DNA of 64,000 bases from Bacteroidales bacterium (GTDB lineage: Bacteria > Bacteroidota > Bacteroidia > Bacteroidales > P3): the NCBI GenBank assembly GCA_017448185.1, contig JAFSLX010000070.1, forward strand, positions 1 to 64,000. The letters are read 5' to 3'. The notes beneath the pieces are model-generated. The model did not search any database. It had not been told where the DNA came from and saw only the letters and a program-made list of their open reading frames with translations. This document shows, piece by piece, positions 1 to 64,000 of this stretch; position 1 is the first letter of the stretch, and every line of letters starts with the position of its first letter. The translations under genes were made by a program, and so were the position numbers.

Positions 1-746
1 CGGAAACGGACATGGGTTTTTATGGGGTCGCCTTTCATGTTGTTTGATGTGTCCCTCTATTTATATAAGATACGAAAAAGGGTCATTTTTTTACAAAACG
101 GGTGTTTTTTTAACATTTCAAGATGCATTTTTAACATTTGGACCTTTTTTTTAACATTTTCAACATTCAAAAACACATTCCCGTATATTCCTTTTTTTTA
201 CCTGTCCTGCTATATTAGGTGCATCGAAAAGCCAAAATTAGACTCCTGCGGTAAAAAAATTTCCAACATTTTTCTTTTCATATTGATATTCTGGTGTTTG
301 CATTTTCAATTTTAACATTTTTTATGATATTGCATCCAGTTTACATCCACACCCTGATTTGTTTCTGGTGGCGCTTGACAACAGTTTGCCATCGCGAGTA
401 TTTCTGACCCGGTTCGAACATCGCCTTTTATGCCTTCGAAAAAAAAGCTTACACTTATATAATATACCAAAAAGTGTCGAAATGTTTCACGGCAGTGTGA
501 TTTTAACTATTTTTAACAGTTCATATATTCAACCAATAAATGCAACATGATGAAACATAATGTAATAATTTTTTGCAGGTTATTGTGGCTGCAGGCAGCC
601 TGTCATAGCGATGTTCGGCCGTTGTTCAGTCGTTGTTCAGTCGTTGTTCAGTGTTTGACTGAACAACGACTGAACAACGGGGGACCAACGAGAGAGCAGC
701 AAGAGGAGATGACACAATAAATGTGCGGATTACACGTTTTTCGGGT
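1..746. other. AT-rich intergenic region
   Basis: No convincing gene is visible here. The first ~560 bases are very AT-rich and contain many short T-runs followed by AACATT (for example around 110, 130, 150 and 310), so the short open frames look random. A long hairpin repeat sits near 619-682, directly before the U32-family gene. A weak promoter-like T-run plus TTTTTTG lies near 565-577. A gene ending just left of the window cannot be excluded. Confidence 0.6.
619..682. repeat. Hairpin repeat copy 1 (11-bp unit)
   Basis: Inverted repeat made of the unit CGTTGTTCAGT three times on the left arm and its complement ACTGAACAACG twice on the right arm, around a GTTTG centre. It lies 65 bases before the U32-family start codon. 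It belongs to a family of six such elements in this window, all between genes. Confidence 0.9.
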
Positions 747-2615
747 ATGAAATTGGAATTGCTTTCCCCAGCGAAAAACTTGGAATTTGGATGCGAGGCT
801 GTAAACCACGGTGCCGACGCACTCTATATAGGGGCTCCGGCATTCGGCGCACGGTCGGCCGCGACGAATAGCATCGAGGATGTCGAGGCATTGGTAAAAT
901 ACGCCCATCTATATGGTTGCAAGGTGTTTACGACAGTGAATACCTTGCTGTTCGACGACGAAATCGAGCCCGCAGTGAAGATGATTCATCGGCTGTACGA
1001 AATCGGAGTCGATGCACTGATTATCCAAGACTTAGGCCTGCTGGAATGCGACCTGCCGCCCATCGAGTTGCATGCCAGCACGCAGTGCCACAACGCTACA
1101 GTAGAGCGCATAAAGTTCATGGAATCAGCAGGATTCAAACGTATTATCTTGGCCCGCGAAACGTCGCTCGAACAGATGGCCGAAATAAGGCAAGCCACCA
1201 GTGTCGACCTCGAGGCCTTTGTCCACGGCGCACTCTGCGTAAGCTACAGTGGCCAATGCTATATGAGCCAGTATCTTAACCAACGAAGCGGTAACCGCGG
1301 ATGCTGTTCGCAACCGTGCCGGTCGGCCTACGACCTGTACAACGGTGAGGGACGATTGCTGATGAAGGAAAAACACCTGCTGTCGCTCAAGGACTTCAAT
1401 GCAAGCCAACATATTGTTTCCATGATAGATGCAGGCATCATGTCGTTCAAAATAGAGGGCAGGCTGAAGGACCTCGGCTATGTGAAAAACATTACGGCCT
1501 ACTATCGCCAACTGCTTGACAACATAATGGATAGCAGCGAGCGCATCGTGGAGAAGAGCCAGTGGAAGGTGTTGCGCAACGAACCTTCGATACAAAAAAC
1601 CTCGTCGGGAAAGGTCGTCTTAAGTTTCACCCCCGACCCAGAGCGGACGTTCAACCGTGGATATACCGACTATTTTCTGCAAGGACGACAGCCAATGGCC
1701 TCGTTTTCAACACAGAAGTCTATAGGCAAACGGATTGGCGAGGTGACCTCGATGGGGAAATATACGCTGACCGTAGGCGGCAGCGAGCCACTGGCCAACG
1801 GCGACGGACTGTGCTACCTCGACAGCGAGGGTCGCATGCAGGGATTTATGGTCAACGAAGTGCAGGGCCGCACCGTTACGCCAAACCGCATGCCCGAAAT
1901 CAAGAGCGGCACCACCCTTTGGAGGAACAATGACCAACAGTTCGAGAAAACGCTGCAAGGCAAGACCGCGGAGCGGAAAATCGGCGTGGAGATGCTTTTC
2001 TGCATCAGCCGACGCGGCTTCAGCCTGGACTTGAAGGACGAGGACGGAGTGAGCGTGGTACAGCACATGGCGGCCGAGCACGTAGAATCGAACAAGCCCG
2101 TCCACAACTCGAACAACATCGTGAAGCAGCTTTCGAAACTGGGCAACACGCCTTTTGTGGCTACCAAGGTGGCGGATGTCACCGAAGGACGCTATTTCGT
2201 CACCGTCGGCGCACTGAACGAGCTGCGCCGCAAAGCGGTGGAACTGCTTAAAGAGTATAGAATCAAGCACTTCAGCCCTGCTGACAGTCCGCGTGTCGAT
2301 CAAGGACTTCCCTACCCTGCCGTGGAAATGGACTATAGTGCAAATGTCATCAACCAGAAGTCGGAAGCATTCTACAAACATCATGGAATCAACCATATAG
2401 AGCATGGATTGGAAGAGACCGGCGAATACGACGGCAAGGCGTTGATGACCACGAAATACTGCCTGCGCTATGAGTTGGGCTGCTGCTTGAAGGAGAAGGG
2501 CGAAAACAAGGCGGGCATCAAACCGGCCGACCAGCTCTATCTGCACAACAACGGCCGACGGCTGAGGCTGGAGTTTGACTGCAGCCAGTGCCGGATGAGA
2601 ATCTACAAGGCGTAG
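747..2615 (+). CDS. U32-family peptidase-like protein (RlhA/YdcP type)
   Basis: A 622-residue protein beginning MKLELLSPAKNLEFGCEA, the usual start of U32 family proteins, which is why the ATG at 747 is preferred to the in-frame GTG at 723. The diagnostic segment HGALCVSYSGQCYMS near residue 160 and the following GNRGCCSQPC give the conserved cysteines of the family; another Cys cluster (FDCSQC) closes the protein. In E. coli the related RlhA acts in hydroxylation of 23S rRNA C2501, and other U32 members act in prephenate-dependent RNA modification, so an RNA-modification role is more likely than proteolysis. It is a single gene convergent with the MntP-like gene, 3 bases away at the 3' end. 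Confidence 0.85.
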   Translation: MKLELLSPAKNLEFGCEAVNHGADALYIGAPAFGARSAATNSIEDVEALVKYAHLYGCKVFTTVNTLLFDDEIEPAVKMIHRLYEIGVDALIIQDLGLLECDLPPIELHASTQCHNATVERIKFMESAGFKRIILARETSLEQMAEIRQATSVDLEAFVHGALCVSYSGQCYMSQYLNQRSGNRGCCSQPCRSAYDLYNGEGRLLMKEKHLLSLKDFNASQHIVSMIDAGIMSFKIEGRLKDLGYVKNITAYYRQLLDNIMDSSERIVEKSQWKVLRNEPSIQKTSSGKVVLSFTPDPERTFNRGYTDYFLQGRQPMASFSTQKSIGKRIGEVTSMGKYTLTVGGSEPLANGDGLCYLDSEGRMQGFMVNEVQGRTVTPNRMPEIKSGTTLWRNNDQQFEKTLQGKTAERKIGVEMLFCISRRGFSLDLKDEDGVSVVQHMAAEHVESNKPVHNSNNIVKQLSKLGNTPFVATKVADVTEGRYFVTVGALNELRRKAVELLKEYRIKHFSPADSPRVDQGLPYPAVEMDYSANVINQKSEAFYKHHGINHIEHGLEETGEYDGKALMTTKYCLRYELGCCLKEKGENKAGIKPADQLYLHNNGRRLRLEFDCSQCRMRIYKA

Positions 2616-2618
2616 GAA

Positions 2619-3200
2619 TCAGGAATTTACCACAGCCACAATGGCAGTGGCAAGGATGATGAAACTGGAGACAGCCATCCAGCGACGCGGACGCATCTTG
2701 ACATGCTGGCGGCCATACATGATGCCGAGGTAGGCCAGCAGGAAAACGAAGATGAACAGCGGCCAGAAAGCCTTGTGGAAACTGCCGATGAACGGCGCGA
2801 TGAAGCCCGCACCCATCCCCAACAGAAAACCATTGATACCCGAAGCGACGGCGAACAGCAGCACACGGAGGGTTGCGACGTTGAGATTGTAGGCCGCAGG
2901 AACCGTTTTGCGGCCCAAATAAGGCCATATCTGCTTGACAGCAACCACCACTGCCATGCCAAGGAAAACGAAGGCGTTGGGGCGCGAAAAAGCATAGGGG
3001 TCGGTGGGCGATTCGAAGGAGAGCAGATTGCCGAGCCAAAGACCGAGACAGAAGAGCCCCGCATGCACCACGGCGAACAGGAACGAAACAAGCAGGCCTT
3101 TCGACAGGGGTAACGAAGCAGCCTCGGCACAGCGGCGCATGAGCATCATGGCGCTGATTCCAAGGGCAATAGCAATTACAATAAAGGATATTACAGACAT
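2619..3200 (-). CDS. MntP-like (DUF204) six-helix membrane protein
   Basis: A 193-residue hydrophobic protein with about six transmembrane segments. Its pattern of two similar halves, each with a helix followed by a short polar/Gly-rich stretch (SKGLLVSFLFAVVHAGLFCL; FAVASGINGFLLGMGAGF), resembles the manganese exporter MntP family, but the match is distant and the function is inferred. The start overlaps the end of rsmA by 10 bases, so it is probably the last gene of the TPR protein-rsmA operon. Alternatively it is an uncharacterised small membrane protein. Confidence 0.55.
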   Translation of the reverse strand: MSVISFIVIAIALGISAMMLMRRCAEAASLPLSKGLLVSFLFAVVHAGLFCLGLWLGNLLSFESPTDPYAFSRPNAFVFLGMAVVVAVKQIWPYLGRKTVPAAYNLNVATLRVLLFAVASGINGFLLGMGAGFIAPFIGSFHKAFWPLFIFVFLLAYLGIMYGRQHVKMRPRRWMAVSSFIILATAIVAVVNS

Positions 3201-3958
3201 GACTGAATGGTTTTTGTTAAGGCAATGAATTCGGCGACAGAAAGTTGCTCGGCACGCTTGCCAAGCACCTGGTCGTCAACGGCTTCAATGGGCAGATCGG
3301 CCGAGCGAAGGGCGTTACGGAGCGTTTTGCGGCGCTGGTTGAAGCCAGCCTTGACAACCCGGACGAAGAGCTTTTCATCACATTCCAAGGAGGTTACACG
3401 GTTGCGCTTGAGGCGGATGACGGCCGATTTGACCTTCGGTGGCGGATTGAACACATGCTCGTGGACGGTGAAGAGATATTCAATATCGTAGAACGCCGAC
3501 AACAAGACAGACAAAATGCCGTAAACCTTGCTTCCGGGTCCGGCTGCGACGCGCTCGGCCACCTCTTTCTGGAACATGCCTACCACCTCGACAGCATCGT
3601 TGCGACACTCGAAGACGCGGAAAAGAATCTGTGAAGAGATGTTGTAGGGGAAGTTGCCAATGACAGCAAAAGTATCATGGAACAAAGTGGTTAGGTCAAG
3701 TTTCAGGAAGTCGCCCTCAATCACATCAAGTGTGGGATAATGGTCGTGGAGGTAGGCAACCGACTCGCGATCTATTTCGACGACATGGAAGTTTAGTTCG
3801 GGCTTGTCGATCAGGTATTTGGTCAGGACACCCATGCCGGGGCCGATCTCGATGACATTGCCTGTACGGCCAGACAGGCTGTCGACAATGCGCCGGGCTA
3901 TTGTCTCGTCGGTCAGGAAATGCTGGCCGAGGAATTTCTTTGCTTTTACTTCAGTCAT
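3191..3958 (-). CDS. rsmA: 16S rRNA (A1518/A1519) dimethyltransferase RsmA
   Basis: A 255-residue methyltransferase that dimethylates two adjacent adenines at the 3' end of 16S rRNA during small-subunit assembly. The family start KKFLGQHFL (residues 8-16), the SAM-binding IEIGPGMGVL (36-45) and the catalytic GNFPYN (101-106) are all present, as is the C-terminal basic domain with NQRRKTLRN. The start at 3958 is set by this family N-terminus; a longer reading frame exists upstream but runs inside the preceding gene. Its ATG overlaps the stop of the TPR gene (ATGA), so the two are translationally coupled. Confidence 0.97.
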   Translation of the reverse strand: MTEVKAKKFLGQHFLTDETIARRIVDSLSGRTGNVIEIGPGMGVLTKYLIDKPELNFHVVEIDRESVAYLHDHYPTLDVIEGDFLKLDLTTLFHDTFAVIGNFPYNISSQILFRVFECRNDAVEVVGMFQKEVAERVAAGPGSKVYGILSVLLSAFYDIEYLFTVHEHVFNPPPKVKSAVIRLKRNRVTSLECDEKLFVRVVKAGFNQRRKTLRNALRSADLPIEAVDDQVLGKRAEQLSVAEFIALTKTIQSCL

Positions 3959-5778
3959 TTGTTGTCCTTCAGGGCGTTGTATCTCTTTCGTGCACGGTCG
4001 ACGTAAAGACTTGTGGGGTAATCTATCAGCAGCTTCTCGTAACACTCGCGGGCCAAGGCAGGGTTGTTCAGCCGCTCCTCGTTCAGTTCGGCCCGCATCA
4101 TGAGTGCATCGTCGGCAGTGATGTCCTCGGGATAGAAGTCAACCACCCGCTGCAGAAGCGAGTCGGCCTCGGTGTAGCGTGCCTGCTTCATGCGTATTTG
4201 GGCCTTTTTCATCAGCACATCGTCGAACAGGGGATGCGACAGCACGCGACGATTGATTTCGTCGAAGCCATTCCAGGCCGAATCGAGCAGGTTGCGGTAA
4301 AGCAGCAGGTCGGCTTCGGCAAAGAGTTCGAGCATGCCGTAAGTGCTGTCATCCTCCATGTTATCAGATATCAGGAGCGAGAGCTCCATGGCATCGTTGG
4401 CGATGAGTTTACTGGTCGAGGCGCGAAGCACGTTCAGCTGCGATTTGGCCCATTCGAAATCGTGGTTGTAGTACGAAAGCTTGGCATTCTTGTACTTGGC
4501 CATCGCGCCGAGCACATCATCCTTGTTGGCTTTCTCAACCTGCATATAGAGCAGTGAAGCATCCCATATTTCGCCTGCAAAGAGCAGCAAATCACCGAGT
4601 TCAAGCTTTACCTCGTCGCGGACGGCAGGTTTGAGCCGCGGCAGTGCCAGCAAGTCGTCGAGCATGTCGGCGGCCGCCTGTGCATCGTCGGCAAAATAGG
4701 CCATCAACTGGGCGTAGTGGCGCATAAGCGGAATGGTGCGCTCGTTTTTACCAAGTTCATCGAAAGCAGATAGATATTTGGCTTTCAGCTGGGCGAACTG
4801 CTTGCTGTCGATGGCATAATTGCGATTAATGCGAGCGAAATCGACCTCGAGCTCCCCTACCCTGCTGTCGAAGTAGTAAGGACTGTCTTGCCCCTTGGCC
4901 TGCAAGTATTTATAGCATTCCTCGGCCATATCGAGATCGTCGTTGCCCTGGGCGATCCGAGCCACACGAAGCACATGTTCGCCCCCGGCATCGGGGAAGC
5001 GGGCATCGATAGCGCGAGCCTGCGTCATGGCAAAACGGAAATCCTTCTGTTGCAGCGAGTACCATATCATCATTTCGAGGTAGTTCTTATTCTCGGGATG
5101 CGCCTGCACACGGCTCACCAAGGCGTTGCGCACACCGTCGGACAGACGGTTGTCGGGGGCTTCGTTCAGCGCCTGCTGCATCGAAATCTGGATGGAGCCC
5201 ATCATATTGGGCTGATGGTCGAGCAGATCGAAATACTCCTGCGTCATCGCCTCGTAGTTACCCATCTGCTGATAGACACCCACCAACTCGCTGAAATAAA
5301 GATAAGGATTGCGCGACTTCTCGCGTGCAGTGGTATAAACACGGGCAGCATAGTCGTAACGGCCTATGTTCTTAAAGGCCATTACCAAATCGGCAATGGG
5401 CTGGCGATCGTTAGAAATAAGGGAAATGGATTTTTCGAAGCATTTTTCAGCCTTTTTGGGCTGTTCCTGACGAAGGTGTACATAACCCTCGTCAACCAAA
5501 AGAGAAAGGTCTCTGTCGGTGGTTTTTTGTCGGCGTTCAACAAGGCGCAAAGCATCCTTGAAACGGCCAAGTTCGAGATAGGTGGCATAGAGGCGCTGGT
5601 AATAATATTTGTTGGTGGTTTTCTTGTAAAGAGTCTCATAAAGCTGAGCAGCTTGCTCAAACTCGCCATTGCTGTAATAGTGTGCAGCCAGCTGCTCCTC
5701 GGTCTGCTGGGCAGCCACGGGTGTCGCCGCAAAAAGCAGCATCCCCAAAAGCACTATCACCGTACGCCTGATTGACAT
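3955..5778 (-). CDS. Secreted TPR-repeat protein
   Basis: A 607-residue protein with a clear signal peptide (MSIRRTVIVLLGMLLFAATPVAAQ) followed almost entirely by helical TPR-like repeats with the usual small and aromatic residues (for example YSNGEFEQAAQLYETLYKK and ARYTEADSLLQRVVDFYPED). It should be periplasmic and act as a scaffold; no catalytic motif was seen. The start at 5778 gives a proper signal peptide, while the frame extends seven codons upstream. It heads an operon with rsmA (ATGA overlap) and lies 48 bases downstream of the tRNA-Lys pair, which is transcribed in the same direction. Confidence 0.8.
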   Translation of the reverse strand: MSIRRTVIVLLGMLLFAATPVAAQQTEEQLAAHYYSNGEFEQAAQLYETLYKKTTNKYYYQRLYATYLELGRFKDALRLVERRQKTTDRDLSLLVDEGYVHLRQEQPKKAEKCFEKSISLISNDRQPIADLVMAFKNIGRYDYAARVYTTAREKSRNPYLYFSELVGVYQQMGNYEAMTQEYFDLLDHQPNMMGSIQISMQQALNEAPDNRLSDGVRNALVSRVQAHPENKNYLEMMIWYSLQQKDFRFAMTQARAIDARFPDAGGEHVLRVARIAQGNDDLDMAEECYKYLQAKGQDSPYYFDSRVGELEVDFARINRNYAIDSKQFAQLKAKYLSAFDELGKNERTIPLMRHYAQLMAYFADDAQAAADMLDDLLALPRLKPAVRDEVKLELGDLLLFAGEIWDASLLYMQVEKANKDDVLGAMAKYKNAKLSYYNHDFEWAKSQLNVLRASTSKLIANDAMELSLLISDNMEDDSTYGMLELFAEADLLLYRNLLDSAWNGFDEINRRVLSHPLFDDVLMKKAQIRMKQARYTEADSLLQRVVDFYPEDITADDALMMRAELNEERLNNPALARECYEKLLIDYPTSLYVDRARKRYNALKDNK

Positions 5779-5826
5779 ATACAAAAAAACCGGAAGCATT
5801 CTGTTCCGGTCCTATCATTGGTTTGG

Positions 5827-5899
5827 TGACCCAGCTGGGGCTCGAACCCAGGACCCCAACATTAAAAGTGTTGTGCTCTACCTGCTGAGCTACTGAGTC
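5827..5899 (-). tRNA. tRNA-Lys (TTT), copy 1
   Basis: Read on the minus strand this is a 73-nt cloverleaf: acceptor GACTCAG pairs with CTGGGTC with one G-U pair, the anticodon loop is CTTTTAA (anticodon TTT), and the T-arm is TGGGTTCGAGCCCCA. Discriminator A is followed by an encoded CCA (5824-5826). It is nearly identical to the copy 25 bases upstream, differing by one base in the D-loop. Confidence 0.95.
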
Positions 5900-5924
5900 A
5901 AATTCGCTCATTTTGTTTGTCTTG

Positions 5925-5997
5925 TGACCCAGCTGGGGCTCGAACCCAGGACCCCAACATTAAAAGTGTTGTGCTCTACCTACTGAGCTACTGAGTC
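5925..5997 (-). tRNA. tRNA-Lys (TTT), copy 2
   Basis: Second tandem copy with the same acceptor, anticodon loop CTTTTAA and T-arm. Unlike copy 1 the 3' CCA is not encoded (CAA follows the discriminator), so it needs tRNA nucleotidyltransferase. It is the upstream member of the pair. Confidence 0.95.
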
Positions 5998-6187
5998 ATC
6001 AATTCTCTGCTTTCCGCTTCAAATTTGAATTTGCAAAAGTACTACTTTTTTAATAATTGACAAAATATTTTTAACAAAAACGGAACGCAGAAGTATTCAA
6101 CAGATTGTATATAAACACTGTACATATTTAAAATAGAAGAAAAATTACTGAATTATCCATGCATCACGAGAATAATATTATATTATT

Positions 6188-6220
6188 TTTGCAGCGAATA
6201 AAGAAAAAGTTGTATATTTG
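6188..6220 (+). promoter_or_regulatory. Bacteroidetes-type promoter before the acidic protein and WbqC pair
   Basis: TTTG at 6188-6191 and TATATTTG at 6213-6220 (consensus TAnnTTTG) are separated by 21 bases and lie 56 bases before the start codon at 6277. Confidence 0.65.
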
Positions 6221-6276
6221 TAGCACTGCACCGAAAGCGAAAAACAGTGCAGAATAATAACAAAACACTGATAAAC

Positions 6277-6690
6277 ATGGAATTAAATATACTAATCAAA
6301 GAAGGCATAGGAGACTTGAGATTCCACATGCCGGTGGAAGATGTCGTTGCACTGATAGGTAATGCCGACGAGGTAGAGAATATCGACAATGCCGCCGATG
6401 AGTCGACCACAGTATTGCATTACAACGACCTCGGAATGACCCTCTTCTTCGAGCAAGAGAATCCCGAGTTAGCCTGCATTGATGTCGATGACGACGAGTG
6501 CACCCTGTTCGGACAGAAGGTGTTTGACCTCGACGAACGTCAAATTGTAGACATGATGGTGAAAAATAACTACACTGAGCAGGATGTCGATGAGGAAGAC
6601 TGGGGCGAACGCCGCGTCAGCTTCCCCGAAGGGAATATCGACTTCTATTTCGACGAAAGAGAGCTCGTCTCCATCATCATGGGTGCATGA
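6277..6690 (+). CDS. Small acidic protein of unknown function
   Basis: A 137-residue, strongly acidic protein (MELNILIKEGIGDLRFHMP...) with no signal peptide or membrane segment, so it should be cytoplasmic. I do not recognise the family. The start at 6277 is preferred to an upstream in-frame ATG at 6247 because it follows an A-rich leader and a good promoter. Its stop overlaps the WbqC-family start by ATGA, suggesting a co-regulated pair. Confidence 0.65.
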   Translation: MELNILIKEGIGDLRFHMPVEDVVALIGNADEVENIDNAADESTTVLHYNDLGMTLFFEQENPELACIDVDDDECTLFGQKVFDLDERQIVDMMVKNNYTEQDVDEEDWGERRVSFPEGNIDFYFDERELVSIIMGA

Positions 6691-7295
6691 CAGCGCTATT
6701 TTCTACAGCATATTTGCCACCGATTGCTTATATTGCAGCACTGGCAAAACACGAGGAAGTGTTAATTGAGGCAAAAGAAACCTTCCCCAAACAGACTTAT
6801 CGCAACCGAACTGTAATCATGACCGCAGGGGGTGTACGAACGCTGACGGTACCGGTAATCCGGACCAACCATAGCCGCACCGAAGAGGTTCACATTGACC
6901 ACAAAGAACGCTGGAACATTGTGCATCTACGCACTCTCACGGCCGCCTATAGTGCCTCGCCCTATTTCCTTTACTATAAAGACGAGCTCGAAATGCTACT
7001 GACGGCACATTACGACCGACTGATTGAGCTTAACCAAGCACTGCTTGTATGGTGCACAAAAAAACTGAAGATAAATTGTAATATTTCACTCACAAGCGAT
7101 TGGCTCCCTCTGACGGGAGCCCCAACAGATTACCGCAATGCATTCTCACCCAAACATCCTGACACTACTTTTGAATACGAACCCTACTACCAAGTGTTCA
7201 ATGACAGATTGCCATTCATGCCAAACTTAAGTATTATCGACCTGCTGATGAACATAGGACCAGAAGCGAGATATTACCTCAAAGGGATTTCATAA
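6687..7295 (+). CDS. WbqC-family protein
   Basis: A 202-residue protein matching the WbqC family: the start FSTAYLPPIAYIAALAKHEE and the NRTVIMTAGGVRTLTVPV segment are typical, as is the C-terminal PNLSIIDLLMNIGPEA. WbqC proteins are often found near lipopolysaccharide or lipoprotein genes, but their reaction is not established. It is coupled to the acidic protein by ATGA and followed by a strong hairpin terminator shared with mnmG. Confidence 0.85.
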   Translation: MTALFSTAYLPPIAYIAALAKHEEVLIEAKETFPKQTYRNRTVIMTAGGVRTLTVPVIRTNHSRTEEVHIDHKERWNIVHLRTLTAAYSASPYFLYYKDELEMLLTAHYDRLIELNQALLVWCTKKLKINCNISLTSDWLPLTGAPTDYRNAFSPKHPDTTFEYEPYYQVFNDRLPFMPNLSIIDLLMNIGPEARYYLKGIS

Positions 7296-7314
7296 CAGCA
7301 ATAGAATAAAAAAG

Positions 7315-7350
7315 ATAGCTCCTTTGTTTCGTGTGAAACAAAGGAGCTAT
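7315..7350. terminator. Bidirectional terminator between WbqC-family gene and mnmG
   Basis: A perfect 16-bp stem (ATAGCTCCTTTGTTTC and its complement) with a 4-base GTGT loop, flanked by an A-run on the left and a T-rich stretch on the right. It ends two bases before the mnmG stop codon and serves both convergent genes. Confidence 0.9.
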
Positions 7351-7352
7351 TT

Positions 7353-9230
7353 CTATCTCGCAAAGGTGATTAATAACACCGAAATATCGGCTGGCGAGAC
7401 CCCACTGATACGCGAAGCTTGTCCAATGGAGACAGGTCGATAACGCGACAACTTCTCCCGGGCTTCATATGAAAGTGCTGACAAAGTGAAGTAATCATAA
7501 TCCAAAGGCAAGGCGATGTCCTCGAACTTAAGGATGCGGTTCGCCACCTCCTGCTCTTTCTCGATATACCGCTGATACTTGATTGACGTCTCAGCTTCCT
7601 GCTGCACCTCTTGACTAAGACCATCGGGCAGAGCATTGATGGCTTCATTCACCGAAGGCGATAGCTGCCTCAACATCTCAAGCGACAACTCGGGCCGCAG
7701 CAACAACGAACTCAACCGAACTCGCTGACTGAGCGCAGCAGAATCATGCTCTTCAAGCCATTCGTTAGCCTCCGACGGAAGAATCGGAGACTCCTCAATC
7801 CGACACACAATCTCGGCCGTCAAACGCTGCTTCTCCTCCACCCTTTGCACGCGAGAGTCATCGGCCAACCCGATAGCATGCGACAAAGGCGTGAGACGCT
7901 GGTCAGCATTGTCCTGCCGCAAAAGAATTCGATACTCAGCACGGGAAGTGAACATACGGTACGGTTCGTCCACGCCTTTGGTCACAAGGTCGTCAATAAG
8001 CACACCGATATACGCCTGCGAACGCCCAAGGACGAACGGACTGCGTCCCTGCAGCTTCAACGCGGCATTTATACCAGCCATCAACCCCTGACAGGCAGCC
8101 TCTTCGTATCCGGTAGTACCATTTATCTGACCAGCGAAATAGAGATTCTCGACACGTTTTGTCTCAAGCGTATATACCAACTGCGTAGGTGGAAAATAGT
8201 CGTACTCAATAGCATAGCCTGGCTTGAAAATACGCGCCTGTTCGAAACCCTCAATAGAATGAAGAGCCTCCAGCTGCACCTCAAGCGGAAGCGACGAAGA
8301 AAAGCCGTTAAGATAATACGATTGTGAACGCCAGCCTTCAGGCTCGACAAAAAGCTGATGATGATCCTTGTCGGCAAAGCGATCAATTTTATCCTCGATC
8401 GACGGACAATAGCGCGGCCCTCGGCCCTGGATACGACCCGTGAACATCGGCGAACGCGAAAAACCGGTGCGAAGAATGTCGTGGGTACGCAAGTTAGTAT
8501 TGGCCAAATAACAAGGTTTCTGCTCGGTAAGCGGTATCGTATCGGAAAAAGAAAACTTGGACGGATGCTCATCGCCATACTGCACAGTCAACTTTGAGAA
8601 ATTAATTGTGCGGCCATCAATACGGACAGGGGTACCTGTTTTCAGGCGTGCCACCTCGAACCCAAACTCGCGCAACTGGTCGGAAAGCCCCACCGCTGGA
8701 GCCTCCCCTACCCTGCCACCTTGCCACGATTCAGTACCAATAAATATAGTCCCATTGAGAAATGTGCCATTGGTTAGCACCACGGCGCTGCATGGTATCG
8801 TGTGCCCCATACGGGTAACGACACCCGTCACTGCACCGCCATCGATAACAAGCGCTACCACCTCGTCCTGCCAGAGCGAAAGGTTCGGAATATTCTCCAA
8901 CACCTGTCGCCAATTAAGAGAGAAAAGCATACGGTCGCATTGTGCCCGCGGACTCCACATGGCAGGACCTTTCGAGAGGTTAAGCATACGGAACTGGATG
9001 GCAGAACGGTCGGTCACAATACCCGACCAACCACCGAGCGCGTCGATTTCGCGCACTATTTGCCCCTTGGCAACGCCACCCATAGCAGGATTGCACGACA
9101 TCTGGCAAATAGTATCGAGCATCTGGGTAATCAAAAGCACCTTGGAGCCAAGCTTGGCTGCTGCTGCCGCCGCTTCGGCTCCTGCATGTCCGGCCCCTAC
9201 AACCACTATATCATATTGCGGAAAAGTCAT
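7353..9230 (-). CDS. mnmG: tRNA uridine-34 modification enzyme MnmG
   Basis: A 625-residue FAD protein that with MnmE installs the carboxymethylaminomethyl group at the wobble uridine of tRNAs. FAD-binding GAGHAG lies at residues 12-17, and the family signature around Cys46 (CNPAMGG) and the [17 protein letters not shown] segment are present. Length is normal for the family. ybeY lies 12 bases upstream on the same strand, so the two are probably cotranscribed. Confidence 0.98.
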
Positions 9231-9242
9231 AGAACAAGGTAT

Positions 9243-9686
9243 TTATGCATTCTGTTCCACGCGAAACATAGCATCCCACAACGACAGAGCCTCCTCCTCT
9301 TGTCGACGCATCTCCGCCGCCTCAGCATCGGACTTATCGCCCTGCCCAAGCAGATGAAGTACTCCATGAATTACCACACGATGCAATTCGCGTTCGAACT
9401 CGACACCAAACAATCGAGCATTCTCCCCTACCCTATCGACACTAATAAAAATATCGCCCGAGATGAGGTTGGCCACAACATAGTCAAAAGTAATAATATC
9501 CGTATAAGTGTCATGGTCGAGGTAGTGTCGGTTCACCTCAAGCATATACTCGTCGTCACAAAACAGGTATGAAATGTTTCCAACGCTCTTTTCATGACAT
9601 TTGACCAGTTCGGCAATCCATTTTTTAACATTTGACGCTTCTGGAAGCTCAAAGTTCTCAATTTGTGAAGAAAAGCGAATGGCCAT
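9243..9686 (-). CDS. ybeY: Endoribonuclease / rRNA maturation factor YbeY
   Basis: A 147-residue UPF0054 metalloprotein for rRNA processing and ribosome quality control. The first two zinc-ligand histidines are in HGVLHLLG, but the usual third His (GYDH) is replaced by GQGDK. I believe a Lys/Asp version of this loop is usual in Bacteroidetes, so the gene is probably functional. It lies upstream of mnmG with a 12-base gap. Confidence 0.92.
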   Translation of the reverse strand: MAIRFSSQIENFELPEASNVKKWIAELVKCHEKSVGNISYLFCDDEYMLEVNRHYLDHDTYTDIITFDYVVANLISGDIFISVDRVGENARLFGVEFERELHRVVIHGVLHLLGQGDKSDAEAAEMRRQEEEALSLWDAMFRVEQNA

Positions 9687-9818
9687 TTTATAAACTATTT
9701 ATCTGATTTACAAATTATTAAAACAAAAACAACACTCTTTTTCATCATTTTCAATGAGAAATTCCATGCAAAACAGGGCAGTCGTACTCCGGAAACGATA
9801 GAAATTGAGGAATGGGCA

Positions 9819-10271
9819 TCATGCGGCGACAAGTGTACGGAACGACTGCAAAACAGAAATGCGCTCCAAAGCATCGGCGGGGTCAATGCCGTTTACTACA
9901 AATTCCATCCTCACCTCACGACCCTCATCCGAGAACACCATCCGGTCGGCAAGCGAACGCATGACAAAAATGCCCTCCCCTGCTCCGTCGGTTTCCGGCA
10001 GTTCACCATAACGAGCATAATCGAAACCCTTGCCCTCGTCCTTCACCGTGACAAAAACACCTCCACGGCAAGTGCCGAACATCAACGTCACCAGTTTTTC
10101 TTCAGCCGAAGCATTACCATGCACAATGGCATTCTCGACCGCTTGCAGTGTCGCCACTGAAAGCGTTGAGTAATAATTGCCCACATTGCTTTCATGGCAA
10201 AAATGGAACAACCGTTCCTCAACTTGTGGTAAATTGGCAATATTCGACTGTATAACAAAGGTTTCTGTCAT
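9819..10271 (-). CDS. RsbW-like HATPase (anti-sigma regulatory type)
   Basis: A 150-residue single-domain GHKL ATPase resembling serine kinase/anti-sigma factors such as RsbW and SpoIIAB. The N-box ATLQAVENAIVHGN and the ATP-lid motifs VKDEGKGFD and GAGEGIFVMRSLAD are clear. No partner (anti-anti-sigma STAS protein or sigma-B type factor) lies next to it, so its target is unknown. The start at 10271 (MTETFVIQS) is chosen over an upstream in-frame ATG. It sits between the DUF4175 gene and ybeY, all minus. Confidence 0.85.
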   Translation of the reverse strand: MTETFVIQSNIANLPQVEERLFHFCHESNVGNYYSTLSVATLQAVENAIVHGNASAEEKLVTLMFGTCRGGVFVTVKDEGKGFDYARYGELPETDGAGEGIFVMRSLADRMVFSDEGREVRMEFVVNGIDPADALERISVLQSFRTLVAA

Positions 10272-10363
10272 CGCACCGTAAAAATTAATCCGATGCAAAT
10301 ATACGAAAATATTTACTAACGGCTACGAAAAATGCAAAAAATGCTGAAACGGAACGCTCTCAA

Positions 10364-13300
10364 TTAACGATAAAAATAGTCGTTCACCTTGTCGCGGTAG
10401 TAGGGCGAAAGGGTAGGGGACACCGTGCGCAACTGGTCAGAAACGGGCTTCAACTGACGGTTGTATTTTTCCAACTCGGCAGGCGAAGGCTGGCTGTAGA
10501 GGTCGCCTGCCTCGCGGCTCTCACGACGCTCCTCCTTCTCACGTTCCATCTCAGCTTTCTCGTGCTGTAACAGACGGGTCATAATCTGCTGCTGGCGCTG
10601 AATGGTCTGCTGCGTGATAGTACGGTTCACCAGGTCGGTCTCCGTCTGCTCCATCTGCTTCATCATTTGGTCTATCTCCTTGGCCAACTTGCTGTTGCCA
10701 GCATTTTGCTGCTTCATCTCTTGTCCATATTCCTGCATCATGCGGCGTATCATCTCCTGCTGGGCTGCCATCTTGGCAAACTCTTCACTCATCGACTGTT
10801 GCTTGCCAATCTGGTGCCTACCATTCTGCTCTTTGCCTTGCTTGTCGAGTTGCTTCTTCAGGGCCTCCATCTGCTTGTTCAACTCCTCCTGCATCTGGCG
10901 CATCGACTTGGGCGACGGCTTCTTGCCCGGATTGTTGCACTGTTGCTGGTTTTTCCCCTTGTTTTTGCACTGTCCGCTCTTCATCTTCTGATTGTTCTGG
11001 CGCATCTGGTTCTGCATCTGGTCGAGGCTTTCGGCCAGCACCAAAGCAAGGTTGTTCAGCGAAGTCATGGCATACTGCATCGAGCGTGCCGAAGTAGTGT
11101 TACGTTGGGTTCCGTAGAAGGTCTGATTCATCTCGAGCAACCCGCTCAGCGACTTGCCCACATTCGTGTTCACCAGCCCCACTTCGCGACTGATGGCCGA
11201 GGCCACGGTCAGCTGCCGCTTGGCCATCGAACGAAGCGAATCCTCAACATTGCGGAAGTCGTCGCGCACACGGTTCTGTCTAGCTATAATGGTCTGATAT
11301 TTCGGGTCTTGAATATAGATGGCGTTCAGGTCGCCGATAAGCTCTTCCTGATTGAACGACAGGCGCACCAGATTTTTCAACAACCTTCGCACCTCTTCGG
11401 CATCCTCGGCCAAGTCCTCTTGCTCGGCCGCCACCTGGGCCTCGGCCAGAGCATCGCTCAACTGTTCCATCTCGTCGGCTGCTTGTTTCTGCTGCTTGCC
11501 CGCATCTTTGTTCTTGCCTTTCTGCAGGCTCTGCTGGGCCTCTTTCTGGCGCTGTTCCACCTTCTGCTCAAGCTCGGTGGGCACCTTGAAATCGGTCGAC
11601 GGATCGAGGTCCTTATAGTCTTTCTTTATCTGGTCGATATCCTCCTTCAGCTGCTGGAATCGGTCGTTCATCTGCTGCTGTTTTTCCTGCAGCTGCTCCT
11701 TCTGGTCCTTGCCTTTGGCGCGTTCGGTCTCCTCGGCCAGTTTGCGCTGCTCTTCGGCCAAACGGTCCATCTTCTGAATCGTCTGCTCCACCTTCTTTTC
11801 CACCTCCAGACGCTTCATCAATTCAATATTCTGGTCCAGCTGTTTCTCGAGCTCCGTATTGTCCATCTTCAACTGCTCCAACTCTTGCTGCACCTTCTTC
11901 TTGTCCATCTCCTGCATCATACGTTCTATCTCGGCCATCGTCTCCTTCATCTTCTCGTCCATCACCTCGTTCATCAGGCGGTCCAGTTCCCGCTGCTTCT
12001 CTATAAGCTGTTCACTCTGTTCGCGATATTTCTGCTCCAGACGGTTGTTCTCCTGAATCTGCTGCTGCATCTGCTTCATCATTTCGCGCACCTGCTTCTG
12101 TTTCTCGGCAATCTGTTGCAACTCCTTTTTATCCTGCCAGTTGAGCTCCTTCTTGTCCACCAGCCGACGCATCATATCGTTGATTTCCTGCTGCAGCTTC
12201 TGCAACTCGCCCATCTGCACCTCGGCACTCTGGCGCACATCGCTGCTGCTCTGTTCCAGCATGCGGTCGAGCTCTTCCTCCGACGGAATCTTTATCTCAA
12301 ACTGCTGCGAACGGGCTGTCTTGGGGCCATGGATGGCATCGTTGTCGCTCACCTCGAACCAATAGGTCAGCTCGTCGCCCGGGGACAGAATCAGCTCGGC
12401 CGTGTTGAACGAGAAGAAGAACTCCTGCGACGCCTGCCCGTTAAGGGCAATTTCGGCCTCGCTGACGGCGTTTCGGGTCGTGTCCGAGGTATTGACCGTC
12501 CGATGCACAAAAACAAGCCGTGTGAAGCCGTAATCATCTTTTATACGACCATGAAACAGCCGACGGTCGGGATGCAGCGAATCAATCACCTCGTCGACCA
12601 CTATCAGCGGCACCGCATCGGCTATCGCTGTGAGGGCATACTTCAGCGTGTCGGACCAATGAGGAATGCCTGACAGGGCATAAGCAACCTTGCTGACACA
12701 GAAGGCATAGTCGGTATTTTGCATCACCCGGCGGCTCACCTCCACGCGCCCGTTGCCGTCCACCGCATTTTCCACTTTCCATTTTCCGCCTTCCACTTCA
12801 AAATGCAGCGAGTCGGCATCCTGCGTCTGGAACAGCCAGCGCACCGTCGTGCCCTCGGGCACTGCCGCGTCGCCCAGGTTCACCAGCGTCTCGCTTTCGC
12901 GGCCCGTATAGGCAGGGTAGGAGAGGACCATGCGGAACGACAACACCGTCGGATTCGGCAACACCTCAATCCTGTACTCGGCCGACGTCACACCGCCACC
13001 CTCCATCACGAACGTCTGCGACCGCTGCAACTTGCTGAACTGGTAGGCAAACTCTCCATTTCCGGTCTGCTGCATGCGGTAGCGCTTGCCGTCAAGCACG
13101 ATGTTCACCTCGGCCGGCACCGCATCGCCCTCGGCCACAGCCTCGAGCCGATAGTCGCTGCCTTGCTGCGCCGTGAGGTCATCGTTCAGCACACGGAAAT
13201 GGAACGGTGCCGGACGCTCGTAGACCGTCTGGTAGTTCACAATGCGTTTCGACGGCTCGGTGACCGTCTGCGGAGCCAAAATCAGCAACAAAACCAGTGC

Positions 13301-13795
13301 CACCAACGGCGGCAGGGCATACTTCAGATAACGGCGGTTACCCTTCAGGTTGATAGCGCTCAGGAAAGGCACCGGCCGCAACTGAGCCGTCTTCTGCTCG
13401 ATAGCAGCCAGCAGCAAATCCGAATTCTCGGTTCCCAACTCCGAACCATCCATCAACTGCAGCAGGTTCAGCAGCTTGTCGTCCACCTCGGGGAAATGCT
13501 GTCCTATGATGCGGGCGGCCTCCTCGTGGCCGATGCGGCGGCCCACGCCGTACATCTTCAGCAGCGGCCTTACCACGAGCCATGCCGTCACCGCCGCCAC
13601 CGCCGCCAGGCCAATCCAGAAAATAAGCCCGCGGCCTAACGGCGAAAGCCAGCCGAAATGCTCCAGCAGCACCGCCGCAAGATAAAGCCCCACCACGATG
13701 CCCACGGCATACAGCACACCGCGTATCAGGAGGTTCTTGTAATACTTCCTGACAAAGGCATCAAGCGCCGACAATATGTCCTGGTTTGGTTTCAT
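10364..13795 (-). CDS. DUF4175-family giant coiled-coil membrane protein
   Basis: A 1143-residue protein of a Bacteroidetes family annotated DUF4175. Two or three hydrophobic segments occur in the first ~170 residues (GVLYAVGIVVGLYLAAVLL; GLIFWIGLAAVAAVTAWLVV; YALPPLVALVLLLILAP), then a ~350-residue region likely to be beta-rich, then a very long Gln/Glu/Lys-rich coiled coil (about residues 500-1130). It probably sits in the inner membrane with the coil as a scaffold; the function is unknown. The start at 13795 (MKPNQDILSALDAF) is preferred to an ATG eight codons upstream. An open frame of over 660 codons on the opposite strand is a shadow of the coiled-coil codons. Confidence 0.85.
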   Translation of the reverse strand: MKPNQDILSALDAFVRKYYKNLLIRGVLYAVGIVVGLYLAAVLLEHFGWLSPLGRGLIFWIGLAAVAAVTAWLVVRPLLKMYGVGRRIGHEEAARIIGQHFPEVDDKLLNLLQLMDGSELGTENSDLLLAAIEQKTAQLRPVPFLSAINLKGNRRYLKYALPPLVALVLLLILAPQTVTEPSKRIVNYQTVYERPAPFHFRVLNDDLTAQQGSDYRLEAVAEGDAVPAEVNIVLDGKRYRMQQTGNGEFAYQFSKLQRSQTFVMEGGGVTSAEYRIEVLPNPTVLSFRMVLSYPAYTGRESETLVNLGDAAVPEGTTVRWLFQTQDADSLHFEVEGGKWKVENAVDGNGRVEVSRRVMQNTDYAFCVSKVAYALSGIPHWSDTLKYALTAIADAVPLIVVDEVIDSLHPDRRLFHGRIKDDYGFTRLVFVHRTVNTSDTTRNAVSEAEIALNGQASQEFFFSFNTAELILSPGDELTYWFEVSDNDAIHGPKTARSQQFEIKIPSEEELDRMLEQSSSDVRQSAEVQMGELQKLQQEINDMMRRLVDKKELNWQDKKELQQIAEKQKQVREMMKQMQQQIQENNRLEQKYREQSEQLIEKQRELDRLMNEVMDEKMKETMAEIERMMQEMDKKKVQQELEQLKMDNTELEKQLDQNIELMKRLEVEKKVEQTIQKMDRLAEEQRKLAEETERAKGKDQKEQLQEKQQQMNDRFQQLKEDIDQIKKDYKDLDPSTDFKVPTELEQKVEQRQKEAQQSLQKGKNKDAGKQQKQAADEMEQLSDALAEAQVAAEQEDLAEDAEEVRRLLKNLVRLSFNQEELIGDLNAIYIQDPKYQTIIARQNRVRDDFRNVEDSLRSMAKRQLTVASAISREVGLVNTNVGKSLSGLLEMNQTFYGTQRNTTSARSMQYAMTSLNNLALVLAESLDQMQNQMRQNNQKMKSGQCKNKGKNQQQCNNPGKKPSPKSMRQMQEELNKQMEALKKQLDKQGKEQNGRHQIGKQQSMSEEFAKMAAQQEMIRRMMQEYGQEMKQQNAGNSKLAKEIDQMMKQMEQTETDLVNRTITQQTIQRQQQIMTRLLQHEKAEMEREKEERRESREAGDLYSQPSPAELEKYNRQLKPVSDQLRTVSPTLSPYYRDKVNDYFYR

Positions 13796-13932
13796 GCAAT
13801 TAAAGATAACGCACGCCAATACTTTTTATTGTATATCCACCATGTCCTAACTTTAATATGCAAATTCAACATTGTGAAAAACAATACAATATCATTTTTT
13901 ATATCAAATACGGCTGTGGGCAGCCTGTCATA

Positions 13933-14016
13933 CCGATGCTCGGCCGTTGTCCAGTCGTTGTTCAGTGTTTGACTGAACAACGACTGAACAACGACTGGAC
14001 AACGGCCGAGCATCGG
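13933..14016. repeat. Hairpin repeat copy 2 (11-bp unit)
   Basis: Near-perfect palindrome with arms of about 33 bp, from CCGATGCTCGGCC on the left to its complement on the right, containing the CGTTGTTCAGT unit. It lies between the divergent DUF4175 and SDR genes, 22 bases before the SDR promoter, so it is not a terminator. Confidence 0.92.
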
Positions 14017-14038
14017 GCACTGAGGAAACGAAAAAATA

Positions 14039-14070
14039 TTTGGCTGTTCTGGATTTCTTTCGTACTTTTG
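14039..14070 (+). promoter_or_regulatory. Bacteroidetes-type promoter before the SDR gene
   Basis: TTTG at 14039-14042 and TACTTTTG at 14063-14070 with a 20-base spacer. The predicted transcript start near 14077 favours the ATG at 14091 over the one at 14079 as the translation start. Confidence 0.75.
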
Positions 14071-14090
14071 CAACCAAAATGCAACGCAAC

Positions 14091-14894
14091 ATGGAGAACA
14101 AGACAATCATCATTACAGGTGCCTCGTCGGGCTTCGGCAAGGCTACAGCCGAGATGCTTTCGCAGCAGGGACACACCGTCTACGGCCTCTGCCGCCGGGC
14201 TATGCAGGACGGCGCAGTACGCTACCGCCAATGCGATGTGCGCAACCGCGAACAGATACGCGCCGTGGTGGCCGAAATCGTCAAGGAGCAGGGCAGGGTG
14301 GACGTGCTGGTGAACAACGCCGGTATGGGTATCGGCGGCGCGCTGGAGCTGGCCACCGAGGAGGAGATAGACCTGCAGATGGGCACCAACTTCATGGGCT
14401 GCGTCAACATGTGCCAGGCCGTGCTGCCTTATATGCGCAAGGAACGCAAGGGTAAGATTATCAACCTCAGTTCGATAGGCGGGGTGATGGGCCTGCCGTA
14501 CCAAGGCTTCTACTCGGCCTCGAAGTTCGCCATCGAGGGCTTCACCGAGGCGTTGGCTGCCGAGGTGCGGGGCTTTGGCATCAGGGTGTGCATGGTAGAG
14601 CCGGGCGACTTCGCCACAGGCTTCACCGGCAGCCGCAAGAACAGCCAAGCCACCATGGACGACCCCGACTATGGCCCCATCTTCCGTCGCTCGTTGGCCA
14701 TCATCGAGAAGGAGGAAAACGGTGGCCTGAAGCCCGAAGTGCTGGCCCGCCGCATAGTGAAACTGGTCGAGCAAAAGCGCCCCCCGCTGCGCAACGTGGT
14801 GGCCAACCTCGAGCAGTGGCTCTCGGTGGTCATCAAGCGCGTGCTGACCGGCAACCAGATGGTCGGCATATTGCGCGACTACTACAAAAGCTAA
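14091..14894 (+). CDS. Short-chain dehydrogenase/reductase
   Basis: A 267-residue classical SDR. The cofactor motif TGASSGFG occupies residues 9-16, NNAG follows, then the catalytic Ser-Tyr-Lys set in INLSSIGG and YSASK. Specificity cannot be read, but the length and sequence fit the large group acting on alcohols, ketones or lipids. Its end overlaps the end of a convergent gene by four bases. Confidence 0.88.
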   Translation: MENKTIIITGASSGFGKATAEMLSQQGHTVYGLCRRAMQDGAVRYRQCDVRNREQIRAVVAEIVKEQGRVDVLVNNAGMGIGGALELATEEEIDLQMGTNFMGCVNMCQAVLPYMRKERKGKIINLSSIGGVMGLPYQGFYSASKFAIEGFTEALAAEVRGFGIRVCMVEPGDFATGFTGSRKNSQATMDDPDYGPIFRRSLAIIEKEENGGLKPEVLARRIVKLVEQKRPPLRNVVANLEQWLSVVIKRVLTGNQMVGILRDYYKS

Positions 14895-15562
14895 TCTTTT
14901 TTGCTTACAGTATCGGCCGGTGCAGGAATAAAGACATCGAGGATACGGCCATAAAGGAGCAACTCGTTTTTCATGTCGCTATTCTTCCAGCTGACCTCAA
15001 GACCCGGACAGACGAGGAAGAGGGAGGCAAGGATTGCGCTTGCTTTACCTCCCGAGAAATCTTCACTGGCATCGCCGGCAAGCTCTATTTGACCACTGAA
15101 ATTCCAAAGTCTATGGTCGTTGGGGCTTGTTATCAGCAGTCCCAGACCGTAAAGCAGATTTTTCCTGGCGCTGACGGAAACAGGGCGCAGCTGAACCAGA
15201 CCGCCAACTGAAATGGCCGGCAGCGTGGAAAAGCCACCTGTCGGTGGCTGGATGACGCTGCGCACCATGGTGTTGCGCGAAAGCCGCAAACCCTTGACAC
15301 ACATCAAGGTGTCGCCAAACTGGGTGACAAGGAATGTGTAGTCGCCCGCCACGACAGGCGGCAGGGAGTAGTTGCCGCCGTAGTCGCTGATGCCTGAAGC
15401 CCAGCAAATGCCGTCCTTGATTAAATGTACTTTGCACAGGGGCAGTACATTGTCGTCGACCCCATTGACTACGGTGCCTATCACCGTCAGGCTGTCGGCC
15501 TGCGCATAAGCGTGGACTGATGGCAGAAAAGACAGAAGCAGGATAAATGCGCGGTACTTCAT
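14891..15562 (-). CDS. Secreted protein with carboxypeptidase-regulatory-like domain
   Basis: A 223-residue protein with a signal peptide (MKYRAFILLLSFLPSVHAYA) and an N-terminal Ig-like fold of the carboxypeptidase-regulatory type: ADSLTVIGTVV, GISDYGGNYSLPPV, GDYTFLVTQFGD. The C-terminal half is unfamiliar. It lies 12 bases downstream of the membrane-anchored sigma factor and is almost certainly cotranscribed, so it may be its periplasmic partner; that is inference. Confidence 0.7.
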   Translation of the reverse strand: MKYRAFILLLSFLPSVHAYAQADSLTVIGTVVNGVDDNVLPLCKVHLIKDGICWASGISDYGGNYSLPPVVAGDYTFLVTQFGDTLMCVKGLRLSRNTMVRSVIQPPTGGFSTLPAISVGGLVQLRPVSVSARKNLLYGLGLLITSPNDHRLWNFSGQIELAGDASEDFSGGKASAILASLFLVCPGLEVSWKNSDMKNELLLYGRILDVFIPAPADTVSKKD

Positions 15563-15574
15563 GGTATGTAAGTA

Positions 15575-16558
15575 TTACAAATTCAGCACAAAGTGGAGAG
15601 TGTCGCCAATCTGGAGGGTGTAGCAATGTTCTGTGAGAATAGAACCGGAACTGGGAAGGAGATTGAAGGTGCTGATGCCGAAACACTCTTGCGTGGCCAC
15701 TAACAGACCGGACGAATGGCGAAGCGTCACACGTTCGCCATGCAGACCACTGATAGTGAGCCGTCGACCGTTGACAACGATAGTGATGGGTGGCTTGATC
15801 TGGAGTGGGGGAGGGGTCTCGTCGAGAGTGGGGAAGAGTAGCGTGCTTTCCAAATGTTCCATAGTAGGCAAGAGCACTTGCATAACCGCTTGCGGTTCAG
15901 GCTCTATCCCATTTGTAGAAACACTGACTGTGTCGACAGGCACAGGGTGCGGTTCGACGGATTCCACCACGGTGTCCACCTCGGTGTCCACCTCGGCAGT
16001 ACGGAGCAAGAACGAGGGTCGCCACTGCGGCACCACAGCGACGGCCAGCGACGAGGTGGCCAGCAAAGCCAGCAGTACCAATACCGCACGACGCAGTTTT
16101 AAGACAGCACGATGCATTCGTTGGTAGACCGCATCGCGACTAAGACCCATTTTTTCGGCAATCTCGTCCCCTTCATATCCCTCCATCTGCAGGCGAATCA
16201 TCTGTTGTTCGTCGGGGCTGAGATATGCCATTAAATGGTCTAATTCCTCCTTCTCACAGCCCGAATCGGTGGCAGATAGGAATTCTGCCATCTCGGGAGT
16301 CAAAGGCAGCTCTGTAAGGTGCTTTTTGCGGTGCAGGTGGTCGAGGGTGGTGCGAGTCATCCATCGTACCCATGCCCGTTCTTCGCGAGGTGTGGAATTG
16401 GGACGCAAGCTATCAAAACCAAGCCACAACACAATCGCAACCTCCTGTATCAGATCGCGACTGCGTTCGTAGTTGCCCTTTGCCCTGACCCAACACATGT
16501 GCCATATCAACGGACGGTACCGGTTGAGCAATTCAGTAAAAGCTTTGTTACGTTCCAT
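15575..16558 (-). CDS. Membrane-anchored ECF sigma factor with T9SS-sorting-domain-like tail
   Basis: A 327-residue protein. Residues 8-80 form sigma region 2 (RSRDLIQEVAIVLW) and 105-157 region 4 (YLSPDEQQMIRLQMEGYEGDE and a helix-turn-helix ending VYQRMHRAVLKLRR). A transmembrane helix (158-176) follows with no linker, then an acidic/Pro-rich spacer, then residues 258-327 (VNGRRLTISGLHGERVTL..., SSGLLVATQ..., FNLLPSSG..., YTLQIGD) that resemble a T9SS type-A C-terminal sorting domain such as that of the BspA-like protein in this window. The sigma domains would face the cytoplasm and the tail the periplasm. Normal ECF factors are about 160-200 residues with a separate membrane anti-sigma. 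The pairing with a secreted partner gene suggests a surface-sensing switch; mechanism unknown. Confidence 0.75.
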   Translation of the reverse strand: MERNKAFTELLNRYRPLIWHMCWVRAKGNYERSRDLIQEVAIVLWLGFDSLRPNSTPREERAWVRWMTRTTLDHLHRKKHLTELPLTPEMAEFLSATDSGCEKEELDHLMAYLSPDEQQMIRLQMEGYEGDEIAEKMGLSRDAVYQRMHRAVLKLRRAVLVLLALLATSSLAVAVVPQWRPSFLLRTAEVDTEVDTVVESVEPHPVPVDTVSVSTNGIEPEPQAVMQVLLPTMEHLESTLLFPTLDETPPPLQIKPPITIVVNGRRLTISGLHGERVTLRHSSGLLVATQECFGISTFNLLPSSGSILTEHCYTLQIGDTLHFVLNL

Positions 16559-16608
16559 TCGACAATATAATACCCACTTTTTTCCCTAAATCTGACATCG
16601 CCCTATAA

Positions 16609-16642
16609 AAAAAGAGCCTTTTTTGACGAAAAAGCTCTTTTT
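16609..16642 (-). terminator. Terminator after the acyltransferase-like gene
   Basis: Stem AAAAAGAGC / GCTCTTTTT around a 16-base loop, just downstream of the minus-strand gene ending at 16663. The A-rich left arm supplies the U-tract on the minus strand. It separates the sphingolipid pair from the sigma-factor operon. Confidence 0.7.
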
Positions 16643-16662
16643 ATGACTTAAAATGAATGTGT

Positions 16663-17778
16663 TTAGAGAGGTTTGGCAAAGACAGCACGCTGCATCAGAG
16701 GCGTAGTGTGGTACTGTGTCTCCCATATTTTAACGGCCTCGTTGCCCATAATCTGCGGATTGGTGTAGGCTGTGTGGACTCCGAAGCGGATGGCGGCTTC
16801 GTTCATGTCGCTGTAATAAATGCTGTGCACACCGCGTTTCTGCCATTCGGGCAGCACACCGTTAAGCAGCAGGTCGATGGTGTCGAAATGCTTCAGGGCA
16901 TGTAGGATATGGTACCATCCGAAAGGGAAGAGCTTGCCGTTGGCCTTCTTATAGGCCTTAGTGAGATCGGGGATGCTGAGGCCGAAAGCCACCAGCTTAT
17001 CGTTTTCGTCGACCACAAACTGGACGAAATCCAAGTTAACGAAGGGGAAATACTCGTCGATGTAGACCTTGATTTCCTTCTCGGTCATGGGCACAAAGTC
17101 GTAGAGGTCGGCAAAACTCTCGTTGATGGCGTGGAAGAACTGCCAAGCATAAGGAATGAGTTCCTTGCGGTGTTTCACCTTAACCAAATGCAGGTGGTAC
17201 TTCTCCATGATGAGCTTGTTGAGGCGTGCCACCTTGTCGGGCACAGGCTGATTGGCCTGCATGGAGTATTGTTGCCATTTGCATTTGATTTCGTAGCCTG
17301 CACGTTCGATGAAACGCACATAATACTCAGGATTGTAAAGGGTGGAAGTATTCTGGCGGGCATCGAAGTTGTCGATGGCCCAGCATTCTTTATCCATGTC
17401 GGTGAATCCAAAAGGCCCTTCGATTTCTTCCATTCCGTTGCGACGACCATATTCCATCACCTTGTTGAGCAGGGCGGTGAAGACATCATAATCTTCGATA
17501 AAGTCGAACCATCCAAAGCGGACAGCCTTTTTGTGCCAGTGTTCGTTGACAGTGCGGTTGATGATAGCGGCCACGCGCCCAACCACTTTGCCATCGCGAT
17601 AGGCCAAATAGAGTTCACGCGAACAATGCTCCAACGAGGGATTCTTGTCGGTGAGAAGGTTAATTTCGTCGAAATCAAGTGCAGGGATGTAGCTCGGTAC
17701 ATCCTTGAAAAGCTTGTTGGGGAAAGAAATGAACTTTCGCAGTTCGCGGCGATTCTCTACAGTTTTAACGGTAATCAT
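16663..17778 (-). CDS. GNAT-like protein next to serine palmitoyltransferase
   Basis: A 371-residue cytoplasmic protein with GNAT-like features: LYLAYRDGKVVGRVAAIINR near residue 60 matches the strand before an acetyl-CoA loop, and a second half includes VDENDKLVAFGLSIPDL. Proteins of this type are usually called N-acetyltransferases. Its ATG overlaps the spt stop (ATGA), so they form one transcript. From this coupling I infer a role in sphingolipid or aminolipid synthesis, perhaps acyl transfer, but the substrate is unproven. Confidence 0.7.
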   Translation of the reverse strand: MITVKTVENRRELRKFISFPNKLFKDVPSYIPALDFDEINLLTDKNPSLEHCSRELYLAYRDGKVVGRVAAIINRTVNEHWHKKAVRFGWFDFIEDYDVFTALLNKVMEYGRRNGMEEIEGPFGFTDMDKECWAIDNFDARQNTSTLYNPEYYVRFIERAGYEIKCKWQQYSMQANQPVPDKVARLNKLIMEKYHLHLVKVKHRKELIPYAWQFFHAINESFADLYDFVPMTEKEIKVYIDEYFPFVNLDFVQFVVDENDKLVAFGLSIPDLTKAYKKANGKLFPFGWYHILHALKHFDTIDLLLNGVLPEWQKRGVHSIYYSDMNEAAIRFGVHTAYTNPQIMGNEAVKIWETQYHTTPLMQRAVFAKPL

Positions 17779-18965
17779 AATACCTCTAATTTCTTGAAAG
17801 CCTTGTAAATCTTATCCACAGCAATGTCGATTTGCTCATGGGTGTGCGTAGCCATAAGGGCCACACGGATAAGGGTCTCGTCGCTGGGCACAGCAGGAGC
17901 AATGACTGGGGTGACGAAGACACCGTCGACCAGCAGGTCGTGGGTAATGGTGAAAGTCTTGTTGTTGTCGCGGATAAAGAGCGGAATGATGGGGGTCTGG
18001 GTGTTACCAACTTCAAATCCTAAATCCTTGAAGGCCTTGAAAGCATAGCGTTGGTTGTCCCAAAGACTGGCGTTGCGTTCGGGTTCACTGCGCATGATAT
18101 GCAGTGCTTCGAGCACCGATGCGGTACTGGCCGGTGTGATACTGGCCGTGAAGATGTAGGGGCGCACGCTGTGTTTCATCCAGTTGATGGTCTCCTTGTC
18201 GGCAGCGATAAAACCTCCCACCGATGCGAGGCTCTTGCTAAAGGTGCCCATCACCAGTTCAACGTCTTTCAGCTTGCCATAATGGTCGCAGGTGCCACGT
18301 CCTTCGCGGCCAAAAACACCGAGACCGTGGGCCTCGTCGACCATCAGCGTGGCATTGTATTTATTGCAGATATCAACCATTTTGTCGACATGGGCCACGT
18401 CGCCTTCCATCGAAAAAACACCGTCGGTGACCACCAGCTTGGAGGCCTCGAGCGGTACCTTGGATAGCACACGCTCAAGGTCAACCATGTCGTTGTGCTT
18501 GTATTTCTGCGTGTTTGCGTAAGTGATAAGTTTGCCTTCCATGATAGAGGCATGGTCGCGCTCGTCGTAGAAGAGATAGTCACCACGCGAAACCACATCC
18601 GGAATGACTCCACTATTGGCCAAGAATCCTGCCGAGAAAAGCATTACACCATCTTTACCAAGGAATTCGGCCAGTTCATCCTGAAGTTGGATATGAATGT
18701 CAAGCGTACCATTAAGGAAGGGCGAACCGGCGCAACCGGTGCCATACTTGTCAATGGCTCTTTTTGCCGCCTCTTTCAGACGCGGGTCATTGGTAAGACC
18801 GAGATAACTGTTCGATCCGAACATCAGTATAGGATGTTCGAAACCTTTGACATAAACTTCGGTATTCTGTTCACTGCAGATAGGGGTAAAATAAGGATAA
18901 ATTCCAGCGGCTTTCGCCTCTTGCGGAACCGTGTATTGGGCTAACTTTTGCTGTAGCGGTTTCAT
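17775..18965 (-). CDS. spt: Serine palmitoyltransferase (sphingolipid synthesis)
   Basis: A 396-residue PLP enzyme of the alpha-oxoamine synthase family, which joins L-serine and a fatty acyl-CoA to give 3-ketosphinganine. PLP Lys is Lys244 in TFSKSLASVGGF; DEAHGLGVFG holds Asp210 and His213; His138 in RDHAS stacks on the cofactor. The start MKPLQQKLAQYT and length match Bacteroides/Porphyromonas serine palmitoyltransferases rather than biotin or threonine enzymes of the family, but paralogues such as 2-amino-3-ketobutyrate ligase are close. Coupled to the GNAT-like gene. Confidence 0.88.
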   Translation of the reverse strand: MKPLQQKLAQYTVPQEAKAAGIYPYFTPICSEQNTEVYVKGFEHPILMFGSNSYLGLTNDPRLKEAAKRAIDKYGTGCAGSPFLNGTLDIHIQLQDELAEFLGKDGVMLFSAGFLANSGVIPDVVSRGDYLFYDERDHASIMEGKLITYANTQKYKHNDMVDLERVLSKVPLEASKLVVTDGVFSMEGDVAHVDKMVDICNKYNATLMVDEAHGLGVFGREGRGTCDHYGKLKDVELVMGTFSKSLASVGGFIAADKETINWMKHSVRPYIFTASITPASTASVLEALHIMRSEPERNASLWDNQRYAFKAFKDLGFEVGNTQTPIIPLFIRDNNKTFTITHDLLVDGVFVTPVIAPAVPSDETLIRVALMATHTHEQIDIAVDKIYKAFKKLEVL

Positions 18966-19021
18966 ATATTTATTAATTTTTCAAACTGCAAAATAACAAA
19001 AAATTTCTTAAATCTTAAAAA

Positions 19022-19765
19022 TTAATTTGTTAAAAGTGAAAACAAAGTCTCTGTCAATCTACTTGTACCTATTCTAAAATATTGTTTATCAATATAATAT
19101 TCTCCAACAATTTTTTGTGCCAATTTTGCATATTCAGCCGCCTGTTCGGGTGTGGAAACTCCTCCAGCGGCTTTGAAACCGACTGTTCTTTTGTTAATTT
19201 TAACATAATCGGCTATCACATGAAGCATCACTTCGGCAGCTTCGAGTGTAGCACCGGTCGCAATCTTGCCAGTCGAAGTTTTGATAAAATCGGCACCGCC
19301 CTCGATGGCCAGTTCCGATGCCATGCGAATCAAAGTAGGGGAGGGGAGTTCTCCTGTTTCGAGGATGACTTTCAATGTGTGGCCCTGACAGGCCTCTTTC
19401 ATCATGGCTACCTCGTCGCGTACTCGATTATAGTCGCCTTCCAACAACACCCCACGACTGAGTACCATATCGACCTCGTCGGCTCCTTTATCTACCGCAT
19501 ATTTCACCTCGTTCACCTTCAGCTCAATCGGCAACTGTCCGTGAGGGAAAGCACCTGCAACCGAAGCTACTTTTATTCCACTGTTACCCAATGTTTTCCT
19601 GGCACATTCTACAAACCTTGGATACACGCATACCGCTGCCACGGAAGGTTCGCCATACTCCAGTGCCCGACAGCAAAAAGAAACAACCGACTGTTCGGTA
19701 TCAATATCGGTAAGGGTTGTATGATCGATACACAAAAACAGCCGTTTGGCCAATGAAATATCCAT
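19022..19765 (-). CDS. deoC: Deoxyribose-phosphate aldolase
   Basis: A 247-residue class I aldolase that splits 2-deoxyribose 5-phosphate into glyceraldehyde 3-phosphate and acetaldehyde. The Schiff-base lysine is in DFIKTSTGK and the second catalytic lysine in TVGFKAAGG; EVDMVLSRG is also typical. It ends three bases before the rpiB stop region's neighbour, lying just downstream of rpiB, so the two pentose-phosphate genes form one operon. Confidence 0.96.
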   Translation of the reverse strand: MDISLAKRLFLCIDHTTLTDIDTEQSVVSFCCRALEYGEPSVAAVCVYPRFVECARKTLGNSGIKVASVAGAFPHGQLPIELKVNEVKYAVDKGADEVDMVLSRGVLLEGDYNRVRDEVAMMKEACQGHTLKVILETGELPSPTLIRMASELAIEGGADFIKTSTGKIATGATLEAAEVMLHVIADYVKINKRTVGFKAAGGVSTPEQAAEYAKLAQKIVGEYYIDKQYFRIGTSRLTETLFSLLTN

Positions 19766-19768
19766 GGA

Positions 19769-20209
19769 TTATAGTAATTGGCTTATCTTCTCGACACGCC
19801 GCTGGTGGCGACCGCCTTCGAACGGCGTGTCCAAAAACTCGTCAACAACCTTCAAAGCCGTATCGGTATCGATGAAACGAGCCGGAATCGATACAATGTT
19901 GCAGTCGTTGTGCTGACGACCAAGGTGTGCTATCTCGGGAGTCCAACTTAAAGCACAACGAACCTTAGGATATTTGTTCACTGTCATTTGCACACCGTTG
20001 CCGCTACCACAAATCACAATGCCACGCTTGAACTCACCTTTATTAATAGCCGAACCCACCTGATGGGCAAAATCAGGATAGTCACAACTTTCGGTACTGT
20101 TTGTACCACAGTCCTTTACTTCGAAGCCACGTTCATGCAGGTGCTCTATCACTTTCAATTTAAGTTCATACCCTGCATGGTCGCACGCGATAGGAATAAT
20201 TTCTTGCAT
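19769..20209 (-). CDS. rpiB: Ribose 5-phosphate isomerase B
   Basis: A 146-residue isomerase interconverting ribose 5-phosphate and ribulose 5-phosphate. Family motifs ACDHAGYELK, CGTNS, the catalytic Cys in GIVICGSGNG and NKYPKVRCAL are all present. deoC follows three bases downstream. Its upstream side is the large AT-rich gap at 20.2-20.95 kb. Confidence 0.96.
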   Translation of the reverse strand: MQEIIPIACDHAGYELKLKVIEHLHERGFEVKDCGTNSTESCDYPDFAHQVGSAINKGEFKRGIVICGSGNGVQMTVNKYPKVRCALSWTPEIAHLGRQHNDCNIVSIPARFIDTDTALKVVDEFLDTPFEGGRHQRRVEKISQLL

Positions 20210-20774
20210 TTTGTCTATATGTTTATAACTTTTCCTTTTGCAAAAATACGATAAAAACGGAACACTCTTGTTTTGAATAATTAAAACTTTTCAACACCAG
20301 AGCCTATTCTTTCTATAAATCACATGTTTTCAATACATAGTAAAAAAATAAACAAAACATTGTTGAACATGATGTCAACTTCTGTCAGTTCTCTTGTTCA
20401 AAAATTCCCTTGGTTGAAAAACATCATTTTTTCAAAACCAGTTTCAACAAAATAAACCTTTCCTAACTGCTCCAAATAGTATTAACAATTAACTGTCGAA
20501 ACACACTTTCAACAATGAGTTGAAAAAAACAGAAATAAATAATTTTCAACTTAATAAACTTGTAAAACATGTTGAAAACAAAATCAAAAATATAACATCA
20601 AAAAACACTTATTCAACTTATCAACAAATTAACAAGCATCAAAAAAAATAAAAATAAAAGAATAAGAAAAATTTATTTTTTTATTATCACCACCTGCATG
20701 GCTACTACATCGATACTACTCTGACCATTTTTAGCATTTATTAGATTGCCACGTCACATTAATATCGTCACACG

Positions 20775-20865
20775 GTCTGTTATTGTTTGGCAGCTGTTCT
20801 GCAGTTGTTTAGTTAATGACTGAACAACGACAGAACAAATGCTGAACAACAACAGAACAACGGAC
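20775..20865. repeat. Hairpin repeat copy 3 (diverged)
   Basis: A degenerate copy of the same family: AACTGCAGAACAG-like units on the left and TGAACAACG, AGAACAA and TGAACAACAACAGAAC on the right. The pairing is imperfect compared with the other copies. It ends about 50 bases before the nadA -7 element. Confidence 0.75.
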
Positions 20866-20916
20866 ATGGAGGTTGCGGCAGGACAAACTTTTATGATACG
20901 ATATTGTTTTTTTTCG

Positions 20917-20924
20917 TATCTTTG
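20917..20924 (+). promoter_or_regulatory. -7 element of the nadA promoter
   Basis: TATCTTTG matches TAnnTTTG and lies 28 bases before the nadA start codon. No clear TTTG is seen at the usual upstream distance, only T-rich sequence. Confidence 0.6.
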
Positions 20925-20951
20925 CACTTTCAAAACAACACAATAGAGGCT

Positions 20952-21899
20952 ATGACCAACGAGCAATTGAAACAGGAAATCCTGCGACTGAAAAAAGAAA
21001 AGAATGCCGTGATATTAGGTCACTACTACCAACGGCATGAGATACAGGAACTCTCAGACTATGTGGGAGACAGCCTTGCCTTGGCACAGAAAGCACAAGA
21101 GGCCACGGCCGATATCATTGTCTTCTGCGGTGTGCACTTTATGGCCGAGACGGCCAAAATCCTCAATCCTCAATGTAAGGTGTTGCTGCCCGACATGGAG
21201 GCTTCCTGCTCGTTGGCCGAAAGTTGCAAAGCCGAGGATTTTTCCAAGTTCAAGGCCGAGCATCCCGACCACATGGTCATCTCCTATGTCAATTGTTCGG
21301 CAGAAATCAAAGCCCTGAGCGATCTTATCTGCACCAGTGGCAATGCCGAGAAGCTGGTGCGCTCGTTGCCTGAAGACCAAAAGATTATCTTTGCTCCAGA
21401 TCGCAACCTCGGCGGCTACATCAATCAGGTTACCGGTCGTCAGATGCTGCTCTGGAACGGTGTATGCACCGTGCACGACGCTATGCAGGCCGAGGCTGTG
21501 CTGCAGCTGAAAGCCGAGCACCCCGACGCTCCCGTCATAGCACACCCCGAGTGCAACCCCGCACTCCTCAAAGTGGCCGACTTTATTGGTTCCACCAAGG
21601 CTATGCTCAACTATATCAAGTCAAGCCAGGCACAGAAATTCATCGTTGCTACCGAGACAGGCATCCTCTACGAAATGAAGCGAGAGAATCCTGAAAAGGA
21701 GTTCATCACCCTGCGCGACAACAAAAGCTGCGCCTGTGACGATTGCGCCTACATGAAGCTCAACACCCTTGAGAAGCTTTATAGCTGCCTGCGCGACGAG
21801 CAGCCCGAAATACTGATGAGTCCCGAGATGATCGAGGCCGCCAAGCGCCCCATTGTCCGCATGCTCGACATGAGCCGTCAGCTGGGCGTCATCAAATAG
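20952..21899 (+). CDS. nadA: Quinolinate synthase NadA
   Basis: A 315-residue [4Fe-4S] enzyme making quinolinate from iminoaspartate and dihydroxyacetone phosphate in NAD synthesis. GHYYQRHEIQ, VFCGVHFMAETAKIL, HPECN and the C-terminal NKSCACDDCAYM with the cluster cysteines are present. The ATG at 20952 is chosen because the promoter -7 element lies inside the longer open frame. nadB and nadC are not in the window; nadK is at 35.5 kb. Confidence 0.97.
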   Translation: MTNEQLKQEILRLKKEKNAVILGHYYQRHEIQELSDYVGDSLALAQKAQEATADIIVFCGVHFMAETAKILNPQCKVLLPDMEASCSLAESCKAEDFSKFKAEHPDHMVISYVNCSAEIKALSDLICTSGNAEKLVRSLPEDQKIIFAPDRNLGGYINQVTGRQMLLWNGVCTVHDAMQAEAVLQLKAEHPDAPVIAHPECNPALLKVADFIGSTKAMLNYIKSSQAQKFIVATETGILYEMKRENPEKEFITLRDNKSCACDDCAYMKLNTLEKLYSCLRDEQPEILMSPEMIEAAKRPIVRMLDMSRQLGVIK

Positions 21900-21908
21900 T
21901 GGGGGGCG

Positions 21909-22481
21909 ATGAAGAAGGACGAAGATCTTCCTGTGGTGGAGGGATACGAGCCGCAAAAGAAGACAATAAGTATTCTGGTTGCAAACCTGCTGGGGGTCGT
22001 CCTGTTTGTGGTGGTTGGAGCGTTGTTGGGCATTCCTTTTTTTTACCTTTATGGCACCGAGGATTTGACATCATGGAACACTGTTTTCCCATGGTTTCTT
22101 CTTCTGTGTGTGGTTGGCATTGTGGTGCACGAGCTGGTGCACGGTATCACTTGGCTTCTCCTCACGCACAAAGAATTCAGCCACCTCAGTTTCGGCTTTC
22201 TTCCAGGCGCAGTGTATTGCCATATCGACGTACCTATGCCCAAGAGGCAGTATGTCATAGGAGCCTTGATGCCCCTGCTGTTGTTGGGTATAGTGCCCAC
22301 GTTGGTGGCTTTCTGCGCTGGAAGCCTGCTGTGGCTGCTGTTGGGCATCGTATTCATCGTGTCGGCTGTTGGCGATATGATGATTGTATGGGTAATCAGG
22401 AAAGAACCTGCCGATGTGCTTGTTTACGACCACCCGTCGGAAGCGGGTTGCTATGTTTACCATAAAACTGCACAATCATGA
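21909..22481 (+). CDS. DUF3267 membrane protein with HExxH motif
   Basis: A 190-residue membrane protein with about four helices. VVHELVHGITWLLL carries HExxH within a helix, as in DUF3267 proteins related to site-2-type membrane metalloproteases, so zinc-dependent intramembrane proteolysis is possible but unproven. It starts 9 bases after nadA and overlaps the YbaK-family start by ATGA. Confidence 0.8.
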   Translation: MKKDEDLPVVEGYEPQKKTISILVANLLGVVLFVVVGALLGIPFFYLYGTEDLTSWNTVFPWFLLLCVVGIVVHELVHGITWLLLTHKEFSHLSFGFLPGAVYCHIDVPMPKRQYVIGALMPLLLLGIVPTLVAFCAGSLLWLLLGIVFIVSAVGDMMIVWVIRKEPADVLVYDHPSEAGCYVYHKTAQS

Positions 22482-22981
22482 TTGGACAACCACAAGTATA
22501 CGAAGCCCTTGAACGTATGGGCATCCCGTTCGACTACTACGAGCACCCCGAGGCACCCACCATCGAGATTGCCGCCCAGTTCTACCGTGGCGAAGGCACT
22601 ACGCTTTGCAAGAACCTCTTCTTCCGCAACCACAAGGGCAACCGCCACTACCTGGTCATCATGGATAGCCGTTTTCCAATGGACATCCACGACATGGAGC
22701 ACCGCCTGCACCAGGGCAAGCTCTCGTTTGCGAGCCCCGAGCGCATGATGCGCTACCTCGGTGTAAAGCCGGGCAGCGTCTCGCTCTTCACGTTGGTCAA
22801 CGATGTGAACCATGAGGTAACTCTTTTTGTCGACCGAAACCTGTTGAATGCTGAGAAAGTGAGTTTTCATCCCAACGACAATCATGCTTCGCTGGTGATA
22901 ACTCGCGACGATATGTTGAAGTTTATAACAGAGATAGGCAATCCTTATGAAATTGTTGATTTATACGACCCAAATTGTTAA
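22478..22981 (+). CDS. YbaK/ProX-family aminoacyl-tRNA deacylase
   Basis: A 167-residue protein of the YbaK/EbsC/PrdX superfamily that hydrolyses mischarged tRNAs such as Ala-tRNA-Pro. CKNLFFRNHKGNRHYLVIM, FASPERMMRYLGVKPGSVS and the basic CKN region are typical of the ProX/PrdX subgroup. Substrate is inferred from the family. It is the last gene of the nadA operon. Confidence 0.88.
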   Translation: MIGQPQVYEALERMGIPFDYYEHPEAPTIEIAAQFYRGEGTTLCKNLFFRNHKGNRHYLVIMDSRFPMDIHDMEHRLHQGKLSFASPERMMRYLGVKPGSVSLFTLVNDVNHEVTLFVDRNLLNAEKVSFHPNDNHASLVITRDDMLKFITEIGNPYEIVDLYDPNC

Positions 22982-23027
22982 TAACGTAGTAAAATCATGT
23001 TTCACGTGAAACATTTCCGTGTGATTA

Positions 23028-25631
23028 TCAATCTTTGATGATCACAAAGGAATTTCCTCTCACTTCGCCATCCATGCCGCCGCCGAAGATGTCGCCGTTG
23101 ATGTGGATATGTCCGCGCAGCTGTACGTAGGTGTTGCCAATGATTTGTCCTTTAACCTCGTTGAGTACTCCTTTGCCGCCACCGAAGATATTCTTGTTCA
23201 CTGTGCCATTATAGCCGAGCACCTTGAATTCATGACCTGTGGCATCATAGTTGGCCTCGTGCCCACCGCCGAACACATGGCCCCAAATGAATGGTTGTGT
23301 GGTGTGTCCGGCTGTTAGTGTGGTGGAGTCGCCGATGATGACATAAACATCGCCTGTCACCGAGGTGCCTACACCGAACCCGTCGCCGTGGTCGTTGTCC
23401 TGTCCGTCCTCGCCCACGGTGCCACCCAGGATGTTCACCTTCACCGGTCCGCTCACAGCTCCGCTGGAGTTGCTTCCGCCGTACACGCCACCGATGACGG
23501 TGCCGCCTGTCATCCGTATTTCCACTTGCTGGCCTTGTTGCTGATTGCTGCCGCCGAAGACCTTGCCGCCCACGGAACCCCCCAAGATATAGATGTCCGA
23601 CCCGTGCCCTGTACCGGCATTCACATATCCATAGTTGCCGCCGCCATACACATCGCGTTCCACCATACAGTTATCAGCTATCACCACTTCAGAGTGATAT
23701 ACCTGCCCCACCGTAGTGCCGCCTTCTATCCCGCTGCCGGCACCGAAGATGTTGCCGCCGAGCGAAGAATTGATGGCTGTGTTGTTGTTATTGCTGTTGC
23801 ACTGTGCGTCGCCACCGAAGTAAATATGGGTAGAACCGTACATTTTTCCACCGTCTGTTTTTGTCCCGTTGCAGCCACCGGCAATCCAGCCCTGGATGGT
23901 GCCGCCGGTGATGATGTATTGACGGTCTCCAGAAGCCCCGGCAAATGCAGCAGCCCCGTAGATGGAACCCCGTACAGTACCTCCTTTTATTCTCACGATG
24001 ACAGCATTGCCGTTGTTCACCATATAGTTGGCGTAGTTTGCCCCATAGGCATTTACTCCACCTGCTATACTGGCTATTTCTCCACCTTCCATTGTCAGCA
24101 TACGTTTACCTTGATAGCCTACAGCGTCATTGTTGTTACCGTCGCCAGTGTTGCCTAAGTAGATACACTCGTCAGCACTGGCATTGTTGATGATTTTTTC
24201 GGACTGCACTGTGCCACTTTTGATGGTGAAATTGTAACAGAGATTGTTTCGGTTTCCAGCATTGGAATAGGTATGTACACCGTTACCTCCATAGACAGCG
24301 CCCGACGGTGCCAGACTGAGCTTAGTGTTGTCTTCTTCCTCCCGGTCGTAGTCACTTCCAATCACTCCATGAATGGAAAGAGTGTTGCTGTGGCTCATTC
24401 TGTAGTGTGCGGTAAGATTGAAGTTGCCCCAGATGCCGCTTTCTATCCGCATGGTGAAGTTTGTCGATGATGTTATTCCGGCGTTCAGTCCATTGATGTA
24501 TCTTGCACAATAGTCATTGTATGGAATAACACTTCGGCCGATGGTAAGGTTGTGACCGTTGGCACAAAGGTCTGCCGTTTCGGTCTCATTGAGAAGTGTA
24601 ACATAAGAAGGATCCCAGTAGCTACCGATATTTGTTATTTGACCTGTGGCCTGTTGGTTGTCGTATGTTTGAATATCCATAAAATCGCCTATATACCATG
24701 AGCCTCCGCTTCGGTAAACATTGTATCGTTCATACATGTAACTTGCGGTTCCCTTTTGCATATACAGGTACTCAAATTTGGTGTCTTTGTTGGCTATGAA
24801 ACTGGCGGTAACATATCTGTCGCGGTTCATCGTTCCGCTACCGTCGGGGTATAGTTGGCTGATGGTCACTGCCTTTTGATTGGCGTTGATGATGGCGTTG
24901 GACTGGGCCCCGTTTGTTATTACCACGAAATTGCGCTCATATCCGACAGTTGAGTTGAGGTTGTTGCTCTATATGGAACTGTTGAGGTTGTTGGCGCTAT
25001 TGCAGTTGACCACGTAGGCCCTTGCCCAGACGGCCTCAAACTCCACGTTTATGTATTTGTTGCTGCCAGAGAGTTCGAAGGCCAACTCTTCGTCGGCGTC
25101 CACCATGTCGCCCGAGGTGACTTCGGTGCCTGCCGAGTTGTAGACTCTTCCTCCCGTGGGCGCACTCTTAAGACGCCATTTGTAGAAGCCGGTATAGTAT
25201 TTCGTATTGCCAGACGTGAATGTAGGCCTCACACTGAAGGGATTGGAAATGGTGCGGTAGGGGCAGCGTCCTGTGCCGGTGGTGGCACCATCGGAACGCT
25301 CCAGGGTTTTGTAGCAGACGTAGACGCTTTCATTCTCGTTGACACCAACCTTTACTCCGCTGACTGCCGTCAGGGCACCGCTGGGGGGCGCGCTGGTGGA
25401 CGAATAGCGTTGCCCGTTGCCATAGTAGGCAATACGGACATCTACGGGGTTGAGGCTGTGAATGGGGCTGGCTGCGGTATAGTAACTTCAGGAGTGAGGT
25501 TCCAGGTCGTTTAGGCGCACGGTGTCGCCTGTGCGGCTGGTGGCGAGGGAGTACCATGACTGTGGCCCTTGTGCCAGTGAGGTGCCTATGCTGGCCAATA
25601 TCGCCAGCAACATAATGGGGATGCGTTTCAT
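23028..25631 (-). pseudogene. Broken surface protein with glycine-rich repeats
   Basis: One reading frame of 868 codons, interrupted by TGA at codon 48 (25488-25490) and TAG at codon 221 (24969-24971), with no frameshift. The N-terminus MKRIPIMLLAILASIGTSLAQ is a good signal peptide. After the stops the same frame continues with repeats of the type GGTVxGxVYGGS and FGGG (about codons 450-868), as in large Bacteroidales surface proteins. It ends in mid-repeat (NSFVIIKD) with no sorting domain, so it seems truncated at the 3' end too. Both stops could arise by one transition (TGG to TGA, CAG to TAG). Decay is the simplest reading; the 632-codon 3' piece could still look like a gene. Confidence 0.8.
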
Positions 25632-25750
25632 GTCCTTTTTGTTTTTTGTTTTTATTCTCAATACTCAAAAGGCATAAAAAAAATGAAACAAATATTCCGA
25701 TAATTGTAGCAAAAATATTGCATTCTATCCAGATATTTCGGCAATTTATG

Positions 25751-25758
25751 TATTTTTG
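25751..25758 (+). promoter_or_regulatory. -7 element before the RluA-family gene
   Basis: TATTTTTG followed by CA matches TAnnTTTG and lies about 105 bases before the start at 25863. The -33 element is unclear. Confidence 0.45.
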
Positions 25759-25862
25759 CATTTGGGAAAAAAATGTAGGAATAAGTATAATCGGTCTATA
25801 CAGAGTGACTTAGTTGTCTTGTTGGTAATCTCGAATAAACAATCAATCGGTACATATAGTCC

Positions 25863-26732
25863 ATGAAAAAACAAGAATATACCGTCGCTGAGCCGCAGGA
25901 GTTGCTCGCTTTTCTCATCGCCCGGATGCCCGATACCTCACGTTCGAAGGTGAAGGAGCTGTTGGCGCACAACGTATATGTTGACGGGAGGCGTACGTCA
26001 CAGTTCAATTTTCCGCTGCAGAAAGGGATGAAGATTTCGATAGAGAAAGCCTCATTCCAAGACCGCCTGCGTCCACGTGACCTCGACATCGTCTACGAGG
26101 ACCAGCACTTGTTCGTGGTCAACAAGCACGAAGGCCTCCTTTCCAACAGCAAGCATCCCAACGATAAAACCGTTATCACGGTGCTGAACCAGTACCTCGA
26201 AGCCACGCACCAGCGCTGCCACGCCCATATTGTGCACCGCCTCGACCGCGACACCTCCGGCCTGATGGTGGTTTCGAAGAGCAAGGAGGTGAGCCAGCGC
26301 TTCGAAGAGGACTGGAAGGGTATGGTGTTCGACCGCCGCTATGTAGCCGTGGCCTGGGGCCATCTGGACCAGAGCAGGGGAGAGATTCGCAGTTGGCTGA
26401 CCGACGGCGAGTTCTGTGTCCTCTCGTCGCCCGTCGACAATGGTGGCAAGTTGGCCGTGACCCACTACGAAGTGAAACAGACCTCGCGTCGCTACAGCTT
26501 GGTGGAGCTCAAGCTCGACACCGGTCGCCGAAACCAGATTCGCGTCCATCTGCGCGAACTGAAACACCCCGTGGTTCACGACCCCATGTATGGCTACAAG
26601 GACGACGTGTCGCCCATCAACCGCCTCGCCCTCCATGCTTTCCGGCTCTGCTTCAAGCATCCCGTCACCGGCCGCCGTTTGCAGTTCGAGACACCTGTGC
26701 CGACCAGTTTTATGAAGCTGATGGAACTGTAG
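25863..26732 (+). CDS. RluA-family pseudouridine synthase
   Basis: A 289-residue RNA pseudouridine synthase. An N-terminal S4-like RNA-binding domain (SRSKVKELLAHNVYVDGRRT) is followed by the catalytic core with the family motif HRLDRDTSGL, whose second Asp is the nucleophile, then GRRNQIRVHL. It most resembles RluA/RluD proteins; which uridine is modified cannot be told. It stands alone, after the broken surface protein and before the prohibitin. Confidence 0.92.
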   Translation: MKKQEYTVAEPQELLAFLIARMPDTSRSKVKELLAHNVYVDGRRTSQFNFPLQKGMKISIEKASFQDRLRPRDLDIVYEDQHLFVVNKHEGLLSNSKHPNDKTVITVLNQYLEATHQRCHAHIVHRLDRDTSGLMVVSKSKEVSQRFEEDWKGMVFDRRYVAVAWGHLDQSRGEIRSWLTDGEFCVLSSPVDNGGKLAVTHYEVKQTSRRYSLVELKLDTGRRNQIRVHLRELKHPVVHDPMYGYKDDVSPINRLALHAFRLCFKHPVTGRRLQFETPVPTSFMKLMEL

Positions 26733-26792
26733 TGGCATGTTTTTTGCTGAAATCAATCATAATAAACCTTTAACCATCAAACATTAAAAATC

Positions 26793-27590
26793 ATGAGTCA
26801 ATTCAGAGATGACAAACAGACCGGCCGCTATATCCTTTGGGGTGTACTGGCAGTACTGGCATTGATTGTGTTCTTTTCCTCGTTCTACACCATCCGAAGC
26901 ACCGAACGTGGCGTGCTGGCCACCTTCGGCAAGATGAGCGACGAGGTGGTCAGTGACGGCCTCCATTTCAAAGTGCCGTTCATCCAGACCATCAAGAAAG
27001 TGAACATCCAGCAGAAGAAGTTCGACGGCAAGGAGAACTCGTACACCCGCGATGTGCAGACCTCCGAGGTGGAGTACACCATCAACTACGAGCTTGTGCG
27101 CGAAAATGTAAGCCGCCTGATGAAAAACGTGGGCGATGATTACCACAACCGCATCGTGGTGCCCTTCATCCGTTCAGCCATGAAGGAGAGTTTTGGCAAC
27201 TTCGCTGCCACCGAAATCGTGGAGAACCGCGATGCTGTGCGTCGCGAAATCGAGCGGACTTTGCGTCACACGCTTGACAGCAACTACTTCATGAACGTCC
27301 AGTTCCAGTTGGTCAACATCGACTTCGACGACGACTTCGAGAACGCCATCAAGGAGAAGCAGGTGGCCGAGCAGAACGCCCTGAAGGCCAAGAATGTGAC
27401 CATCCAGGTCGAGGAGCAGGCCAAGCAGACCAAAATCAAGGCCGAGGCTGACGCCGAAGCCATGCGCATCAAGGCCAACGCCCTCGAACGCAACCCCAAG
27501 CTGGTCAACTACGAGGCCGTGCAGAAATGGGACGGCAAGCTGCCCGAGTACATGCTTGGCAACTCGGTGCCGTTTATCGACCTGAAATAA
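26793..27590 (+). CDS. Prohibitin-family (SPFH/Band 7) membrane protein
   Basis: A 265-residue protein with one N-terminal membrane helix (YILWGVLAVLALIVFFSSFYT) and a Band 7 domain starting TIRSTERGVLATFG. A helical Ala/Glu/Lys-rich stretch (EQAKQTKIKAEADAEAMRIK) is typical of oligomerising prohibitins. It should form large rings on the inner membrane; the partner is unknown. A hairpin repeat follows the stop. Confidence 0.92.
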   Translation: MSQFRDDKQTGRYILWGVLAVLALIVFFSSFYTIRSTERGVLATFGKMSDEVVSDGLHFKVPFIQTIKKVNIQQKKFDGKENSYTRDVQTSEVEYTINYELVRENVSRLMKNVGDDYHNRIVVPFIRSAMKESFGNFAATEIVENRDAVRREIERTLRHTLDSNYFMNVQFQLVNIDFDDDFENAIKEKQVAEQNALKAKNVTIQVEEQAKQTKIKAEADAEAMRIKANALERNPKLVNYEAVQKWDGKLPEYMLGNSVPFIDLK

Positions 27591-27634
27591 AACAGCTCTA
27601 CATAGCGGGTAATTCTGTTGGTCGCCCGTTGTTC

Positions 27635-27689
27635 GATACTTGTTCAGTCGTTGTTCAGTGATTAAGTGAACAACGACTGAACAAGTATC
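27635..27689. repeat. Hairpin repeat copy 4 (11-bp unit)
   Basis: Perfect 23-bp arms (from GATACTTGTTCAG to its complement) around GTGATTAAG, with the unit CGTTGTTCA. It lies between the prohibitin gene and the next plus-strand gene. Confidence 0.9.
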
Positions 27690-27760
27690 AAACACATATT
27701 AAACAAGAATTTTATGTGTTCCTGCAATAAAAATAATATTTTCGCGTTAAATGGGGTATT

Positions 27761-28345
27761 ATGTATAAAAAAGCAGCCATACTTTTGTTTGCTCTGATGC
27801 TGGGAATGACGGCATCGGCGCAATGGCGCTTCAGCGACGAGTCCGACACGGCCCGTTGGAGCTACCGTTTGTCGATGGGCACGTCGATGATGAGTGGCTA
27901 TGGTCGTACTGCCGGGCTGTCGTGGGTGGCACCGCGTGTCGCTTTCCGCGCCACCGACCGCCTGACACTGCGCGGAGGCTTTGCCGTTGTCGGCAGCCTC
28001 ACGGGTGGTTATGCCATTCAGGGCCGTGGACCGCAGACGATTTCGCTGCGCCGCACACATACGCAGTTGACGGCTGTCCATGCCTCGGCTGAGTACCGTA
28101 TCGACGACCGGCTGAAGGTTTGGGCTACGATGGCGCATGCCGACGGGTGGGTCACACCCCTGTGGAGCGACATCGCCATGCCGGTCAACGCCACAGCTTT
28201 TAGTGGTGGTTTCCAGTACCGTTTTGACAGTGGCACGGCGTTCGAGATGCATGTCACCGTGATTCACGACCGTGCGGGTTCGCTGCCGGCGCTGTTCTAC
28301 GATCGCCCCTGCTTCGGCTGCATGTACGACAATTTTATGTTTTAA
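27761..28345 (+). CDS. Secreted protein, possibly a small outer-membrane barrel
   Basis: A 194-residue protein with signal peptide MYKKAAILLFALMLGMTASAQ and alternating hydrophobic/polar strands (YRLSMGTSMMSGYGRT, RLTLRGGFAVVGSLTGGY, FEMHVTVIH) that suggest a beta-barrel or beta-sandwich. I do not recognise the family. It precedes the DUF4290-murA operon by 21 bases and may be cotranscribed with it. Confidence 0.6.
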   Translation: MYKKAAILLFALMLGMTASAQWRFSDESDTARWSYRLSMGTSMMSGYGRTAGLSWVAPRVAFRATDRLTLRGGFAVVGSLTGGYAIQGRGPQTISLRRTHTQLTAVHASAEYRIDDRLKVWATMAHADGWVTPLWSDIAMPVNATAFSGGFQYRFDSGTAFEMHVTVIHDRAGSLPALFYDRPCFGCMYDNFMF

Positions 28346-28366
28346 GACTCTATTACAACGATTCTG

Positions 28367-28984
28367 ATGGAATATAACACTCAACGCGAACATCTGAAAA
28401 TCACTGACTACGGGCGTAACGTATGCAAGCTGATTGATTACGCCAAGACTATTGCCGACCGCGATGAACGCACCCAGATGGCCCACCTCATCGTCGAGGT
28501 GATGTCGCAGGTGAACCCCAAGGTGAAGGAGCGTACCGACTACCGCCACACACTGTGGGACCACCTGATGGAGATGTCGCGGTACGAACTTGATGTCGAC
28601 AGCCCCTATCCCATCACCCGTGAGGAAGATGAAAAATTGAAACCCAACCGTCTGTCGTACAGCGACAGCAAGATACACTTCCGCCACTACGGCCGTGCCC
28701 TCGAGGACATGGTGCGTGCCGTGGCTGCAATGCCTGAGGGCGAGGAGAAGAGCCTGCTCTCGCAGCAGATTGCACACACGATGAAACGCCAGTATCTGCA
28801 GTGGAACCGCGATTCGGTTGACGACCAGCTGATTGTTGAGCAGCTGGCCGAACTCTCAGAGGGTCGCATCAAGCTGCCGGAGGGTTTCCAGTTCCACGAT
28901 TCGAAGCTCTACATCGATGCTATGGCCGCCAAGAAAGATAGTGGCGCAAAGAAGAAAAAGAAAAAGAAGAACAAACAACAATGA
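28367..28984 (+). CDS. DUF4290 protein
   Basis: A 205-residue cytoplasmic protein beginning MEYNTQREHLKITDYGRNVC and with the conserved KERTDYRHTLWDHL segment of DUF4290. The C-terminus is a lysine-rich tail. The family is commonly found directly before murA in Bacteroidetes, as here (ATGA overlap), so a link to peptidoglycan synthesis is likely, but its activity is unknown. Confidence 0.85.
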   Translation: MEYNTQREHLKITDYGRNVCKLIDYAKTIADRDERTQMAHLIVEVMSQVNPKVKERTDYRHTLWDHLMEMSRYELDVDSPYPITREEDEKLKPNRLSYSDSKIHFRHYGRALEDMVRAVAAMPEGEEKSLLSQQIAHTMKRQYLQWNRDSVDDQLIVEQLAELSEGRIKLPEGFQFHDSKLYIDAMAAKKDSGAKKKKKKKNKQQ

Positions 28985-30303
28985 GCAGTTTTGAGATAAT
29001 AGGAGGCCGTAAGCTCAAAGGCGAGATTGTGCCGCAGGGGGCCAAGAACGAGGCACTGCAGGTGCTGTGCGCCGTGCTGCTTACCCCCGACAAGGTGCGC
29101 ATAGAGCATGTGCCCGACATACGCGATGTCAACAAACTGATTGATTTGTTGAAATTGCTTGGTGTCAGCGTTCGACAGGACACTGCTGCCACTTGCGAGA
29201 GTGGCCGCACGTTTGAATTCCAAGCTGACCAGGTAAACCTCGATGTGCTGCAGAGTCCCGAATACCGCGATCAGGCTGGTGCCCTCCGCGGAAGCATCAT
29301 GCTTGTGGGACCGCTGCTGTCGCGCTTTGGACGTGCCGTGGTGCCGCAACCCGGTGGCGACAAGATTGGACGTCGCCGACTGGACACCCACTTCATTGGC
29401 ATGGAGCGCCTTGGTGCCACAGTGGAATACAAGCGTGGTGCCTACTATGTCAATGCCAAGCAACTGAAAGGCTGCTATATGCTGCTCGACGAGGCTTCTG
29501 TCACCGGTACGGCCAACATCATTATGACCGCCGTGCTCGCCCGTGGCACCACCACCATCATGAACGCCGCCTGTGAGCCTTACGTGTACCAACTTTGCAA
29601 CATGCTGAACCGCATGGGTGCCAAAATCACGGGTGTAGGTTCGAATCTACTGACCATTTGTGGAGTGAAGGAGCTGCATGGCTGCGACCATTGTCTGCTT
29701 CCCGACATGATCGAGGTGGGCAGTTTTATCGGCATGGCCGCTATGACGCAAGGCGATATTACCATCAAAGATGTGCAGTTGCAGCACCTCGGACTGATAC
29801 CTCAGGTGTTTCGCCGTTTGGGCATCGAGGTGTGGCAGAAGGGCGACGACCTGTATGTGCCCTCGCAAGAGCACTACGAGATTGAGCGCTTTATGGATGG
29901 CAGTATCATGACTGTGGCCGATGCTCCATGGCCCGGCTTTACACCCGACCTTATCAGTATTGCCCTTGTGGTGGCCACTCAGGCCAAGGGTAGTGTGCTG
30001 ATTCATCAGAAGATGTTTGAAAGCCGCTTGTTCTTCGTCGACAAGCTTATCGACATGGGTGCCCAGATTATCCTGTGCGACCCACACCGTGCCACCGTTA
30101 TCGGTCTCGACCGCGAACACAAGCTGCGTGGTGTGCGCATGACCTCGCCCGACATTCGTGCCGGTGTGGCGCTGCTGATTGCGGCTCTCAGTGCCGAAGG
30201 CAAGAGCCGTATCGACAATATTGAGCAGATTGACCGTGGCTACCAGCGCATCGATGAGCGTCTGCGCAAGCTGGGTGCCGATTTGAGAAGAGTGGAGAAT
30301 TAA
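28981..30303 (+). CDS. murA: UDP-GlcNAc 1-carboxyvinyltransferase MurA
   Basis: A 440-residue enzyme transferring enolpyruvate to UDP-N-acetylglucosamine, the first committed step of peptidoglycan synthesis. Catalytic Lys22 is in GAKNEAL. The loop residue that is Cys115 in E. coli is Asp127 here (PQPGGDKIGRRRLD), a change known in several bacteria to prevent covalent fosfomycin binding. The rest of the two-domain structure is intact. Coupled to DUF4290. Confidence 0.97.
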   Translation: MSSFEIIGGRKLKGEIVPQGAKNEALQVLCAVLLTPDKVRIEHVPDIRDVNKLIDLLKLLGVSVRQDTAATCESGRTFEFQADQVNLDVLQSPEYRDQAGALRGSIMLVGPLLSRFGRAVVPQPGGDKIGRRRLDTHFIGMERLGATVEYKRGAYYVNAKQLKGCYMLLDEASVTGTANIIMTAVLARGTTTIMNAACEPYVYQLCNMLNRMGAKITGVGSNLLTICGVKELHGCDHCLLPDMIEVGSFIGMAAMTQGDITIKDVQLQHLGLIPQVFRRLGIEVWQKGDDLYVPSQEHYEIERFMDGSIMTVADAPWPGFTPDLISIALVVATQAKGSVLIHQKMFESRLFFVDKLIDMGAQIILCDPHRATVIGLDREHKLRGVRMTSPDIRAGVALLIAALSAEGKSRIDNIEQIDRGYQRIDERLRKLGADLRRVEN

Positions 30304-30325
30304 AGAACAAAATCACAATAAAACT

Positions 30326-31069
30326 ATGGGAATACTTTCGCTCTTTAAAAAACAATATACCCCAAAGCCTATTTTCGAGGCATTGGGTACCGATATGCAT
30401 TGCCACTTGATTCCGCGTGTGGACGATGGCTCCAAATGCATAGAGGAGAGTATAGAATGTCTGAACACCTTAAAAGCGGTGGGCTTTAAGAAGGTGATTA
30501 TCACCCCTCACTTCCAGCATCCCCGTTTTAATAATGACGAAGATGACATTCGCCAACGCTACGAGGAGGTGAAGCGTCAGGCTGCTGAGGCCGGAGTGGA
30601 AATTGAGATTGCCGGTATCGGTGGCGAATACCGCATTGACAGCGGTTTCAAGAATCGCTTGGAAAACCCACGTTTCCTGAAAGTGGGAGGAAAATATGTG
30701 TTGGTTGAATTCTCGTTGCACCAGCAGATGATGGGTGTCGATGAGATGATATTCGACATGCAAATGAACGGTTACGAAGTGATTCTTGCCCACCCCGAGC
30801 GCTATCCCTATATGAATGTGCAGGGCGACCGCATGGAACAGTTGAAGAACCAGGGCGTTTTTTTCCAGATTAATGCCTTGTCGCTCGGTGGTTTCTATGG
30901 TGATGAAGCCCGTACCAAGGCTTATGAGATGCTCGAGCGCGGATGGGTCGAGTTTATGGGTACCGACACGCACAACACGATGTATGCCAAGGCATTGGTC
31001 GACCTCAGCAACAACCGCAAGGTGGCCAAGGTGCTCGAGAAGTACGAATTTATGAACAAAGAACTGTAA
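30326..31069 (+). CDS. PHP-type tyrosine phosphatase (CpsB/YwqE family)
   Basis: A 247-residue metal-dependent PHP-domain protein. DMHCHLIPRVDDG, ITPHFQHPR, LAHPERYPY and GTDTHN give the metal-binding His/Asp set. Homologues dephosphorylate tyrosine kinases of capsule export, but no such kinase is in the window. It lies 22 bases after murA and 4 before purB. Confidence 0.9.
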   Translation: MGILSLFKKQYTPKPIFEALGTDMHCHLIPRVDDGSKCIEESIECLNTLKAVGFKKVIITPHFQHPRFNNDEDDIRQRYEEVKRQAAEAGVEIEIAGIGGEYRIDSGFKNRLENPRFLKVGGKYVLVEFSLHQQMMGVDEMIFDMQMNGYEVILAHPERYPYMNVQGDRMEQLKNQGVFFQINALSLGGFYGDEARTKAYEMLERGWVEFMGTDTHNTMYAKALVDLSNNRKVAKVLEKYEFMNKEL

Positions 31070-31073
31070 AGAT

Positions 31074-32423
31074 ATGAATGCTTTGAATGCAGTGTCGCCC
31101 ATCGACGGGCGCTATCGCAGCAAATGCGAACCTTTGGCTCGCTACTATTCCGAGGGTGCGCTGATAAAATACCGTGTCCGTGTCGAGGTGGAGTACTTTA
31201 TCGCCTTGGCCGAGCAGTTGAAGGGGCTTCGCCCGCAGCTGGCTTCGGTGGCTGCAAAGGCCGAAGCCTTGCGCGACATCTACCGTAACTTTGCCGACGA
31301 CGATGCTTTGGCTATCAAGGAAATCGAGAAAACCACCAACCACGACGTGAAGGCGGTGGAATATTTCTTGAAAGGCAAGTTTGATGCTATGGGACTGTCG
31401 GAGCTGAAAGAGTTTATTCACTTTGGCCTTACCTCGCAGGATATCAATAACACCAGCGTCCCCCTGAGCATGAAGGACTGCCACAACGAGGTGTTGTTGC
31501 CTGCCTACAAGAACATTCTGAATATGCTCGACGAACGTTCCCGCGAATGGAAGGACATTCCGATGCTGGCCCATACCCATGGTCAGCCGGCTTCGCCCAC
31601 CACACTGGGCAAGGAAATTGGGGTGTTTGCCTATCGTCTGCGTAAGCAGATTGAAGAGTTGGAGCGTCTGTCATTTACTGCCAAATTCGGTGGTGCTACG
31701 GGCAACTTCAACGCTCATTTGGCTGCTTTTCCGGAGATAGACTGGCGCAGATTTGGCAACGACTTTGTGGCCAATCACCTCGGCCTCGAGCGTCAGCAGC
31801 TCACCACACAGATTGAGAATTACGACACCATGGCCGAGTACTTCGATGCCTGCAAGCGCATCAATGTCATCTTGATTGACCTTTGCCGCGATGTGTGGAC
31901 GTATGTCTCGATGGAGTATTTTAAACAGAAAATCAAAGCCGGCGAGGTTGGCTCCAGTGCCATGCCACACAAAGTGAACCCCATCGACTTCGAGAACGCC
32001 GAAGGCAACTTGGGACTGGCCAATGCCATCTTCGAGCACTTGAGCCACAAGCTTCCTATCAGCCGTATGCAACGCGACCTGACCGACAGTACTGTAAGCC
32101 GCAATATTGGTGTGCCGATTGCACATACGATGATATCACTTGCCTCGCTTGAAAAGGGATTGAACAAGCTGCTCCTTAACGAGCAGGCACTCTACAATGA
32201 CCTCGACAATAACTGGGCTGTTGTAGCTGAAGCCATACAGACCATTTTGCGTAGCGTCGGCTACCCCAATCCATACGAGGCATTGAAGCAGCTTACCCGT
32301 ACCAATGAAAAGGTTACGGCTAACACCATTGCCGCATTTGTCGAGACCCTTGATGTGGCTCCCGAAATCAAGGAACGCATCAAACGTATTACACCGCACA
32401 ATTACATAGGGTACAGTCTGTGA
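31074..32423 (+). CDS. purB: Adenylosuccinate lyase
   Basis: A 449-residue fumarase-superfamily enzyme for two steps of purine synthesis (SAICAR and adenylosuccinate cleavage). Start MNALNAVSPIDGRYRSK and the flexible catalytic loop SSAMPHKVNPIDFENAEGN are diagnostic of PurB. Its stop overlaps the GTG start of the ABC exporter gene (GTGA). Confidence 0.97.
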   Translation: MNALNAVSPIDGRYRSKCEPLARYYSEGALIKYRVRVEVEYFIALAEQLKGLRPQLASVAAKAEALRDIYRNFADDDALAIKEIEKTTNHDVKAVEYFLKGKFDAMGLSELKEFIHFGLTSQDINNTSVPLSMKDCHNEVLLPAYKNILNMLDERSREWKDIPMLAHTHGQPASPTTLGKEIGVFAYRLRKQIEELERLSFTAKFGGATGNFNAHLAAFPEIDWRRFGNDFVANHLGLERQQLTTQIENYDTMAEYFDACKRINVILIDLCRDVWTYVSMEYFKQKIKAGEVGSSAMPHKVNPIDFENAEGNLGLANAIFEHLSHKLPISRMQRDLTDSTVSRNIGVPIAHTMISLASLEKGLNKLLLNEQALYNDLDNNWAVVAEAIQTILRSVGYPNPYEALKQLTRTNEKVTANTIAAFVETLDVAPEIKERIKRITPHNYIGYSL

Positions 32424-34216
32424 ACTTTACGCTCAAACACCTACGTCCATACAGCGCACGATGTGTGCTGTATGGCTTTTTAGTGGTGATGAGTGTTGTA
32501 TTCACAATGGCTACTGCATTGTCGGTGGCCGACTTCCTGAAAATTCTTTTTGATACGGGCGACGAGACCATACCAGTGGGTGCTAACCTGGTGGCACAGT
32601 GGCTCGAAGGATTGTATGCCTGGCTTATCTCCTTCGGACGGCTCAATGCTCTGTTGCTTTTCTCGGGGCTTGTATTTGTGCTCTATGGCCTTAAGAATGT
32701 GTTCACCTATCTATCTGCCGTTGAGATTTCCGTAATTCGGACAAATGTAATACGTGACTTGCGCAATGCTCTTTTTCACAAGGCGATGCGTTTGCCGATG
32801 AGTTACTACGATCGCACACGCAAGGGCGATGTGCTGTCGCGTTTCAGTAGTGACATGGTGGAATACGAGGAGAATGTCCTCAACTCGGTGCAGCAATTGT
32901 TGGTGGCAGTTATCAGCATGGTGTTGTATTTAGCCATGCTATTCTACCTCAGCGTGAAATTGACGTTGTTTGTGATGTGTATGCTTCCGATTGTGGCTTT
33001 TGTCATCTCTGGATTGTCGCGCCGCTTGAAGCGTCAGTCGAAAGAGGTACAGGAGAAAAATTCTTTCCTGATTTCGCTTACAGATGAAACAATCGGTGGG
33101 TTGAAGGTCATTAAATCGTACACGGCCATAGATTTCTCCAACCGCCGTTTCCGTGAGTTCAACCGAGATTACACCCGTAAACACATTGCGATGGAGCGAC
33201 GCATTTGTGCTGCCTCCCCAGTGAGCGATTTCCTGGGCAATGTTATTGTCATAGGTATCTTGTTGTTCGGTGCATGGCTTGTGTTTGCTGGCGATCAGGG
33301 GCTTTCGTCTGAATTGTTTATCTCCTATGTGATGCTGTTTGTGTTGATGATACCTCCAGCCAAGGAGCTTACAACCGCCATATCGCAAATAAAGAAAGGA
33401 CGTGCTTGTGCCGACCGTATCGAGGCTTTTCTTGTTGAAGAAGAGGAGAAAAATCAGGTTATTGAGACTACTCAGGCTACTCAGACCGATAATGCTGTCG
33501 AGTTGAGGCATGTAGGCTTTGCTTATAAGCCTGGTGTGCCAGTACTGACGGATATTAATCTCAATATCCCTCGGGGAAGTACGGTAGCGTTGGTGGGCGG
33601 TTCGGGCAGCGGAAAATCGACCATTGTCGATCTTATTTGCCGTTATTACGATTATTCCGAAGGTGAAATACTTTTTGACGGGATGCCGATACGATCGATG
33701 TCGCTGGACAGCCTTCGGAGCTGTATCGGTGTGGTGGCACAGGATACGTTGTTATTCAACGATACAGTCCTTGGAAACATTGCTTTCGGACGACCTGATG
33801 CGACTGTCGATGAGATTAAAGAGGCTGCAAAAGCCGCTCAAGCACACGATTTTATCGTGCAGTTGCCCAATGGATACGATACAAACCTTGGCGAAGGAGG
33901 TAGTCTGATCTCGGGAGGCCAGCGGCAACGTATCAGCATCGCCCGTGCCCTGTTACGTAATCCTGAACTTCTGATTCTTGACGAAGCCACATCGGCACTC
34001 GACACCGAAGCCGAGCGTCTACTGCAGCAAACGCTCGACCATGTACTCGAAGGACGCACGGCTATTGTCATCGCTCATCGTCTCTCGACGGTGAGGAATG
34101 CCGACCGAATAGTGGTGCTCGATGCTGGCCATATTGTTGAATCAGGTACACATGACGAATTAATGGCCCTTGGTGGACGATATCGGCAATTGGTAACCCT
34201 TCAATCTTTTGACTAA
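32420..34216 (+). CDS. ABC exporter, fused permease-ATPase (MsbA type)
   Basis: A 598-residue half-transporter: six helices in residues 1-320 and an ATPase domain with Walker A GGSGSGKST, signature ISGGQRQR, Walker B LLILDEATSALD and switch IAHRLST. Start GTG at 32420 overlaps the purB stop. The family exports lipids, peptides or drugs; MsbA-like lipid A transport is plausible, but the substrate is not determined by sequence. Confidence 0.9.
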   Translation: MNFTLKHLRPYSARCVLYGFLVVMSVVFTMATALSVADFLKILFDTGDETIPVGANLVAQWLEGLYAWLISFGRLNALLLFSGLVFVLYGLKNVFTYLSAVEISVIRTNVIRDLRNALFHKAMRLPMSYYDRTRKGDVLSRFSSDMVEYEENVLNSVQQLLVAVISMVLYLAMLFYLSVKLTLFVMCMLPIVAFVISGLSRRLKRQSKEVQEKNSFLISLTDETIGGLKVIKSYTAIDFSNRRFREFNRDYTRKHIAMERRICAASPVSDFLGNVIVIGILLFGAWLVFAGDQGLSSELFISYVMLFVLMIPPAKELTTAISQIKKGRACADRIEAFLVEEEEKNQVIETTQATQTDNAVELRHVGFAYKPGVPVLTDINLNIPRGSTVALVGGSGSGKSTIVDLICRYYDYSEGEILFDGMPIRSMSLDSLRSCIGVVAQDTLLFNDTVLGNIAFGRPDATVDEIKEAAKAAQAHDFIVQLPNGYDTNLGEGGSLISGGQRQRISIARALLRNPELLILDEATSALDTEAERLLQQTLDHVLEGRTAIVIAHRLSTVRNADRIVVLDAGHIVESGTHDELMALGGRYRQLVTLQSFD

Positions 34217-34218
34217 CA

Positions 34219-35442
34219 GTGATACGACATTTGCTTATAGTGTTGTTTCTCATGTTGTTGTCCTTTGCTTCATTTGGTCAGGATGTGGCTCCGGTGACCC
34301 ATTATGTTGCCACGGTTGATTCGATGACACAGTGCATTGTGCTTAGATGGGATACCAGTGCCACGACCGGTGTGATAGGATACCATATCTGCTCTGGTAA
34401 TCCCGATGACAGCGATTCCATCTGTTATACTTACGATACTATTTTCGCTCAGGACTCAACGATTTTGTATTGCATTGACCATTCTGTTTTCGAACGTCAT
34501 TTCTATCGTATCAATGCATTTGCATTTGACAGTACGATTAATAGACCTATTTTCAGTGCCCTTACCGAGAAGTTCAGTCCAATGGTGCTGCATGCTGAGT
34601 TTCCCGAATGTGAAAGTGCAGTTCATGTCGAATGGACTCCTTATACGGGTATGCCTGGAGGGGTATGGCACTATTCTCTTTATATGTCCGATTCGTGTAA
34701 TGTTGAGGTTGAACCTGTTATGATTTACACCACTGTGGCCAGTGGATCAAGGGAGTTTTCGTTCGAGATGGCCGATTATGCTGATTTCGACTGTCCGAGG
34801 CTGTGGGTTGAGGCTGTGGGCGTGGATTCGAAACTCAAGTCGCGTTCTAATATTGCAGGAATTCGTCGCCGAACGGCCGATACAGCAGCATTTATCACGA
34901 TAGACAGTGCCTTTTATTATACCGACAACTCGGCAAATCTCGTTTTCCATTTAGACACAGCCTTTCCCGCCGACCACTATACGCTTTACCGCCGTTGCGA
35001 CGATGGTCCTTGGCAAGTGTTGGTTACTCTCCACTCCGGCGAGGCGTATTTCTCGTACATTGACTATTCAATCAGTATCTACGATTCAATCTATTGCTAC
35101 AAGCTGTCGGTGCTTGATGGCTGCGGTATTGACGAAAAATTCTCAAACGAAGCCTGTGTGCCAATGCCTGCGGTACCCGATATTGCGGTGGCCATACCCA
35201 ACACCATCATTGTCGGCGATCCTGACAATGGTGTTTTCCTTCCACAATTCAGCGGTTTAAAGGGCGATATCTACGAAATGTATATCTATAACCGTGAAGG
35301 TTTTTTGGTGTTCCATACCACCGACTCCGAACAAGGTTGGCGACCTGAAGTGCCACAGGGTGCATACGTTTTTTTTATCCGTGTACGCTTTGTCGACAAT
35401 CGAATCAAAACTTATACCGGTACGGTGACGGTAATAAAATGA
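34219..35442 (+). CDS. Secreted T9SS type-B sorting-domain protein
   Basis: A 407-residue protein with a signal peptide (MIRHLLIVLFLMLLSFASFGQ), starting at a GTG two bases after the ABC exporter stop. The middle has fibronectin-like strands. The last ~90 residues (GDIYEMYIYNREGFLVF...GWRPEVPQGAYVFFIRVRF...GTVTVIK) match the gliding-motility/T9SS type-B C-terminal domain, so it should be exported across the outer membrane by T9SS. The start of that domain is less conserved (NTIIVGDPDNGVF instead of the usual FTPNGDG), so it may be a divergent copy. Confidence 0.75.
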   Translation: MIRHLLIVLFLMLLSFASFGQDVAPVTHYVATVDSMTQCIVLRWDTSATTGVIGYHICSGNPDDSDSICYTYDTIFAQDSTILYCIDHSVFERHFYRINAFAFDSTINRPIFSALTEKFSPMVLHAEFPECESAVHVEWTPYTGMPGGVWHYSLYMSDSCNVEVEPVMIYTTVASGSREFSFEMADYADFDCPRLWVEAVGVDSKLKSRSNIAGIRRRTADTAAFITIDSAFYYTDNSANLVFHLDTAFPADHYTLYRRCDDGPWQVLVTLHSGEAYFSYIDYSISIYDSIYCYKLSVLDGCGIDEKFSNEACVPMPAVPDIAVAIPNTIIVGDPDNGVFLPQFSGLKGDIYEMYIYNREGFLVFHTTDSEQGWRPEVPQGAYVFFIRVRFVDNRIKTYTGTVTVIK

Positions 35443-35455
35443 AAAACTTAATATT

Positions 35456-36277
35456 ATGAAAATAGCCTTATATCTGCGTAATATTGACACCTTGGCTCAG
35501 GATGCTTTGCATCGGTTGGTCGAGTCCTTGCACAAACGAGGCATCGGTACAGTAACTGTGTGTGACGGTGACAAGGTTGACGGATGCGACTATCTGTTCT
35601 CCATTGGCGGCGATGGTACACTGCTTAGCTCGGTGCAGTTTGTTCATATCGACAACCCTGCCGATTTCCCGCCCATTTTAGGCATCAATTTCGGTCATCT
35701 GGGCTTCCTTACGTCTGTTGGCAAGGAAAACCTCGACGGTATGGTCGATGACCTCGTAGAGGGCCGTTTTTCAATCGAAGAGCGCACATTGCTTTCGTTG
35801 CCTACTATGCACTCGCAGTTTGCCACTCCTTTTGCGCTGAACGAGGTATTCCTCCATCGAGCCGATGGTCTGTCCTTGCTGCGTACACGCGTATTTGTTG
35901 ACGATGAATATGTGGCGACCTATGCGGGCGACGGTGTCATTGTTGCCACCCCCACAGGGTCGACGGCTTATTCGCTTAGTTGCGGTGGCCCAATCCTTAC
36001 ACCCACGTCTGGCTGTTTCGTCATCACTCCTATAGGAGCCCATACACTTACACTACGACCTATAATTGTGCCCGATTCGGCCCATTTGCGTTTGGTTGTC
36101 GAGGGCGAGATGCCCTTTACCATTGGTATGGATTCGCGTCGTGCCACGTTGGCTGGTGACACCGAAGTGAGTCTCGAAAGGGCCCCGTTCACCATCCGCC
36201 TGATTCGCATGAACACGCAAAATTTCTTCTCGGCCATACGCGACAAGCTGATGTGGGGCACCGAGGTGCGTCAATGA
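35456..36277 (+). CDS. nadK: NAD kinase
   Basis: A 273-residue kinase converting NAD to NADP. GGDGT at 51-55 is the catalytic motif, NEVFLHRADG and TPTGSTAYSLSCGGPI bind NAD. It starts 14 bases after the T9SS protein and is the last plus-strand gene before an opposite-strand block. The 115 bases up to the DUF2723 stop show no further gene. Confidence 0.96.
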   Translation: MKIALYLRNIDTLAQDALHRLVESLHKRGIGTVTVCDGDKVDGCDYLFSIGGDGTLLSSVQFVHIDNPADFPPILGINFGHLGFLTSVGKENLDGMVDDLVEGRFSIEERTLLSLPTMHSQFATPFALNEVFLHRADGLSLLRTRVFVDDEYVATYAGDGVIVATPTGSTAYSLSCGGPILTPTSGCFVITPIGAHTLTLRPIIVPDSAHLRLVVEGEMPFTIGMDSRRATLAGDTEVSLERAPFTIRLIRMNTQNFFSAIRDKLMWGTEVRQ

Positions 36278-36392
36278 ATCAAACCCATAGATTGTCCTCA
36301 ATTGCCCCATACCATAATCATCCTATTTACTTTTTTGGATGGAGAAAGCTCGGAGTTGGTATGGAGATGATACTGACAAGTTGCTGTTTACA

Positions 36393-38120
36393 TTACTGTA
36401 AAATCGCAGTGTTCTCTGCCCATATTTTTAGCATGTCTTCACTTACGAAGTCAATATATTCGTTTTCGGTGATGTTCCATTGTATTGAGTCTGCGATGTG
36501 GCGTTGCAATGGGATTATGTCGTCGGCACCTTCAGTGGTGGGTAGCAATCGCCAGCAGAAGCCTTCGCAACGCAGATGCCCTTCAAATATTTTTCCGAAG
36601 CGTCGGTAGGCGTAGTGAGTAAGGTAGACGGGACGCTGGTCAATGTTTTCCTTCATGAGGTATATGCTGGCATGGACACCTGTCATGTTGATGTTGTGCA
36701 GTTCGATATCGGTGCGACGACCTTCGACTTGTTGCAGATACCACAAGGGAAAAGTGTCGTTATCGCCCAACGAAAATAGCATAGCGCCATGGTCGCAGCT
36801 TTGCAGGTGGTTGAGGCTGATATCGTGTACAGTGTGGCTACGGTGTCGGTCGTGGTCGCTCCAGTTGCCTAAAGCTTCTGAAAGGGGTGCCAATGTGAGC
36901 AGGATAACCAGTAGCCATTGTTTGATTCGTCCGCTTTCGGCTAATGATTCGGCACCAATGCCTATCCAGATAGCAATGGCATAGAAACTAAGCACGTACA
37001 CATAGTCGCGTTCACGTGGTTCGTAGCAGGGGTGATTGAGGTAGAGATTGAGTACAATTCCACCGAAGAGGAAAAGCAGCATGACAATCCAATAGTTGCT
37101 TCGCTTTCGGTGCCGGTGTTGCAACAATCCCCATAGTCCAATAAGGACAGGCAAGACAAATACTACAATGATACTCCACTTCAAGTTCATGCGGCCTATG
37201 TAGTTGTACATCAGGTAGCGGAAATACATGTAGCCTAACTGGTAGTTGAAACAGTAGACCGCATTGCCAACCACTCCGTCAAGGCTAAAGTTCCAGTCTT
37301 CATAGTTGGCGGTGTCTTTTTCGCGCCACATACGAGGGTAGAGCGGTGCTTTAGTGTATTGTTCACGGCGGATATAGCGCTCGAAGTTTTCAACGGTTGA
37401 GGGATTGCCTTCGTTGATGGGAGGATTGGCTGCCGCACGTATGGGGATAATAGCGTATGGTGTAATGCCTAACAGGAAGAAGAATAGGCATGTTGACAAT
37501 AGCTTAAGCAGTCCTTTTCGTCGCCATGCTTTGTTTCGAATAAAGATAAGTAAAAGGACTGGTAAAGTGAGTAGTGTCATCAGATGCACCCCAGCCCCGA
37601 GGCCGACCAGCAGTGCGATGAGCAACAGTCGTCTGTCGTCCCCTTTACGCTCCCATCGCAGCATGAGCCACGCAGTAACAGCACAGAAAAGCATGGCCAG
37701 ACTATACACTTCGCTTTCAGTTGCCGAGAACCACGCAGTGTCGCAAAACAGATAGCACAATGCACCAACCACAGCGGCCCATGAGGCGCGGCCCGAAGTG
37801 AAAGGCGAAAGCAGCCGTATGGTCCAATAGAGGAACATCACTGTCAAACCTCCTGCTATGGCCGATAAGGCGTTGCTCATCGGTGCCACCAACATGGGAT
37901 TGCCTCCCGATAGCAGCATAAAACAGTGTGAAAGCAATTGATAGACAGGTGCTCCCGGAGGATGTCCTACCTGGAGAAGGTAGCCTGTAGCAATAAACTC
38001 GCCACAATCCCACCAGCTGGCGCTGCAATCCAGGGTGAGCAGGTAGACCAAGGTGCCGAAAGCCGCCAAGACCCAGCCTGTTACCAGTTCACGACGGCTT
38101 TGTTGAAGATATCTTCGCAT
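36393..38120 (-). CDS. DUF2723 membrane glycosyltransferase-like protein
   Basis: A 575-residue protein with about 10-11 hydrophobic helices. The N-terminal YLLTLDCSASWWDCGEFIATGYLLQVGHPPGAP, with its acidic DCGEF loop, is the DUF2723 signature; the family is related to protein O-mannosyltransferases. It probably moves a sugar from a lipid carrier onto a periplasmic acceptor. Its start overlaps the end of lptE by 40 bases. Confidence 0.88.
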   Translation of the reverse strand: MRRYLQQSRRELVTGWVLAAFGTLVYLLTLDCSASWWDCGEFIATGYLLQVGHPPGAPVYQLLSHCFMLLSGGNPMLVAPMSNALSAIAGGLTVMFLYWTIRLLSPFTSGRASWAAVVGALCYLFCDTAWFSATESEVYSLAMLFCAVTAWLMLRWERKGDDRRLLLIALLVGLGAGVHLMTLLTLPVLLLIFIRNKAWRRKGLLKLLSTCLFFFLLGITPYAIIPIRAAANPPINEGNPSTVENFERYIRREQYTKAPLYPRMWREKDTANYEDWNFSLDGVVGNAVYCFNYQLGYMYFRYLMYNYIGRMNLKWSIIVVFVLPVLIGLWGLLQHRHRKRSNYWIVMLLFLFGGIVLNLYLNHPCYEPRERDYVYVLSFYAIAIWIGIGAESLAESGRIKQWLLVILLTLAPLSEALGNWSDHDRHRSHTVHDISLNHLQSCDHGAMLFSLGDNDTFPLWYLQQVEGRRTDIELHNINMTGVHASIYLMKENIDQRPVYLTHYAYRRFGKIFEGHLRCEGFCWRLLPTTEGADDIIPLQRHIADSIQWNITENEYIDFVSEDMLKIWAENTAILQ

Positions 38121-38587
38121 AGCTCGGACACTATTTCGCTCATCAGGCCGCTCTCGACAGATGAGAAGTCTTGTGAGGCGGCATAGTCCCGGTAGCGCGA
38201 GAATTGCTGTTCAAAATCGGCTTCAGGGTCGATAGTGTTGACAAATTTCACCTTGATAGTGATGGTTAGGCGGTTCATCGATACCTCATCGCTGCTCGAC
38301 AAGGCTGAGGCACGGGTTTCATAGCCTGTTATTTGTCCAGACACTTGCAAATCGCCTTCCCCGTCATTGAGCACGGAGAGTTGTGTCTGGCTCGAGAACA
38401 TCTGTGTCAACTCGTCAGTCAGTTTTTGGCTCAGCTGGGGGTTGACATTCGTGGCATAGTTTGGGAAAGGGGTCACCGAGATAGTTTTCGCTCCGGGCGG
38501 TATGGATGCGCCGGTGAATGAGTATCCACCGGTACATGATATCAGCATCAGTACTGCCAACAGACTAATAATCGCGCGAGTCTTCAT
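38081..38587 (-). CDS. lptE: LptE-family LPS-assembly lipoprotein
   Basis: A 168-residue lipoprotein with signal MKTRAIISLLAVLMLISC, lipobox Cys18. Features of the Bacteroidetes LptE family are visible (GYSFTGASIPPGAKTISVTPFPN). LptE plugs the LptD barrel for lipopolysaccharide insertion into the outer membrane. The start at 38587 is chosen for the signal peptide; an ATG five codons upstream is also in frame. It overlaps the 56-aa gene upstream by 23 bases and DUF2723 downstream by 40. Confidence 0.88.
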   Translation of the reverse strand: MKTRAIISLLAVLMLISCTGGYSFTGASIPPGAKTISVTPFPNYATNVNPQLSQKLTDELTQMFSSQTQLSVLNDGEGDLQVSGQITGYETRASALSSSDEVSMNRLTITIKVKFVNTIDPEADFEQQFSRYRDYAASQDFSSVESGLMSEIVSELCEDIFNKAVVNW

Positions 38588-38735
38588 CGATGCGCTGTTC
38601 ATCCTCCAGTTGCCAGAGCAGGAACCCCGACTCTTGCTGGATGTAGTTTAACACGGCTATTTTTGTTGTAAGGTCGTTGATTGCCGACACTTCGGAAATC
38701 AGACGGTCTATTTTCTCTTTGAATTCCAGGTTCAT
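38565..38735 (-). CDS. Small 56-residue protein between arginase-like gene and lptE
   Basis: An open frame of 57 codons: MNLEFKEKIDRL... to EQRIDEDSRDY. It is helical and charged, with no signal peptide. It overlaps lptE by 23 bases in another frame and starts 16 bases downstream of the stop of the arginase-like gene on the same strand. Codons look like those of the neighbours, so it is probably a real small cytoplasmic protein; no family was recognised. Confidence 0.55.
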   Translation of the reverse strand: MNLEFKEKIDRLISEVSAINDLTTKIAVLNYIQQESGFLLWQLEDEQRIDEDSRDY

Positions 38736-38750
38736 ATCTTTCTGTTTATT

Positions 38751-39929
38751 TTATCCGTTGAGGCGGTTGTAATAGTGCCACCACAGTTCGGGAATTTCGT
38801 TTTCCATGGCACGTTGGTAGTCGCTGTAATTGCATGGTATCAAGGTGTGTCGCAGATAGCGTTCGCGGCGTTCGTCGTCACTGCAGGGTACCTCCATCCA
38901 CCACCGATCGCTCTTCATGCTCTTGTAGAACACAATGTCTAAGCCGTTTTGGGGCATCTCGACGGTGAAACGCTTGTAATACTGTTTGTCGCGGTAGGGA
39001 AAGTCGTTCTGACGGTAATAGAAACCTTCGATGAAGTACCATACGGCGTGGGCCATCATGTGAGCCGTCTGTCCACGGTTATCGAACTTCGGATTCATTT
39101 CGAACAGACCGAAGCATGATGTTTTGTCACTCATGCCGGCGAAACGTGCAATCTGACACAATTGTTCACCATAGAAGCCATGGGGCGAGGGATTGGCGTT
39201 GGCGGGAGCATCGCTTTGGCGCACGGCACTTATGTCGGCCACCACCACGTCACTGTAGCGTACCAAGGGTTCGGCATGTTCCATACTGGCCTGTATCTCG
39301 CCCAGGCGATGTGTGCTGAATTTCAGTTCATCCATCAGTTTCACCATCTCGTTACCGACGAAATAAGTTTGGTAACCCATATTGACATAGTCGAACAGGT
39401 AGTTGGGCTGCTGCAGGATAATATGTTGCAGGTAGTTGCGTGAGTTTACTTCATCACCACCGTCAAGATTGAATTCCGAGTCGACCGCGCAGATATTGAT
39501 GACGCGGCCAAGCAATTCGTAAGCTTTATAGATGGGAAACACTAAATCGTCGCCACCACCGAGCACCACCACAGTTAGGCCACGTTCAAGCAGTTGATCG
39601 AGGGCTTCGATGACGGCAAAGTGGGTGTCGCGTGGTTCTGCACCGGGGGTAATATTGCCAAGGTCGACCACTTTTATTTCTTCATGCGGCCGTGCCAGAC
39701 GATAAAGATAGTGGCGAATCTGGTCGGGAGCAGCACCGCATCCGCGGTTGCCGATTGATAGCCGGTCGTCGGTCACACCCATCAGTACCACACTGGCATC
39801 GTCGACCTGTGGAAAGTGCCCCTTTTCTATATAGGCATCCACAGTGTCGCCTAACATAGGGTGAAACTCACTGCCTGCAAATCCCACGGCGGCGGTGTCG
39901 ATAGGTTCAAAATAGGTACTCAGCTCCAT
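38751..39929 (-). CDS. Arginase/agmatinase-fold protein with degenerate metal site
   Basis: A 392-residue protein with the ureohydrolase fold: LSIGNRGCGAAPDQIRHYLY, VVVLGGGDDLVFPIY, AVDSEFNLDGGDEV and VVVADISAVRQSDAPA follow in the family's order. But the Mn ligands are altered: GGDH is GGDD, the DAHxD motif reads DSEFN and the DxD motif reads DIS. So it may be a formimidoylglutamase relative without ureohydrolase activity, or use other ligands. A homologue is common in Bacteroidetes genomes. Confidence 0.75.
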   Translation of the reverse strand: MELSTYFEPIDTAAVGFAGSEFHPMLGDTVDAYIEKGHFPQVDDASVVLMGVTDDRLSIGNRGCGAAPDQIRHYLYRLARPHEEIKVVDLGNITPGAEPRDTHFAVIEALDQLLERGLTVVVLGGGDDLVFPIYKAYELLGRVINICAVDSEFNLDGGDEVNSRNYLQHIILQQPNYLFDYVNMGYQTYFVGNEMVKLMDELKFSTHRLGEIQASMEHAEPLVRYSDVVVADISAVRQSDAPANANPSPHGFYGEQLCQIARFAGMSDKTSCFGLFEMNPKFDNRGQTAHMMAHAVWYFIEGFYYRQNDFPYRDKQYYKRFTVEMPQNGLDIVFYKSMKSDRWWMEVPCSDDERRERYLRHTLIPCNYSDYQRAMENEIPELWWHYYNRLNG

Positions 39930-40001
39930 ATAGATGTCTTCTTTTCCCTTTATAACGTGAGGACATCTGTTTTATTGTATGGTTATCATAAAGGTATGAA
40001 A

Positions 40002-40024
40002 AAAGGAGCCTTGTGGGCTCCTTT
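40002..40024 (-). terminator. Terminator after the nitroreductase gene
   Basis: Stem AAAGGAGCC / GGCTCCTTT with a five-base loop; the A-run on the left (39999-40004) becomes the U-tract on the minus strand. It lies 9 bases downstream of the stop of the nitroreductase-like gene. Confidence 0.8.
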
Positions 40025-40032
40025 CTTTCGAT

Positions 40033-40671
40033 TTACCAGCGATTGTAGTGGATACGTGCTGGATCCCATTTGTCTTTGGGAGTGTTCTCGGTCGAAGGAT
40101 AGCCGATGGGTACCACGGCGTAGGGTACCACCGAGGTAGGGAGACCAAGGCAGCGTTTCACGGGAGCCATGGTTTGCTCGTATGGGTAACAAGCTGTCCA
40201 GCAGGCACCGAGACCGTAAGACTCGACGGCAAGGAGGAGGTTCTCGGTGACGGCACCGAGGTCGTCACGCCAAAGAAGGTTGACCTGGGCCACATCAGGG
40301 CCGTCGGGGTTGTCGCGTGTCGGACCCATGTGGATGGTGTCGGCGCAAACAACGACGACAGCACCGCTCTCCTTGAACTTCTGCATATTGAAGTTGCCTT
40401 CGAAGATGCTGTCATATTGGCTCTTGTCGGTGAGAACGACGAAGCTCCAGGGGCGCCAGTCACGACCGCTGGGGGCAGCCATGGCGGCGCGCAGGATGTT
40501 TTCCATCACGTCAGCTGGAATAGTGTCGCCAGTGTAGGAGCGGACACTCTTACGGTTCAAGATGTTGTTCATTACGGCCTCGGCAGGGTCAGCTTGGGCG
40601 GTTTCTTGTTTGTTGCAGCATGCAGCACAGAACATGGCGGCAGTTGCCATCAAAAGGACTATCTTTTTCAT
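40033..40671 (-). CDS. Nitroreductase-family putative lipoprotein
   Basis: A 212-residue flavoprotein of the nitroreductase family (NRKSVRSYTGDTIPADVMENILRAAMAAPSGRDWRPWSFVV; LLLAVESYGLGACW) with an N-terminal signal MKKIVLLMATAAMFCAACC that looks like a lipobox (CAAC). The FMN-binding NRKSVRSY and GLGACW segments are present. It should lie in the periplasm or on the membrane surface, which is unusual for this family; the donor is unknown. It is followed by a terminator. Confidence 0.85.
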   Translation of the reverse strand: MKKIVLLMATAAMFCAACCNKQETAQADPAEAVMNNILNRKSVRSYTGDTIPADVMENILRAAMAAPSGRDWRPWSFVVLTDKSQYDSIFEGNFNMQKFKESGAVVVVCADTIHMGPTRDNPDGPDVAQVNLLWRDDLGAVTENLLLAVESYGLGACWTACYPYEQTMAPVKRCLGLPTSVVPYAVVPIGYPSTENTPKDKWDPARIHYNRW

Positions 40672-40674
40672 TTA

Positions 40675-41814
40675 TTAATAAATTAAATATTTTTCTCTGG
40701 TTTTCTTGAATTTGTCGAGGGCGGGCTGCCATGTGGCATGGATTTTTTCTTCGCTCGTGCCTTGTTCCAGTTGCTGGCGAAGTTCGCCAGTGCCAGCCAA
40801 CTTCTCGAAGAAGTTGTTTTTGAGGAAGAACTTGCCCTTGGGGACGCGTTTGCACATCTCCATCAGATACTTGAGGCTAAAGGCCGTGGGAGCCGTTTCC
40901 TGTCGCAGGTCAAGGGTATCGGTACCATAGGTAACCCATTCGAAAGGGTAGTCGGTGCCACGTCCCACTCCGCAGTTGGTGCCCTCAAAGAGGCAAAGGC
41001 TTGGGTAGAGGGCTATGGCATGGGTATTGCGTAGATTGGGTGAAGGTGGCACAGGCAGCTCGTAGCCCACCGAGTCACGTCGGTAGCCTTGCATGGGTAC
41101 CACCGTAAGGTTGCATGTGCCATTAATCCAGTGTTCACCGTTAATCATCTGCGCATATTCACCGATGGTCATACCATAAACCACTGGTACAGGGTGCATG
41201 CCGACGAAAGAACGGTAGTGTGCAGTGTCGAGCACTGGGCCGTCGACATAGTGGCAGTTAGGATTGGGGCGGTCGAGGACGATGAGGGCTGTGTTGTTCT
41301 CGGCACAAGCCTCCATCACATAGTGCAGTGTGGAGATGTAAGTATAGAAGCGGCACCCCACATCCTGAAGGTCAAAGATGACAACATCCACGTCTATTAG
41401 CTGTTCGGATGTGGGTTTCTTATTCTTGCCGTAGAGTGATATAATGGGAAGGCCGGTTTTGGCATCGACGCTATTTTCCACTTTTGCGCCTGCCGCTGCC
41501 GTGCCGCGGAAGCCGTGTTCGGGGCAGAATAACTTCACCACCTGCACTCCGCGTGCCAGCAAAGTGTCGACCAGATGAGTGGTGCCGACAACCGAGGTCT
41601 GGTTGCCCACAACAGCAATACGACCTGCTGGCAGTTGCTCCATCAGCATCTCTGCTCCCACACGCAGGCTGATATCCTTTGGCCCTGTGGGCTGTGCCTG
41701 GCAGCACGAGCAGAAAAGAAATGTGAAAAACGCACTTGCTATTAAAAGAAAACCCCTACGGGGTAGTCTTCTTGCACCGTAGGCGTTTCCTCCTAATAGA
41801 TATCTGCGTTTCAT
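40675..41814 (-). CDS. DUF1343/NamZ-like exo-beta-N-acetylmuramidase
   Basis: A 379-residue secreted protein. DISLRVGAEMLMEQLPAGRIAVVGNQTSVVG, FCPEHGFRGTAAAGAKV, FDLQDVGCRFYTYISTLHYVMEA and GTNCGVGRGTDYPFEW match the DUF1343 family, characterised as the exo-N-acetylmuramidase NamZ. The hydrophobic signal (LLIASAFFTFLFCSCC) may be a lipobox. The N-terminal basic part, about residues 6-25, is encoded by an inserted repeat element (41739-41799). The ATG at 41814 gives a 379-residue protein; the frame extends further upstream into dut, which ends at 41820. Confidence 0.85.
   Translation of the reverse strand: MKRRYLLGGNAYGARRLPRRGFLLIASAFFTFLFCSCCQAQPTGPKDISLRVGAEMLMEQLPAGRIAVVGNQTSVVGTTHLVDTLLARGVQVVKLFCPEHGFRGTAAAGAKVENSVDAKTGLPIISLYGKNKKPTSEQLIDVDVVIFDLQDVGCRFYTYISTLHYVMEACAENNTALIVLDRPNPNCHYVDGPVLDTAHYRSFVGMHPVPVVYGMTIGEYAQMINGEHWINGTCNLTVVPMQGYRRDSVGYELPVPPSPNLRNTHAIALYPSLCLFEGTNCGVGRGTDYPFEWVTYGTDTLDLRQETAPTAFSLKYLMEMCKRVPKGKFFLKNNFFEKLAGTGELRQQLEQGTSEEKIHATWQPALDKFKKTREKYLIY
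41739..41799. repeat. Copy of the 61-bp two-hairpin element inside a gene
   Basis: Begins CTATTAAAAGAAAA and ends TCCTAATAG (imperfect terminal inverted repeats), with CCCCTACGGGG at 41753-41763 and a second GC-rich dyad (CACCGTAGGCG) to the right. The same layout and ~62-bp length occur at 49562-49624 in the array. This copy lies in the signal-peptide coding part of the NamZ-like gene and stays in frame. Confidence 0.75.
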
Positions 41815-41819
41815 TTCGT

Positions 41820-42257
41820 TTAGTTCTTTCCAGTGTGTCCGAATCCGCCGGTACCGCGCTCGGTGTCGGTGAGTTCTTCCACTTGAACCACTTCGGCCTG
41901 TTCGCATTTTGCGATGACCATCTGGGCGATGCGCTCGCCATCATTGATGATAAAGTCCTCCGGAGAGAGGTTAATTAATATCACGCATATCTCGCCGCGG
42001 TAGTCGGCATCGATGGTGCCGGGACTGTTAAGGACGGTGATGCCCTTCTTCAGTGCCAGGCCGCTGCGTGGACGCACCTGCGCCTCATAACCCTCGGGGA
42101 GTTCCATGAAGAGCCCCGTTTTTACCAGACCGCGTTGCATCGGCTTCAGTGTTATCGGTCCCTCGGGCAGGAAAGCACGCAAATCCATGCCGGCCGACTG
42201 CTGTGTCTCATATTTCGGCAGCGGATGGTGGCTGGTATTTTTCAGTTTGAGTATCAT
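41820..42257 (-). CDS. dut: dUTP pyrophosphatase
   Basis: A 145-residue trimeric dUTPase that lowers dUTP and supplies dUMP for thymidylate synthesis. Motifs: AGMDLRA (1), RSGLA (2), [11 protein letters not shown] (3), GERIAQMV (4), [10 protein letters not shown] (5). It lies 9 bases downstream of clpP and 5 upstream of the NamZ-like start. Confidence 0.97.
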
Positions 42258-42266
42258 TTGTCTTAA

Positions 42267-42929
42267 CTACTTCTTCATCAGCACTTCATCGATCATGCCG
42301 TACTGGAGGGCCTCCTCGGCGGTGAACCAATGGTCGCGGTCCGAGTCTTTCTCCACTTGCTCAAAGGGTTGACCACTGTGCTTGGCGATAATCTCGTACA
42401 GCTCTTTTTTCAGCTTGACAATCTCGCGGACAGTGATTTCCATGTCCGTGGCCTGACCGTCGGCACCGCCCATAGGCTGGTGAATCATCACACGCGAGTG
42501 GGGCAGGGCACTGCGGCGGCCTTTCTCGCCGGCGCAAAGCAGCACGCTGGCCATCGAGGCGGCCAAGCCGGTGCAGATGGTGGCCACCTTGGGCTGGATG
42601 AACTGGATGGTGTCGTAAATGCCCAGTCCGGCATACACCGAACCTCCCGGCGAGTTAATATAAATGGTGATTTCGCGCTCGGGGTCCATATTCTCGAGGA
42701 AGAGCAACTGGGCCTGGATGACGTTGGCCGTGTAGTCATCGATGGCGGTGCCGAGGAAGATGATGCGGTCCATCATCAGGCGGCTGAACACATCCATTTG
42801 TGCCACGTTCAACTGGCGCTCCTCAACGATGTAAGGGGTTAGCGAGTTGTTGATGGCCGAAGTGTACTTGGCCATGGTCGTACTGCTGATGCCACGGTGC
42901 CGCGTGGCGTATTTTTCGAATTCTGTCAT
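42267..42929 (-). CDS. clpP: ClpP protease subunit
   Basis: A 220-residue serine protease subunit of the Clp machine. The nucleophile Ser is in GLAASMASVLL, the catalytic His in ALPHSRVMIHQPMGG, and an Asp in KDSDRDHW completes the triad. Length is typical. Downstream is dut, 9 bases away; clpX is not in the window. Confidence 0.96.
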   Translation of the reverse strand: MTEFEKYATRHRGISSTTMAKYTSAINNSLTPYIVEERQLNVAQMDVFSRLMMDRIIFLGTAIDDYTANVIQAQLLFLENMDPEREITIYINSPGGSVYAGLGIYDTIQFIQPKVATICTGLAASMASVLLCAGEKGRRSALPHSRVMIHQPMGGADGQATDMEITVREIVKLKKELYEIIAKHSGQPFEQVEKDSDRDHWFTAEEALQYGMIDEVLMKK

Positions 42930-42960
42930 ATCTAAAAAATTGCGTTAATGTGTCAATGCG

Positions 42961-43638
42961 TTAATGTGTTAGCAAGTCAGGGCGGCGCTCTTTGGTGCGG
43001 GCGATAGCCTGCTCCATGCGCCATTGCTCGATTTTGGCATGGTTGCCGCTGAGGAGCACGTCGGGCACTTTCCAGCCGCGGAACTCGGGCGGACGGGTGT
43101 ATTCGGGCGGAGCCACGAGGCCGTCCTGGAACGAATCGCCGAGGGCCGACTGCTCGTCGCCTATCACGCCGGGCACCAGCCGGATAATGGCGTCGCACAT
43201 CACCGCCGCGGCCAGTTCGCCACCGGTCAGCACATAGTCGCCGATGCTGATTTCCTTGGTGATAAAATGCTCTCGCACACGCTCGTCCACTCCTTTGTAG
43301 TGGCCGCACAGCACCATCAGGTTGCCAGCCAGCGACAGCGTGTTGGCCATCGGCTGATTGAACATTTCGCCGTCGGGGGCGGTATAGATGACCTCGTCGT
43401 AGTGGCGCTCCTTTTGCAGCTCTTCTATGCAGTTGGCCAAGGGTTCCACGGCCATCACCATGCCGGCGGCACCGCCGTAAGGGTAGTCGTCGACCGACCC
43501 GTAGCGTGTCAGTGAATAGTCATGCAAATCGTGGAAATGCACCTCGACAAGCCCTTTCTTTTGGGCCCGCTTGAGGATGCTCTCCTCGAAGAACATGGTC
43601 ATCATGTTCGGAAACAGGGTCAGTATGTCGAGCCTCAT
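42961..43638 (-). CDS. trmD: tRNA (guanine37-N1) methyltransferase TrmD
   Basis: A 225-residue SPOUT methyltransferase for m1G37 in t[16 protein letters not shown] and [15 protein letters not shown] form the knotted SAM site, and [12 protein letters not shown] is the canonical start. The open frame continues 21 codons upstream, but the ATG at 43638 overlaps the stop of the LysM gene (ATGA). rimM and rpsP are not beside it. Confidence 0.97.
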
Positions 43639-44894
43639 TTCACTTTCAGTTTTTGTCCCGGACGTATAATGCCGTTTTCGTTGATTCCGTTCAGCTGGCA
43701 CAGTTTATTGACGCTGATGCCGTTGCGCTTGGCAATCTTGGAAAGGTTGTCGCCTTGGCGTACGGTGTAGGTGACAGCTCTTTGGCTGCTCTGTGTTTTT
43801 TGCGTGCCTTGTGTATTCTGTGCACCCTTGTTGTTCTGTGTCTTTTGTGCTTTTGCCACGCTGCCGCTCACCCGCAGGCGGTCGCCCGGGTGGAGGGTCT
43901 TGGTTTCCTTGATGCCGTTAAGCTGGCAGAGTTTGCGCACTGTGGTGCCGTTGCGGCGGGCTATCTTTTCGAGGGTGTCGCCGCTGCGCACACGATACCA
44001 GCCACCGCTGCCGCTACCCGACGATTTCACGCGCGAACCGCGGCCGTGCTTGGCCACCTTGCGGAACGAGTCGGAGGTGATGACCAGTTCGTCGTTGATA
44101 AGGTCGTGCGTCTCGCAGTCGATGACGTTTTCGGGGTTGAGGGCGTTGCCCTTGTATCGGATTTCGAAATGCAGGTGGCTGCCGAAGCTGCGGCCTGTGT
44201 TGCCGCAGAGGCCGATGATGTCGCCGCTCTTCACATGTTCGCCCACGGTGGCGAAACGCTTCGACATGTGGGCATAGTAGGTCTCGATGCCGTTGGCATG
44301 ATGGATAATGACGAGGTTGCCGTAGCTGCGGTTGTACTTCGAGATGCGCACCACACCGTCGAAAGCGGCATAGATGGGTTCGCCGGTTGGCTGGGCAAGG
44401 TCGAGACCGTAGTGCCAGCGGCGGCGGCGCGGACCGTAGTGCGACGACGGACGGGCCGACCACGGTGTGGGCCAGGTGAACTTCTCGCCGGCGGACAAGT
44501 CGCGCAGGCGCACGGTGATAGGAGCCTCTATCTCGGCGGGATTGAGCTTGGGCAGGTGGATGGCTGCCGTGTCGAAACCTTCCAACAGGATTTCGTCCTC
44601 GCTCTCGGCACCGTCGTCGCTCAGGTTGAAGCCACGCGGCAGGTCCTCGTCCTCGTCGTCTTCGTCCTCGTCGGGCTCGTTGAGCAGGAAGGGGCTTTGG
44701 TAAAGGTAGTTCTCGGTCTCTTCGTTGTTGCGCTGGTCTATGACTACGCCTTTGTATTCTTCGTCTTCGTAGATAACATCAAGTTTATTGACTTTGATTT
44801 CCGATTTTTTCTGGGGGTCGTCGGTCTGTGCCGACACTATTGCAGGCAGTGCCAACAGTGCAAAAAACAGGGTAATACGAGCTATATCTTTCAT
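43635..44894 (-). CDS. LysM/M23 peptidoglycan-binding peptidase
   Basis: A 419-residue secreted protein: signal peptide ([23 protein letters not shown]), an acidic linker with [12 protein letters not shown], an M23 domain at about residues 130-260 ([33 protein letters not shown]) and two LysM domains at the C-terminus ([17 protein letters not shown] and [17 protein letters not shown]). The M23 ligand residues HxxxD and HLHFE are present, so the enzyme may cut peptidoglycan. Coupled to trmD by ATGA. Confidence 0.93.
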
Positions 44895-45068
44895 TTGTAT
44901 TAATTCCGATTATATACACAAAAAGTGTTGCAAAAGTACAAAAAATATCTCAACCCTGCATCATAAATTCTCTTAAAACACTATTTATATTTTTCCACCG
45001 CTGTCGTACCATGATATGCAACTGCTTGACTCCCATTGCATGTAAGCTGCCCCTTTGCCTGTTGGCCG

Positions 45069-45143
45069 CCCGTTGTTCAGCAGTTGTTCAGTCGTTGTTC
45101 AGTGTTTGACTGAACAACGACTGAACAACGACTGAACAACGGG
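45069..45143. repeat. Hairpin repeat copy 5 (11-bp unit)
   Basis: Left arm CCCGTTGTTCAG plus two further units and right arm with three ACTGAACAACG units ending in GGG, around GTTTG. Arms are about 35 bp with few mismatches. Placed between divergent genes and 83 bases before the next promoter. Confidence 0.93.
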
Positions 45144-45225
45144 TGACCAATGGCAGGAGGGGTTGCCGAGGGCACCGCGACAGCCCGTTTCCGGAGGGCG
45201 GAAAAAAGCGGATTGCAAATTTTTT

Positions 45226-45257
45226 TTTGTCAGATTGAGAAATTATCTTTATTTTTG
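45226..45257 (+). promoter_or_regulatory. Promoter of the ZapB-like/zapA operon
   Basis: TTTG at 45226-45229 and TATTTTTG at 45250-45257, spacer 20 bases, 36 bases before the start codon at 45293. Confidence 0.75.
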
Positions 45258-45292
45258 CACCGCTTTTAATAGTGTAAAAGGCATAGAAAGAC

Positions 45293-45586
45293 ATGTTCGA
45301 TTTTGAGACATCGGTAACAGGTATAGAGTTTAAAGTGAGGCAGTTGGCTGACGAGGTGACACGCCTGCGGAGCTTGGTGTCGCAACAGGAGGACGAGTGC
45401 CGTGAGCTAAAAGAAGCGTTGAAAAACAAAGATATATTAATAAATAGTTTAAACGAAGAGAACAAAATAATCAAATTAGGGAACAGGTTGTCGGAAAAAA
45501 ACGACAGTGCTGAGATAAAACTCAAGATTAATCAGATGATTCGTGCCATTGACAGGAGTCTGGAGACGTTGAAAACAAATAGTTGA
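45293..45586 (+). CDS. Small coiled-coil protein before zapA (ZapB-like)
   Basis: A 97-residue protein consisting almost wholly of coiled coil (EFKVRQLADEVTRLRSLVSQ and later heptads). It is transcribed just before zapA, with stop and start within ten bases. Position and length suggest a cell-division coiled coil similar to ZapB, but sequence cannot prove homology. Confidence 0.7.
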   Translation: MFDFETSVTGIEFKVRQLADEVTRLRSLVSQQEDECRELKEALKNKDILINSLNEENKIIKLGNRLSEKNDSAEIKLKINQMIRAIDRSLETLKTNS

Positions 45587-45591
45587 AAGAA

Positions 45592-45897
45592 ATGGAGACA
45601 GTATCGGCATCGGTGAACATACTCGGACGGACATACAAGCTTCGCGTCGCCGCGGAGGATGAGGAGGCATTGCGCAAGGCGGCGGAGGCTATCGACAGTC
45701 AGGCCAAGAGCTATGGGCGGCAGTATGCCTACAACGATCACCAGGATTTGCTGGCAATGGTGGCATTGACACAGATTACTCAACTGACAAAGATACAGGG
45801 CTCGCTGCGATACAAGGACACCGACCTCGCACAGAGGTTGCAGACCATCGACAGCGTGTTGGAGCAAATCCTGCATCCGACCCAAAACAGTTTGTAA
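45592..45897 (+). CDS. zapA: Cell division protein ZapA
   Basis: A 101-residue ZapA-family protein that bundles FtsZ filaments. VSASVNILGRTYKLRVAAEDEEALRKAAEAIDS is the family N-terminal domain, followed by a helical tail. The ATG at 45592 is preferred; a TTG at 45583 is also in frame. The rny gene follows after a ~200-base gap. Confidence 0.88.
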   Translation: METVSASVNILGRTYKLRVAAEDEEALRKAAEAIDSQAKSYGRQYAYNDHQDLLAMVALTQITQLTKIQGSLRYKDTDLAQRLQTIDSVLEQILHPTQNSL

Positions 45898-46095
45898 ACT
45901 CAACACCATTTACAAACCGAGTCGGCTCAGGGGCGGGTAGGTTGTATGGCTGATACGCCCGGCGCTCAAATCCTATAGTTTCAGAGTTTACCATAACTCT
46001 TGGCGGGTCGGGATGCAGGATTTTTTATCAAGATACTACATGTCGTTGTTCGATGGCAGCTGCGGTTCCCACAAAAACACACACAATCACACACT
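45898..46095 (+). ncRNA. Possible structured RNA (6S RNA candidate) between zapA and rny
   Basis: A 198-base gap between two plus-strand genes with GC-rich complementary segments: AGAGTT-TACCAT-AACTCT hairpin near 45985-46002, AAATCC near 45974 against GGATTT near 46020, and GGGCGGG near 45930 against GCCCGGC near 45960. zapA neighbours a 6S RNA gene in other bacteria, and from memory also in Bacteroidales, so this is the best candidate site. I cannot show the typical open central bubble; an untranslated leader of rny is the alternative. Confidence 0.4.
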
Positions 46096-47637
46096 ATGGT
46101 AGCATTATGGATCATATTGGGCGTGGCCGTCGGCGCAGGTGCAGGCATCTGGCTGACCACGGGTGCGCTGCGTAACAAACTGCTCGCCAAGAGCCAACAG
46201 GTGCTGAAAGATGCCGAGGAGAAAGGCGAGATTATCAAGAAAGACAAAATCCTGCAGGCCAAGGAGCAGTATCTGCAGCTGAAGAGCGAACACGAGAAAC
46301 GCGTCAACGAGCAGAACAACAAGATGCGCGATGCCGAGAACAAACTGAAGCAGCGCGAGCAGACCCTCGCCCAGAAAGTGGACGAGCTGCAGAAGAAGAA
46401 CAACGAGCTGAAAGGCGTGAGCGACAACCTGAACAAGCAAATCGAGGCCCTGCACGTGCGTCAGGCCGAGGTCGAGAAGGTCTACAAGGAGAGCGTCGAC
46501 AAACTGGAGCACATTGCCGGTATGACTGCCGACGAGGCCAAGCAGCAGCTGGTCGACACTATGACCGAGGAGGCCCGTGCCGAAGCCAGCACCATGATTA
46601 TGGATATCGTCGAAGAGGCCAAAATCACGGCCAACGAGCAGGCAAAGAAGATTGTTATCCAGAGCATTCAGCGTACCGCCACGGAGAGCGCCATCGAGAA
46701 CACGGTCAGCGTGTTCAACCTCGAGAACGAGGAGGTGAAAGGTCGCATCATCGGTCGTGAGGGCCGCAACATCCGCACCCTCGAAAGCCTGACCGGCGTG
46801 GAAATTATCATCGACGATTCGCCCGACGCTATTATCATCAGCGGCTTCGACCCCGTGCGCCGCGAGATTGCACGTCTGTCGCTGCACAAGCTGGTGACCG
46901 ACGGCCGTATCCACCCTGCCCGCATCGAGGAGGTGGTGGCCAAGACCCGTCGCCAGATTGAACAGGAAATCAACGAGGTGGGTAAGCGTACTTGCATCGA
47001 CCTCGGCATCTTGAACATGAACCATGAGCTGATGCGCATGGTGGGTCGCATGAAATACCGTTCCTCCTATGGCCAGAACCTGCTGCAGCACAGCCGCGAG
47101 GTGGCCAACCTGGCTGCCACGATGGCTTCGGAGCTGGGCTTGAATCCCAAGCTGGCCAAGCGTGCCGGTCTGCTGCACGACATCGGCAAGGTGCCCGAGA
47201 CCGACCCCGAGCTGCCGCACGCCATTTTCGGTATGCAGCTGGCCGAGAAGTACAAGGAGCATCCCGATGTGTGCAACGCCATCGGTTCGCACCACGATGA
47301 AATGGAGATGACCAACCTCATCAGCCCCATCATCCAGGTGGCCGACGCTATCAGCGGTGCCCGCCCCGGTGCCCGTCGCGAGGTGGTGGAAGCCTACATC
47401 AACCGCTTGAACAAGCTCGAGGAAATGGCTATGTCATACCCCGGAGTGGTGAAGACCTACGCCATCCAGGCTGGCCGCGAACTGCGTGTCATCGTCGGTG
47501 CCGACAAGGTGAACGATGCCGAAGCCACCAAGCTCAGCTACGACCTCTCGCGCCAGATTCAGAGCGAGATGACCTATCCTGGCCAGATCAAGGTGACCGT
47601 TATCCGCGAGACCCGCGCGATTAATTATGCCAAGTAA
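46096..47637 (+). CDS. rny: Ribonuclease Y
   Basis: A 513-residue membrane-bound endoribonuclease starting mRNA decay. N-terminal helix ([19 protein letters not shown]), a long coiled coil (about 25-200), a KH domain ([17 protein letters not shown]) and an HD domain ([16 protein letters not shown] ... [10 protein letters not shown]) are in the normal order. The ATG at 46096 is the standard start; the frame extends 32 codons further upstream without support. Confidence 0.97.
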
Positions 47638-47639
47638 TA

Positions 47640-48551
47640 ATGTTGATTAACGCAATACATTGGAACGTCGATCCCGTGATGCTGCATCTCGGGGTCTTCG
47701 ATCTGCGCTACTATTCGCTTTGCTTCCTCATAGCATTCCTGCTGGGATACTGGATTATCTCGTGGATGTTCAAGCGCGAGAAGGTGCGCAGCAACTACCT
47801 CGACAGCCTGCTGGTCTACATCTTTTTGGCTGTGCTGGTGGGTGCCCGACTGGGCCATTGCCTATTCTACGAGCCCGACTATTTCCTTACCTCGGCCCAC
47901 TGGACCGAGATTTTCTGGCCTTTCCATGGCGGACGCTTCGTTGGATTCCAGGGACTGGCCAGCCACGGTGCCGCTATCGGCATTGTGACGGCTTTGTGGC
48001 TCTATCAACGCAAGTATAATCTCAATGCCTGGTGGTTCCTCGACCGGCTGGTGATTGTGGTGGCCCTCGGCGGCGCTTTTGTTCGTCTGGGCAACCTGTT
48101 CAACAGCGAGATATACGGTGTCGAGACTACGCTGCCTTGGGGCTTTGTCTTCGAGCGCGAGGGAGAGACTGTGCCCAAGCATCCCACACAGCTCTACGAG
48201 TCGCTGGCCTACTTCCTCATCTTCGGATTCAGCCTGCTGTTCTATGTGCTGAAGAAAGGCAAGTTCCGCACCGGAAGCCTTTTTGGCTGGTGGCTGGTGG
48301 CATTGTTCGGCGCCCGGTTGCTGATCGAGTTTGTGAAAGACGACCAGGTCGATTTCGAGGCCGGCATGGCGCTCAACATGGGACAGCTGCTCAGCATCCC
48401 CTTCATCGTGGGCGGTTTGGTTATCGCCTACCTCGCCCGTAAAGAAAAATTCCCGCAGGGACCCTTCCCGCAGGGCGAGGTGAAGACTATCACCGCCAAG
48501 TGGGACGAGAAAGAGAAAAAAGAAAAAGAAAAGAAAAAACAAAAAAAATGA
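47640..48551 (+). CDS. lgt: Prolipoprotein diacylglyceryl transferase Lgt
   Basis: A 303-residue inner-membrane enzyme that adds diacylglycerol to the lipobox cysteine of lipoproteins. About seven helices, with the family segments GARLGHCLFYEPDYF, GRFVGFQGLASHGAAIG and VRLGNLFNSEIYG. The C-terminal tail is Lys-rich (KEKKEKEKKKQKK), and its final codons overlap the gpmA start by ATGA. It starts two bases after the rny stop. Confidence 0.95.
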   Translation: MLINAIHWNVDPVMLHLGVFDLRYYSLCFLIAFLLGYWIISWMFKREKVRSNYLDSLLVYIFLAVLVGARLGHCLFYEPDYFLTSAHWTEIFWPFHGGRFVGFQGLASHGAAIGIVTALWLYQRKYNLNAWWFLDRLVIVVALGGAFVRLGNLFNSEIYGVETTLPWGFVFEREGETVPKHPTQLYESLAYFLIFGFSLLFYVLKKGKFRTGSLFGWWLVALFGARLLIEFVKDDQVDFEAGMALNMGQLLSIPFIVGGLVIAYLARKEKFPQGPFPQGEVKTITAKWDEKEKKEKEKKKQKK

Positions 48552-49294
48552 AGACATTAATTTTAGTACGCCATGGCGAAAGCGCATGGAATAAACTCAA
48601 TCTTTTCACCGGCTGGACCGATGTCGACCTGACCGAGGCCGGCATCAAGGAGGCCTACGAGGCTGGCAAACTGCTCAAAGCCGAGGGCTACCGCCCCGAA
48701 CTCTGCTTCACCTCCTACCTGAAACGTGCCGTCAAAACGCTTAATGAGATTCTCGATGCCATGGATATGGACTGGCTTCCGGTGCAGAAAAGCTGGCGCC
48801 TGAACGAGAAGAGCTACGGCGCCATCCAGGGATTGAACAAGGCCGACACCGCCGCCAAGTATGGCGATGAGCAGGTATTGCTCTGGCGCCGCTCGTTCGA
48901 CGTGCAGCCCCCGGCACTCGACCTGCACGACGAGCGCAGCCCACGTATGGATCCGCGCTACAACGAGATTCCCGACAACCTCATCCCCCTCACCGAAAGC
49001 CTGAAAGACACCATCGAGCGCCTGATGCCCTACTACCGCGGCACCATCCTGCCTGCCTTCGAGAACCGCAACACCCTCATGGTGGTGGCCCACGGCAACT
49101 CGCTGCGCGGCATCGTCAAGGAACTCAAAGGCATGAGCAACGAGGAGATTATCAAGTTCAACCTGCCCACCGCCGTGCCTTATGTGTTCACCTTCGACGA
49201 GAAGATGAACCTTGTGGAGGACCGCTTCCTTGGCGACCCTGAGGTCATCGCCGCCAAGATGCAAAGCGTCGCCAACCAGGCGAAACGCAAATAA
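48548..49294 (+). CDS. gpmA: 2,3-bisphosphoglycerate-dependent phosphoglycerate mutase
   Basis: A 248-residue glycolytic mutase. LVRHGESAWN holds the phosphorylated His10; EKSYGAIQGLNK, RRSFDVQPPAL and VAHGNSLRGIVK are dPGM-type motifs. Start overlaps the lgt stop. A GC-rich hairpin follows at 49322-49352. Confidence 0.97.
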   Translation: MKTLILVRHGESAWNKLNLFTGWTDVDLTEAGIKEAYEAGKLLKAEGYRPELCFTSYLKRAVKTLNEILDAMDMDWLPVQKSWRLNEKSYGAIQGLNKADTAAKYGDEQVLLWRRSFDVQPPALDLHDERSPRMDPRYNEIPDNLIPLTESLKDTIERLMPYYRGTILPAFENRNTLMVVAHGNSLRGIVKELKGMSNEEIIKFNLPTAVPYVFTFDEKMNLVEDRFLGDPEVIAAKMQSVANQAKRK

Positions 49295-49321
49295 CTATTG
49301 CCCTACTGGGCTTTGTCTTAC

Positions 49322-49352
49322 GCCGCCGCAGGCCTTTCCCGCCTGCGGCGGC
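49322..49352 (+). terminator. Hairpin after gpmA
   Basis: Perfect 12-bp stem GCCGCCGCAGGC / GCCTGCGGCGGC with a seven-base loop, followed by TAAGTTTTTG. A likely rho-independent terminator with a weak T-run. Confidence 0.75.
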
Positions 49353-49385
49353 TAAGTTTTTGGGGGTGGTTTGAAAGCAATTATT

Positions 49386-49469
49386 CCGTTGTTCAGCAGT
49401 TGTTCGGTTGTTGTTCAGTCGTTGTTCAGTGTTTGACTGAACAACGAGTGAACAACGGCAGAACAGCGG
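49386..49469. repeat. Hairpin repeat copy 6 (11-bp unit)
   Basis: Left arm CCGTTGTTCAGC and three further units, right arm with ACTGAACAACG-type units ending GCAGAACAGCGG, around GTTTG. Several mismatches in the outer arms. It precedes the 53-bp repeat array. Confidence 0.88.
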
Positions 49470-49505
49470 GCGAGCGTCGGGGCGACGAGACCGGCAATGT
49501 CTCGG

Positions 49506-50231
49506 CTATTGAAAGAAAACGCCTAACGGCGTAAAAATGAGATTTGTGTTATAGGCACCTGCTATTGAAAGAAAACGCCAAACGGCGTAATTTGTTTTTC
49601 CCCGTAGGGGATATCTTTCAATAGAACCACCAACGAAATGAACCATCGGTTTTCCCCGTAGGGGATTTCCTTCAATAGCAAACGCCTAACGGCGTAATTT
49701 GTTTTTCCCCGTAGGGGATACCTTTCAATAGAACCACCAACGAAATGAACCATCGGATTTCCCCGTAGGGGATTTCCTTCAATAGCAAATGCCAAACGGC
49801 GTAATTTGTTTTTCCCCGTAGGGGATACCTTTCAATAGAACCGCCAACGAAATAAACCATCGAATTCCCCGTAGGGGATTTCTTTCAATAGCAAATGCCT
49901 AACAATCGGACGGCCACAAAAAATACCCCGTAGGGGATTTCTTTCAATAGCAAATGCCAAACGGCGTAATTTGTTTTTCCCCGTAAGGGATATCTTTCAA
50001 TAGAACCGCCAACGAAATGAACCATCGGTTTTCCCCGTAGGGGATTTCCTTCAATAGCAAACGCCTAACGGCGTAATTGGTTTTCCCCGTAGGGGATATC
50101 TTTCAATAGCAAACGCCTAACAATCGGACGGCCACAAAAATACCCCGTAGGGGTTTTCTTTCAATATCAAATGCCAAACGGCGTAATTTGTTTTCCCCGT
50201 AGGGGATATCTTTCAATAGCAAACGGCAAAA
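49506..50231. repeat. Twelve-unit, ~53-bp-period repeat array (CRISPR-like, not CRISPR)
   Basis: CCCCGTAGGGG, or a one-base variant, occurs 12 times (first bases 49600, 49654, 49707, 49761, 49814, 49867, 49926, 49979, 50033, 50085, 50143, 50195), at spacings of 52-54 bases, twice 58-59. Each is followed by a conserved CTTTCAATAG. The segments in between are of only three recurring kinds: one with the dyad ACGCCnAACGGCGT, one with CCAACGAAATGAACC, one with CAATCGGACGGCC. The basic element, with terminal inverted repeats CTATTGAAAG...CTTTCAATAG, is complete at 49562-49624; the copy at 49506 is a half element. No cas gene lies near. Confidence 0.85.
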
Positions 50232-50310
50232 AAACGACCATTCATCCGGCTCGGGCAGCAGTGTGTGAGAGTTTTTTTTCATTTGTTGTGTCTATTTCCG
50301 AAATTTTATG

Positions 50311-50318
50311 TATCTTTG
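50311..50318 (+). promoter_or_regulatory. -7 element before the structured leader RNA
   Basis: TATCTTTG followed by CAG matches TAnnTTTG. TTTG at 50282-50285 is the only upstream partner, with a longer 25-base spacer. Transcription would begin near 50325 and include the leader. Confidence 0.6.
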
Positions 50319-50573
50319 CAGCGTCGTTTCGCCACCAAGGTGGCGGTCGGCAGACATATAAGAAAGACGTTGTAACGGCGTTTATCTGCGGCTTATCGAA
50401 CTTCGCAACTTCTAATGACTACCGCAATGACGCAATGTTCATCGTCCATGGGTTGGTATACGAGCAGTATATCAATATGCGTGGGCTTCGGCATTGCTTA
50501 TTCTGTAGTCAAAGGCAATGCGAAGGCCAGATAAGCGGGATAAGCAAATCGACTTGACCCGCGCTTCTTTTTT
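50319..50573 (+). ncRNA. Structured leader or small RNA with its own terminator
   Basis: About 250 untranslated bases between a promoter and the BspA-like start codon. A long imperfect hairpin pairs GGCTTCGGCATTGC (50484-50497) with GCAATGCGAAGGCC (50515-50528) around a 17-base loop. Near the end GCGGG (50535-50539) pairs with CCCGC (50558-50562), followed by CTTCTTTTTT, an intrinsic-terminator shape. It may be a free RNA or an attenuator for the surface protein gene. An in-frame ORF across it (to 50557) is not convincing. Confidence 0.5.
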
Positions 50574-50618
50574 ATGTGTTTATTGAACGGAAATATTAAC
50601 ATTTTAACAATAAACATC

Positions 50619-53204
50619 ATGAAGAAAAAACTATTCCTTTTATTTGCCGCCTTAATGGCGATGGGGCAGAATGCTTTTGCCTATGATTTCTCGGCAATAG
50701 CGCCGTCGGGTCAGACATTGTATTATACAATTATTGATCCGGTCAACCATTATGTAAAGGTCACTTATCCAAATGATGCACTAATTGGAGATGAACCATG
50801 GTTTGACCCAAGGTCTGCAATCGATTCATGGGGTACTAACCCATTGCCCATGGGAGCATTGGTGTTACCTGACACTGTGTTGTTTAATGAAACAAATTAT
50901 ATACTACGAGCTGTGGGCTCTTATGCTTTTTCTGGTTGTCCAATTACTTCTGTTGTAATGCCCAATACTGTAGACAGTATAGGAGGTTGTGCTTTTCAGA
51001 ATTGCACATATTTATTAAGCGTTACTTTCTCAAACTCGCTACGATTTATTGGACCTTACGCACTAAGCGGATGTTGTTTGGGTGATGTTGTGCTACCACC
51101 CTCTGTTCAACGGATAGAATATGGTGCATTACGTTCATCCAACATCACTAATATTACCTTGAATGACTCCATTCAACACCTTGGGGAAGGATGTTTGGGC
51201 GGTAACCCATTTACGTCATTATTTATTCCTGCATCTGTAAACGATATAAGTGGCATATATGGTACTGCTGGCATATGTTCAGGTGGTTCTCTAACATCCA
51301 TTGTCGTTGATCCAAATAATCCGTATTATGATAGTCGCGACAACTGCAATGCTATTATTAACAATATGGGAGTAGTAATTCAGGGTTGTAATAACACCAT
51401 CCTCCCTGAAGGTGTTTTGAAAATAGGATCCAGTGCCTTTGCAGGATGTGATTTTAATACATTTGTTGTGCCAAGTTCTGTTATTGAGTTTGGAGATGGT
51501 TTATGTCACTGTAATAAATTGATAATTAATTCGACAACGATATTGGGTGCAGGTCCTTTTGGAGACCCTTACGGACCATTTTGGGATACTGTTCAATTAA
51601 CCAGCGAGGTTCCTCCGACTATGATTAATTCCTATTCACCCGATCCTTGTATTTTAAACACGATTATTATTGTGCCCTGTAATTCATTAGCCGCCTATCA
51701 AGCGTCAAGTTTTTGGAGTCAGTTCACAAACTTGAGTGCACTTGGTACTCCGCAAATTACGGTGAATGCCGAACACGGCATTGCTACCGTAGATACCTAT
51801 CCCACTTGCGGCAACAACACGGCCACCGTCAGCGCCACTGCCACCGAGGAGCATTACCACTTTGTCCGCTGGAGCAATGGCAGCACGCAGAACCCCTACA
51901 CGCTGGTGCTGAACGGCAATACAACGCTCACCGCCATCTTTGCCATCGACAGCTTCACAGTCACTGCCACAGCCGCCAACGCCATGGGTTCTGTATTGGG
52001 TGGCAACACGGTCCCCTATGGTACTACGGCCACCATTACAGCCATTCCATCAGGAAATAATATCTTCCTCAGCTGGAGCAATGGTGTGACTGACAACCCC
52101 TATACTCTCACCGTCACCTCCGACACTGTGCTACAGGCTTTGTTCACCTTACAAGACACCGTTGTGCTGTATGATACTTTGTATGTCGATGTGCACGACA
52201 CCACCTATATCGACGTTCATGACACCACCTACGTGCCGGTCCACGATACCACTTATATTAATGTGTATGTCCACGATACAACCTATGTCCCTGTTCACGA
52301 TACCACTTATGTGGATGTTCATGATACCACCTATGTTCCGGTCCACGATACCACTTATACCAATGTATATGTCCACGATACCACTTATGTAGATGTCTTT
52401 GTGCCAGTTCACGATACCACCTATATCAGCGTACATGATACAACGGTGATACTCGACACCTTGACGCTGACCGAATACGTGCATGACACAACTGTGGTGC
52501 TCGATACCTTGACAATGACCGAGTATGTTCACGATACAACGGTGATAGTTGATACACTGACGCTATACGATACAATGGTTGTAAATAATTATATTTATGA
52601 TACCACAACGGTGTACGACACGGTGACCCTGACGGAATACGTCCACGACACCACCATCATCGCCGCCGACACGCTGTACCTGACCGAGTATGTGCACGAC
52701 ACGACGGTGGTGGACAACTACATCTACGACACCATCGTTAATACGGAGTATGTCTATCAGACCGACACCGTCGTTGTGGACAACTACATCTATGACACAA
52801 CGGTGTTAATCCAGACCGACACCGTTGTGGTCGACAACTATATCACCGACACGTTGACCGTGACGGATACGATTGTGGTGGACAACTACCTGACCGACAC
52901 GCTCTACCTGTGGGATACGCTCTATCTGACCGATACCGTCTATATCCATGATACCGTCTATATCCACGACAGCGTGGGTGTGGACGACGTGGCGACGGTA
53001 AGCTACACAGTCTATGCCACGGGGTCGCAGATTGTAGTGGAGGGTGATTTCGACGGCCAGGTGGCGCTGTACGACGTGAACGGACGCGTGCTGGCCGTGA
53101 AGAGGAACGACCTGGGCACGATAAGGTTCGACGTGGCGTCCTCGGGTGCCTACCTGATCAAGGTGGGTAACCATCCGGCAAGGAAGATTGTGGTGGTGAG
53201 ATAG
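50619..53204 (+). CDS. BspA-like leucine-rich-repeat surface protein, T9SS type A
   Basis: An 861-residue secreted protein. Signal peptide MKKKLFLLFAALMAMGQNAFA; BspA-type LRR repeats to about residue 370 (GSYAFSGCPITSVVMPNTV, IGGCAFQNCTYLLSVTFSNS); two InlB_B-like segments (HYHFVRWSNGSTQNPYTL; ITAIPSGNNIFLSWSNG); then ~270 residues of xHDTTYV repeats; and a T9SS type-A sorting domain at the end (IVVEGDFDGQVALYDVNGRV, SGAYLIKVGNHPARKIVVVR). It should be exported across the outer membrane and attached to the surface, perhaps for adhesion. The start at 50619 is preferred to an ATG at 50574. Confidence 0.88.
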   Translation: MKKKLFLLFAALMAMGQNAFAYDFSAIAPSGQTLYYTIIDPVNHYVKVTYPNDALIGDEPWFDPRSAIDSWGTNPLPMGALVLPDTVLFNETNYILRAVGSYAFSGCPITSVVMPNTVDSIGGCAFQNCTYLLSVTFSNSLRFIGPYALSGCCLGDVVLPPSVQRIEYGALRSSNITNITLNDSIQHLGEGCLGGNPFTSLFIPASVNDISGIYGTAGICSGGSLTSIVVDPNNPYYDSRDNCNAIINNMGVVIQGCNNTILPEGVLKIGSSAFAGCDFNTFVVPSSVIEFGDGLCHCNKLIINSTTILGAGPFGDPYGPFWDTVQLTSEVPPTMINSYSPDPCILNTIIIVPCNSLAAYQASSFWSQFTNLSALGTPQITVNAEHGIATVDTYPTCGNNTATVSATATEEHYHFVRWSNGSTQNPYTLVLNGNTTLTAIFAIDSFTVTATAANAMGSVLGGNTVPYGTTATITAIPSGNNIFLSWSNGVTDNPYTLTVTSDTVLQALFTLQDTVVLYDTLYVDVHDTTYIDVHDTTYVPVHDTTYINVYVHDTTYVPVHDTTYVDVHDTTYVPVHDTTYTNVYVHDTTYVDVFVPVHDTTYISVHDTTVILDTLTLTEYVHDTTVVLDTLTMTEYVHDTTVIVDTLTLYDTMVVNNYIYDTTTVYDTVTLTEYVHDTTIIAADTLYLTEYVHDTTVVDNYIYDTIVNTEYVYQTDTVVVDNYIYDTTVLIQTDTVVVDNYITDTLTVTDTIVVDNYLTDTLYLWDTLYLTDTVYIHDTVYIHDSVGVDDVATVSYTVYATGSQIVVEGDFDGQVALYDVNGRVLAVKRNDLGTIRFDVASSGAYLIKVGNHPARKIVVVR

Positions 53205-53228
53205 CCTCTACGAGACACTATAAACTTT

Positions 53229-53261
53229 GGCAGCAGGAGGTTATCTCCTGCTGCCTTTTTT
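53229..53261 (+). terminator. Terminator of the BspA-like gene
   Basis: Perfect 11-bp stem GGCAGCAGGAG / CTCCTGCTGCC with GTTAT loop and a six-T run (53256-53261), 25 bases after the stop. Confidence 0.95.
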
Positions 53262-53435
53262 CGTCGATGCGAGGTTGAGGTAAACTCCACGAAAAAACTT
53301 TTTTTCGCCTCAGGAGGGATGTAAGTGAAGATGAAAAACAGGAACCGAAGACTTGATAGTTGGAATAAAAAATACACACAAAATGCTGACAACCAATTTC
53401 AAATTTGATTTTTCGTTTTTTAATTTGAAAAAAAT

Positions 53436-53466
53436 TTTGCCAGTTTGGAAAATGTTTGTAATTTTG
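53436..53466 (+). promoter_or_regulatory. Promoter of the tRNA-Ser/Pro/Arg cluster
   Basis: TTTG at 53436-53439 and TAATTTTG at 53459-53466, spacer 19 bases, 52 bases before tRNA-Ser. An ideal Bacteroidetes promoter. Confidence 0.8.
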
Positions 53467-53518
53467 CACCGCTTTTCGAGAGAGAAAAAGCAGCGCTTTT
53501 AGTCAAATCGAAAACCAC

Positions 53519-53609
53519 GGAGAGGTGGGTGAGTGGCTGAAACCAACAGTTTGCTAAACTGTCGTACTCGATTAGGGTACCGGGGGTTCGAATCCCCCCT
53601 TCTCCGCCA
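53519..53609 (+). tRNA. tRNA-Ser (GCT)
   Basis: An 88-nt class II tRNA plus encoded CCA. Acceptor GGAGAGG pairs with CTTCTCC (one G-U). Anticodon loop TTGCTAA with stem CAGTT/AACTG, a long variable arm, and T-arm GGGGGTTCGAATCCCCC. Discriminator G at 53606. Confidence 0.95.
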
Positions 53610-53636
53610 AAAGACGCCCCGCAAGGCGTCTTTTTT
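53609..53636 (+). terminator. Terminator-like hairpin after tRNA-Ser
   Basis: Stem AAAAGACGCC / GGCGTCTTTT with six-base loop, followed by TT. It lies between tRNA-Ser and tRNA-Pro, so it may limit read-through into the other two tRNAs. Confidence 0.75.
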
Positions 53637-53648
53637 AATGATAACCCA

Positions 53649-53726
53649 CGGGGCATAGCGAAGCCCGGTTATCGCGCCTGCTTTGGGAGCAGGAGATCCC
53701 CAGTTCGAATCTGGGTGCCCCGACCA
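53649..53726 (+). tRNA. tRNA-Pro (TGG)
   Basis: A 75-nt cloverleaf with encoded CCA. Acceptor CGGGGCA / TGCCCCG, anticodon loop TTTGGGA with stem CCTGC/GCAGG, T-arm CCCAGTTCGAATCTGGG. Discriminator A at 53723. Confidence 0.95.
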
Positions 53727-53731
53727 GAGAT

Positions 53732-53805
53732 GGCCCCGTAGCTCAGCTGGATAGAGCAACTGCCTTCTAAGCAGTAGGTCCTGCGTTCGAATCGCAGCAG
53801 GGTCA
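53732..53805 (+). tRNA. tRNA-Arg (TCT)
   Basis: A 74-nt cloverleaf with anticodon TCT in CTTCTAA (stem CTGCC/AGCAG region) and T-arm CTGCGTTCGAATCGCAG. The acceptor GGCCCCG / CAGGGTC has one C-A mismatch and one G-U pair. CCA is not encoded. Confidence 0.9.
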
Positions 53806-53814
53806 CACCCAGAC

Positions 53815-53850
53815 GACGGGTGGCAAGGAAATGCCACCCGTCACTTTTTT
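53815..53850 (+). terminator. Terminator of the tRNA cluster
   Basis: Perfect 11-bp stem GACGGGTGGCA / TGCCACCCGTC with AGGAAA loop, then ACTTTTTT. Confidence 0.93.
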
Positions 53851-53873
53851 CTCGCCATGTGAATAAAAATTCG

Positions 53874-53881
53874 TATCTTTG
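53874..53881 (+). promoter_or_regulatory. -7 element before the C69 dipeptidase
   Basis: TATCTTTG matches TAnnTTTG, 36 bases before the start codon. The -33 element is weak. Confidence 0.6.
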
Positions 53882-53916
53882 CCCCGATTTTTTGAATAAT
53901 AATTAATTAAAATAAC

Positions 53917-55680
53917 ATGAGAAAATTTAACAGAATCATTGCAGTGGGACTGTTTGCCGCAGCCCTGACCGTCGGCTCGGTGGCCGATGCCTGCACCAAT
54001 TTCCTTTTCACCAAGGGCGCTACCAAGGACGGCAGCACCATGATTACCTATGCCGCCGACAGCCACACGCTGTACGGCGAGCTCTACTACCGCAAGGCGG
54101 CCGAGTATCCTGCCGGCACTATGTTCCAGGTGGTTGATTGGGACAGCGGTACCAAGCTTATCCAGATTCCGCAGGTGGCCCGCACCTACAGCGTGGTGGG
54201 CAACATGAACGAGCACCAGCTGGCTATCGGCGAGACGACCTATGGCGGCCGCGAGGAGCTGGCCAAGGAGATTGAGGGTGGTATCGACTACGGCAGCTAT
54301 ATCTACCTCACCCTGCAGCGTGCCAAGAACGCCCGCGAGGCCATCCAGGTATTGGCTGGTTTCATGAAGGATTATCCCTACCACAGTGAGGGTGAGAGCT
54401 TCAGCATCTGCGACCCCAACGAGGTGTGGATTCTTGAACTTATCGGCAAACGCCCCGGCACAGTGAAGGAAGACTTGGCCAAGAAGCTGAAATACAAATA
54501 TACCGACGGTGCCGTGTGGGTGGCTCGCCGCATTCCCGACGGCTATGTGAGCGGCCATGCCAATCAGGCCCGTATCACCCAGTTCCCCCAGGAGGACAAG
54601 AAGTTCAAGAAGGCTAAAGGCAAGGGTCTGCACAAGACTATCAGCAGCGCCCACCTCGACTACCTGTTCGAGCCCGAAGTGGAGTGCGTCTACAGCAGCG
54701 AAGTGATTACCTATGCCCGCGCTTGCGGTTGGTATGATGGTACGGATGCCGACTTCTCGTTTGCCGACACCTATGCTCCGCTTACTTTCAGCGGTCTGCG
54801 TGGTTGCGATGCCCGCGTCTATGCCATGTTCAACCGCGTGGCTTCGGGTATGCAGCGCTACGAGAAATATGCCATGGGCGATGCCAAAGCCGAGCGCATG
54901 CCCCTTTGGATACAGCCCGACCACAAAATCGATGTGCACGAGGCTATGAATCTGATGCGTGACCACTATGAGGGTACCAGCATGGACATGAGCAAAGACC
55001 TTGGTGGCGGTCCCTTTAACTGCCCCTACCGTTGGCGTCCGATGGGATTCGAGGTGGATGGCCATACCTATATCCACGAGCGTGCCACCTCGACTCAACA
55101 GACCGGCTTCTCGTTTGTGGCCCAATGCCGCAGCTGGCTGCCTGCCAAGGTTGGTGGAATACTCTGGTTTGGTGTTGACGACACCTACTCGACCGTCTAT
55201 TGCCCCATGTATTGCGGTATTACTGAAATCCCCGTCTGTTTCCGTCAAGGCAACGGCGATATGCTGACTTACAGCGAGACCGCCGCTTTCTGGCTCTTCA
55301 ACCGTGTGACCAACTTCGTCTACAGCCGCTACAGCGACATGATCAAGGACCTCCAGAAAGTGCAGAACAAGCTGGAAGAGACCTATATCAGCGATGTGCA
55401 GAAGTTCGACCAGCGTGCCAAGCAGAGCGAAGGCGAGGCTTTGACCCGTCAACTCAACGATTTCAGTAATCGTGCCGCAGAACGCATGATGAAGGAGTGG
55501 ACCAACCTCGACCACTACCTGCTGGTCAAATATATGGACGGCAACGTCAAGAAGGAGAAGAATGGCAAGTTCGAGCGCACTGCTACCGGTCAGGCCGTTT
55601 TCCCGATGCAGCCCAAGTATCGCGACGAGTGGCTCCGCATGATTGTGAAGGACCATGGCAATATAATCCGCGAGAAGTAA
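53917..55680 (+). CDS. C69-family dipeptidase
   Basis: A 587-residue secreted Ntn-hydrolase. The signal (MRKFNRIIAVGLFAAALTVGSVADA) is followed at once by CTNFLFTKGATKDGSTMITYAADS, whose first Cys would become the N-terminal nucleophile after cleavage. YSVVGNMNEHQLAIGETTYGG and FCDPNEVWILEL-type motifs fit peptidase family C69 (PepD). It probably cleaves dipeptides in the periplasm. A long antisense frame opposite this gene is a shadow. Confidence 0.93.
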   Translation: MRKFNRIIAVGLFAAALTVGSVADACTNFLFTKGATKDGSTMITYAADSHTLYGELYYRKAAEYPAGTMFQVVDWDSGTKLIQIPQVARTYSVVGNMNEHQLAIGETTYGGREELAKEIEGGIDYGSYIYLTLQRAKNAREAIQVLAGFMKDYPYHSEGESFSICDPNEVWILELIGKRPGTVKEDLAKKLKYKYTDGAVWVARRIPDGYVSGHANQARITQFPQEDKKFKKAKGKGLHKTISSAHLDYLFEPEVECVYSSEVITYARACGWYDGTDADFSFADTYAPLTFSGLRGCDARVYAMFNRVASGMQRYEKYAMGDAKAERMPLWIQPDHKIDVHEAMNLMRDHYEGTSMDMSKDLGGGPFNCPYRWRPMGFEVDGHTYIHERATSTQQTGFSFVAQCRSWLPAKVGGILWFGVDDTYSTVYCPMYCGITEIPVCFRQGNGDMLTYSETAAFWLFNRVTNFVYSRYSDMIKDLQKVQNKLEETYISDVQKFDQRAKQSEGEALTRQLNDFSNRAAERMMKEWTNLDHYLLVKYMDGNVKKEKNGKFERTATGQAVFPMQPKYRDEWLRMIVKDHGNIIREK

Positions 55681-55705
55681 TTTTTTCATAAAGTTTATTT
55701 AGGTG

Positions 55706-55743
55706 GGACGCGGACCCTTGCACGGGGTTCGCGTCCTTTTTTT
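55706..55743 (+). terminator. Terminator of the C69 dipeptidase gene
   Basis: Stem GGACGCGgACCC / GGGTtCGCGTCC with one mismatch (55706-55736), followed by a run of seven T. Confidence 0.9.
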
Positions 55744-55799
55744 GTTGTCTTATTAAGATAGTTTATTAAAAAAGGGACCAATGGTTCGGCTTTTTTTTG

Positions 55800-55807
55800 T
55801 ATTTTTG
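55800..55807 (+). promoter_or_regulatory. -7 element of the pth operon promoter
   Basis: TATTTTTG followed by CAG; the upstream -33 site is not clear. It would start transcripts near 55814, just upstream of the possible N-terminal extension of pth. Confidence 0.55.
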
Positions 55808-55903
55808 CAGTTTCAATCAGGCATGATGAAACTGAAGGAATGGATATTATCGTTCTGTAAACCAGAACATAAAAACAGTACAACGACCGAAACAGACGAC
55901 CCG

Positions 55904-56500
55904 ATGGCGAAATATCTGATAGTGGGACTGGGCAATGTGGGTTCCGAATATGAGGGGACACGCCACAATGCGGGTTTTATGGTGGTTGATGCGTTGGCCA
56001 AAGAGGGAGAGGCCTGTTGGAGTCTTGAGCGCCATGCCTACCGCACCGAGGTGCGCTACAAAGGCCGCACGCTGGTGCTTATCAAACCTACCACCTATAT
56101 GAACCTCAGCGGCAAGGCTGTAAAGTATTGGCTTCAGGCCGAGAAGATTGAGCTGCAGAATCTATTGGTGGTAGTCGACGATATTGCTTTGGAAGTGGGT
56201 ACCATGCGGATGAAGAAGCAGGGTTCGGGCGGAGGCCATAATGGCTTGGGCGACATTGAGGCTATGCTCGGCACGCAGAATTATTGCCGTCTGCGTGTCG
56301 GCGTGGGTAGTCATTTCAGCCGTGGTCACCAGATTGACTATGTGCTCGGTCAGTTTACGGCCGAGGAGACGTCGTTGCTTGAACCAGTTATCAATGATGC
56401 ATGCGAGATGGTGCGTTGCTTTGCCACGCAAGGCCCCGACCGCGCGATGAATATGTTCAACAAGAAGGGTAATGCCCACAAGGAGGAGACAAAAGAATGA
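55904..56500 (+). CDS. pth: Peptidyl-tRNA hydrolase
   Basis: A 198-residue enzyme releasing peptides from stalled peptidyl-tRNAs. MAKYLIVGLGNVGSEYEGTRHNAGF carries the catalytic His, VVVDDIAL the Asp and GSGGGHNGLGDIE the Asn motif. The open frame runs upstream to 55823/55826 (MMKLKEWILSF...), giving a possible 27-residue extension; the conserved start is MAKYLIV, so 55904 is used, with doubt. Coupled to coaX by ATGA. Confidence 0.93.
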   Translation: MAKYLIVGLGNVGSEYEGTRHNAGFMVVDALAKEGEACWSLERHAYRTEVRYKGRTLVLIKPTTYMNLSGKAVKYWLQAEKIELQNLLVVVDDIALEVGTMRMKKQGSGGGHNGLGDIEAMLGTQNYCRLRVGVGSHFSRGHQIDYVLGQFTAEETSLLEPVINDACEMVRCFATQGPDRAMNMFNKKGNAHKEETKE

Positions 56501-57180
56501 ACCTGACGTTGGACATAGGGAATACAGCTGTGAAATGGGCTACCTTTGAAGGCCGCACGATGCTTGAACATGGTTACGATCTGCCTACCGACAAGCTGAC
56601 CGAGGCAGAGGCTGTGTTGGCCTGTGTCAGCGGTGCGTTGCCCGACACGGTGTATGACATTCCGTTGATTACGGCCGATACTTCGCTCCCAATACGTCTT
56701 GATTACAAGACACCTGCCACGCTGGGTGCCGACCGTATAGCGGCAGCCTGCGGTGCTTGGTCGCTTTATGGAGGAAAGCCTTGTTTGATTGTCGATGCCG
56801 GTACCTGCATCACTGTCGACTTTCTCGATGCCGAGGGAGTTTATCACGGCGGGGCTATCATGCCGGGTTTGCAGATGAATTTACAAGCATTGCATACTTT
56901 TACGGCGAAACTTCCGTTAATAGATATCAGAGGGGTAAATAAAGCCCCAGTGCTTGGACGTACTACCGAGGAGAGCATCCTTGCCGGTACGTTGGGTGCC
57001 ACCATGCTGGCCTTGGGCGGTTTTGTGGCGTTGTATAAACAGAAAGCGCCTGGATTGGTGGTGACACTGACCGGTGGCGATGCCGACCGTTTGACTGCAG
57101 CCGGTGCTTCGGGTTGGGAATTGCAGCCCAACTTGACTATGATTGGTTTGAACGAGATAATGATAAACAATGAGAAATAA
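56497..57180 (+). CDS. coaX: Type III pantothenate kinase
   Basis: A 227-residue ASKHA kinase for the first step of CoA synthesis. LTLDIGNTAVKWATF is the phosphate loop, TPATLGADRIAAACGAW and VDAGTCITVDFLD are the pantothenate/ATP motifs. It overlaps pth by four bases and the next gene by 11. Confidence 0.95.
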   Translation: MNLTLDIGNTAVKWATFEGRTMLEHGYDLPTDKLTEAEAVLACVSGALPDTVYDIPLITADTSLPIRLDYKTPATLGADRIAAACGAWSLYGGKPCLIVDAGTCITVDFLDAEGVYHGGAIMPGLQMNLQALHTFTAKLPLIDIRGVNKAPVLGRTTEESILAGTLGATMLALGGFVALYKQKAPGLVVTLTGGDADRLTAAGASGWELQPNLTMIGLNEIMINNEK

Positions 57181-58510
57181 GAGACTGATAATAGTTTTAG
57201 CAGGTTTGATAGGTTTGCTGAATCTGAATGCCGAGGCACAGAACGGTTTCAATATGCCGCTTTCGCAATTCGGTGTCGGTAGCAGCGAACTGCCATTCAA
57301 TATGCCGATGGCTACTCGTATGGGAGGAGCGGTATATACCATGGCAGGCAATAATTATGTCAATCCCTTCAACCCTGCTTCGTATGCATCTGTCCAGATG
57401 GAGAGTTTTGTGTTCGACATGGGTATGAACATTCAGGTAAGCCGTCTTCGTGCCGGTAATGAGAAACAGTCCGATGCCGATGGTAATCTTGGCTATTTGG
57501 CAGTGGCCATGCCGGTGACTCGTTGGTGGAAGGTGGCTGCAGGTTTGATGCCTTACAGCCAAGTTGACTATGAGTCGGTATCGCAGCAGACGGGCGATGA
57601 TTTCGGTACGGTGAAGACTATTTATGATGGCACAGGTGGAGTGAGCCAAGTGTTTTTTGGAAGCGCTTTTAATCTGATTGGCAATGGCAAAGAAGGACAG
57701 CGTCTGCAGGCCGGTTTCAATATAAATTACCTGACCGGCCGTGTGCAGCGTGCCATTTCGTATAAGTTTATGGGAAATGATTCCACGTTCTACATGAACA
57801 AACGCCGCTACAAACAGACCTCGGTACATAATTTAGTGTTTGATTTGGGAGTGCAGTACTGGCAACCGATAGGTGAAAAGTACACGATGGTGGCAGGCTT
57901 GGTGTATAAGCCTTACCGTTCCATGGATGTGGACGACCTTGCCATGATTTATACCTACCATTCGAGTGACGAAAGTTTGGTCGACACCGTGTTCCCTTTG
58001 CCGGGCGAAGATCCAGAGTTTGAAAGCAACCTTAAGTTGTCGCACACTTTTGGCATTGGTCTTAGCTTTGAACGCAACAATCAGTGGAAAGTGGCGGTTG
58101 ATGCCACGTTTGCAAAATGGAACGATATCAAATACACCGAGAATCCACTTCATTCGATTTTCGGTGCATCTGCACTCAGTTATGGACCCTATAGCCGTTA
58201 TGCTGTCGGATTCGAGAAGATAGGCAATATGGATGCAGCCAAATATGTTGGACGCATTAGTTGGAGCGTGGGAGCTCACATGCAAAATGGTGTAACTTAC
58301 TTGCATCTGAACGGACTGGAACACAGAATGGACGAGTGGGGTATAGGAGCAGGAATGACTTTGCCGATGCGTAAAGGCCGTTCGCTGCTTACTCTTAGTG
58401 TGGGTTATAGCAGTCTGGGTACGACCGATGTGGTGCAGCGCAACAGTGTGACATTCGGTATAGCTGTGAGTAGCTGTGAGCGTTGGTTTGTAAAACGCAA
58501 ATACAATTAA
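57170..58510 (+). CDS. Outer-membrane beta-barrel protein (FadL-like)
   Basis: A 446-residue protein with signal peptide (MRNKRLIIVLAGLIGLLNLNAEAQ) and many amphipathic strands (RMGGAVYTMAGNNYVNPFNPASYA; LVFDLGVQYWQPIGEKYTMVAGLVY; SLLTLSVGYSSLG). The pattern fits a FadL/OmpP1-type barrel, or a family often called hypothetical outer membrane protein in Bacteroidetes. The cargo is unknown. It follows coaX and precedes a TPR protein and lptC, so it may serve the envelope pathway. Confidence 0.75.
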   Translation: MRNKRLIIVLAGLIGLLNLNAEAQNGFNMPLSQFGVGSSELPFNMPMATRMGGAVYTMAGNNYVNPFNPASYASVQMESFVFDMGMNIQVSRLRAGNEKQSDADGNLGYLAVAMPVTRWWKVAAGLMPYSQVDYESVSQQTGDDFGTVKTIYDGTGGVSQVFFGSAFNLIGNGKEGQRLQAGFNINYLTGRVQRAISYKFMGNDSTFYMNKRRYKQTSVHNLVFDLGVQYWQPIGEKYTMVAGLVYKPYRSMDVDDLAMIYTYHSSDESLVDTVFPLPGEDPEFESNLKLSHTFGIGLSFERNNQWKVAVDATFAKWNDIKYTENPLHSIFGASALSYGPYSRYAVGFEKIGNMDAAKYVGRISWSVGAHMQNGVTYLHLNGLEHRMDEWGIGAGMTLPMRKGRSLLTLSVGYSSLGTTDVVQRNSVTFGIAVSSCERWFVKRKYN

Positions 58511-58573
58511 TAGCAAGAAAAACGCTTTTTGGAGCACTAAACTAACAGATAACAAAAAAAAATAATTATAGCA

Positions 58574-59920
58574 ATGAAAACAATCAAAACACTCACCATG
58601 GGAATCTGCCTGACGGCGATGAGTTTCGCTGCTACGGCACAAACACGCGATTGGGGATGCGACGACGATGTGATGCAGGCCACGCTGGAATCGGTGTCGC
58701 TCTATCAGGAAGATGTCAAACAGTGGAAGGCTTCGAAAGATAGCCGCTATTTGGAAGAAGCTTATCCTTACTGGAAGACTATCGTTTCCAACTGTCCTCG
58801 CCAGAGTAAAAACCTCTACATCAACGGTGCCAACATTCTGAAGACTAAAATTTCGAAGGCCCAGACTGCTGCCGAGCGCGACACTTTGATTGCTGAGTTG
58901 ATGCACATGTATGATATCCGTATTGCCAATTATGGCGAGGCGGCCAAGTTCACTGCTACTAAGGCAATGGAGTTGGAAAACCTGAAGAAAGACGAGGGTC
59001 TGAAAGATTATTATGCTCTTTATTCAGAGGCTGTAAACATGGGTGATGAGCTTGAGGCAGGCTATCTTGTGAAATATATGGAAGCTACTATCAACTATGT
59101 TCGTGCCGGTTTTGCCGAGCCCACTTTGGTGGTCGACAACTATGACATTGCCAGCGACAAGTTGGAGGCTGAGCTTCAGAAGAATGCTGCTGACAGCGTG
59201 AAGGCCGCTACCATACGTGGCTATATTGCCGGTGTCGAGGCTGCATTCTCACCCTATGCAAGTTGCGAACAGTTGGTGGACATCTATGGCAAGAAGTTCG
59301 ATGCAGACCCCGAGAATGTTGACCTGCTGAAAAAAATTACCGGTATCATGAAGCGTAAACGCTGCACCGACCAGCCTTTGTTCTTCCAGGCCACAGAGAA
59401 CCTCTACCGCTTGGAGCCTAGTGCCTCCACTGCCATGCTGATGGGTCAGATGTGCCTCTCGAAGAAGCAGTACTCGAAAGCTGTTGAGTACCTAAGCGAT
59501 GCAGTCAAGGGAGTGTCGGCTAAGGATAAATATATTGCTTATCTCTATCTTGGTCACGCTTACAACGGAATGAAGAGCTACAGTGCAGCACGTTCGGCAT
59601 ACAACAATGCTGCTGAGGCCGATATGACCAAAGGTGAGCCTTACCGCATGATTGCCATGCTCTACGCATCCAGCACCGGTTCGGCATCGGAGGACAATGT
59701 GGGTGGCCGTAGTGCCTATTGGGCAGCTGTAGACAAACTGCAGCGCTCCAAGAGTGTCGATCCTTCGCCCGAAAATGTTGAGGCTTGCAACAGCCTTATC
59801 GGTAGATACTCGGCTCATTTCCCCAAACAAGAGGATGCCTTCATGGCTGGACTGGTAAACGGACAGCGTTTCACCATTCCGGGTTGGATTGGAGAATCAA
59901 CCACTGTCAGAACAAGATAA
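58574..59920 (+). CDS. Secreted TPR-repeat protein
   Basis: A 448-residue protein with signal peptide (MKTIKTLTMGICLTAMSFAATAQ) and helical repeats. The C-terminal part has TPR-like motifs (QYSKAVEYLSDAVKGVSAKDKYIAYLYLGHAY, SYSAARSAYNNAAEADM). Likely a periplasmic scaffold. It stands between the barrel protein and lptC. Confidence 0.78.
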   Translation: MKTIKTLTMGICLTAMSFAATAQTRDWGCDDDVMQATLESVSLYQEDVKQWKASKDSRYLEEAYPYWKTIVSNCPRQSKNLYINGANILKTKISKAQTAAERDTLIAELMHMYDIRIANYGEAAKFTATKAMELENLKKDEGLKDYYALYSEAVNMGDELEAGYLVKYMEATINYVRAGFAEPTLVVDNYDIASDKLEAELQKNAADSVKAATIRGYIAGVEAAFSPYASCEQLVDIYGKKFDADPENVDLLKKITGIMKRKRCTDQPLFFQATENLYRLEPSASTAMLMGQMCLSKKQYSKAVEYLSDAVKGVSAKDKYIAYLYLGHAYNGMKSYSAARSAYNNAAEADMTKGEPYRMIAMLYASSTGSASEDNVGGRSAYWAAVDKLQRSKSVDPSPENVEACNSLIGRYSAHFPKQEDAFMAGLVNGQRFTIPGWIGESTTVRTR

Positions 59921-59930
59921 GTGGTATAGG

Positions 59931-60503
59931 GTGAATTCCCGAACACAAAGAATTACAACAGGGTATAGAGGCACAAGAGTGTGTGCCTCTATACTTCTGT
60001 TTTTTTTCGTTGCATCGTGCAGTAACGATATGGAGTCTATCGACCGGTTTAGCAAGAAAAATCAGCCTGACCAGCAACTGACAGAAGCTTATATTCGTCG
60101 AAGCGAATATGGAAAGTTGCAGTTGGAGCTGAAATCCCCAATGATACTACAATATCATAAGCCCGAAACTAAAACGGTGTATCCCAAAGGAGCAAAATTA
60201 TGTTTCTTTGATGACGATGGCAAAGTCAGGACTTCAATAGAAGCGAGATATGCCATTTCGTTCGACGATAGAAACATAATGAAGGCCCGCGATAGTGTGG
60301 TGGTGATAGATTATGTTCATGGAGATACAATTTACCTAAAAGATATCACTTGGAAATCGGACGAAGATTTAATATTCAGTAATCATCCAGTGCGTTCGGT
60401 TAATGGGCAACGAATAACATACGGCGATGGATTTGTGAGTGACCAACGATTGGAAAATTTGCACATCACACGGCAACGTGGAACAATTGAATTTCAAGAA
60501 TAG
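59931..60503 (+). CDS. lptC: LPS-export protein LptC
   Basis: A ~190-residue LptC family lipoprotein. The hydrophobic stretch CASILLFFFVASC ends in a lipobox Cys; the body (LTEAYIRRSEYGKLQLELKSPMI, ARDSVVVIDYVHGDTIYLKDITW) is the beta-jellyroll that passes LPS from LptB2FG to LptA. No ATG is present at a sensible place: GTG at 59931 is used, but an upstream TTG at 59889, overlapping the previous gene, is possible. lpxD follows three bases later. Confidence 0.85.
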   Translation: MNSRTQRITTGYRGTRVCASILLFFFVASCSNDMESIDRFSKKNQPDQQLTEAYIRRSEYGKLQLELKSPMILQYHKPETKTVYPKGAKLCFFDDDGKVRTSIEARYAISFDDRNIMKARDSVVVIDYVHGDTIYLKDITWKSDEDLIFSNHPVRSVNGQRITYGDGFVSDQRLENLHITRQRGTIEFQE

Positions 60504-60506
60504 GAC

Positions 60507-61520
60507 ATGCAATATACAGCGAAAGAGCTTGCTCGATTGGTTAAAGGTACCGTCGAAGGCAATGAGAATGTTAAAGTATGGAAACCTTGCAAAATCGAGG
60601 AAGGAGAAGAGGGTGGAATCACTTTCTTAGGCAATCCGAAATATACCCATTATATTTATGAGCGTGAAGCCTCGGTTGTTATAGTGCGCAATGATTTCAT
60701 GCCAGAACATCCAGTCAATTCGACACTTATACGTGTGGAGAACCCCTATATGGCAGTGGCTCGCCTGCTTCATTTCTTCAACGAGCGAAGCAAACCACCT
60801 AAAGGTCGTTCATGGAAGAGTCATGTAGGGCGTGGCTCGAAGGTGGGCAAGGACTGCTATATCGGACAATATGCCGTTATAGGTCGACACTCTCAGATTG
60901 GCAACAACGTGAAGATTTATCCCAATGTATATATCGGTGATAATTGTAAGATTGGGGACGACACAATTCTGTATGCTGGAGTGAAGGTGTATGAGGGTGT
61001 TGAAATCGGTCGTAATTGTATTTTGCATGCTGGTGCTGTAATTGGGGCTGATGGATTCGGTTTTGCCCCTGCCGGAGATGGAAAATGGGATAAAATTGAC
61101 CAGATTGGTAATGTGGTGCTTGAGGACAATGTCGAAGTGGGTGCCAATACCTGCGTCGACCGTGCAACGATGGGTTCAACAATTCTTCGTCAAGGTGTGA
61201 AGGTGGATAATCTCTGTCAAGTGGCTCACAATGTGGTGATAGGACAGAATACGGCTATGGCAGCCCAAGTTGGTGTTGCTGGAAGTTGCCATATTGGAGA
61301 AGAATGTATCATTGCTGGCCAGGCTGGAATCGTTGGACATATTAATATTGGCGACCATGTTACAATAGGAGCACAGAGTGGAGTGACCCGCTCTTTTCCA
61401 TCGAACTCAGTCATTTTTGGAACACCAGCTTCGGAATCCAATAAACGTAAGAAGATTGAGATTCTGTTACGAAACATCGATCAAATTGTTAAACGCATCG
61501 ATGCTTTAGAAAAGAAATGA
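60507..61520 (+). CDS. lpxD: UDP-3-O-acylglucosamine N-acyltransferase LpxD
   Basis: A 337-residue left-handed beta-helix enzyme adding the second acyl chain in lipid A synthesis. N-terminal domain (MQYTAKELARLVKGTVEGNE), hexapeptide repeats (VGRGSKVGKDCYIG, IGRHSQIGNNVKIYPNVYIG), the catalytic His in CQVAHNVVIG and the GADGFGFAP loop. Coupled to the SGNH gene by ATGA; lptC, lpxD and the SGNH genes look like one envelope operon. Confidence 0.96.
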   Translation: MQYTAKELARLVKGTVEGNENVKVWKPCKIEEGEEGGITFLGNPKYTHYIYEREASVVIVRNDFMPEHPVNSTLIRVENPYMAVARLLHFFNERSKPPKGRSWKSHVGRGSKVGKDCYIGQYAVIGRHSQIGNNVKIYPNVYIGDNCKIGDDTILYAGVKVYEGVEIGRNCILHAGAVIGADGFGFAPAGDGKWDKIDQIGNVVLEDNVEVGANTCVDRATMGSTILRQGVKVDNLCQVAHNVVIGQNTAMAAQVGVAGSCHIGEECIIAGQAGIVGHINIGDHVTIGAQSGVTRSFPSNSVIFGTPASESNKRKKIEILLRNIDQIVKRIDALEKK

Positions 61521-62920
61521 AGCCCCGCAGTGTTGTACTGTTTTTGGCCATAGTTTTGGGATTGTTACTTATTATAGGAGTAGCATTTCCAAAGGATGGT
61601 ATTTCTATAGGAAAGATACATTTGCGTTTTCCTCAACTACATTCGCTTATTGAAAAGCCAGAGCACAAAAACATTGATTTGGAAACGACTACCGAGTCGC
61701 AGGAGATGCTTCAGTTGAGGGATTCGATTGCATGGTATCAGTTTTTGGTCGATAGTAGCGAGTTGAGGTTTTGGTTACCAAAAGAGGACTATTTTGATCC
61801 CTTTTGGATTGAAGCCGAAAATGCACGTGAATCCCACCAGACGGTACGTGTAGTGCATTACGGTGATTCGCAGATTGAAATGGACCGTATTTCATCACAG
61901 TTACGTAGCTATATGCAGGAGACATTTGGCGGTGGTGGTCCAGGTTTGATACCGTTCAGGACTATCATCCCGACATACGCTGTAAGTCAATACTGTACAG
62001 GTAACTTGACGCACCTGTCTTCATTTGGTGATAGCACGGTGGTGCGTAGTAGTGGTAACTACGGCCCGATGATGCAGAGTTTTAGACTGCATGGACAAGC
62101 TACAGTAAGCATCAAGGCTGCCACTCAAAGTTGGGTTGATGACCGTGTAAAGCATTTTTCAAAGATAGGTGTGCTTTACAATAGGTTGGGTGACACCATG
62201 GACATTTCTTTGATGGATGTTAAGGCTGGAACTACGTTTTTACCACATTTCGATGGCACGGGTAGGTCGAAGGCAATGTTCTTCACTGACTCAACCACAG
62301 AATCGATACGGCTGAAGGTTAATGGATATGCTGATATGTATGGCATCATGGTTGACGATGGCGACGGTGTGGCGGTAGACAATGTACCCATGCGTGGTTG
62401 TTCGGGTCAGCAGTTCACATTAGTAAATGAAGAGTTGTTAATAAGAGCATACACTGACATGAATGTTGGATTGATTATTATGCAGTTCGGTGGAAATTCG
62501 GTGCCATACCTCCATCCGGGACAATCTATTTCTGCCTATTGCAATTCTATTGGTAAGCAGATTGACCATTTGCATCAGTGTTGTCCCAAGGCGCGAATAT
62601 TATTCATTGGGCCGTCGGACATGAGTACGCGCATCAATGGAGAGATGCGGACTTATCCAGTAATACCAGAGTTGATAGATAGTTTGGCTGTTACAGCCCT
62701 AAAGCATCATGCTGCATACTGGAGTATTTACCATGCTATGGGAGGACTCAATTCAATGCCAGAATGGAACCGTCAAGGATTGGCAGGTCAGGACTATATA
62801 CATTTTTCGCAGCGTGGAGCAGACTTGATGGGGGACCGTTTGGCAACTGCTTTCCAGAATAGTTATAGTCTGTATTGTTTGAAGAAAAAAATGAAAATGA
62901 ACAAGGAGGAGAAAGAATGA
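61517..62920 (+). CDS. SGNH-hydrolase-like exported protein
   Basis: A 467-residue protein with an N-terminal membrane anchor or signal (VVLFLAIVLGLLLIIGVAF). SGNH-like blocks: VRVVHYGDSQIEMDR (GDS block), FGGNSVPYL (block III) and QDYIHFSQRGADLMG (DxxH). This resembles acetyl-transfer or deacetylase proteins that modify surface polysaccharide in Bacteroidetes. Coupled to lpxD and to the next SGNH-like gene by ATGA; partner O-acyltransferase genes may follow beyond the window. Confidence 0.8.
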   Translation: MKPRSVVLFLAIVLGLLLIIGVAFPKDGISIGKIHLRFPQLHSLIEKPEHKNIDLETTTESQEMLQLRDSIAWYQFLVDSSELRFWLPKEDYFDPFWIEAENARESHQTVRVVHYGDSQIEMDRISSQLRSYMQETFGGGGPGLIPFRTIIPTYAVSQYCTGNLTHLSSFGDSTVVRSSGNYGPMMQSFRLHGQATVSIKAATQSWVDDRVKHFSKIGVLYNRLGDTMDISLMDVKAGTTFLPHFDGTGRSKAMFFTDSTTESIRLKVNGYADMYGIMVDDGDGVAVDNVPMRGCSGQQFTLVNEELLIRAYTDMNVGLIIMQFGGNSVPYLHPGQSISAYCNSIGKQIDHLHQCCPKARILFIGPSDMSTRINGEMRTYPVIPELIDSLAVTALKHHAAYWSIYHAMGGLNSMPEWNRQGLAGQDYIHFSQRGADLMGDRLATAFQNSYSLYCLKKKMKMNKEEKE

Positions 62921-64000
62921 GGAGATTTCCGATTTTGCTGATTGCTATTTCAATTTTTTTACCTGGTTTTGCCCAATTAAAGCCGATAGAATTACCACAG
63001 TACGATTTTATCAAATATGAATATAATGTGTTGCATTTTGATAGCACTTCGCTGACTATGAAGCGACTGTTTGAAAAGTGGCATCGTATTGAAAAAACAC
63101 ACCAAGGGAACTTGAATATTGTTCATATAGGTAGTTCGCACGTACAGGCGGGCTCCTTGCCGAATACAATTCGGTGCAATATCCTGACTTCATATCCGCA
63201 GCTGGTAGCTAATCGAGGTATGGTTTTTCCGTATTCGGCTGCAGCAAAATGCAATAATCCGGCTGATTATAAGATTCATTGTCCTCAGAAAGTGCGTCTT
63301 ACGAGAAATGTTTTCAAGGAACTTGATTGCACTCTCGGTCTTTGTGGCATTGCTGTGACAGCCTTTGACACTGTGACGGAGGTGCAGGTGGTGATGAATG
63401 AGCCAAGGGTTGATTATGCGACTCAAAGGGTAGTGATTATTGGCTCATCTCCGCAGAAAGTTGTACCTCGAATTTCTTTGGATGGTCTTGTAAGAGAGCC
63501 TTCATATATTGACCGTTATAGTGAACGCTATGTATTCAATCTTGAACGTCCGACCGATTCTTTTTCGATACTGATTCCATGCGAGATAAACCAAAGTTTT
63601 ACAATTAATGGCATCTATCTTGGGAATGGTCATTCCGGGTTCAGCTATCATTCCATTGGGGTGAATGGCGCTTCGTTGGCTGACTATTTGAAATGTACTC
63701 ATTTTACACGTGATTTGCGGCTGTTACACCCCGATTTGGTAGTGTTTGGCATTGGAATCAATGATGCGGTCCCCACTGATTTTGATACTGTGGCATTCCG
63801 TCAAAAATATCTTCAATTGGTTGATTCGGTTCGCTCGGTCAATCCTGACTGTGCATTTCTTTTCATTACAAACAACGATAGCTATATTCGTAAAAGTCGT
63901 AGGAAGTATGTGGTTAATCCTAATGGTGCCGTTGTACGCGAAGTATTCTACCGAATGGCCAAGGAGACCGATGGTGCGGTTTGGGATCAATTTGAAGTGA
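62917..64000 (+). CDS. SGNH-hydrolase-like protein, truncated by the window end
   Basis: An open frame from ATG 62917 (overlapping the previous stop) to the last base, at least 361 residues and without a stop. Signal MRRFPILLIAISIFLPGFAQ; IVHIGSSHVQAG (GDS-like, Asp replaced by Ser), VVFGIGINDAVP (GxND block). It is a paralogue-like partner of the preceding SGNH gene. The 3' end is missing, so the DxxH block cannot be judged. Confidence 0.8.
   Translation, partial: MRRFPILLIAISIFLPGFAQLKPIELPQYDFIKYEYNVLHFDSTSLTMKRLFEKWHRIEKTHQGNLNIVHIGSSHVQAGSLPNTIRCNILTSYPQLVANRGMVFPYSAAAKCNNPADYKIHCPQKVRLTRNVFKELDCTLGLCGIAVTAFDTVTEVQVVMNEPRVDYATQRVVIIGSSPQKVVPRISLDGLVREPSYIDRYSERYVFNLERPTDSFSILIPCEINQSFTINGIYLGNGHSGFSYHSIGVNGASLADYLKCTHFTRDLRLLHPDLVVFGIGINDAVPTDFDTVAFRQKYLQLVDSVRSVNPDCAFLFITNNDSYIRKSRRKYVVNPNGAVVREVFYRMAKETDGAVWDQFEV

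Follow-up and report, generated by a model that had tools for sequence, protein, structure and literature searches.

A gene on the reverse strand of a Bacteroidales contig encodes an ECF sigma factor joined, through one predicted membrane helix, to a C-terminal tail that, as judged from profile comparisons of its family, is homologous to T9SS sorting domains (CTDs). The stretch of DNA analysed, here termed the window, spans 64,000 nucleotides and contains the following features:

16565..16597, reverse strand: promoter-like pair TGTCAGATTT-N14-GTATTATAT, ending 6 bases before the sigma start codon
15575..16558, reverse strand: gene of the membrane-tethered ECF sigma factor P0001, 327 aa (ORF and domain scans)
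16322..16531, reverse strand: sigma region 2, residues 10-79 (PF04542, 24.5 bits, cut-off 24; AF2 helices)
16094..16249, reverse strand: sigma region 4, residues 104-155 (PF08281, 44.3 bits)
16031..16087, reverse strand: predicted membrane helix, residues 158-176 (hydrophobicity and AF2)
16022..16045, reverse strand: juxtamembrane motif AVAVVPQW, residues 172-179 (family alignments)
15794..16021, reverse strand: acidic, proline-rich linker, about residues 180-255 (sequence and AF2)
15578..15787, reverse strand: beta domain related to the T9SS sorting domain, residues 258-327 (hhalign, AF2, Foldseek/VIA)
14891..15562, reverse strand: secreted partner P0002, with an apparent signal peptide, a CarboxypepD_reg-like domain (below cut-off here) and a DxRLW motif
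50574..53204, forward strand: BspA-like LRR protein (LRR_5, 103.8 bits), used for comparison in the first-pass annotation; no link to the sigma gene here

Domain scans and a structure search place sigma regions 2 and 4 within residues 1-158, and TIGR02937 matches the protein with 68.5 bits; regions 1.1 and 3 are not among the sigma regions listed for P0001, as is the case in ECF factors. Residues 158-176, preceded by RDAVYQRMHRAVLKLRR, are the most hydrophobic 19-mer (mean Kyte-Doolittle 2.66), the best 19-mer outside starts 141-179 reaching a mean of only 1.03. In the AF2 model, residues 141-175 form a single predicted helix that is continuous with the end of sigma region 4, while linker residues 186-249 have a pLDDT below 50 and are predicted to be disordered. 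The ORF, strand and length in the first-pass annotation are confirmed, as is its arrangement of regions 2 and 4, one helix (158-176, predicted) and a C-terminal tail. The juxtamembrane pattern xxx[VIL][VIL]PxW occurs in 56 of 60 family ORFs, and the VVPxW zone is a candidate cleavage zone.

The last 70 residues had been said to resemble a T9SS type-A sorting domain, and profile comparison bears this out. The genome encodes SprA and has 75 TIGR04183 matches. When hhalign compares the tail family with CTDs from nine other proteins encoded in this genome, seven of which carry LRR_5, the probability is 98.1% (E 7e-14); with 20 of the 75 TIGR04183 matches it is 95.4% (E 1.8e-8). Chance similarity is ruled out by 20 control comparisons with column-shuffled profiles, which reach at most 1.0%. 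The link is made via the tail's family and paralogues of about 800 aa, not via a direct HMM match to P0001. PF18962 is not matched by P0001 in Pfam at E up to 1, TIGR04183 is absent from the best 25 of its 59 NCBIfam matches at E up to 10, and a genome-wide TIGR04183 search finds nothing at 15578-15787. No match to DUF6383 (PF19910, cut-off 23.7 bits) is listed for P0001; for a long paralogue that this genome also encodes, the genome search gives 27.7 bits and the whole-protein scan 23.2. The C-terminus of the BspA-like protein matches TIGR04183 with 24.1 bits (cut-off 23) at 53031-53171, and its Pfam scan up to E 0.1 does not list a sorting domain.

A fold search with the full-length protein fills with sigma matches and is uninformative on the tail, so the tail was modelled alone. 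Given the window tail and 37 of the 53 tails found, AF2 predicts residues 250-327 with a pLDDT of 86, and the top three PDB matches of this model in Foldseek are T9SS CTDs, with weak E-values. A sequence search of the PDB with the tail profile returns the RgpB CTD entries 5hfs (E 0.026) and 7pq4 (E 0.044), too weak to stand alone. That search is headed by WD40 designs of repetitive sequence, no single stretch of which is significant.

According to the available part of PMC5445135, T9SS export motifs comprise PxGxYVV and KxxxK. The last 22 or so residues of the window tail, which ends SILTEHCYTLQIGDTLHFVLNL, contain neither. Among all complete family members, GxY, a part of the first motif, is missing from all 33 short forms and present in 2 of the 12 mid forms and in all 10 long ones. 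Lysine occupies the conserved terminal column (A3) in 5 of 29 short tails but in each of the 9 tails that are long or secreted; a looser KxxxK/R test is without discrimination (6/29 short, 5/9 long). Because short tails are without GxY, a sensor fits better than a cargo, which favours the sensor reading of the first-pass annotation.

Homologues sharing the fusion had been named as a test, and 216 homologous proteins conserve the sigma-TM-tail order. Identity is 41-71% over 91-100% of the query among the 120 listed (one being the protein's own cluster), and the full-length homologue P0004, 71% identical, rules out an assembly artefact as the source of the fusion. Nearly every complete member, whether short, mid or long, retains a beta domain belonging to one family, L051 being the exception. 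In members of about 800 residues, the sigma-TM part is followed by an entire secreted BspA-like precursor; in L093, this ectodomain aligns with the adjoining secreted LRR protein over 561 columns (64%), from the neighbour's residue 1 to its last. In the split forms L052, L053 and L056 the sigma factor is followed by an overlapping one-TM ORF, and two of these three partners (L053 and L056, not L052) have a terminal tail-family domain.

In L051 the relative of the sorting domain is replaced by a lipoprotein-like domain. Its relatives include four lipoprotein-like ORFs located 1.4-3.6 kb downstream (phmmer E-values 2.5e-10 to 4.5e-7); these are the sole matches besides L051 itself when every ORF of the wide loci is searched up to E 0.1. 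By blastp, in a set of nine, it also matches an ORF of lipoprotein-like type that follows the promoter element in a different genome (E 3e-9). Since this member has a lipoprotein-like domain, the family may sense the status of more than T9SS. The earlier proposal that the tail senses T9SS status is qualified to that extent.

P0002 is separated from the sigma gene by 12 bases, as first described, and the two genes are likely to form one operon. Its DxRLW motif is conserved, and the family of this secreted partner recurs within 4 kb of 32 of the 63 sigma-family ORFs, a rough count in which one match, L071 (a 900-codon ORF), is probably another protein. CTD neighbours accompany 25 of the 63, also roughly: the count includes the split partners in L053 and L056 and broken sigma pieces in two loci (L077, L092), and LRR proteins of the classic Por_Secre_tail type escape it. 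Inspection by eye of the adjacent ORFs only recognised no TonB-dependent receptor with a signalling domain. M50 proteases are encoded in the genome, their presence not being diagnostic of regulated intramembrane proteolysis.

The promoter-like pair ahead of the sigma gene is the sole exact match in the genome to the pattern GTCAGATTN{13,17}GTATTAT, which is found 0 times in 100 shuffles of the window. Upstream regions of the family contain the first box in 50 of 63 cases and both boxes in 42. Across 61 genomes, 30 exact sites are present in 13, compared with 2 sites for the reversed pattern. The genes 3′ of these 30 sites comprise 14 sigma genes, 2 operons holding a sigma gene and 6 genes of secreted LRR proteins, some of which carry sorting domains; the remainder are 2 CarboxypepD_reg/P0002-type pairs, 4 lipoprotein-like genes and 2 others. 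Of 15 genomes in which a sigma factor of the fused or split kind is present, 11 have the exact motif, as against 2 of 22 without one (Fisher P 9e-5, for genomes that are related and not independent).

The reading we favour, which we place a little short of an even chance, is that the protein is a membrane-held sensor mimicking an exported surface product, and that proteolysis would free the sigma factor to act on its own operon and, in relatives, on surface-protein genes. Its parts drawn from sequence are the architecture, conservation, tail homology, loss of GxY, long forms, L051 and the shared promoter-like element. The tethered sigma factor would be inactive because the final helix of region 4 continues directly into the membrane. 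The tail would be kept in the periplasm rather than exported, and would report how T9SS cargo is being handled, perhaps via the CarboxypepD_reg partner. A signal would then make the VVPxW zone accessible to a protease in the periplasm, the helix would next be cut by an M50 site-2 protease, and the freed sigma factor would act at TGTCAGATTT-N14-GTATTATAT. The operon, and in relatives LRR proteins and lipoproteins, would hence be expressed according to export status. More tentatively, the family may constitute a product-mimic system, in which a sigma factor is fused to a copy of a neighbouring surface-protein class, and the state of the envelope product sets transcription without a separate anti-sigma factor or kinase.

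Somewhat less probably, the tail is instead a generic ligand-binding domain whose T9SS ancestry is historical, sensing the CarboxypepD_reg partner or a surface ligand, with T9SS status irrelevant. Against this, short and long forms are interleaved in the sigma tree (truncated or frameshifted L079, L092 and L094 being counted as short), and the row closest to the window protein is that of a long form (91/77), a pattern suggesting that tails and cargo-like ectodomains are still being exchanged in evolution. The presence of the promoter element upstream of secreted LRR genes, some of them with sorting domains, argues the same way.

The end of the helix, AxA|VV, with alanine conserved at -3 and -1 (A2: A172 nearly invariant, A174 invariant), would also suit a working signal peptide, cut after AVA, such that the tail leaves and the sigma factor is constitutively free or stuck in the membrane. 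We consider this improbable, since VVPxW past the putative cut is as conserved as AxA and a departing tail without export motifs gives no reason for tail conservation. Signal peptidase is not known to need conserved residues past its cut, such as VVPxW, and a cytoplasmic leader of about 157 residues is not usual for a signal peptide. Similarly improbable is an ordinary membrane-stress sigma factor, whose helix and tail would be no more than an autoinhibitory tether that general quality-control proteolysis releases. In its favour, 12 of the 15 lone sigma factors inspected directly precede a one-TM ORF without a detected CTD, and 7 of these 12 ORFs share M[STF][DEQ]G[LF]xxW before the helix; set against it are the near-universal beta domain of one family and its presence at the end of two of the three split partners.

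The first-pass annotation had named separate membrane anti-sigma factors as the known precedents; fused membrane sigma factors are not unprecedented, as IutY and the groups ECF48, ECF52 and ECF53 are already known from the available part of PMC8999054. There, IutY of Pseudomonas putida (ECF243) is described as a single protein that is both sigma and anti-sigma factor and that Prc and RseP process, and the actinobacterial ECF48, ECF52 and ECF53 as having TM extensions at the C-terminus. As far as that account goes, IutY and P0001 are alike in being ECF factors with a C-terminal membrane regulator, for which proteolytic release is the model, and differ in that IutY serves iron-siderophore surface signalling while the window ectodomain is a relative of sorting domains. 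A FecR-type domain, the criterion for ECF243, is not among the 18 Pfam matches of P0001 up to E 1. With ECF48/52/53 the C-terminal TM extension is shared, and one such factor, SCO4117, also has a periplasmic stretch rich in proline, together with an extracytoplasmic domain that is folded; these factors differ, on the same partial account, in their zinc-finger region, carbohydrate-binding domain and Gram-positive hosts. Gram-positive hosts are not known to have a T9SS.

In Porphyromonas gingivalis, according to the available part of PMC7712824, T9SS genes are controlled by an ECF sigma factor (PorXY-SigP), and a CTD-bearing protein, PorA, acts upstream of it, with the activator of PorY still to be determined. 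Both systems link a CTD-bearing protein or its relative to an ECF sigma factor, but the proteins described there are separate, whereas here they are one polypeptide; PorXY-SigP controls T9SS genes, and the promoter sites here precede surface-protein and sigma genes. Type A CTDs themselves (TIGR04183/PF18962; RgpB CTD 7pq4, 5ag8; 5hfs) share profile homology with the sigma tails, whose predicted fold may be similar. They differ in that short sigma tails are without GxY and mostly without the terminal lysine, and follow a predicted membrane anchor where CTD proteins have a cleavable signal peptide.

What appears to be new in this fused membrane sigma factor is the ectodomain related to sorting domains and the shared promoter. 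A literature search of titles and abstract openings, with most subscription papers outside its coverage, found no fusion of a sigma factor to a T9SS sorting domain, which does not prove absence. How surface-protein synthesis is coupled to type IX export in Bacteroidota is an open question; were the favoured reading true, a sigma factor with a sorting-domain relative and a defined promoter-like element would make this coupling directly testable. A secretion tag would also have taken on the role of a sensor domain. Other forms persist in close relatives: split, whole adhesin, partial LRR, tail only and lipoprotein-like. Under the product-mimic reading, the copy would be a whole T9SS adhesin precursor in long forms, the sorting domain alone in short forms and a lipoprotein-like domain in L051.

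The window protein joins an ECF sigma factor, through a predicted TM helix, to a tail related to the T9SS type A C-terminal sorting domain (CTD). Its gene and the adjacent elements are as follows.

15575-16558, minus strand, sigma fusion ORF, 327 residues
14891-15562, minus strand, secreted partner gene P0002, 12 bases downstream of the sigma ORF
16565-16597, promoter-like pair, six bases ahead of the sigma start codon

Sigma regions 2 (PF04542, 24.5 bits) and 4 (PF08281, 44.3 bits) are present, with a TIGR02937 match of 68.5 bits, and are followed by a single strongly hydrophobic stretch (residues 158-176), preceded by a positively charged run; beyond this helix lie a linker rich in acidic residues and proline and a C-terminal beta domain. 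In an AlphaFold2 model with 60 sequences as input, the sigma part, which solved sigma structures match, has good confidence, and residues 141-175 form one helix, so that the end of sigma region 4 continues into the membrane helix. Residues 186-249 have pLDDT <50, and the tail blocks have pLDDT 79-86 in most and 56 in one.

The window protein has 216 homologues at E <=1e-3, and among the matches listed each of 120 homologues covers 91-100% of the query. A match at E 1e-20 was obtained in 25 of 61 genomes, every one in the window's genus, and many of the weaker matches in that search are lone sigma factors, which have no fused TM or tail. Across 393 genomes sampled from the order, a 1e-30 match occurs in two, both of the window's genus, the second having lone sigmas only. 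Those relatives that carry a name are MAGs labelled Bacteroidales or Bacteroidetes, and the sample names of several refer to ruminants. The motif xxx[VIL][VIL]PxW, at the helix's outer edge, is present in 56 of 60 family ORFs, and A174, V176, P177 and W179 are invariant in an alignment of 60 family proteins; the search yielding the named relatives used this motif as its pattern, which biases those loci towards it.

Forms of the sigma fusion family
(a) ~320 residues; sigma, TM, short tail; includes the window protein
(b) 345-505 residues; BspA-type LRR remnant in some
(c) ~800 residues; sigma, TM, spacer, signal-peptide-like segment, LRR_5, CTD
(d) split, L052, L053 and L056; lone sigma, then an overlapping ORF that encodes a cytoplasmic segment, a TM and an ectodomain
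(e) L051, 388 residues; sigma and TM, with a lipoprotein-related domain replacing the CTD

In form (c), the three members scanned match LRR_5 at E 3e-49 to 3e-53; L043 of form (b) does so at 21.1 bits, under the cut-off. The window's genome has one form (c) protein, L038 (10015-12417, 800 aa), which scores 27.7 bits in one search and 23.2 in another against PF19910 (cut-off 23.7). Two of the three split-form ectodomains end in a CTD. In the sigma tree, short and long forms are intermixed (9 and 8 changes), and the window protein branches with L054, a long form, at moderate support (91/77).

The L093 fusion has an ectodomain that aligns at 64%, over 561 columns, with a secreted LRR protein whose gene lies 288 bases downstream; the alignment spans that neighbour from first to last residue, signal peptide included. 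The other ten long-form ectodomains match the same secreted protein at 46-62%, over 552-561 columns in nine and 493 in the contig-truncated L090. The simplest reading is that a sigma-TM gene acquired a complete secreted adhesin gene at its 3' end, which other members have since trimmed. L051 illustrates this mimicry principle with a different product: four ORFs 1.4-3.6 kb downstream, with lipoprotein-like N-termini, are matched by its C-terminal ~190 residues (phmmer E 2.5e-10 to 4.5e-7), and apart from these and L051 itself no ORF of the wide loci matches at E up to 0.1. A further match to this domain is a lipoprotein-like ORF in a different genome, where it lies 3' of the promoter element (L166; 28% across 103 residues; E 3e-9 within a set of nine). 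For L051 and three of its four related ORFs, the only Pfam result was Lipocalin_4, below threshold.

At L051 (8426-13696) related lipoprotein-like genes follow the fusion in a tandem array, in which they alternate with members of a second lipoprotein-like family (9604-10251, 12048-12689); a second promoter element was not found at this array. The locus shares the window gene's neighbourhood, 3' of aminotransferase and acyltransferase genes. All 11 long fusions (L038, L040, L054, L066, L073, L084, L088, L090, L091, L093, L095) keep an in-frame Met and signal-peptide-like stretch mid-protein (~residues 272-300), starting D[ST]MN... and ending ...AQVA[HY]DF; this may serve as an internal start from which a separate secreted adhesin is made, or as a second membrane segment. 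In L092 (6278-8715) an apparent frameshift, close to where spacer and adhesin join, divides a long fusion into two overlapping ORFs. A one-TM ORF lies directly 3' of 12 of 15 sister lone sigmas (including G000:C41:865-1332, which is L004, and sister loci L023-L032); M[STF][DEQ]G[LF]xxW, a candidate anti-sigma segment, stands ahead of the helix in seven of these 12 and in all three split partners.

The short tails appear to have kept the CTD fold and lost its export signal. The most conserved CTD motifs, PxGxYVV and KxxxK, lie in the last 22 residues, which suffice for secretion (reviewed in PMC5445135). Among complete members, GxY near the C-terminus is found in 0/33 short, 2/12 mid (L051 scored as mid) and 10/10 long forms, and Lys occupies a conserved terminal column of family alignment A3 in 5/29 short versus 9/9 long or secreted tails. 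A looser KxxxK/R test was non-discriminating (short 6/29, long 5/9). CxxxC, often CxGxC, a possible disulfide or ligand site, occurs in 32/56 sigma tails (for example L060, L065, L069 and L093) versus 3/17 other CTD proteins; the window tail keeps only its first Cys.

From this anatomy we infer retention, sensing, proteolysis and release. The sigma factor would be kept inactive at the membrane through its own helix; the tail, a retained and non-exported product mimic, would report cargo handling in the periplasm; and two-step proteolysis near VVPxW would release the sigma. The window's genome encodes SprA and has 75 TIGR04183 matches at E 0.01; it also has M50 proteases, as does every control genome. 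The nearest functional precedent is PorA/PorXY-SigP, in which a CTD protein acts upstream of an ECF sigma factor (PMC7712824). The first-pass annotation described the known precedents as separate anti-sigma factors, which was too strong because fused membrane sigma factors are already known: IutY and ECF52 are the nearest architectural precedents (PMC8999054). In the literature searched, no sorting-domain ectodomain on a sigma factor, no whole-adhesin fusion and no promoter shared between such a sigma factor and secreted LRR genes came up.

The promoter-like pair, TGTCAGATTT-N14-G[GT]GTATTATAT, is consistent with an autoregulating ECF sigma factor that is tied, in relatives, to secreted surface proteins. 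TGT[CA]AGATT lies <=125 bases from the start in 50 of 63 family upstream regions, the window included, and both boxes occur in 42 of the 63, at a single spacing in 40. One exact copy of the pattern is present in the window's genome and none in 100/100 shuffles of the window; it has 30 sites in 13 of 61 genomes, all 13 in the window's genus, and a reversed-pattern control gave 2 matches.

Genes 3' of the 30 promoter sites
sigma fusion, 14
operon with sigma behind P0002-type genes, 2
secreted LRR proteins, 6
CarboxypepD_reg and P0002-type pair, 2
lipoprotein-like, judged by N-terminus, 4
other, 2, one a TonB-dependent outer-membrane protein 181 bases away

Since LRR_5 open frames are scarce (14 per 2.2 Mb in the window's genome), LRR proteins at 6/14 non-sigma sites far exceed chance. 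These carry Por_Secre_tail (L064) or DUF6383 (L058) over the cut-off, DUF6383 just under it (L172), or CTD-like ends seen by eye only (L163, L165); L171 runs off its contig. Within the genus (37 genomes), 11/15 genomes with a fused or split sigma (counted at E <=1.3e-44) contain the exact motif, versus 2/22 without (Fisher P 9e-5, inflated by relatedness). Relaxed matching gives five sites in the window's genome: two ahead of its pair of sigma fusions, two close to contig ends, and a fifth that looks spurious.

The -10-like box ends six bases 5' of the sigma start (window 16558-16573; same position in many relatives), which would make the sigma mRNA nearly leaderless; sites before LRR and lipoprotein-like genes differ in that most lie ~30-70 bases ahead of the start. 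In 9/50 promoters, among them the upstream regions of L057, L058, L064, L066, L073 and L084, the TGTCAGATTT box is flanked by a perfect inverted repeat (7-9 bases), possibly an operator or 5' hairpin, with compensated variants CACCTCCGA/TCGGAGGTG and CACATCCAA/TTGGATGTG.

P0002, likely co-transcribed with the sigma gene in the window, has an apparent signal peptide, a conserved DxRLW motif and a CarboxypepD_reg-like domain (18.5 bits, under the cut-off; above it in relatives L058 and L061). Its family lies <=4 kb from 32 of 63 family ORFs; at split loci L052 and L053 a P0002-type gene stands directly 5' of the sigma gene, with the promoter element ahead of it. Ligand, co-sensor and target are all candidate roles.

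Intergenic ORFs at ~13800-14000, 20754-20966 and 45088-45525 have translated stretches in common (similar to one another; VVQSLF..., LNND...), which suggests a short repeat dispersed between genes. Another open frame, 886 codons long (G000:C28:21362-23620), equals the BspA-like gene at 50574-53204 in LRR_5 and TIGR04183 scores, and is either a duplicate gene or an assembly repeat.
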